The position numbers and the translations under genes are program-made. Of a DNA stretch of 64,000 nt, positions 1 through 64,000 are shown piece after piece. Origin of the DNA: Rhododendron vialii (lineage: Eukaryota; Streptophyta; Magnoliopsida; Ericales; Ericaceae). The number at the start of each line of letters is the position of its first letter. Within the stretch, counting starts at the first letter, position 1. Under the pieces are notes generated by a model. That model did no database searches. It was not told the origin of the DNA and saw only the letters and a list, made by a program, of their open reading frames with translations. The stretch is taken from positions 9,730,501 to 9,794,500 of the forward strand of contig NC_080560.1 in assembly GCF_030253575.1 (NCBI RefSeq), in the 5' to 3' direction.

Positions 1-1431
1 AATATGTTACAGTTATGATTTGGATCATGTTTGTTTCAATAATGGGTTCTAGCCAATGAATAAAATTGAGATATGTGTTGTACCTTTCTGCTGGTTCTAC
101 TGTTCCATTTCCATGTAAATTTCTCGATTGGAAGGCCGTAAACGGGAATCGTCTTCTTCTGTTGTGTTTGTGGCTTTTAATGATGTTTTTGTTATTCATC
201 TGCTATTGCTTCCCTCTTGAATTAAGAACTTTTTAGCTTTTCTTTAGACGGTCAAAGTGTTCGGTGTTGGTCAGTTTATGTGCACCTCCCGTCCGGTCAG
301 TCAAAGGCCTATCCACGCCGGGACCGAGAAATTTACAAGAACAACTTTTTAGGCTGTTATTGTACTATATACCCTCGTTCTTAAACAAGAATTAGAAAGG
401 GATTTCTGAGCGAGCAATTTCCCAGGGCTAGTAATATAGGAACGTGTATGTGCGTGTATGCTTTTCTTCCTAGGAGAATGATAATTGCAGGTGGTCAAAA
501 TATGTGCTCCGTGGTGAATTAACGAATTGATATTGCGTTTTGGGTGATACAAATCACAAACTTGGCTTCTTTTCCTTGGAAATTTTTTTTTGCCTGTAAA
601 AGAGATAACCAGTCAGATACAAACAGGCCGGTGGGTTCGGCTGGAGTGCCTCTGATGGTAAAGTCAGCAACTGATTGATTATCCTTCAGTTGAGTCTAAC
701 TCAGCCGAGCAAAATAATCGAACAAAGTCGTAGTATGAAAGTGAGGGAGAAAGTGAGTACTGAGAGGATATTAGTCTTTTAGTTGTTTAGGTTTGATCCC
801 TTGTTACTTCTTTTGCTTCTAAGTAGGCCAAAGGCATGAACCTATCCCAAGGCTGGTTACTAGTTCACTGAGACTCTAGTCATGGGTGATTGTTGCTATC
901 TTTTTTATGATCTTTGCGTGTACACTTTGGACGTACTCAGATGGTTATCTGTCATAATGGCAATATTCCCGATTGGCTGATGCAACCCAATGTGATCATT
1001 TCGGAGGCGCATGTACTACCGGTTGGTGTCTGTTAGTGTACTACTTATATACTGATTTCTTCTTCTTGGACTAGAGCTTTTCATTTTTTCCCCACTGGTT
1101 GGACTCAATATACTTCTGTTTAGATTGTCTCAGTGCCGAGCACACTTTTCTTCACATTGGATACTCTCTGTGTAGAGCTTTCATGCCTTCAGATACTAGA
1201 GCTTTGTTGGATGGTTCGCTGTGGCCTGTGGGCTGCCACGTGTCTAATGTACTAATTTCATTTGTCACTTTCTTCTTGATCCGCCTTAATTACCGCCGGC
1301 TTAGTAATCTTAACTCCTTGTCCTGAATTCACCTCCGACACTGGTATAAAAAAATGCTACTCTGTAGAAGTGAGATTTTGATGTTTAATTGTTTAAACTA
1401 TTTTCATGGCTTTAATGTTTCATGATTTGCA
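1..1431. other. Upstream region of the nucleoside transporter gene
   Basis: No coding region is recognisable here; the short open frames have no family features. A pyrimidine-rich stretch followed by TTTGCAG ends at 1432, directly before the exon piece carrying the transporter start codon. Part of this region is therefore probably promoter, 5' UTR exon and 5' UTR intron of that gene, but I cannot place the transcription start. Confidence 0.4.
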
Positions 1432-1453
1432 GGAGTTGTGAAAGGGAGCAACC

Positions 1454-4400
1454 ATGCCTCTCATAAGTGAAAATGGGGATCCAAATAAGCTTAAGGTATG
1501 TGATTGCTTCTTTTTATTCTTTCAGGCTGTGCTTGGATCATGCTGAAAGAAATGACATTGTCTTGTTCACTTACTTTATCCTTCATATTTTCCATAGAAA
1601 GTCAAACATTGGAGTGAGATAAACCGAGTTTCTTAAATGGAATCTGAGGATTGTATGCTGCCATTTGCAGGGAAAGTATGCTGCAATGTTGGTTTGTTGG
1701 CTTCTCGGAAATGGGTGCCTTTTCTCGTGGAATAGTATGCTTAAGATTGAAGATTACTATGCTACCTTATTCCCAGTAATTTCATTTCCAATTTCTGCAT
1801 TATTTTCTTGGGTTTCAGCAGCCATTTTCTTTGGTTTCTGCAGCGTTGTATTTGTCTAAAGATGGCACGACTAAATTCATGATTGGACAATTTTAGCTGT
1901 AGTTCCACGCAATCCAAAAGTCCTTCAAAGAATTAGCCAACTAGGCTGTAAATTAGTGCTTTGTTCATTACAGAACTATAGAATCCATGCTCTTAAAGCA
2001 GAGTTTAGCCCAATTTTTTAGCGTGCAGATGCAAGTTGAAGTACCTTGGAAATTCCCTATCTCAAATTTCTTGCAATCTGGAAAATCTATGCAAACTGAA
2101 ATGGTGAAAACCTAGTGTTTTGCCATATAAAACTTAGCAAATCCTGTATTTCCTGTTACTTGAACCATCATCGCTTTCAAATGCCACTGTCAAGAAGGCA
2201 TCTCTGGTCTCTGCCCTTCTTGTTCTTCCATCCTACGATTGGATAAAAGCCAGTGATGAGTATTTGAGCACTATACTAGATGTTTCGTTGAACGATTCAA
2301 ATCCGCACTGTACTAAATTGACTGGTGATTTTACTGTAAAGGAATACTCCATGGTTATCTTGAATTAATTGATGACTTTCATTGCTTACTGGCCACAAAC
2401 GGTTATACTTTTGTAAATTGCATGACGTTAATAACTTAATGCTATGTTCTTTCCCTCACATTCGAACTTTCTGCCTAGATATTGTTCTCCTCCTGAATTT
2501 TGTCGATTCAAGGAGATTGTTTATTGGATATGCCTTATCCAATTTGCCTTGAGATTTAGTTCATTATGAGCATAATTGATGAGTAACTTTTCTTCTTTTT
2601 GTATTCTTGCCGTTGTTGTGCTTGTTGCAACCAATTTGACAGAATTTTCTTTCCTTATACAGCGATACCACCCCTCGAGGGTCCTCTCTCTTGTATATCA
2701 ACCGTTTGCACTTGGAGTGCTTGCAATCCTGACATACAAAGAGGCAAAAATCAATACTAGGCGAAGGAACCTATTTGGATATACCCTATTTTTCATAAGC
2801 TCTCTTTTGGTTCTTGTTGTAAGTACCGTAATTACATGGTGTTACACCAAGTTTGCTCCTTAAACGTATGGTTTTTACTAACTGATACTCCTTTATCAAT
2901 CATGTGAGTCTGTATTGAACTATTGATCCACCTTTCCATTATTACATGTTAGTTGGATTTAGCTACATCTGGGAAAGGGGGAATTGGAACTTATATCGGA
3001 ATATGTTTTATTAGCGGTGCTTTTGGAGTTGCGGATGCTCATGTTCAGGGTGGAATGGTTGGAGATCTCTCATACATGCTACCCGAGTTTATTCAAGTAG
3101 GTTTCTATGGATGGCTTATTTGTGGTCAACAAGTTTTTTTCTCTATTCTTATTTGGCATAGTTTCAAAAATTTGAAAATCTTCTTGCTTTTTTGATTCTT
3201 CAGCCTTTCCTTGCTGGTTTGGCTGCATCCGGGGCTCTGACCTCTGGCCTGAGGTTGATTACAAAGGCAGCATTTGAGAATTCCAGGGATGGCCTGCGCA
3301 AGGGAGCTAGTAAATTCAAGTCCTTTCTTTGGCCACATCGAATTACACTTGGCCGCATCGAATTGTACTTGGCAGCGATGAATTACTCTTGGCCGCATCA
3401 AATTGCACTTGGCCACTACGAATTACCTTGGCCGCATCAAATTGCTCTTGACAGCATCGAATTGCTCTTGGCCACATTGAATTGCACTTGGCAGCTACGA
3501 ATTGCACTTGGCCGCATCGAATTGCACGCTACGAAGTGCAATTTGATGCGGCCAAAAGTAATTTGATGCGGCCAAGAGTAATTTGTAGCGGCCAAGTGCA
3601 ATTCGATATGGCCAAGTGCAATTCGATGCGACCAAGAGTAATTTGTAGTGGCCAAGTGCAATTCAATTCGTCCAAGAGTAATTCGTAACGTCCAAGTGCA
3701 ATTCGATGCGGCCAAGTGTAATCTTTGAAGTTATGTCACTGGAAATGTTGTCAAAATATGATACTCTCCCTCTCTTCCTTAATGTTGGCCCCTGTTGGGG
3801 ATTCCAATTTTTTAAGAATGATATGCAATTATTGCACTTCCATCAAATTTCATGATATAATTCCCTTAGTTGCCCCTTATTGTATGACTCACTCGGAATA
3901 CAATACTAAATGCTGACGAGGATAGTCTTGGAAACTTACCAATTTTAGGATTTTGACATTTCAAGAGGGACTAACATTTTGGAACATCCTGAAATTGAAA
4001 ACCAGACCAACAATTAGTCATGGAGGAAGTATCTAATTATCTATAGAGTTATAGTTTTTACTTTCGCGGGAATGAAAACTTCTCAACTTCATGTTAACTT
4101 TTTGGTGCAGTGTCCGAGTATGAAGCAAAGTACATTGTGTTGATGAATTTCAATGCATTTTTTCCTCTCAAGGTTTCGTTTTTGGAAGTTCATTCTCTAA
4201 CTTACATAACTGTCATTTTCCGACCTGAACTTCTACTAATCGTCTATCTTTGTCAATCTGTTTATGTAGTTCCCTATCATGCAACTTGTACTCTATATGA
4301 CATCCCCATCCAAAGACAGAGTTGGAATCCGCTAAAATTAGCCAACAAAAGAGCTTTTCTAGCAATATACAAAAGTGTATATATCATTAGTTTTTTTGGG

Positions 4401-6933
4401 TAACTAGTGTATATCAGTAGCTAGATTCATTGATTCATCTATCTCATTATATTGAGGCATCGAAGCAACTAGTAATTGCTAATTTTCTCTTTCTGTTCTT
4501 TGCAGTTTTATTCTTTGCTATCTCTGCATTCTTTGAACTGCTCTGCGTTCTTCTCTATGCATTTGTATTTCCAAAGCTTCCAATTGTAAAGTATTACCGC
4601 TCAAAGGCAGCATCAGAAGGATCCAAAACTGTTTCAGCTGACCTTGCTGCTGGTGGCATTTATGCAGAACCAGTACAAGAAGTACGTCTTTTTTTCTTAC
4701 TACTGTGATGATTATATGAAGCAAGATACTCCCATGAACGCTTAACTTTTTGTATATGTGTATACATCGACCAATCATTTCGTGGAACCCATGCAGGCTG
4801 AGGAAGACCCTAAACGACTCGAGCGACTAAGCACCAAGGAATTGTTGTTTAAAAACATGGATTATGCACTTGACATGTTTCTGATTTATGCTCTGACATT
4901 GTCGATTTTCCCTGGATTTTTATCTGAAGATACTGGATCACATAGATGGGGCGGATGGTTAGTGTTTCATTGCAGATTGTTATTGTTCTCGTTTTAGTTT
5001 TGTGCATATTCATTTTTCGTGTTTCCCAAAACCCGAGTAATGAAAAGAATGGAACACTCATCGTTTTGGTCTCATTTGTGTTCATGAGAAAATAGTTTTA
5101 CAAAGTTCGTTAGTTCAATAACATCTTTTTGGTTTGTTCCTGAGAGTGGATTTGGTATCAATTTTCATAAACGTTTCCTGGAAAAAGTTTTCGGAAAGGG
5201 ATAGCCAAGGTTCTGTATTGTTTGCAAATAGAAAACAAAATATAGAAAGCAAATTAATACAAAACAGGTAATTATGTTGCTTATTACATGTGAAAACATT
5301 GTCAGCATACAGATATGTGTATACTGTGTGTGCTGTTACTCGTTCATAAGTCGATAATATGAATAAATACCCATATAAACGTTCTTTCTTGTGGTATCTT
5401 GACTACTTGCATCCGGTAATAATTCAAAAATACGATTAACTACCCATATAAGCGTTTTTTCTTGGGGTATCTTGACTCCTTGCAAGTGATAATATTGCAG
5501 GTATGTACTTGTTCTGTTAGCAATGTATGACGTGTGGGATCTTATCGGGAGATACATACCACTTGTAAAATGCATGAAGTTGGAATCGCGGAAAGGACTT
5601 ACTATTGCAATTCTTTCTCGCCTCCTTCTTGTCCCGGCCTTCTATTTCACAGTCAAATATGGCGACCAGGGTTGGATGATAATGCTTACATCCTTCTTGG
5701 GGTTAACTAATGGTTACCTCACTGTCTGTGTCCTGACTTCTGCTCCAAAAGGTTACAAGGTTCGTTGATTTATTACCTACTTATTTCTCGAGTTTGTTAC
5801 TAGATCTCTACTAGCTAGATACTAGGTTTTATTTTTTTGCTCGGCCTCTGCTAGATATTAGGTTGCGGTTGATGACGGGAAAGTACAGGGAAAAAAGAAT
5901 AAAAATTGGTATTTGTTTCCTGTCTGTGTCCTAAACCCTTTTTTCTTTGATCAATCAAGAAAATCTTATTACCAAGGTGATAATTAGCAAAAGTTGTTAT
6001 ACCAAGAAGACGTCATCGTAAGGAAATTGCACCACAACTAGGTTGGCACCTGAGCCTCACAAAAATGATATGCAACCAAGAACCTTATATGCATCGAACC
6101 ACACCATAACCAATTATTGGCAAGAGGCCAACCAGAGTAACCGAGAAAACTTTTCGATCTGCGCATCTACCAAAAAACTACAAGAGCAAAGACCCTACCC
6201 AAACAAGTCTCTGGAAAGCTGGAAACCAAGATAAAAATGAAAACCAAATCAAATAACCTCAAGGATATTAGGGAAACGGTAAACCAAACCATTCAAAGAG
6301 AAATCATTTTGTACAAGCTTTGGGCAGAGGGTATATGTCAAAGTACCGGACATGTTCTGTCAAGGTTACAGGGGACACAACAAAACATACTTATTCCTCG
6401 ACATATTTCTTAGGAAAAATGGTGATTTCATAAATGATATGGGAGTTTTTTGTGCATAGTTTTGAGATAGACTTATATTCCAAATATGGTTCCCCCATTA
6501 TTTCTAACTAAAAATCCAGATCCTACACCCTTGCCAAGTCGTAAGAGTATGACACGGGTACTCTACTTTTAGAAGAGCCCATGTACCCTAGACATTTAGC
6601 TTTTTTTGAAGGGTAAAGTTTCTTGCGAATCATGTCACATAAAATGCACGAGATGGTGCTTCGTAAGAATATTGAAAACTAAAACTTTTACGTACTTTCT
6701 GCTAAATGGAATCCCTAATATGCTAATTCTCTTGTATATTCCTTCGTTTGTTTTACCTCTTGAGTTAGTTTTATAGGAATCATTTCCTCTCAGGGTATTC
6801 CTAACGGACAGTGGTTAATATGTAGGGACCGGAGCAAAATGCATTGGGAAATATACTTGTGCTGTTTCTTCTAGGGGGGATATTTGCAGGGGTGACACTT
6901 GACTGGTTGTGGCTCATAGGGAAAGGTTGGTGA
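1454..6933 (+). CDS. Equilibrative nucleoside transporter (ENT3-like)
   Basis: Complete nine-exon gene for a polytopic membrane protein of the SLC29/ENT family, which moves nucleosides (in plants usually by proton symport at the plasma membrane). Coding exons: 1454-1495, 1671-1775, 2663-2818, 2953-3096, 3204-3309, 4506-4681, 4797-4957, 5501-5759, 6826-6933. All junctions are GT-AG, phases agree, and the sum is 1257 nt (418 aa), the usual length for the Arabidopsis ENT3/4/6/7 clade. Recognisable family segments include YHPSRVLSLVYQPFALG, GALTSGLRLITKAAFE, FPKLPIVKYYRSKAASEGSK, WDLIGRYIPLVK, YGDQGWMIMLTSFLGLTNGY and the C-terminal GGIFAGVTLDWLWLIGK. The large cytosolic loop lies near residues 220-260. 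The start was chosen because MPLISENGDP splices in frame to GKYAAMLVCWLLGNG. Intron 5 (3310-4505) holds the foldback repeat array. Substrate specificity cannot be read from sequence. Confidence 0.93.
3329..3722. repeat. Inverted pair of 20-bp tandem arrays (foldback) in ENT intron 5
   Basis: The left arm (about 3329-3527) is roughly ten diverged copies of a 20-bp unit close to TTGGCCGCATCGAATTGCAC. After an 8-bp spacer the right arm (about 3536-3722) is nine to ten copies of the reverse complement, GTGCAATTCGATGCGGCCAA. Copies vary at a few positions (GCAGC, CTACG, ACTC for GCAC), so the array has aged, yet the arms can still pair nearly end to end. An RNA of the intron would form a long imperfect hairpin. 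Open frames through it are artefacts of the repeat. No terminal sequence or target-site duplication typical of a known transposon family was recognised. Confidence 0.85.
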
Positions 6934-8052
6934 CCATTTTTATTCAAGTTTAATCTCTAGCTAGCGATTTTTTGTCGCCCCCCTCCTTTCGACAGCACAA
7001 AATGAATAATTACAATTTGTAAAATCTCAATTCTCGAATCAAAGAAAAAGTAGTGGTACGAGAGCCATGTTTAGAACAAGGTGGAAGAAGTGTTGCTCCA
7101 ATTTATACTTGTATAAGTACGTGAAACGGAATAATTAAAAACATGCTCACAAGCGTTTGTGTATTGTGTTTCTTTTTGTGCTAGATAGACAAGTTAATTG
7201 TCGAACGTATTTTGAGTCGAAAATCTATGCTACCGTTGCCTGATCGCAGCCATTTCCAAATGGGTGATTGTATGAGAAATTAGTTTTGGAAGTGCAGGAA
7301 ATTGGAGAATCTTCGCCATTCTATCACAAATTCAAAAGTTCTGCAGTCTCAGAATTTCCAAGAGACTCTTTCCAAATTTGAAAGCGAAATATCAAAGGTA
7401 GAAACGATTCATTCATTCAGTGTGCGGGGTCAAAAACTCCAGTGAATTGGGACTTCGGATTTCTAGTTTGAGAAGAGTTTCTTCTTCATTTCGATTCTGT
7501 GATCGCGGCATTGCTGATCACAGCTCGTTTCGGGAAGAGTTTCTTTTGATTAGTATAGATCGAAGGTAGCATCTCTACTTAGGGCAGGCTCGCGTCCCGA
7601 GGACAAACATTCAGCCGCGGCCCTGACCTTTTAACATGTGAGAGTAACTTTTTCCAGAGTCAAAAGAAATGCAGCTCTTTCTCGAGATCTCATGAAGGCA
7701 CCAAAACTCATAGTATTATAAGTACCACAAAGCCATCATCAGATAAATAATGAATTCGATCACCACCTCGTTAATCAGCACCATGAAAAAACTACTCCAG
7801 TCAAACAAAAGTTTCTCAATTCATCTCACGTTTGAGTCTTTTGGAGCAGTAGTAAGTTGGCCTCGTGTTCTCTATTGTGGTATGACGAGCATCGAAATTC
7901 GGACACCCGGCCACCTTCTCCGTTCCGCTCACCCTTGAGCTTGAGGAAGTACTTTGTGTAAGGTGACACCACGGGGCGTGCTGATGTATTAAAGAAAAAG
8001 GAAAAAGAAACAAACACATGAACGCTTTGACAACCAACTCAGGTAGAAAAAC
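6934..8052. other. Intergenic region after the transporter
   Basis: Probably contains the 3' UTR of the transporter at its left end. No gene, RNA or clear transposon recognised. A short palindrome (TGTGATC ... GATCACA, near 7498-7522) is the only structure noted and is likely chance. Confidence 0.4.
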
Positions 8053-8277
8053 GCAATGTTAGGTAGCCCAGAGTAGTCAGTGAGATTGATATTAGGTAGT
8101 CCGAGGAGTTAGCCCGAAAAGAGAAATTAATAAGTGGTTCATACTCACTTTGATGTGATCTGGACCACTGATTTCTCTTTTCTGGACATATTCGGATTAA
8201 CTTCCGATGTGATCCGAACTACTAGTTTCTCTTTTCGGAACATTTTCGGATTAACTTTTCAGGCTACCTAACATTGC
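8053..8277. mobile_element. MITE-like foldback element with 16-bp perfect ends
   Basis: GCAATGTTAGGTAGCC at 8053-8068 is matched by its exact reverse complement at 8262-8277. Internally, a segment around 8106-8140 (CCCGAAAAGAGAAATTA) is complementary to the 8210-8260 region, and the right half contains a tandem duplication of about 57 bp (GTGATCTGGACCACTG... and GTGATCCGAACTACTA...). No clear target-site duplication is visible, so the superfamily is unknown. Confidence 0.65.
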
Positions 8278-8535
8278 TCCATTGATATTCGAATTTGTCG
8301 GGAAAACGTATAGAAGGAAAACAATTGGTAGAGATTTCCTCATACTTTACATAGCAGAACATAAATCCCAAAAATGAGGCCTTAAATTTACAGTGAGCTA
8401 ATGGACAAAAAGGACCCTCCTAAATTGCCCCCATTCTTATGAACTACTAGCTTCAAACGAGCCCCCCACAATACAAACCAAAAACCAGGGGTGTCAAAGA
8501 TGCAGCAGCCAACACTAGGAGAAGAAGCAGCAGCT

Positions 8536-11212
8536 TTAGACAGACAACAATATCAGACCAACAAGCATGACTAGGGACAGAATCGGAAACCGGAAAGCGC
8601 CCGTCGTCAGTCGAAGAGACGGAGACGACGATGTAGAGGCCTTTTCGAAAAGCAGGGAATCGACGGCGAGGGGCATGTTATCGTGATCGGGGCTGCACCT
8701 GGGCTCCTCCTGCTGGGGCAGCGGGTGCGCGCTGTACATGATGGCGCGCAGGACTGCGGAGACAGTAGGTATGTACGCCGTCTTGTTCCGCGCCAGCAGC
8801 CACGTTAGCCCCATCAGCTGGCAGTCTCTGCTCAACATCTTGCTTGTTTGGTCGCTTTGTTTGCTTTCGGCTTTGCTCTCGCCCTTCAACTGCAATGATC
8901 GCGCCACACGTTAAGGGTAGTTTCGACTATACAAGTCTGATATTCCACAGTCAAGTATTGCAATGGAAATGAACTGGATTATGAAAGATGAAAAGGTTGT
9001 GGATAAGGGATTTATGAAGACACCCAGTTGTATGCAGTTATAAACAGGATCCGCGGTTGCAAGCAAACTCGCAAGAGGGTGTAGCGAATAATCTCATGGA
9101 CGAGTTTATTTTAAATCCGGGAGCCTGGTTGCCATCCGAAAGTGTTTTCAATTATTCGGATTTAAAATAAATTCTTCATTTATTTTAAATCCGAACAATT
9201 GAATTCTGAGATAAACGGTTGTGATTACTCCCTACACCCTATAGCGAGTTTGCTCACTACAGACCACGCTTCCAGATTGGATTCATCTCTATAATGACGT
9301 CCCTTTCCTAATGCAGACTTAAGTTTATTTTACAAAACGGCAAATTGAGCCGCCTCTGTTTTAGTCCCTGTAAACATGGACTTCATAAATTTTTTCTTTT
9401 TTTCTGATAAAGTGGGTATCCGGGCCAACTTACGCACATCTCGACTAATCATGGAAACTAAATCCATTGTTCACAAGCGGGGGATAATTAAAACAGGAAC
9501 AAAACTCGTATGGATTGACCCAAAGAAGTTGGTAGCACGTGAGAGATTTTAAATTTATGTCCTTGGGAGAAACCAACCTAAGTTCCAGGACTAAACTATT
9601 GAGGCGACTTTAGGAATTCTTAATTTGAGGTTCGATTCTTATTCGTGTGTTGATTTTAGAACCGTACAAATTATTTTAATCAACCAGGCACCATCCACTC
9701 TCACCGGTTGCGGATTCTCTTATCAGTGTGTGTGATCTAACATAAATTTTCCGTAAAAAATACTACTATATTCTTACACAACACAAATTCAGCTATAAAT
9801 GTGTTTTAAGTCGCTTAGTGCGTGTTGATCCCACGTGCATTGTATGAGCTAGGTTGCGTTGACGATTCTAGATACATTTGTAATCTTGCGTTCGAACGTG
9901 TCTCTAGCAGTGCTCATAATACTAGTGTCTAGTAGTAGTAATAAATTGACAATTTTCTATGGTAAAATGATTTTCTCACTCTTTAATTTGACAAATGCAC
10001 CCCACTTTCTGCATTTAGTGAAAAAATTACACATAAAAAATTTACTAAGAGCATCTCCAATCCAATACTCTATTTGAGAGTATCAAAATACTCTTTTTTA
10101 TTCATAAAGTGATTTTAGAGGAAATCACTATTTCTATTTACTCCAACCACAAACCCTCTATTTTTTCCTTTAAAATCACTTTACGAAAAAAAAATATTTT
10201 TTTATACTCTCATAAGGATATGGTTGGTATAAAAATTTAGTAAGAAAAGCTTACAAGGACAAAAATGTCTTTTAAAAAGATGAATAGTGTTATGGAGATG
10301 ATCCTCTATATTTTCTCTCACCCTCTAAATATAGAGGATCAAAATCCAATACTCTCAAATGGAGGAGGGTTGAGAGGATGGGTTGGAATATTTTGATACT
10401 CTCAAATGGAGATATAGAGTATGGGTAGGAGATGCTCTAAAGAATAAGAAATGAAGTGCATTTATAAAAATAAAAAAAATTAGTGCGGAAGTCACTGCCC
10501 TTTTCTACGGTCCAATTCAATATTTTACATAGGCAGGTGCGATTGGGGTTGTGGCCGTTAGTTGTGTCCATAGAATTATTGTAATTCCAATTACCTTTTC
10601 TAGAGCTCCGAGACACTTTGTACAACCCGCGTGCGACGAATTCCGGCAGCTATCCTCCAGATTCCTCACGGCCGCCGTCGGTGTCGCATTCCGATACGCC
10701 GTAACATTGAACGCAGCCGGACAACTCAACGACGTGATCTGGTGCAGCCGAATTCCGCAGAAGCACAAAACGGCGTCGCACGAGGCATTCGGCTGCGGAA
10801 TCCGTATGTTCCGGCTCAGCAGCGAACTCTGGAGCGAGTTCACACACTTCTGCGAGTCGTCCGGCATAGTCGGCAGCTCGGCCGAATCCGCCGCCGGCCC
10901 CGACGCCGGGAGCTGCAGGGCGGAGCGAGCGTGGGCGGCGAAGAGCCATGCCGCCAGCACAGGGCAGCAGCGGCTCCGGTCGAGGTCCCGGCCGCAGGCG
11001 GCGCTCACGCCGCCGAAGAGCTCGTCGGAGATGTCGAGCCGGCACGTCTGCGGCTCCGTTTGGATTGGAGTCGAGGGGAGTGTGGTGGTCGGAGCCGAGT
11101 AGTCCCCCGGGTTCAGCGGCTGTGCCGGCTCGGCGAGCAAATCGGCGAGTGAGTGATCAAAGAGTGGCAATGAGAAGATGAAAATTAACACAGAGATGGC
11201 TAATTTCTGCAT
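8536..11212 (-). CDS. GPI-anchored SPARK-domain protein (At4g28100-like)
   Basis: Two-exon gene: exon 1 11212-10595, exon 2 8889-8536 (GT-AG, phase 0), 972 nt, 323 aa. Residues 1-24 form a signal peptide (MQKLAISVLIFIFSLPLFDH start). They are followed by a proline/threonine-rich stretch and a Cys-rich SPARK-type extracellular domain with ACGRDLDRSRCCPVLAAWLF, MPDDSQKCVNSLQSSLLSR, CDAVLCFCGIRLHQITSLSC and CTKCLGALEK. Exon 2 carries SRDCQLMGLTWLLARNKTAY and ends in a hydrophobic tail (FPILSLVMLVGLILLSV) expected to be replaced by a GPI anchor. The match is to uncharacterised GPI-anchored plant proteins of the At4g28100 type (about 300 aa). Exon 1 is much more GC-rich than its surroundings and is open on several other frames; those frames are shadows. 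The intron (8890-10594) hosts two MITEs. Biochemical function is unknown; the protein is expected at the outer face of the plasma membrane. Confidence 0.9.
9062..9254. mobile_element. MITE in the GPI-protein intron
   Basis: Ends are imperfect inverted repeats of about 30 bp, beginning AGCAAACTCGC. The inner part contains two facing copies of a motif reading TTTATTTTAAATCCG, giving a hairpin about 190 bp long. No certain target-site duplication. Confidence 0.6.
10049..10437. mobile_element. Tourist-like (PIF/Harbinger) MITE
   Basis: The ends GAGCATCTCC and GGAGATGCTC are exact reverse complements and are flanked on both sides by TAA (10046-10048, 10438-10440), the target site typical of PIF/Harbinger MITEs. 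Inverted repeats extend further inward (ATACTCTATTTGAGAG / CTCAAATGGAG...). The element lies in the intron of the GPI-anchored protein gene, just upstream (genomically left) of the exon 1 donor. Confidence 0.75.
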
Positions 11213-13228
11213 TGTTGTGGGATTTCAATAGAATTTGGTTTTTGGGTTAAACGCTTTTTGGTACTTGGTTTTGATCGAACTCAATGATGGGTACCAGTTA
11301 TTACACTTGTTATTGGGATCGTGCTGCTGGTGGTAGTGGGGAGCTTTTGTGCAGGAAAAGAAAGGGAAAAGGAGAGCCAAGCGTTGTTTGGGTCGATTGG
11401 TGAGTTTGCTTTTCATTACAAGTGATCATAGTTTGATTTTTGAAATCAGGCCGTAAAAAAATAATTTTTTTGTAGATTTTCTAGTCGCAATTTGGATAGT
11501 TTACCTTTGACCAGACGGAATATAAAATTAGTCGAAATTGGTGAAAGCTGGCCCGAACCTACAAAAAAAATAGGAAAAGGAGAGGAAAGGTTTTTCGGAA
11601 AATGGAGAGAGGAAAAGAAAACTCCTTTGAATCTGCTTTTGCTTTTTCACTTTATCTACAGCAAAATCTGAAGAAGCTTTTTTGTTGAGAGAGAGAGAGA
11701 TGATTGGGATGGGAGAGGGGAGTGGGAAGGTTTTGGAAGGTAGTGAATAGTGATGGTCCTTTTTCCTTTTTTTTCCTCTCTCTCTCTCTCTCTCTCCATT
11801 CTCAAAGGGCAGATACGCAAGTGCCTCTTTTCAGTGAGTGTCTGAGTAAAATCTGAGAGAGTGGCAACTTGCTTGCCTATGGGTCTCACGTTCGAGTATA
11901 AAAAGTGCGAGAAAACCAACAGTAACAGTACTATATACAGTATCAGCAAAGTATTCGAAATGCAGATATGAAAATTGGAAGCCGGGGTGCTGCACAGTAT
12001 GTGTGTTGTACACTATTCGAGTCGTCAGATTATGAATACTGCACAACATACATATTTTGCACAAGTGCACAACAGGCTCCTCCAATTTTGAAAATTACTA
12101 ACGATCACACAAAACGAATTAAAATATATGATGCAAAACCATGTACATATTTAATTCACCTCTAGTCGCTTGTGTGATCGTTAGCCGTTTTCATCTCTCC
12201 GTTTTGAATACTTGACTTACCGTTCGATCAATGTTAGGAAAAGTAGTAATACTAAATTTTCAGTCTTCCTAAAGTTGCTGATACTTACTCGATTGACAAC
12301 TTTCCTTCTATCCATTTCTATACGAATTGCATAGAGCAATGATTAAAGCAACTTAAAATTGTATTCTTGTCATCGCAAAAGAAGGTTGTGTGTATTGTCT
12401 AATATGGAAGGATCATAGCAATTATTGAATTATAGAATGATGTCATTTGATGCTCGAGAAAAGCAGCACGCTCTACGAGCAACAAAAGTTTAGAGTTTTT
12501 ATCAACGTAGAAGCAGGAGTAGGCACAACATGCCTCAAAATGAGTTTCATTCCTAGTTTAAAAACGTGATTTGACCCGTTAATTTTGTAACGCTCGACAC
12601 GTAAAACGACTAAGTATCAAAGCAAGTTGATCCAACATCGATATCGTGATTGGACCAAGTGCAGGAAAAGAAATGTTAGAAAATATAAAGAGCCGATCAA
12701 ACGAAATGATTCCAGCAGAAAGTATCATTTTGCAAAAAAGGCTTACAGCTCCCCACCCCCTGTTGTCTTCTTTATGTTTGTTTTTCAATTCCCTTTTCCC
12801 TTCTCTGTTGATCCACTTGGCCCCAGCATTTGATGAGAGAAAAGAATAATAATGGGTTTAGCCTTTTGCACTTTTTATAACTGGGTGGTGCCATTACAAG
12901 TGTCCGCAATAAACTATTGTAGGGTTTTGGCTCTCAATTTGGACTAGAGAGTGGGAGAATTGGATTCCGATAGAACCATTTGAGCATCAAAATCAATCAG
13001 AAAAGGGTATTCTCGGTTGGGTAAGCTCCCCTCATGCCCTGATCTTCTAGACCCCTTGAAACTCTTGCCTTTGGACCCTATTCCGAGCTGCAATGCTAAT
13101 TCAAACCATTCATTTTATAGACCTGGCAGTAAATAACAATCTCTATAAGAAACAATTTTATCAGATTTTAATAAATATAGTATAAACAAACAGTATCTAG
13201 TTTTATATAGATACAACACATCTACCAT
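11213..13228. other. Intergenic / promoter side of the GPI-protein gene
   Basis: No gene recognised. It includes the presumed promoter and 5' leader of the minus-strand GPI-protein gene, a GA run at 11686-11700, a CT run at 11778-11797, and a short inverted repeat at 12098-12184. The rest is AT-rich without identifiable structure. Confidence 0.4.
12098..12184. repeat. Short inverted repeat with 15-bp perfect arms
   Basis: CTAACGATCACACAA at 12098-12112 is the exact reverse complement of TTGTGTGATCGTTAG at 12170-12184. It may be a very small MITE or solitary hairpin; no target-site duplication is clear. Confidence 0.55.
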
Positions 13229-13232
13229 TCTA

Positions 13233-13618
13233 ATGCTAATTCAGGGGGGTTATTTCTCTAATGTTGTAATTGTGGTTATTCCTTGGAAGCTTTGGCTTTC
13301 CCGCAATAGGAAAGTCTTTGAGAATATCATGCCTAATCCATATGAAATATGTCCAGTAGAGTTAATTTTGCTAATGACATTGTTCGAAGTTTTGCATCTA
13401 TTTCTGGCGCCCATCCAAGATCTGTGAGACTTGTTTCTTGGCTTTTGCCTGGGAAGCTCAAACTAAACACGGATGGTAGCAGCAAAGGCAACCTAGGTCG
13501 GGCAGGATATGGGGGCGTTTTCAGGGAGGAAAGAGGTCATTGGGTGCTTGGATATCTAGGCCCGGACTTGAAGATTGCACAAGCTTGGAAAAGTGGGGGT
13601 TGAACAAGAAGACAACAT
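13233..13618 (+). mobile_element. LINE 3' fragment (RNase H region), 5' part
   Basis: Translated pieces match the end of plant L1-type LINE ORF2, where a zinc-knuckle/RNase H tail follows the reverse transcriptase: WLSRNRKVFEN, then [20 protein letters not shown] and [20 protein letters not shown]. The conserved D of NTDGS is present. After GYLGPDL the frame jumps to a LAKxGVEQEDN-like segment, so the middle of the RNase H domain is deleted, and frame changes break the reading. The fragment continues at 24690-24790 beyond the inserted Copia element. Nothing upstream resembles the rest of a LINE. Confidence 0.75.
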
Positions 13619-13622
13619 TGTT

Positions 13623-13937
13623 TGTTAGGAATGCCTTGTATTCTTTAGTCCCACATTGGTTAATTATGTTGTTTCCGTTTTTGTAGCCTATTATAAATAG
13701 GGCTTTTGGGGGACTTCTAGGAATTATCTTTTGGGCTTTCATATTGTGGCCTTTCTAGAGTTACGGATTATAGCCGGCTCTTTGTATCTCTTCTTCACGT
13801 TGGTTAGTGAATCCTCTCTCTCCTCGCCCGTGGACGTACCCATCTTGGGGAACCACGTATATCTTGTGTGTTTGTGATTTCTTGTTTAGTTTTCAATTTC
13901 TCGTTCTTAGCTTGCATTCATAGTGTTCGTTACAACA
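13623..13937 (+). repeat. 5' LTR of the Copia element
   Basis: 315 bp, starts TGTTAGG, ends TTACAACA. It contains a TATA-like TATTATAAATAG near 13688, suitable for a retrotransposon promoter. Pairs with 24371-24685. Confidence 0.93.
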
Positions 13938-16900
13938 AACCGGTATCAAAGCCTTAGGTTGCAAAAACTAGGGTTTCGTTTCCGATTGTGGCTATGGCGG
14001 CTAAATTCGAGATTGCGAAGTTTGATGTGCAGAGCAGCAGTTTCAGTCTTTGGAGAGTAAAGATGAAGGCTCTGTTAACCCAACAAGGATTGCACAAGGT
14101 TTTGTTAGGCAAGACTAATTCTGGAATCAAAGAGGAAGATTGGGATGATACGGATGCCAAAGCTCTGAGTTCTATTCAGTTGAGTCTGGCAGATGACGTT
14201 CTTCGCGAGGTGGAAGAAGAAACTTCAGCGGCAGGAATTTGGCTGAAGTTGGAAGGCATATATATGACGAAGTCGCTTACCAACAGGTTATATCTCAAAC
14301 AACGTCTTTATACGTTTCGTATGCGAGAAGGTATACCTGTTAAAGATCATTTAGACGAGTTCAACCGTATTATTATGGATCTGAAAAATATTGATAGTAA
14401 AATTGAGGATGAGAACCAAGCCCTAATTTTGCTATGTTCTTTACCACTTTCGTATGAGCACTTTGTTACAACCCTATTGTATGGCAAAGACACGATATCC
14501 ATGGAGGATGTTAAGGCCAGCCTATATTCGAAAGAATTGAGGAAAAAAGTGTCAGGTGAGGGTGATGCACATGCGGAGGGTTTGTTTGTTAGGGGAAGAA
14601 CAACAGAAAGGGTGGATTCAAGTAATAGGGGAAGATCCAGATCATCAGGTAAGAAGAAGGGAAAGTGCAATTATTGCAAGAAACCCGGGCATTGGAAAAG
14701 TGACTGTTTAAAACTCAAAGAGAAGGAAAAAGAAGACCAGAAAGGGGTTAAAGTAATTGCTGGAATTGCTGAAAGTTTAGATGAGTCAGATAATGTGTTA
14801 TCAGTTACAGATGGCGATTCTCACTCTAATACCGAGTGGGTTCTAGATTCTGTATGTTCATACCATATGTGTCCGCATAGAGAGTGGTTTTCTACTTATG
14901 AGGCGGTCAATGGTGGTACAGTTTTGATGGGCAACAACATGGCCTGTAAGACTGTTGGTTCAGGAACGATTCAGCTTAGGATGCATGACGGTATTGTTAG
15001 GACTTTATCTGAGGTTCGACATGTTCCAGATTTGAGAAAAATCTTATATACCTGGGTGCTCTTGATTCTCATGGTTGCAAATTCCTCGGTGAAGGTGGAG
15101 TTTTGAAAGTCTCAAGGGGTGCATTAGTACTGATGAAGGGTCAGAAGCGTGGTAACCTCTATACACTCCAGGGCAGTATAGTTATAGGTGCTACAGCAAC
15201 GGTTGCTTCATCCAAGGTTTCAGATTTAGACTTGACTCGTTTGTGGCATATGCGCCTTGGGCATATGAGCGAAAGGGGGATGACAGTTTTGAGCAAACAG
15301 GGTTTGCTATGTGGCTAGAAAATTGAGAAACTGGATTTCTGTGAGCATTGTGTCTACGGCAAGCAGTGCAGGGTAAAATTCAGTACAGCTGTTCATCGCA
15401 CCAAAGGCACGGTGGATTATTTTCACTCGGATCTTTAGGGTCCCGCAGAGGTAACTTCTAAAGGTGGTTTTCGATATTTTATGAGTATTATCGATGATTT
15501 CTCTTGTAAAGTTTGGATGTATATGTTGAAACATAAGAGTGACACCTTTAATACATTCAAACAGTTTAAAACTTTGATTGAGAATCAAACTGGTAAGAAA
15601 ATAAAACGTTTGAGAACTGACAATGGTATGGAGTTTTGTCTTGGCGAGTTTGATAGGTTCTGCAGTGATGAGGGCATTGTGAGGCATCACACAGTGAGAA
15701 AAACCCCTCAGCAGAATGGTGTGGCTGAACGAATGAACATGACTCTTTTGGAGAAGGCACGTTGTATGTTGTCCAATTCCGGATTGGGTAAAGAATTTTG
15801 GGCTGAAGCCGTTTCCACAATATGCTATTTGGTGAACAGGTCTCCGTCGACTGCTATTGAGTGTAAGACTCCGTTTGAGGTATGGTCAGGTCATCCGGCT
15901 GATTATTCTGTGTTGCTTGTTTTTGGGTGTCCAGCTTACGCTCATGTGAATGAAGGTAAACTGGAGCCATGGGCCAAGAAGTGTATTTTCTTGGGTTATG
16001 CAGCAGGTGTCAAAGGGTACAGGTTATGGTGCTCTGATGATTTGAAGTTTTTGATCAGTAGGGATGTGACTTTTGATGAAAATTATTTAATTAAGGGGTC
16101 TAAGCAGGTTGATGATACAGTTCAGAAACAGAGTGTTCCAAAGCAGGTGGAGTTTTTGAGTGAATCTTCTGACTCAGGGAAGAAGCACATTGAGAAGCCA
16201 ATTAAAGAGGAGTTCAAGAGTTCAGACACAGAGGTTGATGCGTTAGTTGAGCAACCACGCACTATTGCTAAAGATAGGCCAAAGAGGGAGATTCAGCCTC
16301 CTGAAAGGTATTCGGCTTATTCTGAGATGGTGGCCTATGCTTTATCAGTTGCTGAAACAGTTGAGTATGAGGAGCCTTCAAGCTATACAGAAGCTGTTTT
16401 GAGTGCTGAGTCTGCACAGTGGTTTGTTGCTATGAATGAGGAGATTGAGTCTCTTCAGAAGAATCAGACATGGGAGTTAGTAGAACCGCTGAAAGGGAAG
16501 AGGGTTGTTGGATGCAAGTGGGTCTTCAAGCGCAAACCAGGTATTCCAGAGGTAGAAGATGCTTGGTTCAAAGCTCGGCTAGTGGCGAAAGGATACAGCC
16601 AGAAGGAGGGTGTTGACTACAATGAGGTATTTTCACCAGTTGTAAAACATAGTTCCATTCGCACTTTACTTACTATTGTTGCATGTTATGATCTTGAGTT
16701 AGAGCAACTTGATGTCAAAACTGCGTTTTTGCATGGCGAGCTTGAGGAATAGATTGATATGCATCAGCCTGAGGGATTTGTTATTTCTGGTAAGGAGGAT
16801 CACGTTTGTTTACTTCATAAATCTTTGTATGGCCTCAAGCAATCCCCTAGGCAGTGGTATAAGCGGTTTGATACTTTTATGATAAGCCAGTCATATTCAA

Positions 16901-18299
16901 GAAGTGAGTATGACAGTTGTGTATATTTTCGAAAACTTTCAGATGGTTCATTTGTTTATCTACTGTTGTATGTTGATAATATGCTTATTGCTGCCAAGAG
17001 TGTGTCAGAAATCAACAGGTTGAAACAACAGTTAGGTGGTGAATTTGAGATGAAAGATTTGGGTGCGGCAAAATGTATTTTGGGTATGGAGATTTGCAGA
17101 GATCGAGTAGCTGGCAAACTATTTTTGAATCAAAAGTCTTATGTTCTTAAAGTGCTTGAGCGCTTTGCCATGCAGAACTCGAAGCCAGTCAGTACCCCTT
17201 TGGCAGCACACTTTCGACTTTCAGCTGAGTTGTCATCACAGTCGGAGGATGAGGAAAAGTATATGTCTCAGGTTCCATATTCGTGCGCAGTTGGGAGCCT
17301 TATGTACGCCATGGTATGTACTCGTCCTGATATTTCACATGCAGTTAGTGTCGTTAGTCGTTATATGGGGCGTCCAGGAAAGGCACATTGGGAGGCTGTG
17401 AAATGGATACTACGGTATTTGTGCGGAACTGCAGGTGTTGGTCTATTGTTTGGGGTTGCCAATTCTGCTAATCATGTTGTTGGTTATGTTGATTCGGATT
17501 TTGCCGGTGACCACGATAAGAGGAGGTCTTTGACGGGTTATGTTTTTACTCTGTCCGGAAGTGCCATTAGTTGGAAAGCTACTTTACAGGCTACAGTCGC
17601 GCTGTCTACAACAAAAGCGGAGTATATGGCCATTGCTGAAGCTGTGAAGGAGGCATTGTGGATGAGAGGTTTGCTTTGTGAGCTTGGTCTTGCACAGGGT
17701 GTGAGTTCAGTATTTTGTGATTCGCAGAGTGCTATATATTTGACTAAAAATCTAATGTATCATGAGAGGACCAAGCATATTGATGTCAGGTATCATTTCG
17801 TTCGGGATATCATCTCACAGAAGCAAGTTGAGGTGAAGAAAGTGGGCACGGCAGATAACCCAGCAGATATGTTGACTAAACCGGTTCCGGTTGCCAAGTT
17901 CAAGCATTGCTTGGGCTTGCTTGGTATTTGCAGTTGATCGCCCCTCGGGGGCATTTGGCGACGCTACAACAAAAATCACCTTTTACAGCGTTCGAAAAAC
18001 GCTATAAAAAGTAATAGATAGCGTTCTCAGGAACGCCTTATTTGCCGATGCTGTGAAATGTCTGGACCTTTTGATAGCGTTCTTTCAACGCTATGAATTC
18101 TTAGTCTTTTATAGCGTTTTTTGAACGTTATATATTAGTACTCTATTATAGCGGTGAAGGAACGATGTGTGATTCTAGATCTTTAATAGCATTCTTTGTA
18201 AGTTATGGTCTCTACCTTAATGATAGCGTTTTTTGAACGCTACATATCACTGTCCTTTTTTTTGTGAGAGTTCAGCTCACTGTGTATGATTGCTTTAAA

Positions 18300-19330
18300 T
18301 TTATTTCAACAAATCTAAATGATCCAATTGCCATGAATCCAACAACCATATATTCACCTAATTATGTACAAAATTAACATGGAAATAATAGTATTGCATC
18401 CAAATTGAAGTATATTATGTTAACATTGGAAAAAAACCAGTAGCTTCCAAATGCAAAAAGATATAAACATCCACATAGCCAACCTCTCTCATAGAAAAAC
18501 AAAGAAGAGAAAAGGAAGTGTCAAAGGAAAATGGTTCAACTAAGTTTCAACCCGCGGTAGCTAGATCACAATCTCCATCTTCATATGACAAAGCAATAAT
18601 CTTCTCTCTTTTTTCTTTGATTGGCATCGATCTTCTCCTTCTACTTGAAGACTTACAACAAAAGAAAACATTTTTATTTCTATTTAGAAAATCTAAGTTT
18701 CTAATCAAATCAACTTTTGCACTTTTGCACTTTTGCAAAAGAAAAGACTAATCTCTTGGTCATAACTAAAGTGCATGAAAAAGTCAAAACTCTTTCAAAA
18801 TCAGCAAACCTAACGGCAGGCTAAATATCCAAACCACACAAAGCAAAACCTATAGAAATATTTACCCCCTCCCCAATAGATATACTTTAGCCCCTTCTTT
18901 TAACTTTGAATCCAAGTCCAGCACTTGCCATACTTCATATAAAAAGACTTTAAATACCATATCATGCTCTAGAAAATAAACCAAGATCTTTCTAACACTT
19001 TCTGCAACCAACATACCTTTAGACTCCCGAAATAATAGTTCCAACTTCTATGCACCAAATTCAACACCTAATTTCCCTGTTTCAGCAACTACAACATTAT
19101 ATTCCAGCAAACAAAACCATTTAGCATATAGCATTTAACATCAAATTCTTGAATTCAATTTAAATTTTCAAGCTTCATGTTCTACAGTTCTAGCAACAGA
19201 TTTTCAACAACAAAAAGACATTCCATTAATCATGTTTTCACCAAACAAGGACAATAGACTAGAAAGAGTAACTTCAAAGAGCGTTCAGGTGACATCTAAG
19301 AAGAAAAAAGCTATAGCAAAAAATAACTGG
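18300..19330. other. Unassigned CACTA interior, left
   Basis: Between the left subterminal repeats and the inner right-end-like copies there is AT-rich sequence with no recognised coding content. It may be further captured host DNA, but I see nothing to identify it. Confidence 0.35.
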
Positions 19331-19998
19331 TGTTTATTTAACCAACATACTTTGACACACTCCAAACAGTGCGTGTCTGCTATTATTGCATCTCTATAAT
19401 AGTATTTTTGCAAAAATGCTATAAAACTATGTTATTAAAGCCCATATATGTTGTAGTGAGTTGCAATCATTTGGTGCCAATGAGATCAAGTGAAAGGTCT
19501 TCACTTGAAAAAAGAAGTAAAACACGACGTAAGGATAATCTCACTTATTAGCCCTACATGTAAGGCTAATATAGCATAACAACTGAGCAGGACAATAGTT
19601 AGCTTCACTAATGCTATTCTTAAAAGAACGCTATTAACTAATTCTATTAAAAGGCAGATTTGTTGTAGTGAGTCCAAGCGCAGTGACGTCAGGCTACCAA
19701 GAGAGAAAAAAGAGTATGTAATCTTATTTTCTAAAACCACCAACCAATGTTAAAGCTACTAAAGTATTCCCTTAAAAAAAAAGGGACTATTGTAGTTTAT
19801 TCCATGCAAGAACAACATTGATGTGATCTATTATCTAAGATGAGGGAGATGTGTCGGTAGTCGAGCGCTAGACAAATGGAAACTTTACATCCAACCTAAA
19901 AAATTATGGGAGTACTCTTCATAAAAATTTCACAAACAATAGTATATTCCCTTCACAATTATGAAATCGACAAGTCGAACATCCATATCCTTGTTTAC

Positions 19999-20703
19999 CT
20001 TGAGTATATTAGGTTGGAGGCCATTCGAACCCATGGAAGAGAACGCTGCCATGAACGGTGCTGGTCTATTGCCCAAGACAGTTTCCGGTGGGATCAACAT
20101 CGCCGTTGGACTATTTCTAGCTCTAATATAGTCAAGAATGGTGACTGAATCATTAGAAAACACTGCTGTTCCGGGAAGCACATGATCATCAACAGATATC
20201 CCTATGCCATTCACAGGATTTTGTAGAACGAAACCAATCCCACCAGCATGTTTCACCTCCAAACCCTTCTCAACATTGAAGGAATACCCACTTAGGCACA
20301 CGACAATTTTCCTTCGACGAGAGCTGGGGAGAGAGTTCCATGGAGGCATAGCCTGGAAAATTCAAGTACATGATTAAGGCATTGGAAATTAGTACAAATA
20401 CTTCTTCATACTGTTTTCACTAATGCGAAAAGGAAGAAAATTACCCGGTCTTGTCTTTGGGGGTTGTATCGGGAATTTCTAAGTTTCCGACATAAACTAG
20501 TGGGTACATCTTGCCCAGCTTAAATGGAGTCACCATATGCCCCTATGTATGGATCAGGGAAGAAAAATTAGACAGCAGGAATCAAATTCGATATGTACGT
20601 ACCTTGTGGTTTCTCTCGGGGTGATCGATAATCCTGTGTGTTATTTAGAGGTCCATAATATGCCTCATATCCCTTTAGATAGTATCTAGCTCCAATTATT
20701 TTC
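19999..20703 (-). pseudogene. Captured fragment of SBT5-type subtilase gene
   Basis: Three exon pieces with splice-like borders, read on the minus strand. 20703-20603 encodes KIIGARYYLKGYEAYYGPLN and RSPRE. 20542-20445 encodes HMVTPFKLGKMYPLVYVGNL. 20352-19999 encodes KIVVCLSGYSFNVEKGLEVK, the PA-domain segment, and then PAPFMAAFSSMGSNGLQPNI. The last piece ends at a clear GTAAAC donor. These match consecutive parts of plant subtilisin-like proteases of the SBT5 group. The catalytic Asp, His (GHGTH) and Ser segments are absent, and the first two pieces do not join in frame, so no active protease is encoded. The fragment keeps intron sequence, so it was captured at DNA level. It sits inside the CACTA element as transduplicated cargo. 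Confidence 0.85.
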
Positions 20704-23700
20704 CTGCATAAAGTTAAAATAAAATCACATTATTTTTCATTTTGAACTATGGGCAGGTATGAAAAACTGTACTTGAAACAATTTTGTTAGGTCTAATGAA
20801 AGCACTTTATTCACTGCTACATGCTATAAAGCAAGGTTTTCTTTTCCACTTCAAACAAGGAAGTTATTTTTCCCTTCTTTTCCTCTTCAGGAAAAGAATT
20901 GGTGATCTTTTTATGCGATCGCACATACACCACAATCTAAGAAGGCCACAATGAACAAGAATGCAGGGAGATGTGATGGTAAGGAGTGGTACAATTGTTT
21001 CATCTCTTTTCTTTATGCCACCCAAGTACTCAACTGTGTTCGAAACAATAATTCACTTACGGAAAAGTTTTATGCAGGAAACTTGTCTTAAGAGTTTCAC
21101 AATGTCAGCTTCAAAATTACACAACTCAATGGTGGTGGTTGTGGTTTGAAATGGAAGCACTACAGTCTACAATAGTTCGTATCATTAGCTTCTGTTCTAA
21201 AAAACAATACGAAGACCACGTCTGTATAGTGATCTCGTGATGACTTTATGAAATGGTCATAACTAAGAAGCAAGTATACTATACAAACCAAATCCTAGAT
21301 TAATTTTAAAAACACAAATCATGAGGATAACCAAGCTAAAACTCAAGCAAGAAATCGATCTTTGGTAAACTCAATTTTTTACTTCCAATTCTTGACAAGT
21401 TCGATCCTACTTTCTATGCAAGAAAATCTTATTTCGACTGTGTATCCAACAAAAGAGAACCGTAGAAGCTGTCAGTTCACGAGACATATGACTATGGAGC
21501 AATGGTTCAGATATCAAGATGATTCATTGTCAATGGGCCATTCTTGGTCAGACAATTAAATAAGGGAACATAGCAAAACCATGAGAGGAGGATTACCTGC
21601 CATAGCATATCAATAAAACAATCGAAATGAAAGCATTTAGCCAACTTGATTCTTAGTATGCCACCCAAACCTGATAAAGCATGCAAAACCAACAAAATAA
21701 CGTATGTAAATCAATAAACTCAGACACGTCTCATGATAAAGGAGTGGATGAATACACCTCTTACTGGCTCCTCAAAAAGGTCGAACACATTTAAAAACAT
21801 GAATACTTGAATCAAATGCTACAGATTTACAGAGATTGAATATAGGTTTTTCTTTTTGTGTTAACTTCATGGATCTTCCGATGTCATGAAACATGGATGC
21901 AATTGATCATCAAAGTATCTATGCAACACACTATGTTGATATGTTCAATAAATGTAATGCACTGATTTTGATAAACGAGCAAAGATATTTCTAAGAGAAC
22001 TTTTTGTTGTCCTGCTTCTTGGAAATACTTAAAAAAGCAGGGCAAAGGCCATATCAAACTATCAACCTATCCTCTGAAACTAAGACAATTCAACATATAT
22101 TTAAGAAAGTCATTTCGGTTTTATTGCACTTGATCTGAAAATTATGGCCAAGAGTTTTCTTGCTGTTGATTCCGTTACAAATTAAAATTAGTCAATAATT
22201 TTAAACTAGCAATAGAATTGGAAGGATGAAGTAACCGAGAGCGCCACAACATTGATATAGAAATCAATAAGTGTTGCCCCCATCCACCTTCAAACATAGT
22301 ACTCTTAGATTCACATGTTTCATAAGCAAAAAGCACATACATCTAAAATTTGAAGGCAGATGAACGCGCGTGCATAGAAACGTGGATGCCTGAGCTTCCA
22401 GCCTCACTTCTTGTGAAATTGGCAAAAGTAATTAAAAGGGAGGCATCAAACATATAAGTGGACCTTTTAAGTATATGAAAGAGGAAAAAGGGCAAGGGAG
22501 ATGCTTTCAGTTAGATTAAGAAGTTGGATAAGTGACCACTATAGCCTAAGGGGTCAACATGAGATTCCATGGGGCAACATAGGTGGCTCGATCATTTCCT
22601 AGCAAAGTGCAGACATGTAGGATGAGAAACCTGAGAGAGAATTACAATACAACTTTCCAAAATAGCCTGTTCACTATCATTTTGCAGCTTTTGCTTTCTA
22701 TTGTGTGCGCAATTGTCAAAAAATACAAAAAACTTTATTGGCAGACAGATTTTGAAACTTGTAACAGGAAGAATGTTTCAAAACCGACTTTAGGCAACAA
22801 TCAAAAAGATGTTTCTAAGTTGTTAAAAAATGAACCTAGTGCCGCTAGAAACTGAATACGACATGAAGACGGAGAACAGTAATTTGTTCCCAAAATCATG
22901 ATCTGAAATCTACATTTTTGCAATATGGTATTTCCAAATGGCAGCTAAATAGGGACTGCAGATTGGAAAAACGTACTCCCCATTGTACTAAGGTTCAAGA
23001 CACCACGCACTTGGACCTCCAGCATCTCAGGTTTTACTAGGATCCATGTATGTAATAATACTACAGAATGAGAGAGCCCTAGGTCAACATGAACTTGTTT
23101 ATTGGCAATGCATGTGCATAATTAATAAGGAATAAAGATCCATTAATGAAAGGAATCTGTGAAATTAACCTTAACTCGCAGCTGCAAAGTGAAATCGAGC
23201 CTTAACTTGCAGCTGCAAAGTAAAATCGAGCCTTAATCTCGTTGCTGCGAAACGAAATCAAGAGATTAAATGCCGTTAAATGTTAAACCTATATAAAACC
23301 AGATATGAGAATGGGGTAACCTAGTGAAACACATAGGAGAGGAGAGAATGAATTAATTCAAAAGCCCAAATATCTAGAATCACAAACCCCAAATCAAAAA
23401 AGAAAAAAAACCATAATATGTAACAAACAGTGCAGAATCACAAACCCCCAACCCTAAAATTGATTAACCGTAAATAAACGTCTTTCAAAATCAAAGTGGC
23501 TGGGTTTGTGCATGTTCAAAAACTTCTCACTCTACAACTAGGTTTCTGGCTGGGTTTGATTAATCGTACATGATCGAAAGCTTCTCACTCTAAATTCGAA
23601 GTGGCTGAGTGTGTGCGATGGTTCTATCTGCTAGTTGATGGGAGATCGATGGTGAGAGAGAGAGGAACAAACCCTTTTAGATCATATTATTGGAAAAATA

Positions 23701-24000
23701 GAGGAAAATGACCAAACCTTTGGGTGGAACACAGAACGAAGTGGGTTATCGGCTCTTCAACCCCAAAGAAAACGACAATGCCCCTTCTCTCGGAGAAAAC
23801 GATGTAGATTTTCCGGCGACAGCAGTGTGGAGGGAGGAGGCAGTAGCAGTTGTGATGCCGGAAGGGATCGTTTTCGTGAGGTTGTTCAAGGATGTGATTG
23901 ATAAGCTCAGGGCACCATTCCCAAATCAATCGATTTTGAGGATAGAGTTCAGCTCCAAAGACGGAGCTCTTTTACTGCGCCATGCGTGTTGCAGTTCAAA
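20704..24000. other. Unassigned CACTA interior, right
   Basis: About 3.3 kb without a recognised gene. In minus-strand orientation it lies upstream of the subtilase fragment. A fairly long open frame at 23708-24070 (+) runs into the GA repeat and has no recognisable domain. A short direct repeat (GAAATCGAGCCTTAACT / AAAATCGAGCCTTAATC) lies near 23170-23240. Confidence 0.35.
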
Positions 24001-24003
24001 TCT

Positions 24004-24007
<4 letters not shown>

Positions 24008-24057
<50 letters not shown>
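24008..24057. repeat. (GA)n microsatellite
   Basis: Uninterrupted GA dinucleotide run of about 48 bp within the CACTA element. It produces spurious RERE/SLSL peptides in open frames. Confidence 0.95.
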
Positions 24058-24061
<4 letters not shown>

Positions 24062-24370
24062 AGGGCTTGAAATTGAACGCGGAAGAGAGGAAGAAGGGAT
24101 TTCCCACAAAATCCCCAAATGGGGTTGCCGCCTTTCATAGGTGCACGCTATAGTTGAGTTAATGAAACGCTATGGAACACCTTCCGCTTCCCTACAGTAC
24201 CGCGTACGCTATCTTAGCCTCAATATGCAATTCTATTATAGCATTTGTGAAAGAACGCTATCATGTTATGCTATAAAAGGCCATCTTTGTTGTAGTGCGA
24301 GTGAGAGATTAGAAGGGGATAGCTATATTTGGTGATTTGGTTCAGTGGAATTCAAGTCAAGGTGGAGAAT

Positions 24371-24685
24371 TGTTAGGAATGCCTTGTATTTTTTAGTCCC
24401 ACTTTGGTTAATTATGTTGTTCTCGTTTTTGTAGCCTATTATAAATAGGGCTTTTGGGAGACTTCTAGGAATTATCTTTTGGGCTTTCATATTGTGGCTT
24501 TTCTAGAGTTACGGATTATAGCCGGCTCTTTGTATCTCTTCTTCACGTTGGTTAATGAATCCTCTCTCTCCTCGCCCGTGGACGTACCCATCTTGGGGAA
24601 CCACGTATATCTTGTGTCTTTGTGATTTCTTGTTTAATTTTCAATTTCTCGTTCTTAGCTTGCATTCATAGCGTTCGTTACAACA
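24371..24685 (+). repeat. 3' LTR of the Copia element
   Basis: 315 bp, same ends and length as the 5' LTR with about ten substitutions and no length change. It is separated from the pol end by the inserted CACTA element and about 70 bp of original Copia sequence. Confidence 0.93.
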
Positions 24686-24689
24686 TGTT

Positions 24690-24790
24690 GCATATTATTC
24701 CGCCGGACGATATTATTCCTTTGCTTGAGGCGGACAAAAGAGGAGTGGCTTTTGAGATAGTTTAGTTTTATTTACTTCCTAGTACTAAAA
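24690..24790 (+). mobile_element. LINE 3' fragment, 3' part
   Basis: Directly after the 3' LTR the sequence reads HIIPPDDIIPLLEADKRGVA then FEIV and a stop, the typical C-terminal tail of plant LINE RNase H domains. It continues the fragment at 13233-13618, showing that the Copia element inserted into a pre-existing LINE remnant. Confidence 0.7.
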
Positions 24791-25227
24791 AAACCATCAA
24801 TGTAATCCACGTTTAAATAAAGCCCATCCAATTACTTTACACACGACCCAGTGACAAACCCTATGATAGGAAATCGGTGTTTAATTTTTGGGTACCACCA
24901 AGTGGTGGTTGATCACTTTTTAACACCACATATTTATGCAGGGTCCACTAAGTATATAAACCATCTAAAAACATGTAGAGTTGAAAAGTACTGAAACAAC
25001 GCCAAGACTGCTATATAATCTCTCTTATGATATACGTGACGTAAACAATTCAACAAGAATCATTTGTAGATCTTCAGAAAAAGATCGGATTGACGCTTCA
25101 AGACCACTGAATAATGTCTCCTACTATAGACGGGATGCAAACAACTCAACAAGAATATCTTAGATGACATGGATGAGATTCATGAGAATAAGAATACATA
25201 ACAATAAGCAACTGGACTGGACAAGAA
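24791..25227. other. Intergenic, 3' side of the BAHD gene
   Basis: Holds the presumed 3' UTR of the minus-strand BAHD gene. An imperfect direct repeat (ATATACGTGACGTAAACAATTC and a diverged second copy, near 25030-25060 and 25118-25158) is visible; otherwise nothing. Confidence 0.35.
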
Positions 25228-26637
25228 CTACTCCAGCCGATCGCTATTCAGACCTTTTCTGAAAATAGAACCAAAGGCATTCATTTGGGCTCTGGGAAGG
25301 ACCAAACCAACCTCAATCCCACCTTCCACATCCCTACTCTCCGTAAGAGAAACCGCACGGGACTCGTCGATTGCGATTTCCTCTATCTTTTTCGGCCTGC
25401 CCCACCCGAAATCCAACCCATACAGATTCACCTTTGGTGACCCGGTAACCGTCACGTGGAGGTCCGACCGCAACAACTCCTTCCAATCCGATATCCAATC
25501 CTCTACACCTCCCAACACATCCCCATTCAACTTCTCAATTGTCTCTCCTATCACTTTTGCTGCGATCACAATCCCATTTTCTCCCACTAACTCGTACCCC
25601 GTTGCATCCGATCGGCCAAACGATACACAATTACCCAAGTACGTATTGGGCACCGGGTACCCCAACCGGATTATCCCACCCGCAATGAAACCGAAATAAT
25701 GCGGCTCTTCACCCAAGCTTGTCTTGATGTTCGAAAATTGGGTCTTGGTCAAACATACCCATATGTGTGCACAAGTTAGCACATATGGGGATAAATACAT
25801 CGAGCCCGACTCCAACCCAAAAATCTTCCTGGACCGGGTCAAGATCTGTTGTTTGAGTTTCTCCATATCGGATCGACCCATGACAAAAGTGGCCCGAACC
25901 ATGTCTCGTAAATCGGCTCCATCACAGTTGTCCGTATCCAGTTGAGAACTTTCAAGGCTCCGCCATTGGTTCAACAAAATCGGTCCGAGCCCATTCGGGT
26001 CTTGAATCACCGTCCTGTCAGTAAATGGTAGTAGTAACTTGTTCAAGCTAGGTTCCATTTTAAAAATGGAAGCCCAAGATTTCAGGAAGTTATCGAACGT
26101 CCTACCATCGGCCGCCACGTGGCGAAACGAAAACCCGATGCAAATCCCACATTGGGGAAACACCGTTACTTGGACAGCTAGAATTGGGCACGGTAAATAT
26201 GGGTCATACGACGCCGTTTCGTTTCGTAGTAGCCTGGGGACCAAGTGGTGAAATTCTTGAACGTCCCTTTGTTGGTGACCGGAAATGTGGTGGAAATCGG
26301 CACTTGATTCGGCTATCGTTAAGGAAACCGAGGAGTCGGCCGCGGCGTAAACGAAGTGGGGGGCGGTGGGGTGCGGTGGCGTTGCGAGGGTTCCGGCGAG
26401 CGGAAAGAAGTGTTGGAGGGCGAGGGAGAGGGAGCGCTTGAGGTGTGGGAGAATGGAGTTTGCGAAGTGGGTGGTGGAGAGAGCTGGGAGTTGGAAGAAG
26501 AAGAGGGGTTGGCTTGGAGGGAAGAGTAGCCATGGTATGTCGAAGAAGGTGAGAGGGAGGGAAGTTGAAGGAAGTTTGCCTGGTGGTGGAGAGATTTTGC
26601 AGTGTTCAAGCACCTTCAACTTGCATGATGGTGCCAT
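25228..26637 (-). CDS. BAHD acyltransferase (malonyltransferase-like)
   Basis: Single-exon, full-length enzyme of 469 aa, usual for the family. BAHD enzymes transfer an acyl group from acyl-CoA to a hydroxyl or amine of a plant metabolite in the cytosol. The catalytic HxxxD motif is HVAAD (His173, Asp177) within FSFRHVAADGRTFDNF. The structural DFGWG motif is at 409-413. YLGNC, close to the YFGNC of anthocyanin and phenolic-glucoside malonyltransferases, is present, as are the N-terminal LPLTFFDIPWLLFPP and the HFFPLAGTL segment. These place it in the flavonoid/phenolic glucoside malonyltransferase clade, but acyl donor and acceptor cannot be fixed from sequence. The start ATG is preceded by a GA run (26640-26654). 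No internal stops or frameshifts; it looks functional. Confidence 0.93.
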   Translation of the reverse strand: MAPSCKLKVLEHCKISPPPGKLPSTSLPLTFFDIPWLLFPPSQPLFFFQLPALSTTHFANSILPHLKRSLSLALQHFFPLAGTLATPPHPTAPHFVYAAADSSVSLTIAESSADFHHISGHQQRDVQEFHHLVPRLLRNETASYDPYLPCPILAVQVTVFPQCGICIGFSFRHVAADGRTFDNFLKSWASIFKMEPSLNKLLLPFTDRTVIQDPNGLGPILLNQWRSLESSQLDTDNCDGADLRDMVRATFVMGRSDMEKLKQQILTRSRKIFGLESGSMYLSPYVLTCAHIWVCLTKTQFSNIKTSLGEEPHYFGFIAGGIIRLGYPVPNTYLGNCVSFGRSDATGYELVGENGIVIAAKVIGETIEKLNGDVLGGVEDWISDWKELLRSDLHVTVTGSPKVNLYGLDFGWGRPKKIEEIAIDESRAVSLTESRDVEGGIEVGLVLPRAQMNAFGSIFRKGLNSDRLE

Positions 26638-26640
26638 ATG

Positions 26641-27106
26641 AGAGAGAGAGAGAGATTTTCATCAACCACATCTCTCACATATTGGTGGATGCATTTGTAG
26701 CACTGCACTTGCATTAATATTTTTGTCGGACCGTTTTTTTATCATCTCTTCTAAAATTAATTGGTATTAGGGAGAGTTTCAATTATAAATCTTTTATGGC
26801 GCCTTCGACATTGTACCCACAAGTCTGTTTTTTTTAAAGTAGTTGTATGGAATGACATTATTTAACCAAATCCATGAGAGCACTATGGGCCCAACAATTC
26901 CTTTGTCTTTGGAGGAGGGCAAGAGGGTAATTTCACATATCAACTCACCTAGACAATTGCGGACTAGGGAGAAGAATAATGGATCTTCTAAACACACGCA
27001 CATAATACCCAATACTCAAACTCCTGATGTGGGAGCTAGCCCAACTGACGCAGGTCTAAAAAACTGATAATGTATAGTATTCGTAATGTATCATACCACA
27101 TACCTT
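26641..27106. other. Promoter side of the BAHD gene
   Basis: Begins with (GA)n at 26640-26654 in the presumed 5' leader. No other feature recognised. Confidence 0.4.
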
Positions 27107-27108
27107 TA

Positions 27109-27491
27109 TATAATAGGGTTATAATTTAAAAAATAGCCCCTCTAGTTTTCATGCAATCTCAATTTTGTCCCTATAATATTAATTGTATCATTTTTAACCC
27201 TATAGTTTATATTTTGTCTCAATTTGATCCCTCACATTGACTGCGGTATTAAAACTAACGGAACTCCTGGGCAAAATTGACATTTCGCTCTTAGAGGGAT
27301 GAAATTGAGACAAAATACAAACAAGAGCGACTATTTTAGAAAATTGACATTTTGCCCCAGAGTTCTGTTAGTTCAAATTGAGACAAAAATATAAATTACA
27401 AGATTAAAAATGACACAATTAATACTAGAGTAACGAAACTGAGATTGCACACAAACTAGAGGGACTATTTCTAAAATTAACCCTATATAAT
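27109..27491. mobile_element. Foldback MITE with about 100-bp inverted arms
   Basis: The left arm (TATAATAGGGTT, then AGCCCCTCTAG, then TTTTGTCTCAATTT) is mirrored by the right arm (AAATTGAGACAAAAAT... to AACCCTATATAATA). Arms of about 100 bp are inverted around a short centre at 27240-27310. A related but truncated sequence starts near 28985 (ATTGTCTCAATTTCGTC). Confidence 0.7.
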
Positions 27492-27615
27492 ACGATGGGT
27501 AGACAGTGAATCCCCAACCACACCCTTGGTTGGTGGGCCTGTATATGCCGTGTTGCCTGCAATATTTTTTGTTCTCTTTATAATTATCTAATGGGTACTG
27601 CTATCTGTACTGATG

Positions 27616-27834
27616 AATAGCATACTGACAGTCACGTCCGGTCATCTTCGATCATTGGACGATTGATTCAAAAAAATGGGGTATTTGGATGGAGCACCTA
27701 TGCATGTCGGATGTCGTTGATTCCCGCGAAAGCCCACTCGATTTTTCTTTTAGAATTTTTGGACGGCTCGGATCGGCCGTCTAATGGCCGAAGACAGCCC
27801 AGCGCGGCCATTGGTAGGGCGTCAGTATGCTATT
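27616..27834. mobile_element. MITE with 14-bp perfect ends
   Basis: AATAGCATACTGAC at 27616-27629 and its exact reverse complement at 27821-27834. Weaker complementarity extends outward (GGTACTG / GGTACC) and inward (GGCCGTCTAATGGCCG hairpin). Superfamily not assigned. Confidence 0.6.
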
Positions 27835-27839
27835 GATTG

Positions 27840-28325
27840 GTACCAATATCATTTCGCTTATTATGGCAATACGATGGAATCTGCTCAAATATAAAGTTGA
27901 CTTCTTTGTTTTTAGCCTTTGTTTTGTTGAGCTTTTCTTGCTTGTATATGTTTATTTTTAATTGCTCCTGCCCGAAGGTTGCCCAAACCGAGGACTTCCA
28001 GGGGCTTACCCTGGGCTGGCCCTGGTCCTGATCAACAAGTAGTTGGACCAGCTAGGTTAAGAAATAGTACTGTAAGTACCATTTTGTTTAATGTACCAAT
28101 TAACACATGAATAACGAGGCAATCTTAAAGTAGCATTTTTATTTTTATTTTTATTTTTTTATGGGAATCTTACAGTGGCATTTTGACTCTCGGTTGTATT
28201 TGTATTCAACCACATCGGAGTAATATGTGTATACATACAAATATTGTTACTATTATTTTGAGTCTTTGGAGTAATTTGGGACTATATTCTACACCGAAGA
28301 TTTGTGCTTGTGGGCCAGGGCGACT
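27840..28325. other. Gene-free AT-rich stretch
   Basis: No coding, RNA or repeat feature could be supported. Confidence 0.3.
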
Positions 28326-28610
28326 ATTGCAAACAGTAGCGTAGCCAGAAATTTAGGTCGGTGGAGGCACCATTGAGCATGCTTTTAAGATTTTCTATCT
28401 TGTACTTGTAGTAAACAACCATAACATGAAAGAAATGAAAGTACAATACGTAAAAAAGTACTTTTTTTGAAAACTTGACAAAGATACCAAGGAGGTAAGT
28501 GTTATAAGAGAAAAAAATGTGTATAATTTTTTAATACAAATACGGCAAGAAATTTCGATTTTCCTGGCATTTCATAAAGGAAAATGCTAACAGAGGATAA
28601 TAGGTAAAAG

Positions 28611-28690
28611 ATGTATTGATATCCGAGAAAAGTGTATTGATAGTTGTGAAAATGTATTAATATCTGTAATATGTGTATTGATATCTGAAC
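28611..28690. repeat. Short tandem repeat, about 20-bp unit
   Basis: Four diverged copies of a unit like GTGTATTGATATCTG plus a variable A-rich spacer. Confidence 0.6.
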
Positions 28691-29104
28691 TTCTTTGAAA
28701 TTATTGGAATAATTTTTTAATGTTTCATTTCTCATTTATCAGATTTCAAAAAGATGAAACAAAAAAATACATTTTCTCAACGATCATAAATTAGGATCTA
28801 TGTTGAATCATTATAATCTGACACAATTTTCATAGTTCATATCGCAATTAACAACTTTTATAAATTGGGTTGAAAGCGAGAGATATAGAGCAGTACCTAT
28901 AAAGTAATTCAGAGAAATAATAATTCAGAAAATGACAAAAAGTTTGAAACTTAATAAATTAGTTTCAACGATTCATTAATTTTAGGGCAAATTTTTGTAG
29001 TCGTTCATCTAATTTCAATTGTCTCAATTTCGTCTCTGTAGTTTGTTTTACGTTTCAAATTGGTAAAATCGTTAACACCATTAATGAAACTAATGAAAAA
29101 TACG

Positions 29105-29462
29105 ATTAAAAAATTAAGTGCTTCAATTTTCAATTCGGTTGAACTGGTGCGAAAATCTTTTTTTTTTTTTTTTATCATTTTATCCTAGATGGTCGTAATG
29201 AATTTTTGGCTCTAAGGCCTTTCAACGAGCACCCGAAGACTCTTTATTTAGTTTCATGATTCTCTCTTAAGGTGCTCATTGAAAGGTTTTAGAGCCAAAA
29301 ATCCATTATGAATATTTTAAAATAAAATAATCAGAAAAATAAGATATTTGCACCGGTTTAAACTATTTGAAAATTGGAACACTTATTTTTTTACACCGTT
29401 TATATATTAAAAAATTAAGTATTCCAATTTTTAATCTGTTTGAACCGGTGCGAAGAATATTA
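29105..29462. mobile_element. MITE family copy A (hairpin, GGCTCTAAG core)
   Basis: Outer arms 29105-29160 and 29341-29395 are inverted (AAGTGCTTCAATTTTCAA / TTGAAAATTGGAACACTT). An inner hairpin carries GGCTCTAAGGC ... TTTTAGAGCC. A third copy of the arm lies at 29407-29462 and stops abruptly where the CACTA-like subterminal sequence begins. A second member of the same family is at 38510-38860. Confidence 0.65.
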
Positions 29463-29737
29463 TCCTCCGCCTAGTGGGCGGAGGTTAGCAAGACCGTTTC
29501 ATAAATGCCGTTAAAAGTTCAAAAAATGCCGGTAAAGAGTATTACCGGCATTTATTACAAATGCCGTCTAAAAGTGTATCGGTAAAAGTACAAATACCGG
29601 GAATAGTTGGACTCATTTGCGGCCGGGAAAAATAGTACCATATAAGACAAAATTCCACGTGGGTGCTTGCGTGGCACGCAAATTTTGTGGAGAAATTGCT
29701 TACCCCAAGATTCAAACTCGGGATAACCCGATTTTTA

Positions 29738-29742
<5 letters not shown>

Positions 29743-29796
<54 letters not shown>
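29743..29796. repeat. (AT)n microsatellite
   Basis: Dinucleotide AT run of about 54 bp, giving spurious IYIYIY open frames. Confidence 0.95.
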
Positions 29797-29804
<8 letters not shown>

Positions 29805-30367
29805 TCTATAAGTATATATCTTTCAGCTGCCGCAAACAACCGTAGAACATTTTCCTAGTCCGCAATGAATTTTCGGAATATTTTTTTTTTAGAACGAAAC
29901 CTGGACTTTGCAATTGGTTCAGATCACGGTGTCGGTGGGATATTTCCTTGTATGATTCAGCAATTTAGTCGATCTATCGCAGGGAAAATTATTGGTGGAC
30001 CTTTACAATGATCTACATTCCAATATTTTAATGTTATGGAGTACTCCAGAAGAACACGTGAAAACAATTCTAACCTATATTTCCAAATTAAATCTGCATC
30101 TTCCAAGTGCAGTCGGCCGATATTTTTCAGTTCCTATTAAATGAGGATGGACAATAATTTAGAGAGAGGAGATTGAAATTATTTGGGTTGGTTGGGGATT
30201 TGAATCATTGGGTAATGGAAGTACTATCTTCTTTTTTTTTTTTTTTGATCCGCATGGAAGTACTATCTGGATGTGTGTTATATAATCATCCTATAAATAG
30301 CTTCATTGTGATCTTTTAATCTCAGTACAATACTAAAACTCCTACTTCAATCAGATTGCCTCATTTC

Positions 30368-31641
30368 TGTAAAGACTCGGTATTTTTTAATGAACAAAAA
30401 TATTATTTTGTTCGTTAGTTTAGTTAATGCGAAAAAAAAATTTATTTATATTGTCACACCAATTTTGTTTCCGTAATCGTTTGTGTGCGCGCGCGTCCGG
30501 CGAGTAATCTTTCCAAGTGTGTGCGCGTGTTACCCGGATCAAATCCAACCCTTCCCCATTTCTTATAAAATCTCGGCTGAAGATTGGAGGGTGGAAAATC
30601 CCATATTTCCTCCTTAAAATCCTCCCAATGTGACAACACCTTATTGCCCATGGGTCATTACCCCATGCTAACCCATTTTTATATCTTTGATCTCCTTTTC
30701 ATTTTGTTTTCCCAGCCATTCGGCAGAGAGAGAGAGAGACGCCGGAGCTTTTCGCCGGACGAAAAGTAGTTCGAAACTCGCCTCCCTACGTATATTATCG
30801 TGTGTATTTGTTAATACTAGTAATTGATTTGGTTGTTTTCGAACCCGACGTGGTCCGTCGAAATCCAGTGGAAACTCCCCTGTTTTGCCGATTTCCATAG
30901 CTGCTGGAAATTAAAGTTTCTTTGGATTAATTACAGTTTGATCCCTCGAGTTTATTAGCTTATAAATCCAACCCTTGAGTATTAAAGGCTAATACTATAA
31001 ACCCCAAGTTAATTAGTTTTGGTTAAATCCTAGTTTTTATTGTGATCATGAATTATTTTAGTACCGACAATACTCTGCGACGATTAAGAATAAATGTAGA
31101 CTTTAGTTTTGATAAAGAAAAGAGAAAATAAAGGAACCGCTTAAATTATTTTTCTCGCAAGATTAATTTTATCCATGATTAATTTTATGGCAATATTAGT
31201 TGTATCGCATGATTATTTTTATGGCATTATTAGTGGCATCGCGTGATTTTTTTTTTTGGCATTGTTAGTTGTATCGCAAGATTATTTCTGTGGCATGATT
31301 AATTCTATAGCGAAATAAATTTTATCGCTCGATTGAACATTATTAGCATGTTAGCCTGTATCATGATAATGATGAATTTGTGAAATGTTATTGTACTGAT
31401 TGGATAAATAGGTTTCCGGTAGGGCTGCAAACGAGCCGAGCCGAGCCGAGTTTTAGAGTGTTCGAGCTCGGCTTGGCAAAAATTTAGTTGGCTCGAGCTC
31501 GGCTCGAGCTCGTGACGAGCTGCAGGACTCGAGCTCGAGCTCGGCTCGATATGTATTTACGGAGCTCGAGCTCGGCTCGTTCGGCTCGTTTATGAAACAA
31601 ATATATATAAATATATATATAAATAAATATAAATATGTAAA

Positions 31642-31673
<32 letters not shown>

Positions 31674-32800
31674 TATTATATAATCGAGCTCGCGAGCCAA
31701 TTCGAGCCGAGTTTCGACTAGCTCAAGCTCGGCTCGTTTATGAAACGAGCCCAGGACTCGAGCTCGAGCTCGGCTCGTTTTTGTCTTGAACCGAGCCGAG
31801 CTGAGCCGAGCTCCGAGCCGCTCGCGAGCGGCTCGGATCGTTTGCAGCCCTAGTTCCCGGGGTTGGTTGTGATGTGCGGATTTAACATATCAGACGTGAA
31901 AGTAGGTTTAATGGAAAATGATTAATGTGAGAGGATGTGATTTTGGATTCCGGGCAATCCTAGTTTGGAACCCGTGGTGATGTATTGTTGATGAATGATT
32001 GGTGGTGATCTGTTGAAAGTATGGATTTACGAACCCTGGGTACGGCATGGTGGTGGTCGGCTCTCGGATGTTGGGACGAGATATAAGGGTGGCATTGTGC
32101 TTGCGTCACAACTCGAACTAGACGGCGCTTGAGCGTTGCCGGTGAAATTCAACCCAGGCTAGACGGCGCTTGAGCGTTGCCGATGAAGTTTTATCCGAAC
32201 TTATGGTTGCGGATGGGATACTCGGGTTATAACTTAGGTATCTTTCATCCGGATCTGAAAAAAAGGGAGTCGGACCACACCAGTGTTTGTGCCAGAGGTT
32301 ATGGGTAGGAACGGATCTGTGGATAAAATTCGAGATTTCACTTAGGTTGAAGAATAATAATAAAATGATTAATTGTTCTCTTTTTATGTTATGTCAATTC
32401 ACTTCAATTATATTTTCTTGTTGCTTGTAAGTTATGGGTTCAGGTGGATTTTGGCTACTGAGCGTCATCGCTCACGGTACTATGTTGCCCTGGTAACTCG
32501 AATGCCAGGTAGCGAAGACGGACCAGAAGTGTCGTACGATTCGATCGAGTTCAATCCTATTGAGAAAGAAGCTGAAAACCTTGATTTTCGTGCGCATAGT
32601 CGCTCTGATTAATTTAAGTCGACTTTATTTTAGAAGCTTCTAAGTTTATTTGGAAATTGTAATATGTTGATTTATTCAAAACGGTTGTAATATAATGACA
32701 TATGCTTTTGAACTAGTGACGTAGTAAATTTATAAATTTCTTTTGTGAAAATAATCTTTTAAATATTTTATTAATGTCTCCGAATTTTCGGGGCGTTACA
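30368..32800. mobile_element. Solo LTR, probably Ty3/Gypsy
   Basis: Starts TGTAAAGACTCGG and ends TTTTCGGGGCGTTACA; the ends are short imperfect inverted repeats, as usual for plant LTRs. ATTTC precedes the left end and ATTTC overlaps or follows the right end (TTTC if the terminal A is counted in the LTR), consistent with a target-site duplication. No internal coding region or partner LTR is present, so it is a solo LTR, a relic of recombination. A 433-bp hAT MITE lies inside it. Family assignment to Gypsy is from the ends and length only. Confidence 0.6.
31420..31852. mobile_element. hAT-type MITE rich in GAGCTCGGCTCG
   Basis: Ends TAGGGCTGCAAACGA and ATCGTTTGCAGCCCTA are inverted repeats. 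They are flanked by GTTTCCGG (31412-31419) and GTTCCCGG (31853-31860), an 8-bp target duplication with one change. Both halves are filled with repeats of CGAGCTCGGCTCG that fold back on each other, and the centre is an AT microsatellite (about 31605-31680). This is a widespread plant MITE type. Confidence 0.85.
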
Positions 32801-34309
32801 TTTCATCCAAGCACACGAATTTTCCAAATACCATAACCACCATCTCCTCACAAATCCCACTCTTTTCTTTCTTAGTATTATTATCACCATCGTTCACCGC
32901 GTTCCTCTTCCTCTCTCCCCAACTTAACCCTCTCACTCTCTCTATCATGATTTTGATGTGTAAATGACCGCGCATGTGACCTTGAGACTCAAGCCGTCAG
33001 TAAGGATTGTGACGAGCTATGTGGTTTGATCAGTAATTGTATGCGCAGTAATTTGTTATTTACTTGTCACATGTGAGTATGATATACCTTAGTTATATAA
33101 TATTCTTTCAAATTGTTTTCTGTTTGCTTACTGTTTTGTTTTTTACAAAATGCTAGGTTGAAAAAAATAATAATAATATAAGTATAAAATTGTGAGAATT
33201 GAGTTCCAATAAAAATGCATGGGATTAATCTAAAAAGAAAAGTGGATAAAAGATTTTGGGGTAAAATCTGGGCGAAGAGCTCTGATGAGCTGTGTAACTT
33301 GGCACCTATAGATTGTGGATAAGATACGTCCGGGTATTCATTGGATTTGATCATTTCCTTTGTTTTGCGCGTGCTGGGGTTGCTCCCCAGGCTACTGGAT
33401 ATAACGCCCATGATGGATCTCTCTCGGTTTAACAGTTTTGAGCCTGGAAACTGTCGTTTTATGATTTGCATATTCAAAACTTGCATTGTTCAAAAGTATA
33501 TAATTATTGAGTTTGAAAACTCATATTGATCGTTGAAAAGTTAATGATCATGCCATTTTTTATTTGATTATATTCCCATGCAATTATGTAACCTATGTAT
33601 ATCGTATTTCTCACTAAAATGATTTTGTGCGCACCCATTTCAGATCATTGCGAGTTAAGGTGATCCTTTCAATAATGGAGATTCAATCGATGTGGCTGTC
33701 AGACATTGGGGTTCAGATTGTTCTATAATGATGGATTTGGTGATTAGAAACTCACGCAGAAACTTATTCGATAGTGTTAGAGTTTTGGATCCATAAATAT
33801 TGTAATTATAACGCCGTTAGGCAAAAGTTTGTACGCAGTATGCATGGTAGTCAGCTCTGATTGTAATATTTTATTCCTTAATTTAATGACCAGGAAATTT
33901 TTGAAATTCTATTTTATAAATGTGAGATACCTTAGTCTGGGGTGATTTTAAAATCACTGGCCATATATGTCACAGATTCAATCTCATTGAGTTTGGGTCG
34001 TGACATATTATACAGAGATTTTTTCCGGCGTTTTTTTGAACAAGTGCCGGTAATAGTTTGGCGGTATTATTTTGGCGGAAAACTCAACTTTTGCCCGCTT
34101 TTTTTTTAAACAAACGCCGGTAATAATTATTTTTTTCTGGCCGGTAATAGTGACTTTTCTGGCATTAATTAAAATGCTGGGAATGACCATTTTTCTTATA
34201 GTGAAATTGTGATAGCATTTATAATCTGGTGTAAAAATTAATTATTGAAAATTGCAATGAGGGCGCGTGCCCTCACTGGACACCATGTGGCTCCGCCACT
34301 GATTGCAGA

Positions 34310-35975
34310 GACCAATGGATATATTTGTGGTTAACAAGCGTTCAGACTTGGTAAAGGTTCTCGCGGCACCTACAGTAGGACAAAGGACTTACCACAATGT
34401 CCGCGGACCAATTTACTATGTCTCCATAAACAATTTGAAAACTCCTGGTTGTCGGGTTACAAAGTTATCTGAAACCTTATGCCAAAAGACTGATGAACGA
34501 AAAGAGGAGGTCTAGAATAACTGATGGTCATCTTTATTCGAGAAAATGGGGGAAGCTTGATGTATGGCATGTTATGTTCCAGACCCTATTTGGTTTAGCA
34601 GTTAGGCTCCTTAGCCGATACAAAACTCACCCCTGACTATGTCCTTTAGTCATTACTCGGCAGCTTATTGTATTTTTGCTTCTGCTCAGTAGCTTGGTTT
34701 ATGTTGATGGAATTGGGTGAGACGCTAGATAGATTGTGATTGGTTAAATACGGTGAATATAATGCCATTAAAAAAAAAAAAACGAATATGATTGGTCCAC
34801 TTGGTCAATAAATTTTATTTTTGCTCAAGAAAAATATGTTACTAGGTAACTGATTTTTTACGAAATATGAACCATCTTCAACAAATTTAAATTTATGAAA
34901 TTAAACAACAAAAAATATAATTTCGTTTATCTCTTCAAAAAAAAAAAAAATTCTTTCCAAGGCCAACCCAGTACACCTATGAACAGAGAGGCCGCCGATA
35001 ATTCTAGCTACTTGGCGGATAAGATAAGTCGAGGAAAAATTAGCAAGAAAATTGAATGATACGCGAACAAATATTTGTTCTCGTGCAAATAAACTATCCG
35101 TGGATCCCCACCATTTAAAACACAATCCAACGGCTGAAAAAATAAGTCCGCACCAGAGCCCAATCCGAAATCCCTGACTGAATCCGGACTCTATATATAT
35201 ACACACACGACAAGCAATCAAAGCACTTTCCTAAACAAATAAAGCAAGTGATTAATATAAGAACAAAAGTTGCTACCCTGGCCTCAGGTTTGTCCACTGT
35301 TTGAGCAAATCCAACGGCATTGGCAGCAGTCATTTTCTTGGGTTGGCCTACCCCCTCTACGGTGTCATTGCAGGGTTGCTCCACCAGAGCGCAATGACAT
35401 TTTGGTGGCACCACAATTCCTCCCTTTTCAACTACCTCTCACGTGGCTTGACCTACCCCTCCCTCTCTCACACACACAAAAAACCGAACCCGGGACCCTG
35501 TTGTTCCCATTCGGACCGTCTAATTTTGGCAGTGGACGGCTAAGATTTTATCTCGATAATGCATGGATGGACGGCTGAGATAAAATTTGAGCCGTTCATT
35601 GTGACAATGGACGGCTCGAACGGGGACGACACCCATGTGGTCCCCCGCGGGACAAAACCCTAGCCAACTTGCCAAGGGCCGTAGACCAGAGGCAATGAGG
35701 CATCTTTGATAATGTAAGTGTGGTCCGTGGACACATATCACTCATAATATTGTGTCGGCTTTCTTACATAGTGTCCATAAATAAGTGATCTCCTTCTTAG
35801 GGCAACAAAGCTGCTCTCACAACTTACCTTGGCAGTTGGCACCAGTGTTTTTTAGTACCACCATATTCTTCTCTCTACAACTAAAATGAGCAAGCTGATA
35901 ATACTCCGTATTTATTTCACCGATATGCAATCATTCTTTCTCTTTTCACCTTTTCTATCGATTTCTGTAGTGACG
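34310..35975. other. Intergenic, no gene seen
   Basis: No coding region with family features. Near 35565-35630 there are facing copies of GGACGGCT...GATAAAATTT, a small inverted repeat likely from an unclassified MITE. The rest is featureless. Confidence 0.35.
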
Positions 35976-35977
35976 TA

Positions 35978-36151
35978 CTCCTTCTCTCCCTATTTGTTTG
36001 TCTAATCTCAGATTTCCAACTTACTAAGAAAATCAAATCTTATCCATTGATTTGAAAATTTACAAATCTGATCTTTTGATTTTAAAATTGGATAGTCAAT
36101 TTGGGATATGCAGAAGTCAAAAAGGAGACAAACAAATTGGGACGGAGGGAG
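35978..36151. mobile_element. Stowaway (Tc1/mariner) MITE
   Basis: 174 bp. The left end CTCCTTCTCTCCCTATTTG and the right end CAAATTGGGACGGAGGGAG are imperfect inverted repeats of the CTCCCTCCGTCCC type. The element is flanked by TA on both sides (35976-35977, 36152-36153). Confidence 0.85.
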
Positions 36152-36909
36152 TAGTTAAGAATATTTATATTTTGAGTTCTTTGTTTTGGAAAATTTAGTC
36201 AATTTGTTTTGGATAATTTGTTTCAGTCACATCTCCGAAGGCATATATGGACGGGTATCTGTTTCTGCTTGATGTGGCATTTTTGGCTTGTTGTTCCAAA
36301 TTTGGCATCAATAATGGCGTCCAAAATTGGGCTGTGGAATTCTCATTTTTCATGTTTGATGGAAAAATTTAGGGAAATAATAATGCCAAAATTCTAGTGC
36401 ACAAAAGGTTTGTACCATGTGTAGTACACAAGACTTTTATGCACTGAAGTTTTGGCACAAACAAAAATAATTTTGGCATTATCACCACCCAAAATTTAAC
36501 TTTGGCAGGACAAATGGCAGGCCAATGGACTTGCTCTTTAGTACGTGATAAAAGAGGGAATGCCTTTTTTTTTTTTTGCCATTTGTTAATGGGAATGCAT
36601 ATTTGTTCACTCACTCTTTTACTTTCTCTGAACGGGGGTGGGTCCTTTCCGAATTCACTTCAATGATCAGAGATATTTATTTTACAGAGATTGAAATCAT
36701 ACAAAGATTCATCTCAATCGAACATTGGTAAGAACTTAATTGAAAAATTTAAGGCGGTAAGTGCAAAAAATTCTTAATGAATGATTGAATTTTTTGATCA
36801 AGCACTTACCAAAATTCAGTTGAGGTTAATTGTTGCATATGTTGTCTAACAAATCGATCCCTATGAACGAGTTTGATCATTCAAGCAAAATACGCAAGGG
36901 ATCGCACTT
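36152..36909. other. Intergenic, no gene seen
   Basis: AT-rich with no supported feature. Facing partial repeats around AATTTTGGCATTAT (36380-36500) are visible but not classified. Confidence 0.3.
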
Positions 36910-36910
36910 A

Positions 36911-37104
36911 GGCTCCGTTTGTTTCGAAAGAAAATGTTTTCCGGTAAAATAATTTCCTGTGTTTGGTTGCTTATAAGGTCGGTAAAAAGTTTTTTTCATG
37001 TAAAACCTTTTCCTCAAATCACCAAAAACGACTTACGGAAGAAATCTCGGTAATTCATTTTCTAATTCCATCCCGATCTCGCTAATCTCTACAAACTCCC
37101 AAAT

Positions 37105-37155
<51 letters not shown>

Positions 37156-37450
37156 TCCCACTGAGTCAATTCTTAATTGGATCCTCTCGATCTTTCTTGC
37201 CTAAACCTCTCTCTATATCTCAATCACATACATATGCACTGATGCACATGCTTAATATTCAACTTATATGTTCACATATACATGTATACGTACATCTGTA
37301 AATGTATGTTGCATGTAGAACACGTATATGTATCTATTTTAGATTCTCCAAGTAGAGAAAGGACAAAAACAGAGAGCACGTCTTTGTCAACTACCAATTC
37401 TAACGGTCACTTTATTTCCTACTTGTCATACAAGGTTGCAGCAAAACATC

Positions 37451-37505
<55 letters not shown>

Positions 37506-37585
37506 CGATATAGTTATACAGGTAAAAGATTTTTCAGCAAAATATATTTTCACGTAAAATGTTTTACATCAAAACAAACGGAGCC
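36911..37585. mobile_element. Tourist-like MITE
   Basis: GGCTCCGTTTGTTT at the left and AAACAAACGGAGCC at the right are perfect inverted repeats. Inner matches continue (TTTTCCGGTAAAAT... / ...ACGTAAAATGTTTT). The flanks are TTA and TTG, close to the TWA target of PIF/Harbinger. It contains a CT microsatellite (37105-37151) and an AT microsatellite (37459-37502). Confidence 0.65.
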
Positions 37586-38509
37586 TTGAAGTGGATAAAG
37601 TTGCCCACCTGAAAGGATGGGTGAAATAAATGTATCATGAATTGGTGAACATGGAGTTTATTCCAGAGTAATCCTCCATTGCGATGAATACTAACTTATA
37701 AAAAAGGAAAGTGCTAGGAAACATGACAAGAAAACATGAAAGTGTCAATGAAACAAAAAATGAATGGTAATTTACGCCAACCTTGATGTTTCTGACAAAT
37801 ATATTTTGCCCCTAACCTTTTAACTAATTATACTGACCTCCTTTAGATGGGTATAATGTAGATCAATTAGATTCATCCAATAAGCCTTCAATTAGATTTG
37901 TGGTTCTAATTTAACGACATTAAAAAATACCTTTGTGTAGCTCCCATTTTGTGCTTAACTTTCTCCTCAAATTATTACGCCCCCATTTTGCCCTTAAGCA
38001 AATTAATTCATTTGGTCCCCAAAAGTCAAAATTACAACCAAATCAATTTACTCTCCAACTAATTTAGTCCCAAAGACCCCTCATTCCTTTATTTTGGATT
38101 CCCAAAGGAGAACCTAAGGGCAAAAATGTGAACTACACAAAGTTTTTTTAACGTTGTTAACTTGGAATTCACAAATCTAAGGGAAGCTAACGGGGTGGAT
38201 CTAACTGATCTAAATTATTGTCATTCATGGGAGGCCGGTTAATTAGTTGAAATTGTGGGCCCAGTTGTATTTGTAAGAAACCTCAAGGGAAGTTGGTGTT
38301 AATTACGCAGAAAAAACATAAGAGAAAACTTATTTACGGCAGAGCTGTGAATATACTTTACAGAGCTCAATCACTCGAGTCTAAAAGTGTTTTGGATGGT
38401 CTTTTAAAAAACTATTTTCTGAAAGAGTTTTTTTAAATTCGAACCATTGATTGCCGAACCGAACTGCTAAAATTGCGCGCTACAGTGATTAAATTATTTC
38501 TCTCTTTAA
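37586..38509. other. Intergenic, no gene seen
   Basis: No coding or RNA feature could be supported. Confidence 0.3.
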
Positions 38510-38860
38510 TTTTTGGCTCTAAGGCACGAGCATCCTAAGACTTCTTATTTAGTTTCAGAGCTCTCTTAGGGTGCCTATTGAAAGGCTTAAAAGCCAAAAA
38601 TTCATTATGACCATTTAAAATAAAATGATCAGAAAAATAATCACTCTGCTTGGTTCACCATTTTGAGAGTAACTTTTACTCTCGGCACAATTTTTAATAA
38701 ATTTCTCTCTCTATCTCTCTCCACTTATTACCACTCAACTCTCAAAAATAACTTTCTAAAATCTCAACCAAACAAAGTGAATATCTTTGCACTGGTTCGA
38801 ACAGATTGAAAATTGAAACATTTAATTTTTAACTATATTTTTTAATATATAGAGGACAAA
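38510..38860. mobile_element. MITE family copy B, with a smaller element inserted
   Basis: Shares the GGCTCTAAGGC hairpin core, the AAAATGATCAGAAAAATAA segment and the TTTGCACTGGTTCGAACAG arm with copy A at 29105-29462. The outer left arm is missing. It is interrupted by a 138-bp insertion at 38642-38779. Confidence 0.7.
38642..38779. mobile_element. 138-bp MITE nested in MITE copy B
   Basis: Ends CACTCTGCTTGGTT and AACCAAACAAAGTG are inverted repeats (12 of 14), flanked by AAT on both sides (38639-38641, 38780-38782). The corresponding point in MITE copy A (near 29339) lacks the insert, so copy A serves as the empty site. Its 3-bp target site and CACT ends suggest a CACTA-derived or similar MITE. 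Confidence 0.8.
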
Positions 38861-39511
38861 AATAGTCGAATTCATTAAAGGCAATACTTACACGTCATGC
38901 CTGGAGTGTGAACAAAAGACAAAAAAGAAAAGCAAAGACCAAACAGAAATGTTGATTCGTGTGCCAAGATAAGGCAGCGATCGACTGGTCCAAAAATGTT
39001 GAATTGTAATATTCCAAAAATTTTAATAAATAAAAATATTTCGTAATATTAGTTCAATGCATGTAAGTCAGTGTGTTAGCCTAATTAGTGTGATTATCCT
39101 AGTTGTGTACATGTATGAATGTGTACAAATATATGCGTGTGTGTATGTATAAATATATAATTATATTTTTTTTCTACACAATTTTATCTCTCGTTTCCTC
39201 TTTCCAATACCACCTCCCATCTTCTCCTCTGTCGAAATTATTCCCCCTGCTAATACCAGTCCACCCCACACCCCTCTCTATACTCCTTCTCTCACCACAT
39301 TTACTCTCCCGCCTATACATACTTGCACATATACACACACCCTCCCTCGCCCCTTCGAAAACTCACACTAAAACATTTAGCCCTCCTTCATTCTATCTAG
39401 AGAGAGAAAGAGAGAGTTCCATTTCAATGGAGTTTTAGAAAGAGTGTGAAAGTAGGTTTATTTCCTCACACCACCTCAATCCGAATTCAAGCTTCTGTTC
39501 GAGGCGAAATA

Positions 39512-41613
39512 ATGGATGACTGCAACTTTTCAATTTCATATAGTTGGTCATTTGAGAATGATGTTCGTATTGGAGAGAGCATCTCCCACAATAGTCGCAA
39601 TTATAAACCCGAATTTACCACTGACCAAGTTAGTTATTATTGTTATTGTTTTGCATATTCGTTATTTATATTAAAAGTAGACTGGTTAATATTGTACTTA
39701 TACATATTCATTTTTTTAATATAGATTTTTGAAAGTATAGAAGATATGTTAGCTTGGGTGTGGAGCGTTGGTCTAAAATATGGTATTGTGGTGGCTATTT
39801 TAAATTCTGCTAAGTTAAAAGGCGGCAAGCTACCAAAGTGCATTTTTGGTTGTGAAAGAGGAAGAAAGTACGAACCGCCACGGTATCTGATTGAAGGGCA
39901 ATCCTTGCAAAGAAACACTGGGACTAAAAAATGCGATTGCACATTTCAACTGCGAGGTATACCAAAACCTCCATATGGTGTTATGTGGGTTTTAAAGGTT
40001 TCTTGTGATTTCCATAACCATGAAATAGCAAACATATTGAAGGTCACAAGTACTTGTTAAGACTAAAACCGATGGAGAAACAATTTGTGGTCAATATGGC
40101 CAAACAATCTGCACATTGAAAGCAATTCAAATCAAAGGTATAATCACTTTATAACTTTATTATTAATTTCAATTTTGTGCATTCCTTTACTACACTGAGG
40201 AATACTTTTTGATACTTTCTATTTAAGCACAGTGCATTATTCTATTATAGGGCAGAGTCTTCACATGCGAGGCTAAAGCTATATTTGGGGGATACCATGT
40301 TATCGCTACAAACATCTTTTGATAAAAATAAAAAAGATGTTGAAAAATCAGTTCGGAGAAATTAAGAAGTCGTTCAAGAAATCTATTAATATTCCACACC
40401 ACAAACAATTATGTGACGACATTTTTGATCAAGTGAGGTGTCGCATTGCATTAGAGGCAATGGAGTTCATACATGTTTAGCTAGAAAGCGCTTTAGAACT
40501 ATCCCACTACATAGCTGGCTATTGCAACTGTACGATCAAAATCACGCACGGATTGTCATGCATGCACGATCTTGCATATTATCGTTCCATTTCCACTCCA
40601 ATTCCGCTATGGAGTATTCACGCTCATTGGACTAGGTTGTCTATGCAAACGAACAAGTTTAATTACGAGGGAACAAGACCTGATAGGACATTTCAGATTG
40701 TTGAGATATTAGATGGGATGGATCCACGTATGCGAGAGCAATCATAGACAAGTTTATCGATATGACAGATCCATCTCATAACACAATTCGATCTCCATCA
40801 TACAACATAGAACATAGAGGTCAACCTGCAAATAGAGATGAGCAAAGTACACATCACATACCTTTTTTTCCAGAAGCATCCACTTCAAGATCAAGGACTG
40901 CAATATCGCGAGTGAGAGGGAGAGGGAGACGTGGGAGGGGGTCGGGGGTTCGCAACACCCAACCAACCAATTCTCAATCTCCAGTTCCACCATCCCTGAT
41001 CGCTACATTCCGCGATTACCTCAAACTTATCACCGTTATATTTCTCACATTGTTGACATACTTGGTGACGGTCATTGTTGATTCAGGGCGATAGCTATAC
41101 AAATCGGGTAGTGAAAATGATTAGAATCGAGTACGAGAGAAGCTTATTGAAGAGATTCGACAAAATTATGATCTATACAGTGTGAATATTTATCTAGCAC
41201 ATGGTTGGGCAAACCATCTACTACACTTACCAGATTGCTTCGAGCCTACGACACCAATGGCACATTGGATGGAGGCTATGACTTTGGAAATTGTCATCGC
41301 AATAAGGTACAACCTTGTACGGCATACATTTGAGGAGAATGTTTTCGGTTGTTTTACTCACTTGCCATTGAGGTCCCCTCTAGTTCCATTCGAAGACTGC
41401 CGGAAATTTGTTATTGCCCGTGTTGACTATCACTTCGTGCAAGTTTTCTTAGAACCTCGTTACCATGTACCACCCATCCCAACATGGTGGCAGGAGCATA
41501 AATCGAACGAAGCTACAAGATGCGCTGCTAGTTATGGAACACGTATGCAATTGTGGCACGAAATAATGGGTACAAGCGCGTCGGGAGCAGAATTTAGAGA
41601 AAATATTGATTAG
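39512..41613 (+). pseudogene. FAR1/MULE-type protein fused to OTU domain, decayed
   Basis: Exon 1 39512-39628 (MDDCNFSISYSWSFE...) splices by GT-AG to 39725 onward, encoding the FAR1-type DNA-binding region (KCDCTFQLRGIPKPPYGVMW, SCDFHNHEIA). The MULE transposase core is missing. From about 40300 the SWIM-side tail follows (HGLSCMHDLAYYRSIS, NYEGTRPDRTFQIVEILDGM), then a Ser/Arg/Gly-rich linker. Last comes a C-terminal OTU cysteine-protease domain: DILGDGHC with the presumed catalytic Cys at 41076-41078, a CFTHLPLRSP segment, and DYHFVQVFLEP with the presumed catalytic His. Stops and frameshifts occur along the whole length, including a stop right after the OTU catalytic Cys and a frame change near 40040. 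The gene is therefore dead, although the last 143 codons remain open. FAR1 proteins are domesticated Mutator transposases; whether this copy was a host gene or a transposon is not decided, and no terminal inverted repeats were found. Confidence 0.8.
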
Positions 41614-41639
41614 AATTTGTGTTTTTATGTATTTTCATG

Positions 41640-42130
41640 TATTGTCAATATGTACTCAATTATAATAAAATGAAATTTTGTTTAAATTTATTATTGTTGA
41701 TTAGAAGTTATTTTTATTATTCATTGTTAAGACAAATTAAATAACAAATTAAAATAATATAAAATTATTAAATATAAAATTAATTTGAATTGAAAATATA
41801 ATTTGAGTTAATCAAATTAAAATTAAAGAGTGGTGCTTAAATAAATAAAGATATGAAATTAAGTAAATAAAGTAAGTAAGTAAACAAATAAAGAATTATA
41901 AAATGAAAATAGAATTAGGGGAGGGGGGTAAAACGGGAAAAGAGTGGGTGGGGTGGGGGGAGAGCAACTCTCATTGGTCAATGGTCAAGCATTCCAAGTC
42001 ATGCACGCCCATGTGTCTAATCACAACGGCGGATTTCTCCGTAGAAACCAGAACAGACAGTCTGTTCCTATCTTTATCATTCAGCGGGATCACCAGAGAC
42101 TGACATGTACTACTTTCATAGAAGTCCCAG
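41640..42130. other. AT-rich spacer before the DGK promoter
   Basis: Strongly A/T-rich sequence (41640-41900) after the FAR1-OTU relic, then ordinary sequence that probably contains the promoter of the DGK gene. No gene seen. Confidence 0.35.
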
Positions 42131-42132
42131 TA

Positions 42133-42168
<36 letters not shown>

Positions 42169-42171
42169 CGT
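42130..42171 (+). promoter_or_regulatory. Possible core promoter and 5' leader of DGK5
   Basis: AGTATATCTC runs directly into a CT microsatellite (42136-42166). This is followed by CCGC and a good 5' splice donor (GTAAGT at 42170). With the acceptor TTGCAG ending at 43299, this would make a short 5' UTR exon and a 1.1-kb leader intron. Inferred from splice signals only. Confidence 0.35.
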
Positions 42172-43311
42172 AAGTTTTCCAGGTGAATTTTCTCTCTCCT
42201 AATATGGTGTTCTTGTTCACGGCACCGGAATTGCCTGCTAAATTCTTTCCGTGTTCCCAAATTACTGAACTAAACACACAAAACGATCATTATACGTCCG
42301 TAAAGTGCTTTCCAATTGATCACGATCATTATACGTCGGTTTCACACGTTTTCAAGTATATATAGGTTAAATTATTTCAATTACTTGCAAAGCATGATTC
42401 TTGCCTTGATAAAAAAGTTTCCTTTATTTCTTGGAGTTGATGTGAGACATACATAAAGGCAGTTTATCATGTCTGACACTGGGACACAATCTTTTTCTCG
42501 AGGTCCATGTATTTAGTGGTGAACCCCACAGAAATAGTGTATGGACCTAATTTCTGGATTGCACGTGAGGTGGCCCACAAGAACCCAGGAGGAGTTTTTC
42601 TGTTTGTTGTAACTGAAGGTTCTATACAAGTGCATTGTTCATGTTTGCACAAATTTCCCATTATTCAAATGGTACAATTCTGCGTCACCGGAGTATCATG
42701 CAGGTGCCGATTGAGACCTCATAGAAAACAACATCAATAGGCCTCTTTTTAGAACAATAGAAATTCCTATATTTTGCTTCCGTCGTACCACTTCTCAAGA
42801 ATTGCGTAATTGTTCATATTATGTTTATTCATGTTTTCTGGTACTTCCAGATATGATTCCGTCGTACCACTTCATACATTTTAGAACAACGGTTATATTG
42901 CTATGTTTGACAGGTTTCTTAATGTTTCAAAGCTGAACAACTGATTGCTAAACTTGGCATCGAAGTTGCCTTGCTGGAAATCATTAGTGGCAGAAGCTTG
43001 CATTTTGAAACTTTAGGAATCGGTGGCTGCCAATGCACGGAATTTTGGACAGATTAGTTTTATGCTATTTTGCATGAAGTTAGTTTAATTTCTTTGATTA
43101 TCACATGGTCATTAGATGCTGCTTGTTGTTCTGTTCTTCTTTTGGATACAATAGCTATATATTAACATGCATTTGGTATTAGCAATGCAATCTAGTTGAT
43201 GTATCCCCTGATGAAAGAAAAATATTGTGGTTTCTCGGACTAATTAAAAGCTTGTCAATAGTGTTTAGAGCTCCAATTTGATGATGTATGCTATTGCAGT
43301 ACGAGCCATTG

Positions 43312-46300
43312 ATGGACGACTCTAATCCAGAGCCTACCAACTTTCTGAAGGAATTCTACATACCTGATTACATACTTCTGCCCAATTCAGAGGGTGAAGT
43401 TCTTCCTCATGTACCAAGATGCCCAGTTATCGTGTTCATCAACTCTAAAAGTGGTGGTCAGTTGGGTGGGGCTGTTCTTATCACATATCGTTCTCTCCTG
43501 AACAAAAATCAGGTGTTTTGGCCTATAGAGATTTTCCTTTTTTTCACTGGCCTGTGGTGATGTTAATAATTGCAGAGATCTGGTATTCTATTGATTTTCA
43601 ACATATGTTCAGACCATTTTTGACATGTGACTGGCTTCTAATTTGTAAAATAAGGTTTTTGATTTGCTGGAAGAGGCTCCTGATGATGTCTTACGCAGAC
43701 TGTATCTCAATCTAGAAAAGCTCAAGCTTAATGGTGATGAATTGGCTCCTAAGATTCAGGAGAGACTGAGGATCATTGTGAGTTGAATTTACAAAGGTTC
43801 TTGTTGCCGTGTATAGCTTACTTTTATTAGTTTTATGAGCTTATGGGCAATATCGCTCCAACCTTACTGACATGGACGTTCGTCATTAGGTTGCTGGTGG
43901 GGATGGAACTGTTAGCTGGCTTCTTGGAGTTGTTTCCGACCTGAAATTATCTCAGCCACCACCAATTGCTCCAGTGCCCCTGGGAACTGGAAACAACATT
44001 CCATTCGCTTTTGGTTGGGTAGGAAAAAAAGTGTTATTTTGGTCATGATGCTTTAACTTGAAAGACAGTACTCAAGTAGAATGCATTTGTAGCACATAAA
44101 GCCTAAAATTAGAAATGGGTCTAGCATTGAAATTCAGTAGCCATTATAGTTTAAGATCATGTTCTTCATAGCCTTGTCTATACCCACAACTGATGCAATT
44201 CCAAGTCTCTGATGTCAAAACACTTCATCTAACACCATTTACTTTCATGTCTTTTGTGTAGTTGACAAGGTAATACATTTTTTAGTAGAAACTTATGTAA
44301 GCATGCAGTAAGTATTTAGGTCAGCAAGGAGTTGAGATCTCCGAGAAGTTTTATCAACACGTTAACTAAACATACCCCATGAATTAGGTAATCTACATTT
44401 TGAACAAGTCAGAACCGATCAAAAAGGTTAGTCATAAGTGGGATATGAAGAAATACATGGGAGTCTATGGGCACAGGAGGCACTAGATCTTATAATTTGA
44501 ACTTCTTTAAACATGCTGGGTAAAATACAGTTACTTATTGCAAAAGCACTACAAATAACCTGGGTTCAATATTTGGCAGGGAAAGAAGAATCCCAGGACA
44601 GATCATCATTCTGTTGAGTCATTTTTGCGTCAAGTAATCGAAGCCAAGGAAATGAAGATAGACAGGTTGGAGCTAAAATATTGAAATATTCCATAGAAGC
44701 TGGTTTTCTGAATTGTTTTTTCCTGATGCTTTTTATTGTTTGTGAATATCAAATTATTCAAGGCATGGCTGTGCCTCTACATCCTTTAATCTCAAATCGT
44801 CTCCACTACTGTAATTAGTTTGCTGTTTGAAATCATAGTTTTCTTTCCAGTCGGAGCATTGGATATGAACTTCTGCATCCAGAAGCTCTGAAACATTGAT
44901 AGACTAATGCTCATTTTCTGTCACAATTAGGTTTGTGGTTTTCTAATTTTGTTGTTACTCTTGTAATTTTCAATATAATACAGCTGGCACCTTCTCATGA
45001 GGATGAGAGCTCCAAAACAAGGCTTCTGTGAACCAATCCCACCTCTTGAGTTACCACATTGTATGCATGCATACAGACAAATATCTTTAACAGACACTCT
45101 GAACATGGTAAGACTATCAAACTTTGCTTATTGTTTCCTGGAAAATTAGGTTCTGCTGATTTACTTCATACGCAAGCAGTTAATAGACAGACAAGAACCT
45201 GTTTACACCCAATTTTGTCCCAAAGTGTTTGAAGAGATTAACTTGGAAAATAATGGCTAAAATTTGGATGTGGAAAAGGGAGAGGATCGCCCCTTTGGGT
45301 TGACGCCTAGATAGGTGAATTGATTGCTTAAATTGGAAGAGCGTAACCCAGATTCATGACCCTAATCTGGAATTAAATTAATTGGGCCTAAGGACTTTAC
45401 CTTAAGGCTTGAGAAAGTTCTGCCAATCCTGTACCAACGTTTCGGTCAAGGCCAAACTCCCAAGGGTTTCCAGGACTCTTTAGTAGGTCCAAATCAGTTA
45501 AAATTTGGCATTGCCTTATTAGGCCTGAGTCCGGAAGGCCTGAATAAACGGAAATGTATGATAGGCCTGATTATACTTTGAGGGCTAGGCTTTGGTTGAT
45601 CAACTGGGCCAAGGCGTTTCGCTAGATGGGCCTGACATTGGGGGTATCTTCTGGGCCCAAGGTAGTTGAAAGCCCAAAACTTTGGTGCTTTAGGCCTAGA
45701 ATGCCTTAAGCCCAAGGCCAGGGTCTCTAGAAAGATGTGGTGGAACAAGAAGCATAGAGTAACTTGCTAGGGTATAGATGGGACCCCACTGCCGAAGTTC
45801 CAATAATGGTGGCCATCCTTGGGGGGAAATGAGTGGAAGCAGCATAGGGCCTCACAAACTGCTCATTCAGGCCTGAGCAAGCTGCTCACAAGCAGCTCAC
45901 TCAAGCCTGTTTGGTTTTTGTTGCGTGATAAGAAAGGGTTCAAGTCCCAAAAATTCCTTTTGTCTTGAATGTTCTTGCAGAGGGAACCAACTTGGAACCT
46001 TCAAGGGCCTACAAGGGACGAGCTGCTCACAAGAAGCTCACTTAGGCCTGTTTGGTTTCTGTTGCGTGATAAGAAAGGGTTCAAGTCCCAAAAATTCCTT
46101 TTGTCTTGAGTCTTCTTGCAAAGGGAACCAACTTGGAACCTTCAAGGGCCCACAAGGGACGAAAAGTAGCCAAAAGATCTTCTCCTTTACATAAAATTTT
46201 CGGCCTTTAGCCTTAAAAGGCCCCAAAGTTCTCCTTTTGGCAAGTACCTATGCAAAAAGAGGGAATAAAGGCCTGAAATAGTTGATTTTAGGCCTCAAAC

Positions 46301-49300
46301 AAAGCTTGTAGCCAAAGTCTTGGAGTAAGGAGCAAGGCGTGGACACGTGGTTCTCACGCATTGGAAGGCATGCAAGCAGCTCAAGCTAGGAGCCTTTGAC
46401 AAGAAGACATGTGGAAACCATGCAAGCACTTCGTAGCCATGCAAGGCTTATGTTGCTCCCTATAAATACCAGAATTGAAGGCCTTATCAAAGGTCCACGA
46501 CCAAATCAAGCCCAACGCTTAATCTCAATTTCATTTCAATTACCTTTACTTTTCAGCAAAGTTTGTATCCAATCTAGCTCAGCCTAGATCTTATTTCATT
46601 TCCTTGTACTCAAACTTCCTTAAATCGTTAATGGAGTTCATTTAATTCTCAATCAGTCCTTGTTTTCTTTTCTTTCCATTTTCTAACAGTAGTTAGGAAA
46701 TTTAAAGTCCTTTTTCACTAAAGGCAAACCACGAATCATCTCACGGCCTTACCCTTTAGGTTGTACACAATTGTTTTTGTAGAAGTCAGATTGAGGTCAG
46801 CAAGCCTTGAATACCAATTTGGACTGCAGTCCAGTCCTGGCATGCTCACAATACAAGTTTACTGAGTTTTGCTCTTTTTGAGGAAAACAGAACCTCAATT
46901 GTTAGATTTGTGTGAAACAAGTCTTTATATGAATAGTGAGATTGAACGTAGTATTGTCTGTGGATACTTGCATTCGTGTAATAATCTGTGTATTTAAGCT
47001 GGTGGTACGGCTTTACCCAACTCCGATGCTGCTTCCCTATAGTTATAAAGGAAAACGGGATCTTTATCAGCAAGTTACTGATAAACTTTTTACTATTGCC
47101 CCTTCTTCATTGAAGTTCTTGTCTTATCACAGGTAATGGGGTTCTTTAGTAGCTTTTGAAATGAATTTAAACCTGCTACAATACAATATTTGACAAAATG
47201 TCAAGTTTGCAAACATCCTGCAGATTTGTGATTCAGCCAATAGTTGCTGAGTAGGAACATGCATTTAATCCTCAGATGCTTAATGTGAGATTTTTCAGGT
47301 ACTATAGTAATGCAAACATTATTGAGAAATGTGCATTATTAGGATATAAAGACCTTGAGGCACAATTAAATAAGGTTAGTCCGTAAGTCTTTTCTGAAGG
47401 TAACCTAATTTTTCAAACGATAACGGAGTAAATTACAACCATCTGGGCATGTTTGGAAAAGTGAATAGCCGCCTTCTTTCAGAATGCTTGAATTAACAAA
47501 CAATATGCATATATTTTGGATAATCTACAGAATTATTCGTGTAATCTTCTGACTTTAGAATCATAAAAGTTGGTGATAGAGAGTGTACATTTGCAACATG
47601 AACACGTGACCACATATCCAGTTTAGAATTCGTGAATTCATTTCTCAAAAAATGCGAATTAACACTCCTCTACTAAGCGGATTCATTGTTAACATAAAAT
47701 GTAATGTCTGAAACCTCTAGATTAACCACAACTCATGATATACAAGCACGCTCCATACGTTCCCGGACGAACTATAGCCATTAACTTTATGGTGCTGTCA
47801 TTCTATAGATGGCAACAATTAAATTTCTCCTGCTGATAGCTATGAATGACAGCATTGCTTGGAGGATACACACTAGCATTTACATAGAAATATGTAAGGG
47901 TTTCCTTTAATCCCTTGCCGATGTGGGAGTAGTTAGTAGTGAGATTGCTGGGAGCTTCTCTACACTAACACAGGCTTATCCCTTCAATTTCCTTAATAAG
48001 GGAGATTCTGGGTTTATGAGTTTACTTTTGTGAATTTAATGAAACAAGTAATTTAAATGTCTATAAACACGCTTTGAAGACGCTACCTCTCTGAAGGCAG
48101 TTTTAGAAAATTCGCTTTTGCGCTCTAGCTCTGCGAGTCTTTACTTGTTCCCAACGTGTTGTGTCTTCCATTTTATGGAGATTTGCGTGGTGGGATGTCC
48201 GTGTCGGTACTACAGAGGCTATGATTCAACTATTTTCTGATTTAATCCTCTTATGTGCTAAATCCTCTGCTTTCTTATGGGCAACTTTTGGTCACTTTTC
48301 AGGAAGGTTACCACACTTTCCGCGGAGGGTTTTGGAATTACTTCAGCATAGGTAAGTGTTATTTTCAAGTTGATAACTCCGCTGGTACTCTACTTGATTG
48401 TATACTTGTACTGTTATTCTGAGAAATCTTCCTATTAAAACTATACAAGATAGATTGATTATTCTTGTGAGCCTTTTCTGTCATAAGATATCTTTCTCAT
48501 ACTCCCACGTAGTTGCTGCTTCTTAGGGATGGCAACATTAGGTTCGGCCCGAGTTTTGGTAAAACCAAACGAGAACCAAAATTCAGAATTGAAACCGACC
48601 AAAACCACTATGGCTATGGGCATTCCAGTACATCTTTTTCAACACAAGTGGATCTTAGTGCTTCTCAGGGAATGAAAGCTCTGTATTTGAAGTTTAATTC
48701 ACATGTCTATCATAGTAAAAATGTGGAGTTTTCTTTTGCTTAATTTGGTCCATGTATTCATATCATTTTTTATTTTGCTTTCTGTTGGAAATTGGAATAT
48801 GTCAGACACCGGTCAATAGGAATACCCTTTCATGTCCTTCTGTAACTAGCATTATGTTTTACCTCTTAAAATTTCTGATGCGATATGTTATTAAGTTTTC
48901 TATTTTACAGGTATGGATGCGCAAGTATCCTATGCTTTCCATTCTAGGCGAAAGCTGCATCCAGATAAGTTCAAAAACCAGTTGGTTAATCAGGTATGGT
49001 AGCATTATCATGTGCAGTGTTTGGAATGTCGCTATAAGATTGGGCAGCCGCTAAACTGCCTATTTCCTGTACTGAAGTTTTGAATATAAGGTTCATGATG
49101 AAGGTAACGAAAGATAAATGGACAAACATGATTCCTTTTGTGCGGTCTAAAAATCTAAGCTGTCATCATATGCTTTAGGGCTCAGATGAGAATAATTGGC
49201 ATATCCAATTTCGGAGGAGTGTTATATGGAATAGACAACCACCCCAATAGAGGGTTCTGGCACATCTGTTGCCAATACTTGCCGTTGTAAGCACTGTTGT

Positions 49301-52300
49301 TCAATGGGGCTAGGAATATCTGTGTTGTTTTCCTCTTTCTTTTGATTCTCCTCCTATCTTTTGTATATTTGTATTCTGTTTGCTAAAGTAAAATCTAGAC
49401 GAGGACAATTTATTCATATACATTGTCAAGGATTCAGTTACTCCAAAAAATGTTGCGAAAACTTAACCGTTCATTTACAATATAGAAAAATGTCATACAT
49501 CATGTATTGTGCGTCGTGTTGGTGTCAATGTGTCACACATGCATCCTAAGTTACATGTCACGAAATAGAATGTAGCGTGTAACCCACTGGGCACCATTTT
49601 TACTTGTGTAGTATTTCCAAAATTCACTCTATATTTAAATTCCAAATTTTCTTCATCCTCAGGTTCCAAATTTTGTTTTTACCTCTTCAACTATCCTATT
49701 TTATTTACCAGAATAATGCCCGCTGCATAAGTAACAATGGTAGGAACTGTAGGATAATGACAACTCTAATTTATAATTTCACCATGGAACATGGTGTAGG
49801 ATTTGTTTACATATGCAAATGCATGCTTGTGAAACCATGATAGCTTGCTCATCAACATCATCCCTGTTTCCAATTAGATAGTAAATGTGATTCACCTTTC
49901 TTTAATGAAGAGTGGTCAGTGGTGTATGCTATTTGATTTCCTAATTCCTAATCGGCTTCCTTTGTTCAAGATAAGTGCACCATATGATTGCATAACTTGA
50001 TAAATGTAGATATGAGCTTGGGGTTCTCTCATAATAACAAAATCATATTGTTATAAGCTTGAGAGGTGATAAACAGATAAACACATTTATGCATAGTTCT
50101 GTTCTGGTCTTGTTTTGCATATTTTGTTTCAAAACATTAAAATGAGAAGATGCCACCGGCTGCTTGTTGTTTTGCTCAGATTACTTATCTGAAGATTGTA
50201 TGTAGACAAGGATGGTTTTGTGCTTATCCGTTCTATCCTTCTTCAAGGTGAGTTTATTAGATATATTCGTCGTGTAAGAACTTTGATATCATCAAGCTAA
50301 GGGGAAAATAATGTGGGGTTGATATTTTTATTGTCACTTTTTAATGCATCTAGTTTGATTTATTGGTGTTACTATCAGATTTCCTATATCATTTAAAATA
50401 ATGTAGGTTTCTGTAATTGTACATATTGCCTTTGAAATACATCGTAACTCTTGGTGGAGATGTGATGGCTTATTTTGAGGATTGTTACTTCTTGTCTTGG
50501 GGTCATCCTGTTGGATGGAAATCCAAAATATGTTTTCATTAGTTCTCAGTAGTTTATTTTGCTCAAGTTGTTTTGTTTTCTTGCACCACAAGAAGATCAA
50601 TTGTTTCTATGTAGGAACATAGCTCAGCTTGCAAAGGTTAAGTTCATGAAAAAACATGGAGAATGGCAGGATCTACACATCTCTCGCAGGTAATTTAATG
50701 GAAAATTTTCCTGGGAATCACTTTACTATCGACATAGAGTGGTTTTTTTTTTTTGGTAATTGAAGATTTATTGAAACAAAAGGAATTACTCGACATAGAG
50801 TTTTGGTCACTTGGCATTAAACTTGATCTTGGATGTTACCGTCTGCCATCTTATGGTTCTCGCGTATGATTTGTAGAAGATGAAGCCTTATGATTTATCT
50901 TACCGAGTAGTTGTTTCTTTAACGTGCAGTATCAGGTCCATTGTATGCCTCAACTTGCCTAGCTTCTCTGGTGGATTAAATCCTTGGGGAACACCAAGTA
51001 CAAAGAAAAAACTCAATGTTAGTGCTTTTCTTTCTTCTCTGGTGGTTATTTGAATTATCTTTCAGGAACTGCACTTACTGTGGGAAAGTTCTTTTTGCCT
51101 TTCACTTCTTTGATCAATGTAACTTGGTGGCATATGCTGTGCAGAGGGAATTGACTCCACCATTTGTTGATGATGGCCTTCTGGAGATTGTTGGTTTTAG
51201 AGATGCTTGGCATGGGCTTGTTTTGCTATGTCCAAACGGACATGGGACTCGTCTTGCGCAGGTTAGTGTTGAAACACCTATCAGTAATATTGAATTTTAG
51301 TTATGGTTTTGGATGAATCTCCTGATATTAAAGTGAGTAATTCGATCTCATGAATGAGAAATCAAAATAACTTTGGATGAGTGACTTTGTTAAGCCAAGT
51401 CTGCTAGAAAATAGGGGCATGCCCATTATCTGTTGCAGCTGTTCTAAAACTAAGATGTGGTTTCAAAATTGTGTGGCAGGAAATGCATGCCTTTCTTATA
51501 CATAGGAACTGGGTATCCATTCTCCGGAAATATATTTAGTTTCAAGGTTCGAGTCTTACTTGAGCGGATTATAAAACTTGTAGACCAATTTCCGCTTGTT
51601 GGTTAGGTTCTTCACAACATTTGTCAAAAGCATTAGCCAATTCACTGTGGCTAAATTCTGTGAGTAATGTTAGGAGAGAAATTAATTGCGAAGGAGAAAT
51701 AAGATGGATTTCGTGTAATCAGAGTGCTGGTGTGATAGCTCATAATGTCAGGTAGTATGTGACCTTAATAATGGAAATGTTTCTGTTAAGCTTAATTAAT
51801 CGGAAATCGAGACGCGGTTTTATTGACGAGAATTGCATTCTTGAAAGTTACAGTACTTTTTAAAAAAGTGGACCCTGTTTATTTGGCAGACATGGGTTAA
51901 ACAAGGTAGCTTACCTTGTTTATTTTATTTTGCGTATCACATACACTCTAGAGAAGGAAAAACATGAAAGATTTGGCAATCACATTACGAGCCATTTAGT
52001 TAGCAATCTCAAAAAAACCTAAGACGGCTATTTTTGTGTCTACGATTTTCCTTCGTGCAGGCACACAGAATCCGGTTTGAATTTCACAAGGGTGCGGCTG
52101 ACCACGCGTATATGAGGATCGATGGGGAACCCTGGAAGCAACCCCTTCCAGTAGACGATGACACTGTTGTGATAGAGATCTCTCATCATGGACAGTTGAA
52201 GATGCTCGCCACCCCCAAGTGCATAGCCAAAAGTGTACACGATCAGCTGATGCCTACAAATCATGATGTTGATGGAGAGGATAGAGGTGAAGACAACGAC

Positions 52301-52384
52301 TCTGTAGGAGAAGAACAAAGGAAGTTTGGGGCAGCAGACACATTCAAGATCCCCTATGAGGTTGACATTTCTCACCTCTTTTAA
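43312..52384 (+). CDS. DGK5: Diacylglycerol kinase (DGK5-like)
   Basis: Complete 12-exon gene, 488 aa, converting diacylglycerol to phosphatidic acid with ATP in plant lipid signalling. Coding exons: 43312-43512, 43655-43777, 43890-44018, 44580-44665, 44984-45107, 48303-48351, 48911-48993, 50180-50247, 50615-50689, 50930-51017, 51145-51261, 52061-52384. All introns are GT-AG and phases match. The catalytic domain (about 37-175) has [16 protein letters not shown], the ATP-binding GGDGT (111-115) and PLGTGNN (138-144). The accessory domain follows ([55 protein letters not shown]). The C-terminus [19 protein letters not shown] is the hallmark of DGK5 proteins. There are no C1 domains, as normal for this small plant cluster. 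The start follows a splice acceptor at 43299. Intron 5 (3.2 kb) contains a solo LTR. A possible alternative last exon lies at 52612. Confidence 0.95.
45200..46889. mobile_element. Solo LTR in DGK5 intron 5
   Basis: 1690 bp starting TGTTTACACCC and ending GAGGAAAACA, flanked on both sides by the 5-bp duplication GAACC (45195-45199 and 46890-46894). It contains a TATA box (CTATAAATACC near 46460) in plus orientation, followed by a pyrimidine-rich leader, as expected for a U3/R boundary. No coding region or second LTR, so it is a solo LTR relic. Family not determined. Confidence 0.75.
45881..46162. repeat. Two tandem copies of a 141-bp unit inside the solo LTR
   Basis: Both copies begin GCTGCTCACAAG and run through GCGTGATAAGAAAGGG to CACAAGGGACGA with only a few differences (GCAGCTCACTCAAG vs GAAGCTCACTTAGG). 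This is a duplication within the putative U3 region. Confidence 0.85.
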
Positions 52385-52611
52385 GCAAAGCCATCCTCAT
52401 TGATTATGTTTTTCCCAGATATTACTTACCTGTAATCAGCTTAGTAGTTTTTCCTCATTTCCGAGGAATAATCCCATGATTGGCTTAGCTTTATTCCATG
52501 TAACTACGTGTATAATAGTGTTGCTATTTGATGCATAGATATTAGCTATTTCGTAATTTCCGCCGTCAATGCATCAAACCTCATTCGTCACATACTTCTT
52601 TCAATTTTTAG

Positions 52612-52816
52612 GAGCAGAATAAGGGAAAAGACAGTTGCAGCTCGCAGTGACAGACTCTGGATATCACACGCAGTTAAGAGAGTGATTTATCCAACGTGCC
52701 AACCCTGGATCTTGTGTTTCTGGATTTTTATGGCATATCAAGTTAAAGAGACGTGCTTAAGACGAAGTCCTATCCATCGTGCAGAAAGGATGCTCAAGTG
52801 GCTGTTTATGTTTTGA
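52612..52816 (+). CDS. Candidate alternative last exon of DGK5 (calmodulin-binding type)
   Basis: After the DGK5 stop and a TTTTTAG acceptor (52605-52611), an open frame runs from 52613 to a TGA at 52814-52816 and starts SRIREKTVAARSDRL, WISHAVKRVIY. This is a basic, amphipathic stretch with Trp and spaced hydrophobics, as in calmodulin-binding helices. In tomato, alternative splicing of DGK yields an isoform with such a C-terminal tail, so the position and character agree. The frame needs a phase-2 donor in the last exon; weak candidates exist (for example after AGGAA at about 52323), but none is strong. The true end of the exon is uncertain. Confidence 0.5.
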
Positions 52817-53137
52817 ATCAGAGACATCAGGTCGCAATGGAACAACCTTATCTCTGGAGCAAAGGCCGTCTACTCGATCGGCTGTTACATTACCTCACTC
52901 TGTCAGTATGTTTCTGTTTCGGTTTCTGGTTTTCTGCTGATAGTAACACTCGAATCTGAACACCATACCAAGTGCGAAAATGTTCATCCATCCGGCCAGA
53001 ATGTTACAATCTTACAACATACATGCCTTCTATGAACAATAAAGTTTACAAACATTCCCGTCTCTCACACACATACACGACAAGGTTAACCTTACATTTG
53101 TGACAACTTGTTCATAAACACAATAACTAAATGTACA

Positions 53138-53329
53138 CTAATTAAAAGGTCCCCAGCAGATAAGGTGCAAAACTTTCTCAGCTTTGTCAGCTTCCCTTAC
53201 CCTCCTTAGCCTCTCGTCCACGCTGACCACCTTCCTCTTCGACTCTCCGGCACCCAAAACCCGTCTAATATCAACGGGCTTTCCGGATTCCGGTCTGGGT
53301 CTTGCCGGAGAAGGCTTGATTCCGGCCAT
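53138..53329 (-). CDS. Small conserved-looking protein ending CWGPF, function unknown
   Basis: A 63-aa open frame: MAGIKPSPARPRPESGKP, VDIRRVLGAGESKRKVVSVD, ERLRRVREADKAEKVLHLIC, WGPFN. It is basic, with a proline-rich start and a likely helix before the C-terminal HLICWGPFN. That end resembles MYLSCWGPN of the wound-induced DUF3774 peptides located 2.3 and 7 kb away, although the rest does not align. A TATA-like GGGATAAATAGAT lies on the minus strand about 35 bp before the ATG, too close for a long 5' leader. It could be a real small gene, a last exon, or chance; the coherent codon pattern favours a real gene. Confidence 0.5.
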   Translation of the reverse strand: MAGIKPSPARPRPESGKPVDIRRVLGAGESKRKVVSVDERLRRVREADKAEKVLHLICWGPFN

Positions 53330-53379
53330 CAATACCCCGCTAGAGCTCTGTTATCTATTTATCCCCTTGAACTGCTCTC

Positions 53380-54343
53380 AAGAAAATCTTGCAGGCTCAT
53401 ATGTATGCCTCAAGCTCAGCCCTTTTATGCTTTTATGCCTGTGGCAATCTGTTATACGACAGTTGCGGTAATGGATCAAAAGGCACGGGAAAACAGAATT
53501 GACAGGGTCTTGGGGTCCGGAATTTTGGTTATCAATCTTGGAATGTGGGAAAATGGATATCAGTTGGTTACATTTTATATGTGGAGGATTGGGTCAGTGG
53601 GAGTTGTTTTTTTTTTTTTTTTTTTTTTGTTTTCTAAACCATAAGAGGTATCCACACCCAAACCGAATGAGACTCATAAGTATTAGTCTACTATTTGACA
53701 TTCGGGTTAGAATTGCTTCACATGTCAATTTTTCAACTTGGCATGTCATGTCAAATTTTACGTCCTTAGATTGGAGATTATGTACTCAGGGCCGGCTGTA
53801 GAGAACCAACACCTATGGAAAGCATTAAGAAGCAGCTAGGAGGGAGACCATTGGGCACACCCATGAGGCTACCTACATAGACTTTCACCTCCCAACTGGA
53901 CGCGCCCATGAGGCTACACCTGTTTACTAATTGTTTTGTTGGAAAAAAATTAGCGTGGTCCCTGAATGCATGGTTTTCTCTTAACTTTGTCTTTTCTAGC
54001 ACATTGTCTTCTGTTACAGGTTTTTTTTTAGAAGACCTTGTGTTACAGTTATAGGGAAATTTGATGGAGTATGTTCAATTGAATGAAATTCGGGGCAAAA
54101 TATTATCAAATAAAAAGAGAAGTTAAAACATTTATTATTATTTAATGGTGTAATGTTATCTGATAGTCTAATATTTAATTGAATTGTTCATACTGACTAG
54201 AAATTCTTCCAGGTGTAATTCTTTTTGTGTAAAAATGGTTATATTTTCGAGTACTATTTTTTGAATAATCTTTTGTTACAGTCATGTGACGACGACAATA
54301 TTTTCCACTGGAAAAAAAAAAAAAAAAAAAAAACACGACATTT
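53380..54343. other. Intergenic, homopolymer-containing
   Basis: Contains a T run (53607-53629) and an A run (54309-54332). No gene or classified repeat. Confidence 0.35.
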
Positions 54344-54397
54344 TACATTTAGTCTAATTACCTAGTTATACCACGTGACTTGGTGAGCCTGTGGTTA

Positions 54398-54570
54398 GGA
54401 GATTAAATTATTTACACCGACGGTGTGAACATTTATTTTCTTCAAATCAATTACATTGCGCCACATCGTCATGTTTAATTAATTGGGACCATTGTTTTGA
54501 CGACGTAGCATAATGTAATTGATTTGAAGGAAACAAATACTTACACAGCTGGTGCATAAAATTTATTCTT
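54398..54570. mobile_element. MITE inserted in unit 1 only (8-bp target duplication)
   Basis: 173 bp flanked by TGTGGTTA (54390-54397 and 54571-54578). The unit-2 counterpart (57165-57172) has a single TGTGGTTA and no insert. Ends are imperfect inverted repeats (AGATTAAATTATTTACACC / GGTGCATAAAATTTATTCT), with an inner AATCAATTACATTG ... CAATGTAATTGATT-like hairpin. The 8-bp duplication suggests hAT. Confidence 0.8.
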
Positions 54571-55496
54571 TGTGGTTAAAAGGCTCTGCATGTGAGTTTT
54601 CGAATCCTACAGCCTATACCTCTGAATAACATGGCTCGATAGTGGTACGAACCCAAGTCATATACTTATAATCTGCGTTTCATTGCATGAGCATGAAATT
54701 ATCTTTGAAAAATGTTTCAATCTGTTAAAGTTCGCGAGAGTGATAATTAAGAGCGGTAAACTATGCGGTGGTTGGTCCCGAGACACACACAAATGTACGG
54801 ATCATACAACTTTTCAAAATCTTTTTTCCAACGGATTCCTCCACCTTTTTGAGAGAGGGTTTCCTAAGAGTTTTGTGGAAACAGTAGCCTTAGGAAACAT
54901 GCTTTCGGAAGAGTGGCGCCAAAATATTTGGTATCCTTTGGATGATTTTCATGCCCAATGGGAGATGGATGATAGAGATTGAGATCACCTGATCTATTGA
55001 GTCTTATCTCTAGCAGTATGACACTCGGATGATTCTCAGTACTACTCGATTAAAGTCATCACCATGTGCCAACTGTTATTTTTTTAGTTTGAAGTGTTGT
55101 GTGCAATAAGTGTGACTTCTTGTCATGCGGTGTCCGAAATGAAATGGGTAAAAGATAAAGCTGAGTTTGGAGGAGAGCCACTCCCCGAGAAAGAATGAAC
55201 CCTGGTTTTATCCAAAACTCTGGGCAACAAATTGTATTGTATTGTATTGAGCCAAAACCATGTGCCTTACAGTGCCATACAAATGCAGTTATGCATTATG
55301 CACCATCTGAAGCTCCCAATCTATCCTCGTGTATTTTGGTGTTGTTAAACTCACTTGAAGGGCAAAAAAGTCATTTCATTCATACGGTCCCAAATTTCCC
55401 TCTCGAACCCATTAGATTAGCTTGCCATTCCCCAAACCACAGGCAAAACAGGCGCAGCCACTTGTTTCCCCACTAACGTACCATGTTTGGCCTCTT

Positions 55497-55503
55497 TATA
55501 TAT
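55497..55503 (+). promoter_or_regulatory. TATA box of wound-induced gene 1
   Basis: TTTATATATG lies about 115 bp before the ATG, and an equivalent TTTATATATAGG lies at 60206-60213 before the paralogue. Position and conservation between the two copies support it. Confidence 0.6.
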
Positions 55504-55614
55504 GTAGGCTCAAACTCGGATTGCAAGTGCTTCATCAAATCATAGAAGTATAAAACTCCTCTCCTCAAATAGACCAAGAACGACGGCGGCGACAACAACG
55601 ACGAAAACAGCAAG

Positions 55615-55872
55615 ATGAGTTCAACAAGCAGAGCATGGATTGCGGCCACGTGCGTTGGGGCCGTGGAGGCGTTAAAAGATCAGGGATTCTGTAGGTGGAA
55701 CTGTACCATGAGGTCGATACACCAGCATGCCAAGACCAATCTCCGGTTCTTCCCGCAGGCCAATAAACTGTCTCCTTCGTCATCGGCCATGGTTTCGTGG
55801 GAGGAGAAGGCCGAAGAGGCGGAAGAGTCACTGAGGAAAGTTATGTACTTGAGCTGTTGGGGTCCAAATTGA
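55615..55872 (+). CDS. Wound-induced protein, DUF3774 family (copy 1)
   Basis: Single-exon gene for an 85-aa protein of the plant wound-responsive family (Arabidopsis At4g10265/At4g10270 type). The N-terminus MSSTSRAWIAATCVGAVEAL holds a short hydrophobic helix. LKDQGFCRWN and MRSIHQHAKTNLRFF follow, then a Ser-rich stretch, and the protein ends EESLRKVMYLSCWGPN, the family signature. Full length; promoter, 5' leader and 3' flank are duplicated at 60313. The two proteins differ at 8 of 85 residues (for example TC/AS at 12-13, C/Y at 30, W/R at 62). Members are induced by wounding or stress, but the biochemical role is unknown. Confidence 0.92.
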   Translation: MSSTSRAWIAATCVGAVEALKDQGFCRWNCTMRSIHQHAKTNLRFFPQANKLSPSSSAMVSWEEKAEEAEESLRKVMYLSCWGPN

Positions 55873-58599
55873 GATCAATCAATCTCTTTCATAGCTCAAT
55901 TTTACTATTTTTTCCATTTTTTTTGAATGTGACATATAATGTAGCCGATTCCATGAAATTGGAATTAAGAATGTAAAAATTCCATGGGTAGAAGTTTTGG
56001 GACAGTGTCAAATAGAAGGCGGGAAGGGAAAATTGCACTTTCCTGGCCATTAGGCTTGAACATACTCATAACACTTCTCACACGTGGTGAAACGTTAGCT
56101 TCGATTCTAACATAGGAGTGGATGGACCTCTTAAAGATAGTGGTGCGGTGTGATGAGGCAATATTCCATGGCAGGGTAATAGGTACCATACTTGTACTTT
56201 CATTTAGTGTACCAAAAAAAACATTTCAATTGAAACTTAGCAATTGGAAGAAAAGCAAAGGAAAACAAACAAAGAGAAAGCAACCGAGCTAGAGGGAGAA
56301 AAAAGATGCAGAAAGTGACTATTTGTTTTGTGTTGAGCAAGAAAAAGCTGAAGTTAAATGTTGTAATTCACGAACACTAAAAAGAGACTTTTTCACGGCC
56401 GCTTCGTGAACAGGGTGTTTACGGAGCGCCGTAATCTCAGCCGTCCATCACGCAATCAATGACTGAGATTCGTTTTCAATTATGACATGTCACAATTAAC
56501 TTTTTCCCGAAAAAGTTTTATTAAAATCTCGACCGTCCAAAACACTTTTGGACGGCAGCGATTCACTTCCGTAAACTTTATTTATGGAAACTTCCGTAAA
56601 GAAGTTTCAGGACGTGTTTGGATAATTAATACCTGCCAATGATATTTTCAGCATTAACAAATGTTCTAGGAGTAGCTTATAAGCACCGCCACGTTGTGTT
56701 CCGAATTCTCTCAATCCTTTGTCTAACAAGTTTTGAATACTTTCTTTACGCATTAGTTGAAAAGAAAAGTTTTACAGAAACAAAACAAAACTCTAATCCT
56801 ACTCTGCTGTTTTAAAAACTACCCGGCCTATAAAAAGAGTTTTGATTTTTGAGCTCCACTTTTTATTGATAGCGCTTCACTTTGTTCATGAAATTACGTT
56901 AAAAGTGGAGCTCCATTAGTAAAAAGTAAAGCGCGAAAATCAGTCCCCTATCAAAAAAGTTAAAATTTGGGGCCCACAGCCCACCCTTGCACGTGATACC
57001 CGTAGGGGGAAATGGAGCCCGAGCCACTGTCAAGGCCCATGGCCACCCCCCACAAAAGGACAGAACTACCCTGCACTTTATGACAATATTGTACATTTGG
57101 TCCAATTACCTATTTATAGCACGTGAATATCAAAAAAAAGTTATAGCACGTGACTTTGTGAGCCTGTGGTTAAAAGGCCCTGCATGTGAGGTTTTAATCA
57201 TACAGCCTATACCTCTGAATAACATGGCTCGATAGTGGTACGAACCCAAGTCATGTACTTATAATCTGTGTTCCACGCGATAGCAGGAGCGCAAAATTAT
57301 CTTTGAAAAACATCCCAATCTATTAAAATTCGCAAGAGAGATAATCAGGGCCGGTCCAACCCTAAGGCCCAAGAGGCCTGGGCCTTGGACATCCCAAAAG
57401 GGCCAAATTTTAGGGGCGCTCCAGTTATTTTTTCATTTGGGCTTGAGTAGAAGTCTTTTTGGGCCCTATAGAAGGAAAAAAAAAGAAAGAAGAAGCCCAT
57501 TTCAATTAAAAACCTGTTGGCCCACACGGATCCAGTAAGAGCCCAAAAAATCCTCGGTGGCCTTTTTGTAAATAAGATAAGAGATCTAAATGGTGTTTAA
57601 TTGAAACCCATTCTCTAACAGTCTAAAAAAAAATATAAACGCAGAAAATTTGAAAAAACGAAGAACGAACGGAGAGAAACATGAACGAAGGAACGGAGGA
57701 TCGATTCTCTCACGTTTTGCCCTGAAATTGAAGACGATCGATTCTCTCACGTCTGTTGGTGATATCACTTTCACCAAACGAAGGGGGAACTGGGAAGGGC
57801 ACTGTGTTCGACTCGTTCGAGACTTCGAGGTATTTTTTTTTTTAGGATTTCTGCTTATCTCCGTTCTTACTTCTCTCAGTGTGTATATACATTTTATTAA
57901 ATTTTGGGTTAGTTCAGGGTAGGTTAGATACTTAGATTTTCGGTTTTGAACTTGAACCAGATATTCACAGAAAAAGGGTTGGACTTTCACGAGGATGAAG
58001 AATAATCAGAAAAGGGATTTTAGGATTTTGAAATAAGCTTAGAAATTTAGAACCTTTAGAAGAGATCAGGATTGACTCACACCTTCTTGTGAGCTCATTA
58101 TTCCAGAATTATATTCTCAATCGGTCAATCCCTGTGGCTGTTGATGACTTTGTTCTAGTTGACGTTCCTGTTTTAGAGACACTTGTTCGATGAATCTCTC
58201 TTGTGCCCTTGGTCTTTGGACGACTTGGAAGCTCTCTTTCTCTATATACAAAATCCCCATACCTCTCCTTTTCTTCAAAGATGGGGAACTCCATCGGAGC
58301 TTTCAAGTTTCAAACAGTTAGTTGGTCTGTTGCTGATTACCGTCATTTTATATTGCTTAAATGTTGAAGTTTGTAATTTAATATTGCTCATGAGAAGTGA
58401 GACTCTCTTTAATTAAATTAAGTTCAGTTGAGTAGTGATAGTGATATTATGGCTTTTTTTATTCTCCACTTGATTTGAGCTTATTGGAACTTGAAATGCA
58501 GGACCAGTATATACTAGTATAATACACACTGTAGAGTCTTAGAGTATATCCCCCATTCGCTTGCGACTTGCGAGGTTTCAAATCGGTAAGTATTCTCTT

Positions 58600-58800
58600 A
58601 TTATGCAGAGCCCCGGCAGGTGGTGCTTAGATTTGTATTGTTAAATGTAGAGCCCTAGCTGGTGGTGCTTAGATTTGTATTGTTAAATGGAGAGCCCTGG
58701 CTGGTGGTGCTTAGATTTGTACTTATTTTGTTAAATGCAGAGCCCTGGATGAAGGTGCTTAGATTTGTTAAATGCAGAGCCCTGGCTGGTAGTGCTTAGT
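58600..58800. repeat. Tandem repeat, about 45-bp unit, inside the hAT element
   Basis: Five diverged copies of GCAGAGCCCTGGCTGGTGG followed by TGCTTAGATTTGT and ATTGTTAAAT. It lies upstream of the transposase start, possibly in the 5' leader. Confidence 0.85.
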
Positions 58801-58929
58801 TTTGTGCTGATTTAGTTGACATTGGTTAGTGCTTAAATTTAAAAATATCTTATTTATCTGATTATCAGTTAGTGCATCATTAATAATAATGTTATAAGCC
58901 TCTTTTTTTAATTATTACTTAGGTGCATC

Positions 58930-59076
58930 ATGCCTAAACATTAACTATCTGGTCATCAGAAAAGAATAAAGAAGCAAAAAACAGAAGCATTAATAAATTC
59001 TCAAAAAGGGGCCATTAGAAAGTTTTTTTCAAGCAACGAAAATGTACAAAGTTCAGTCGAAGAATACGAAAATTAA
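58930..59076 (+). pseudogene. N-terminal remnant of hAT transposase
   Basis: Frame reads MPKH, a stop, then LSGHQKRIKKQKTEALINSQ and KGAIRKFFSSNEN, and ends at TAA. This is the characteristic basic start of DUF4371/hAT-C type plant transposases (SGHQKRKKK...QKGAxxKF). Codon 5 is a stop and the zinc-finger and RNase H-like parts are missing. Confidence 0.65.
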
Positions 59077-60312
59077 TTTGGTGACTGATGACGCTGAATA
59101 CTTGGTGGATGAAGAACCAATAGAAGAAGAATGTGGGGATTTGGGGGGTGAGGAAGTCTATCAATGTATCAATGAGAGCAGTGAAAGAGGTGGATTATAC
59201 AAATTTGATTGATAATTTTGCTTCTAGAAATGCAAGACGAGTAATATTCAAGTGACACTCATGCATTCTTGAGATAATATGTATTTGCCTATTTGGAGTT
59301 TTTGTATTTTGTGTTCGTATTTATGATTAGTAGAATTTTATATTGGTTTGGCTTTATTGTATTGTGATTATTGCTGTAAAAATTGTTAAGTATTAACTCT
59401 TTAAGGACACTTTTTTTTTATTGATTTTGGGCACTCAAAACTCTTGGGCCGGCCCTGGAGATAATTGAAAGTAGAAAATTATGCAGCGGTTGGTCCCGAG
59501 ACACACAATCACACACAAATGTACGGATCCTGCAAACTTTTCAAAATCATTTTCCCAACAGATTCCACGACCTTTTTGAGAGAGGGTTTCAAGAAACTAG
59601 TGTCCCAAGAGTTTTGTGGAAACAGTAGTTGTAGGAAACAAGCCGTTCAGAAGAATGACGTCAAAATATTCGGTATCTTTTGGATGGTTTTCATGTCTGA
59701 TGGGAGTCGGATGATAGGGATCGAGACCACTTGATCTATCGAGTCTGATTCTCAATACTACTCAGACTAAAGTCATCACCATGTGTCATCTGTTACTTTT
59801 GAAGTTTGGAGTATTATATGTAATAAGTGTGGCTCCATGTCACGCTGTATACCAAATGAAATGAATAAAAGATAAAGATGAGTTTGGAGGAGGGGACCCA
59901 CGCCCCAATAAAGAAGGAACCCCTGGTTTTATCCAAAACTCTGGGCCACAAAGCATTGTATTGAGCCCAAACCATGTGCCTGCCAGTGCCATACAAATGC
60001 AGTTATGCATTATGCACCATCTGAAGTTCCCAATCTATCCTCGTGTATTTTGGTGTTGATAAACTCACTAGAAGGGCAAAAAAGTCATTTCATTCAAACA
60101 GTCCCGAATTTCCCTCTCAAACCCATTCGCTTGCCATTCCCCAAACCACAGGCAAAACAGCCACCGCCACTTGTTTCCTCACTAATGTACCATGTTTGGC
60201 CTCTTTATATATAGGCTCAAACTCGGATTGCAAGTGCTTCATCATCAAATCATAAAAGTATTAAACTCCTCTCCTCAAATAGACCAAGAACGACGACAAC
60301 AAAAACAGCAAG

Positions 60313-60570
60313 ATGAGTTCGACAAGCAGAGCATGGATTGCGGCCGCGAGCGTCGGAGCCGTGGAGGGGTTAAAAGATCAGGGATTCTGCAGGTGGAACT
60401 ACACCATGAGGTCGATACACCAGCATGCCAAGACTAATCTCCGGTTCTTCCCGCAGGCCAAAAAACTGTCTCCTTTGTCATCGGCCATGGTTTCGCGGGA
60501 GGAGAAGGCCGGAGAGGCGGAAGAGTCACTGAGGAAAGTTATGTACTTGAGCTGTTGGGGTCCAAATTGA
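60313..60570 (+). CDS. Wound-induced protein, DUF3774 family (copy 2)
   Basis: 85-aa paralogue of the gene at 55615, in the same orientation within the second duplication unit. It has MSSTSRAWIAAASVGAVEGL at the start and the conserved EESLRKVMYLSCWGPN end. TATA box at 60206-60213. No stop or frameshift, and the eight amino-acid differences fall mostly outside the C-terminal signature, so both copies look functional. The 5' flank shares the CTGAAG(C/T)TCCCAATCTATCC block and the GGGCAAAAAAGTCATTTCAT block with copy 1, so regulation is probably similar. Expected to be stress- or wound-inducible, from the family. Confidence 0.92.
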   Translation: MSSTSRAWIAAASVGAVEGLKDQGFCRWNYTMRSIHQHAKTNLRFFPQAKKLSPLSSAMVSREEKAGEAEESLRKVMYLSCWGPN

Positions 60571-62315
60571 GATCAATCAATCTCTTTCATAGCTCAATTT
60601 TTCTGCTTTTCATTCTCTTTTAGTTTTTCCCTTTTTTGGGGAGTGACATATAATGTAGCCGATTCCATGAAATTGCATGGAATTAAGAATTGTAAAACCC
60701 AAGTTGATAACAATTTCATGGGTGGTAATTTTGGGACAATGTCAAATAGAAGGCGGGCGGGGAAACCTGCACTTTTCTGGTCATTGGGCTTGAATATACT
60801 CCCAACTCCATCCACACATGGTGAAATTTGAGATAGGGATAGTAGTGTTGTAACTCACGAACACTAAAAAATGGACTAAACTTTTCAATCCTAATTTTCT
60901 TGGAAGAATGGTGGGGAAAGCTAAAATGCACTCTCGCTTCCTTCACTCGGCATTTGTGGTGGTGCTAAACCAAAGAAGGTTTTTAAGCGTTGGTTTGGGC
61001 CCCGTTCCGCTTTCTTTTTAAACCTTCTTTTTCTAAAAAGATGTAATTTTAAGTTCAAATATAATGAAAATGAGAAATAATTTTTTTAAATTTTTTTTGC
61101 ACTGTTTAAAAGATTTCAATGAGATCTTTCAAATAAGATTCATATTGGTAGAAAAATTATTTACGTAAATACATAATTTTTGAGCTTGAATTTACATTTT
61201 TTTTCTAAAAATTCATTTTTTGATAAAGTGGAACACTTAATCTCTAGCTAAGGCTAAGAATGAAATAGTCAAATCATTCGATCGTCAGTAATTATTTTTG
61301 GGAGTACTAGTTCGCAAGCACAGCTACATTGTGCTCCGGAATTTCTCTATCCTTTGTCTATCCCTGGACATATACGTTCATAACTTCCCATTCAAGAGTT
61401 ATAAGCCCTCACCAACATTATAAAAAAAAAAAAATAATCAACTTGATTAAATATCGATAGGTATATCAAATTTTGAATTTTGGTTTACAAAATCAACGGT
61501 CATAGATTTTAAAATTAAACTGTCCATGATTGTTCATTTTCTAATCCAAAATTCAATTTTTAATATAGGTATTGATGTCCGATCAAAACTCATTTTTTTC
61601 GTGGATAGACTATTTTGTGGGCCTTATAAGATGGACGGTTTATATTATGACAAAAAATCTATAGTGGAGCCCATAACGGGCGGTGGTCCAAACCATAGGT
61701 GGAAAGACTCAGAAAGTTTTACAGAAACTACAAAACTCTAATCCTACTCTGCTGTTTTAAAACTACCCGACCTATCAAAATATGTTCCGAGTCTGGATGG
61801 CAGGGTACGCCACAACCCCTAGCGGAGGCTTGGGTTCAAGCCTTTTCTCAATGGTACTAATGCCATTTTGTACTTGGGTTGTATTGTGGAGGTGATAGTT
61901 TGTCTTCACGAACAATTGCTATGGCTCGAATCAAATATTTCTACTAGCGGGTGGAAAGCTCCTATAGTCATGTGGTTCATGCCTAAGAGAGTTACTATGC
62001 TGGTAATTTTTTCCCATCCTTTTTTAATATGGAAAAAATATATATACCAAATAGTGTTAAAATTTGGGGCCCACAGCCCACCCTAGCACGTGATACCCAT
62101 AGGGGGAAAGGCCCGCACCATTTGTCTTGGAGTAGAATTGGAGCCACTGCCATGGCCCATGGCCACCCTACGTGCCTCTCCTCGCACAATAGTAGTATTA
62201 GCATTTCATGGCCCATCCCCCACAAAAGGACAGAATTACCCTGCACTTTATGAAAAAAACAGGATACGAAAACAACGCCCTGGGTGGGTCCCACAGTGTT
62301 GAACCAATCCTGATT

Positions 62316-62345
62316 GGGGTGGGGTGGGGTGGGGTGGGGTGGGGT
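62316..62345. repeat. (GGGGT)n minisatellite
   Basis: Six perfect GGGGT units followed by AGGGG, giving at least seven consecutive runs of four G, able in principle to form G-quadruplexes on the plus strand. It lies just outside the end of duplication unit 2. Confidence 0.9.
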
Positions 62346-62349
62346 AGGG

Positions 62350-63756
62350 GAGAAAGAACAAATTAAGGTGTTGGAGGATAACCATTGGTTGCAGGGGGAT
62401 GAGTCACTGGATATGCACGCCACCTGCCCCCCCATTTCGACAGCTACATTAAACTAATCTATGCTAACGATAAATTGACCTTCCACTCGCGATATTTTCG
62501 AGGCGGTTCATAACATGTACAGTACTATATCGTGGGGAAATACTAAAGTACATACCTCCGTACTCTATATACCCGTATAACCAAACCATTGAGAGACGTA
62601 ACCAAATCATTGAGATCTGCATAATAATTGAAGGAAATGTTTTGTTATGCCTCTCAATAATTTGGTTATTTGAGACTTTTGAGTGCATATTGTACGGGAG
62701 TGTGTACTGTAACATGACCCTATATCGTGCTCAAATATTACCTAACCCATTTGAACAAGGCCATTTGTTTAATGGAACATGAAGCATCGAGTTAGGCCTT
62801 GTTCTGTTAAGGGAAATAAGTATTATAAATTTTTCAAAAAAGTATTTACCTTTTGAATTAAAGGTGACGTAATGTGATAGAATGACCTATCTCGTAAAAC
62901 GAAAAAATAAGTAATTAAAAAATAAAAATCTTAGCGGAACGTGACTTAATCAGCATCCAGCACCAATGGCGCGCCGGAAATCATTCGTTTAAAATGATGA
63001 GAGGGTTGGGTTTGATGGGTGAGACAACTTTTTACGGATCAATTCGAGTACACGTAAAATATCTCCAGAAAATTACCTGTATGTCTAGAAAACCAAAACT
63101 TAATTTTCACTAAAGATGAATTCAATTTTTATTTATCTCTAAGGATAATATCATATGAAAATTATCATTTTACCCTTCATTAAAGTAAATCTCCCTATAA
63201 TCTAACTCGCCTTCAACCCGGCCCAACGTGCCATATATATCTTGTAGGATACTATCTTGCCGATTTCAGATCGAGTAGTACACTGTACATCATCCTAAGT
63301 TAAAATACCAAAAAAGAGAGAACGATAGAGTAATATGCTAATGTGTCAATATCGTTTTTATAGTACCAAACTATAAGTAGTATACAAAATCTTAACATCA
63401 ACAATTATAATTTTGGGATCATTATTTTCTTAACCGATACGTGATTAGTTTTTGTTTTTGTAATGTGGAATGTCTCGAGTCAGCTCGTGCACATCTTAAA
63501 CTAATATTTACAATCATTTCCACAGTCCGTTTCGTAAGCGTGGGGTGAGGTGGATACTTAATTGATTAATTCATCACCAAGAAGCATAAACGTGTAATAA
63601 TCATAAGAGATACAGATGATCATGTTGTCACGAGATAGTAATGATTATTCTCATACTCCTACTTTTGTAAACCATGAATAAGTCCAAACAATAATTCAGG
63701 AAAAAAAACAAATGCTCTCTCGTTTCCTCAAAACCCACCACCTCTTCTTCTTCCCC

Positions 63757-63760
<4 letters not shown>
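62350..63760. other. Intergenic, upstream of third wound-type gene
   Basis: No coding region recognised. Facing copies of AACCAAATCATTGAGA / CTCTCAATAATTTGGTTAT near 62580-62670 make a small inverted repeat. The right end is presumably the promoter of the gene at 63964. Confidence 0.35.
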
Positions 63761-63763
<3 letters not shown>

Positions 63764-63795
<32 letters not shown>

Positions 63796-63810
63796 GACTC
63801 TATATATATA
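63764..63810 (+). promoter_or_regulatory. CT-rich tract and TATA box of third wound-type gene
   Basis: A CT microsatellite (63764-63794) is followed by TATATATATA (63801-63810), about 155 bp before the ATG at 63964. The order and spacing fit a plant core promoter with a leader of about 120 nt. Confidence 0.6.
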
Positions 63811-63963
63811 CCCCTTACTCCTATCATTCAAATCACAAGAAACTCAGGAAACCCAAAAGCAATAAACTAAAAAAAACACTAATCCTAAAGTCTCTCTCTC
63901 TCATCATCGTACTGCTATAACAATTTTACTACTTGTGAAGAACACACAATACTATATATTACT

Positions 63964-64000
63964 ATGAGTTACCTGAACAGGGTTTGGATGGCGGCGAGTG
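63964..64000 (+). CDS. Wound-induced DUF3774-type protein, 5' end only
   Basis: The window ends 12 codons into the frame: MSYLNRVWMAAS. This start is typical of another subgroup of the plant wound-responsive DUF3774 family, distinct from the MSSTSRAW type at 55615 and 60313. Together with those copies it suggests a local cluster. The rest lies outside the window, so identity rests on 12 residues and the genomic context. Confidence 0.6.
   Translation, partial: MSYLNRVWMAAS

Follow-up and report, generated by a model that had tools for sequence, protein, structure and literature searches.

The window, by which we mean the whole 64,000-nt stretch of Rhododendron vialii DNA analysed here, holds a gene for an equilibrative nucleoside transporter (ENT), the fifth intron of which contains a large inverted tandem array (Table 1). 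The gene model was assembled by hand, carries no internal stops and gives a product that matches Pfam PF01733 (E 7.6e-33). The array begins 19 nt into the intron and both of its arms are detected by TRF; nine of the left-arm units (3329-3527) are 20 nt long and one is 19 nt. The first-pass annotation had described about ten 20-bp units facing their reverse complements across an 8-bp gap in intron 5, and this was borne out, with ten units on one side and nine plus a partial unit on the other. With up to three mismatches allowed, the 20-mer is found 12 times in the 64-kb window, each time within the array, against an expectation of 0.01 (100 shuffles). The TCTTTG repeat at the array edges is weak, as 6-bp matches were common across loci in the same scan, and alone it amounts to no evidence. 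Right beside the array, at 3762-4041, lies a separate dispersed repeat, which takes 38 of the 42 matches found in one search (67-84% identity, outside the ENT copies).

Table 1. Features of the ENT locus (window positions) and groups of array-bearing loci elsewhere in the genome.
Feature	Position or loci	Strand	Remarks
ENT gene (equilibrative nucleoside transporter)	1454..6933	+	nine coding exons, 418 aa, start to stop
ENT intron 5	3310..4505	+	GTAAATTC...CTTTGCAG, 1196 nt, contains the array
Left (F) arm	3329..3527	+	10 tandem units, consensus TTGGCCGCATCGAATTGCAC; found by TRF
Spacer	3528..3535	.	GCTACGAA, 8 nt, predicted hairpin tip, the window's own junction type
Right (R) arm	3536..3722	-	nine reverse-complement units and a 7-nt partial unit; found by TRF
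TCTTTG, left copy of 6-bp direct repeat	3326..3331	+	array edge; weak
TCTTTG, right copy of 6-bp direct repeat	3722..3727	+	array edge; weak
Loci with Helitron ends	L012, L013, L014, L017, L023, L027, L028, L033, L034, L035, L038
Helitron carriers with both ends	L012, L014, L017, L035		1621 bp; 2390 bp; 685 bp; 3352 bp, the last ending CTAA
X repeat, array-bearing, without carrier Helitron ends	L019, L020, L022, L037, L040, L044, partly L011 and L026
W repeat, array-bearing, without carrier Helitron ends	L010, L018, L041, L042
V repeat, array-bearing, without carrier Helitron ends	L024, L030, L031, L032

The earlier view, that the array is not a normal MITE and not a plain minisatellite either, is supported. 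Like a minisatellite, it consists of short units in tandem that recur at many unlinked places, but the units do not keep to a single orientation, and long inverted arms built of tandem subrepeats are a trait of foldback elements. A search of the R. vialii genome (532.6 Mb in 13 contigs) returned at least 325 matches to a 60-nt query and at least 172 to a 461-nt query from the window, with all 13 contigs represented among the matches listed for the 60-nt query. The suggestion that the 20-mer might belong to a dispersed family has therefore been confirmed, with hundreds of matches as a lower bound. From the matches listed for the 60-nt query, 37 large clusters were fetched with about 3 kb on either side, so that the sample leans towards query-like units. 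In these loci and the window there are 29 head-to-head pairs, alongside 32 arrays of two or more units in a single orientation. The window flanks match no flank of the 37 fetched loci, and we refer to such a copy as bare.

Where units of opposite orientation adjoin, the polarity is uniform. Across arrays of at least three units in the window and the distinct loci L009-L061, 42 adjacent opposite pairs run F-to-R and none runs R-to-F, although these pairs are not independent, since one carrier, or a segmental duplication, accounts for several of the loci. The junctions, sorted by eye, fall largely into two types: 18 of the 42 show the perfect palindrome ACTTGGCCAAGT (complete in L057) or a shortened or modified version of it, and another 11 have the type found in Helitrons, GAGACCATAAA, close forms of this or its complement. 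The inverted pair itself is probably the unit that spreads, given the single polarity and the 29 of 42 junctions that belong to two types, and the simplest reading of the sequences is that it arose on one or a few occasions before spreading. The other 13 junctions, including the GCTACGAA of the window, are irregular and fit neither type, so that further origins are possible.

That the window's junction is unlike the two common types would also be expected if its inverted pair had formed within the intron, from a plain array by snap-back copying and independently of other copies. Such events may have happened elsewhere in the family: inverted symmetry reaches into the flanks for 52 bp at L049, 84 bp at L050 and 81 bp at L056, which points to inversion in place, taking flank along, at these three loci and counts against a single origin. 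The window flanks, however, do not mirror each other, being absent from the best inverted flank matches, all 42 examined pairs share one polarity, and a further ENT copy on C6 (below) is also F-then-R, which means that the pair predates the ENT duplication. We therefore consider formation in this intron unlikely.

Carriage by other mobile DNA is best documented for a non-autonomous Helitron family, at least one end of which accompanies the array at 11 of the 37 loci. The 5' end of these carriers is A|TCTATATAATATGGAGCAGCG and the 3' end consists of the hairpin GTGCCTTTAGGCAC followed by CTAG|T. Four carriers (685 to 3352 bp) retain both ends, each being flanked by A on the left and T on the right, and so display the 5' TC, the 3' hairpin with CTRR and the insertion between A and T by which Helitrons are recognised. 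In 261 kb of base-shuffled control sequence, three 5' ends and zero 3' ends arose by chance. We left out of the 11 the single 5' matches with five mismatches at L010 and L036, since the control gave three such in 261 kb, as well as 3' matches with five to seven mismatches at L026 (inside the array), L039 and L045; those at L039 and L045 may be real, the control having none. No convincing array-free copy of a carrier was present within the fetched loci, where the joins sit in arrays, between them or at their degenerate edges. At L034 (2162-2209) two Helitrons stand head to tail, the CTAG 3' end of one running directly into the 5' TCTATATAATA end of the next, and at L016 (2898) an array end abuts AATTACTAG|T, which resembles a Helitron 3' end without the hairpin of the carrier family.

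Given that many relatives are Helitron-borne, the intronic array could itself be the remnant of a Helitron whose ends have been lost, and a second mode of movement would then be unneeded. Against this, the 64-kb window, searched at the same threshold for the ends of this carrier family only, contains none; the left edge of the array lies just 19 nt from the exon; its flanks are unlike those of any fetched Helitron; and the 14 top-listed arrays by closeness to the window units include none from the 11 Helitron loci. We regard an eroded Helitron at this site as quite improbable.

Three further repeats carry arrays without ends of the carrier Helitron; the names X, W and V used for them in Table 1 are labels coined in this analysis. 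The sequence ctccctccgtcccat, which suggests a Stowaway MITE, occurs near L009, L015 and L021; such a MITE is a possible carrier at L009 and L015, but was ruled out for L021, the partner of which, L043, carries the array without it. A more specific scheme is also conceivable, in which the palindromic cassette is a parasite of mobile DNA that arose once or a few times, has no transposase of its own and moves between unrelated transposon families and into genes via the repair of staggered breaks, which the palindrome itself possibly provokes. We entertain this scheme only tentatively.

The flanks of the arrays may report on how bare copies arrive at their sites. The two flanks of each array were compared with each other at 57 sites (two of 59 were set aside for flanks shorter than 40 bp), with 400 mispaired flanks as control, 99% of which scored 13 or less, with a maximum of 33 that arises because some mispaired flanks are homologous. 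Three of the 57 sites exceed a score of 13. L052 (score 24) has a perfect 24-bp direct repeat that ends at the left edge of the array and resumes 21 nt past the right edge, after a tail common to X repeats, and L029 (score 31) has a 43-bp direct repeat (39/43) that ends at the left edge and starts 5 nt past the right edge. At L032 (score 55) the 55-bp repeat is part of a tandem duplication. The remaining sites have duplications of 11 or less, some of low complexity, and six further loci 8 or less; the window has no long flanking duplication, TCTTTG alone being present. Long duplications of unequal length fit the filler repair of staggered breaks better than the action of a transposase, and the two cases L052 and L029 suggest that arrays can be captured at such breaks. 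Within L032 (2906-3577), a 55-bp unit with the 20-mer-like CTTGGCATCAAATG precedes each of two arrays and is possibly related to the origin of the 20-bp unit.

Plant foldback elements such as FARE of Arabidopsis and SoFT of Solanaceae likewise have inverted arms with tandem subrepeats, and the array could be a foldback transposon or MITE in which such arms would serve as terminal inverted repeats, with the ends being the substrate of a transposase. Its shape, with long inverted subrepeat arms and almost no middle, agrees with this, as do the TCTTTG at both window edges and the further inverted flanks of some relatives (those of 52, 84 and 81 bp described above). Unlike in FARE and SoFT, however, no conserved ends or transposase link were found for the arrays studied here: bare copies begin and end, as judged by eye, at differing unit phases and in differing flanks, and no transposase was recognised among open reading frames of at least 130 aa in the 37 loci, inspected by eye over their first 60 residues. 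No target-site duplication of fixed length recurs over the 57 sites and the six further loci, the window having 6 bp, and many copies lie within Helitrons. Mobilisation as a foldback element thus appears improbable.

We consider it reasonably probable that the array in the ENT gene belongs to a dispersed palindromic minisatellite, of which it is an old, bare copy, that the head-to-head pair of this minisatellite spreads largely inside other mobile DNA, and that the array is a passenger in its host gene. Under this reading the spreading unit would be the pair of F arm, short palindromic tip and R arm, not the single 20-mer, and its carriage would be best exemplified by the non-autonomous Helitrons. 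Copies lacking a carrier, among them the one in the ENT intron, probably entered as filler DNA captured at breaks, and after landing their arms would gain or lose whole 20-bp units independently.

The copies of the host gene order the history of the array in time. A second ENT copy, 49 kb away on C4, matches at 99.1% identity across 3.78 kb and contains the entire array; the two copies, at C4:9684765 and C4:9733800, represent a recent ENT duplication. The copy on C6 (L069 and L068, C6:42265723-42280009) is 93-96% identical in exons and 81-89% in introns, and its array has the same boundaries but comprises seven F and two R units. The alignment lengths of exons 3 and 5 in this copy are off by 2 and 1 nt respectively, which would shift the frame, and the sequence of intron 5 is found in two places 13 kb apart, for which reasons the C6 copy is probably a pseudogene; stops were also reported in one C6 match, which extends into intron. 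An older paralog on C13, with 79% identity across 56 exon 6 residues, has a short intron 5 that measures roughly 340 nt by eye and in which no 20-mer match was found at up to three mismatches. The divergence of this C13 intron prevents an alignment, so that the target site is unreadable there and provides no true empty site for the window. With the array in the C4 and C6 copies and absent from C13, its entry most likely dates to after the split from C13 and before that of C4 and C6. An assembly error, which had been raised as a possible refutation, did not hold, as the array is found in three ENT copies, whole in the 99%-identical copy 49 kb away and with the same edges on C6. When the unit order of the F arm was compared between the window and C6, the order-preserving identity was 0.893 over seven units compared with 0.859 when permuted (p 0.034); the same test with eight 'units' gave p 0.87, the eighth being the junction.

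The first-pass annotation further proposed that variation between copies would record how such an array expands and inverts, and this held in part. The lengths of F and R arms vary widely and do not rise together (Spearman -0.28, p 0.08, n=42, with the window F arm set at 10 units, for which there are 11 overlapping matches, and the R arm of the third pair in L017 cut by the locus end). Mirror order of unit variants reached p<0.05 in 3 of 28 pairs (the 29 minus one with an arm under four units), with about 1.4 expected by chance, and direct order did so in 4 of 28. The possibility that one window arm is a mirror copy of the other was rejected, as no mirror register fell below p 0.21 and a second test gave p 0.26. 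That arm lengths are not positively correlated and mirror order is rare suggests that each arm gains and loses units on its own and that age or reshuffling has made most inversions untraceable. The arms thus vary independently in length, whereas the inversion step is unreadable in most copies, that of the window included.

Long inverted repeats in plants can feed Dicer-like enzymes, and it is conceivable, as the first-pass annotation proposed, that the intronic stem does so, yielding small RNAs, or tunes the splicing of ENT. The predicted RNA fold of 3309-3740 is indeed very strong (-260.9 kcal/mol against a shuffle mean of -117.9, sd 5.8, n=100, z -24.6), with 324 of 394 nt paired in a long, broken stem whose longest uninterrupted helix is 31 bp. 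The array also sits 19 nt into the intron and is retained in full in both near-identical C4 copies, although these are too recent to reveal conservation. The arms, as noted, do not lengthen in concert, the C13 paralog is without the array and the C6 copy is down to two R units, a loss of most of the hairpin which weighs little because that copy is probably a pseudogene. The window has zero Rfam matches at gathering thresholds. A functional hairpin would seem very unlikely, and the evidence leans towards a passenger role, the array most likely being removed with its intron by splicing. The reading frame of exon 5 continues uninterrupted into the left arm, for 134 aa in all (window 3162-3566). 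We dismissed this open frame as an incidental feature, since the consensus 20-mer is stop-free in all six frames (by eye), a property that means intron retention would append a repetitive peptide.

Dispersed tandem arrays are thought to spread within rolling-circle transposons and to seed satellites. In the oyster Helentron/HINE element Cg_HINE (PMC7492417), satellite-like arrays have monomers averaging 140-180 bp, and an array is always in one orientation per element. The arrays described here resemble these in being short tandem arrays spread by non-autonomous rolling-circle elements, with related arrays in several elements, but differ in that their units are 20 bp, stand head to head and also occur outside rolling-circle elements; moreover, the plant carriers end in CTAG like canonical Helitrons. 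The foldback element Tetris of Drosophila virilis (PMC4079207) shares long inverted arms with tandem subrepeats that also occur apart from the element, but it has an external flanking domain and identifiable target-site duplications in its three complete copies, neither of which was found for the window copy. The SIRC cassettes of Arabidopsis, whose authors trace them to a mobile element and regard them as independent later on (PMC10342631), are comparable as short-repeat cassettes, although they are interrupted and of direct repeats whereas the arrays here are contiguous and head to head. Both rolling-circle-borne tandem arrays (PMC7492417) and, in Tetris (PMC4079207), arms that are inverted and built of tandem subrepeats are known kinds of structure. 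The combination of 20-bp units, head-to-head arrangement, one polarity, and occurrence in several carriers as well as bare in a gene did not turn up in the literature searched; our searches, in which the 20-mer itself was not a query, returned no paper whose title or abstract concerned head-to-head arrays within Helitrons.

The travelling unit in this genome seems to be an inverted pair of one polarity that occurs within several carriers and, bare, in a gene, and the three states of the ENT paralogs (no array, a short one and the full one) place its history in order. Two questions, how head-to-head arrays form and whether palindromic arrays pass between transposon families, thereby become testable in one genome. 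Elsewhere in the window, a Copia-type retroelement with gag-like and integrase/reverse-transcriptase-like reading frames (by eye, from the list of open reading frames) occupies 13958-17937, and a 141-bp unit is present at 45880-46162 as two tandem copies that are 94% alike.
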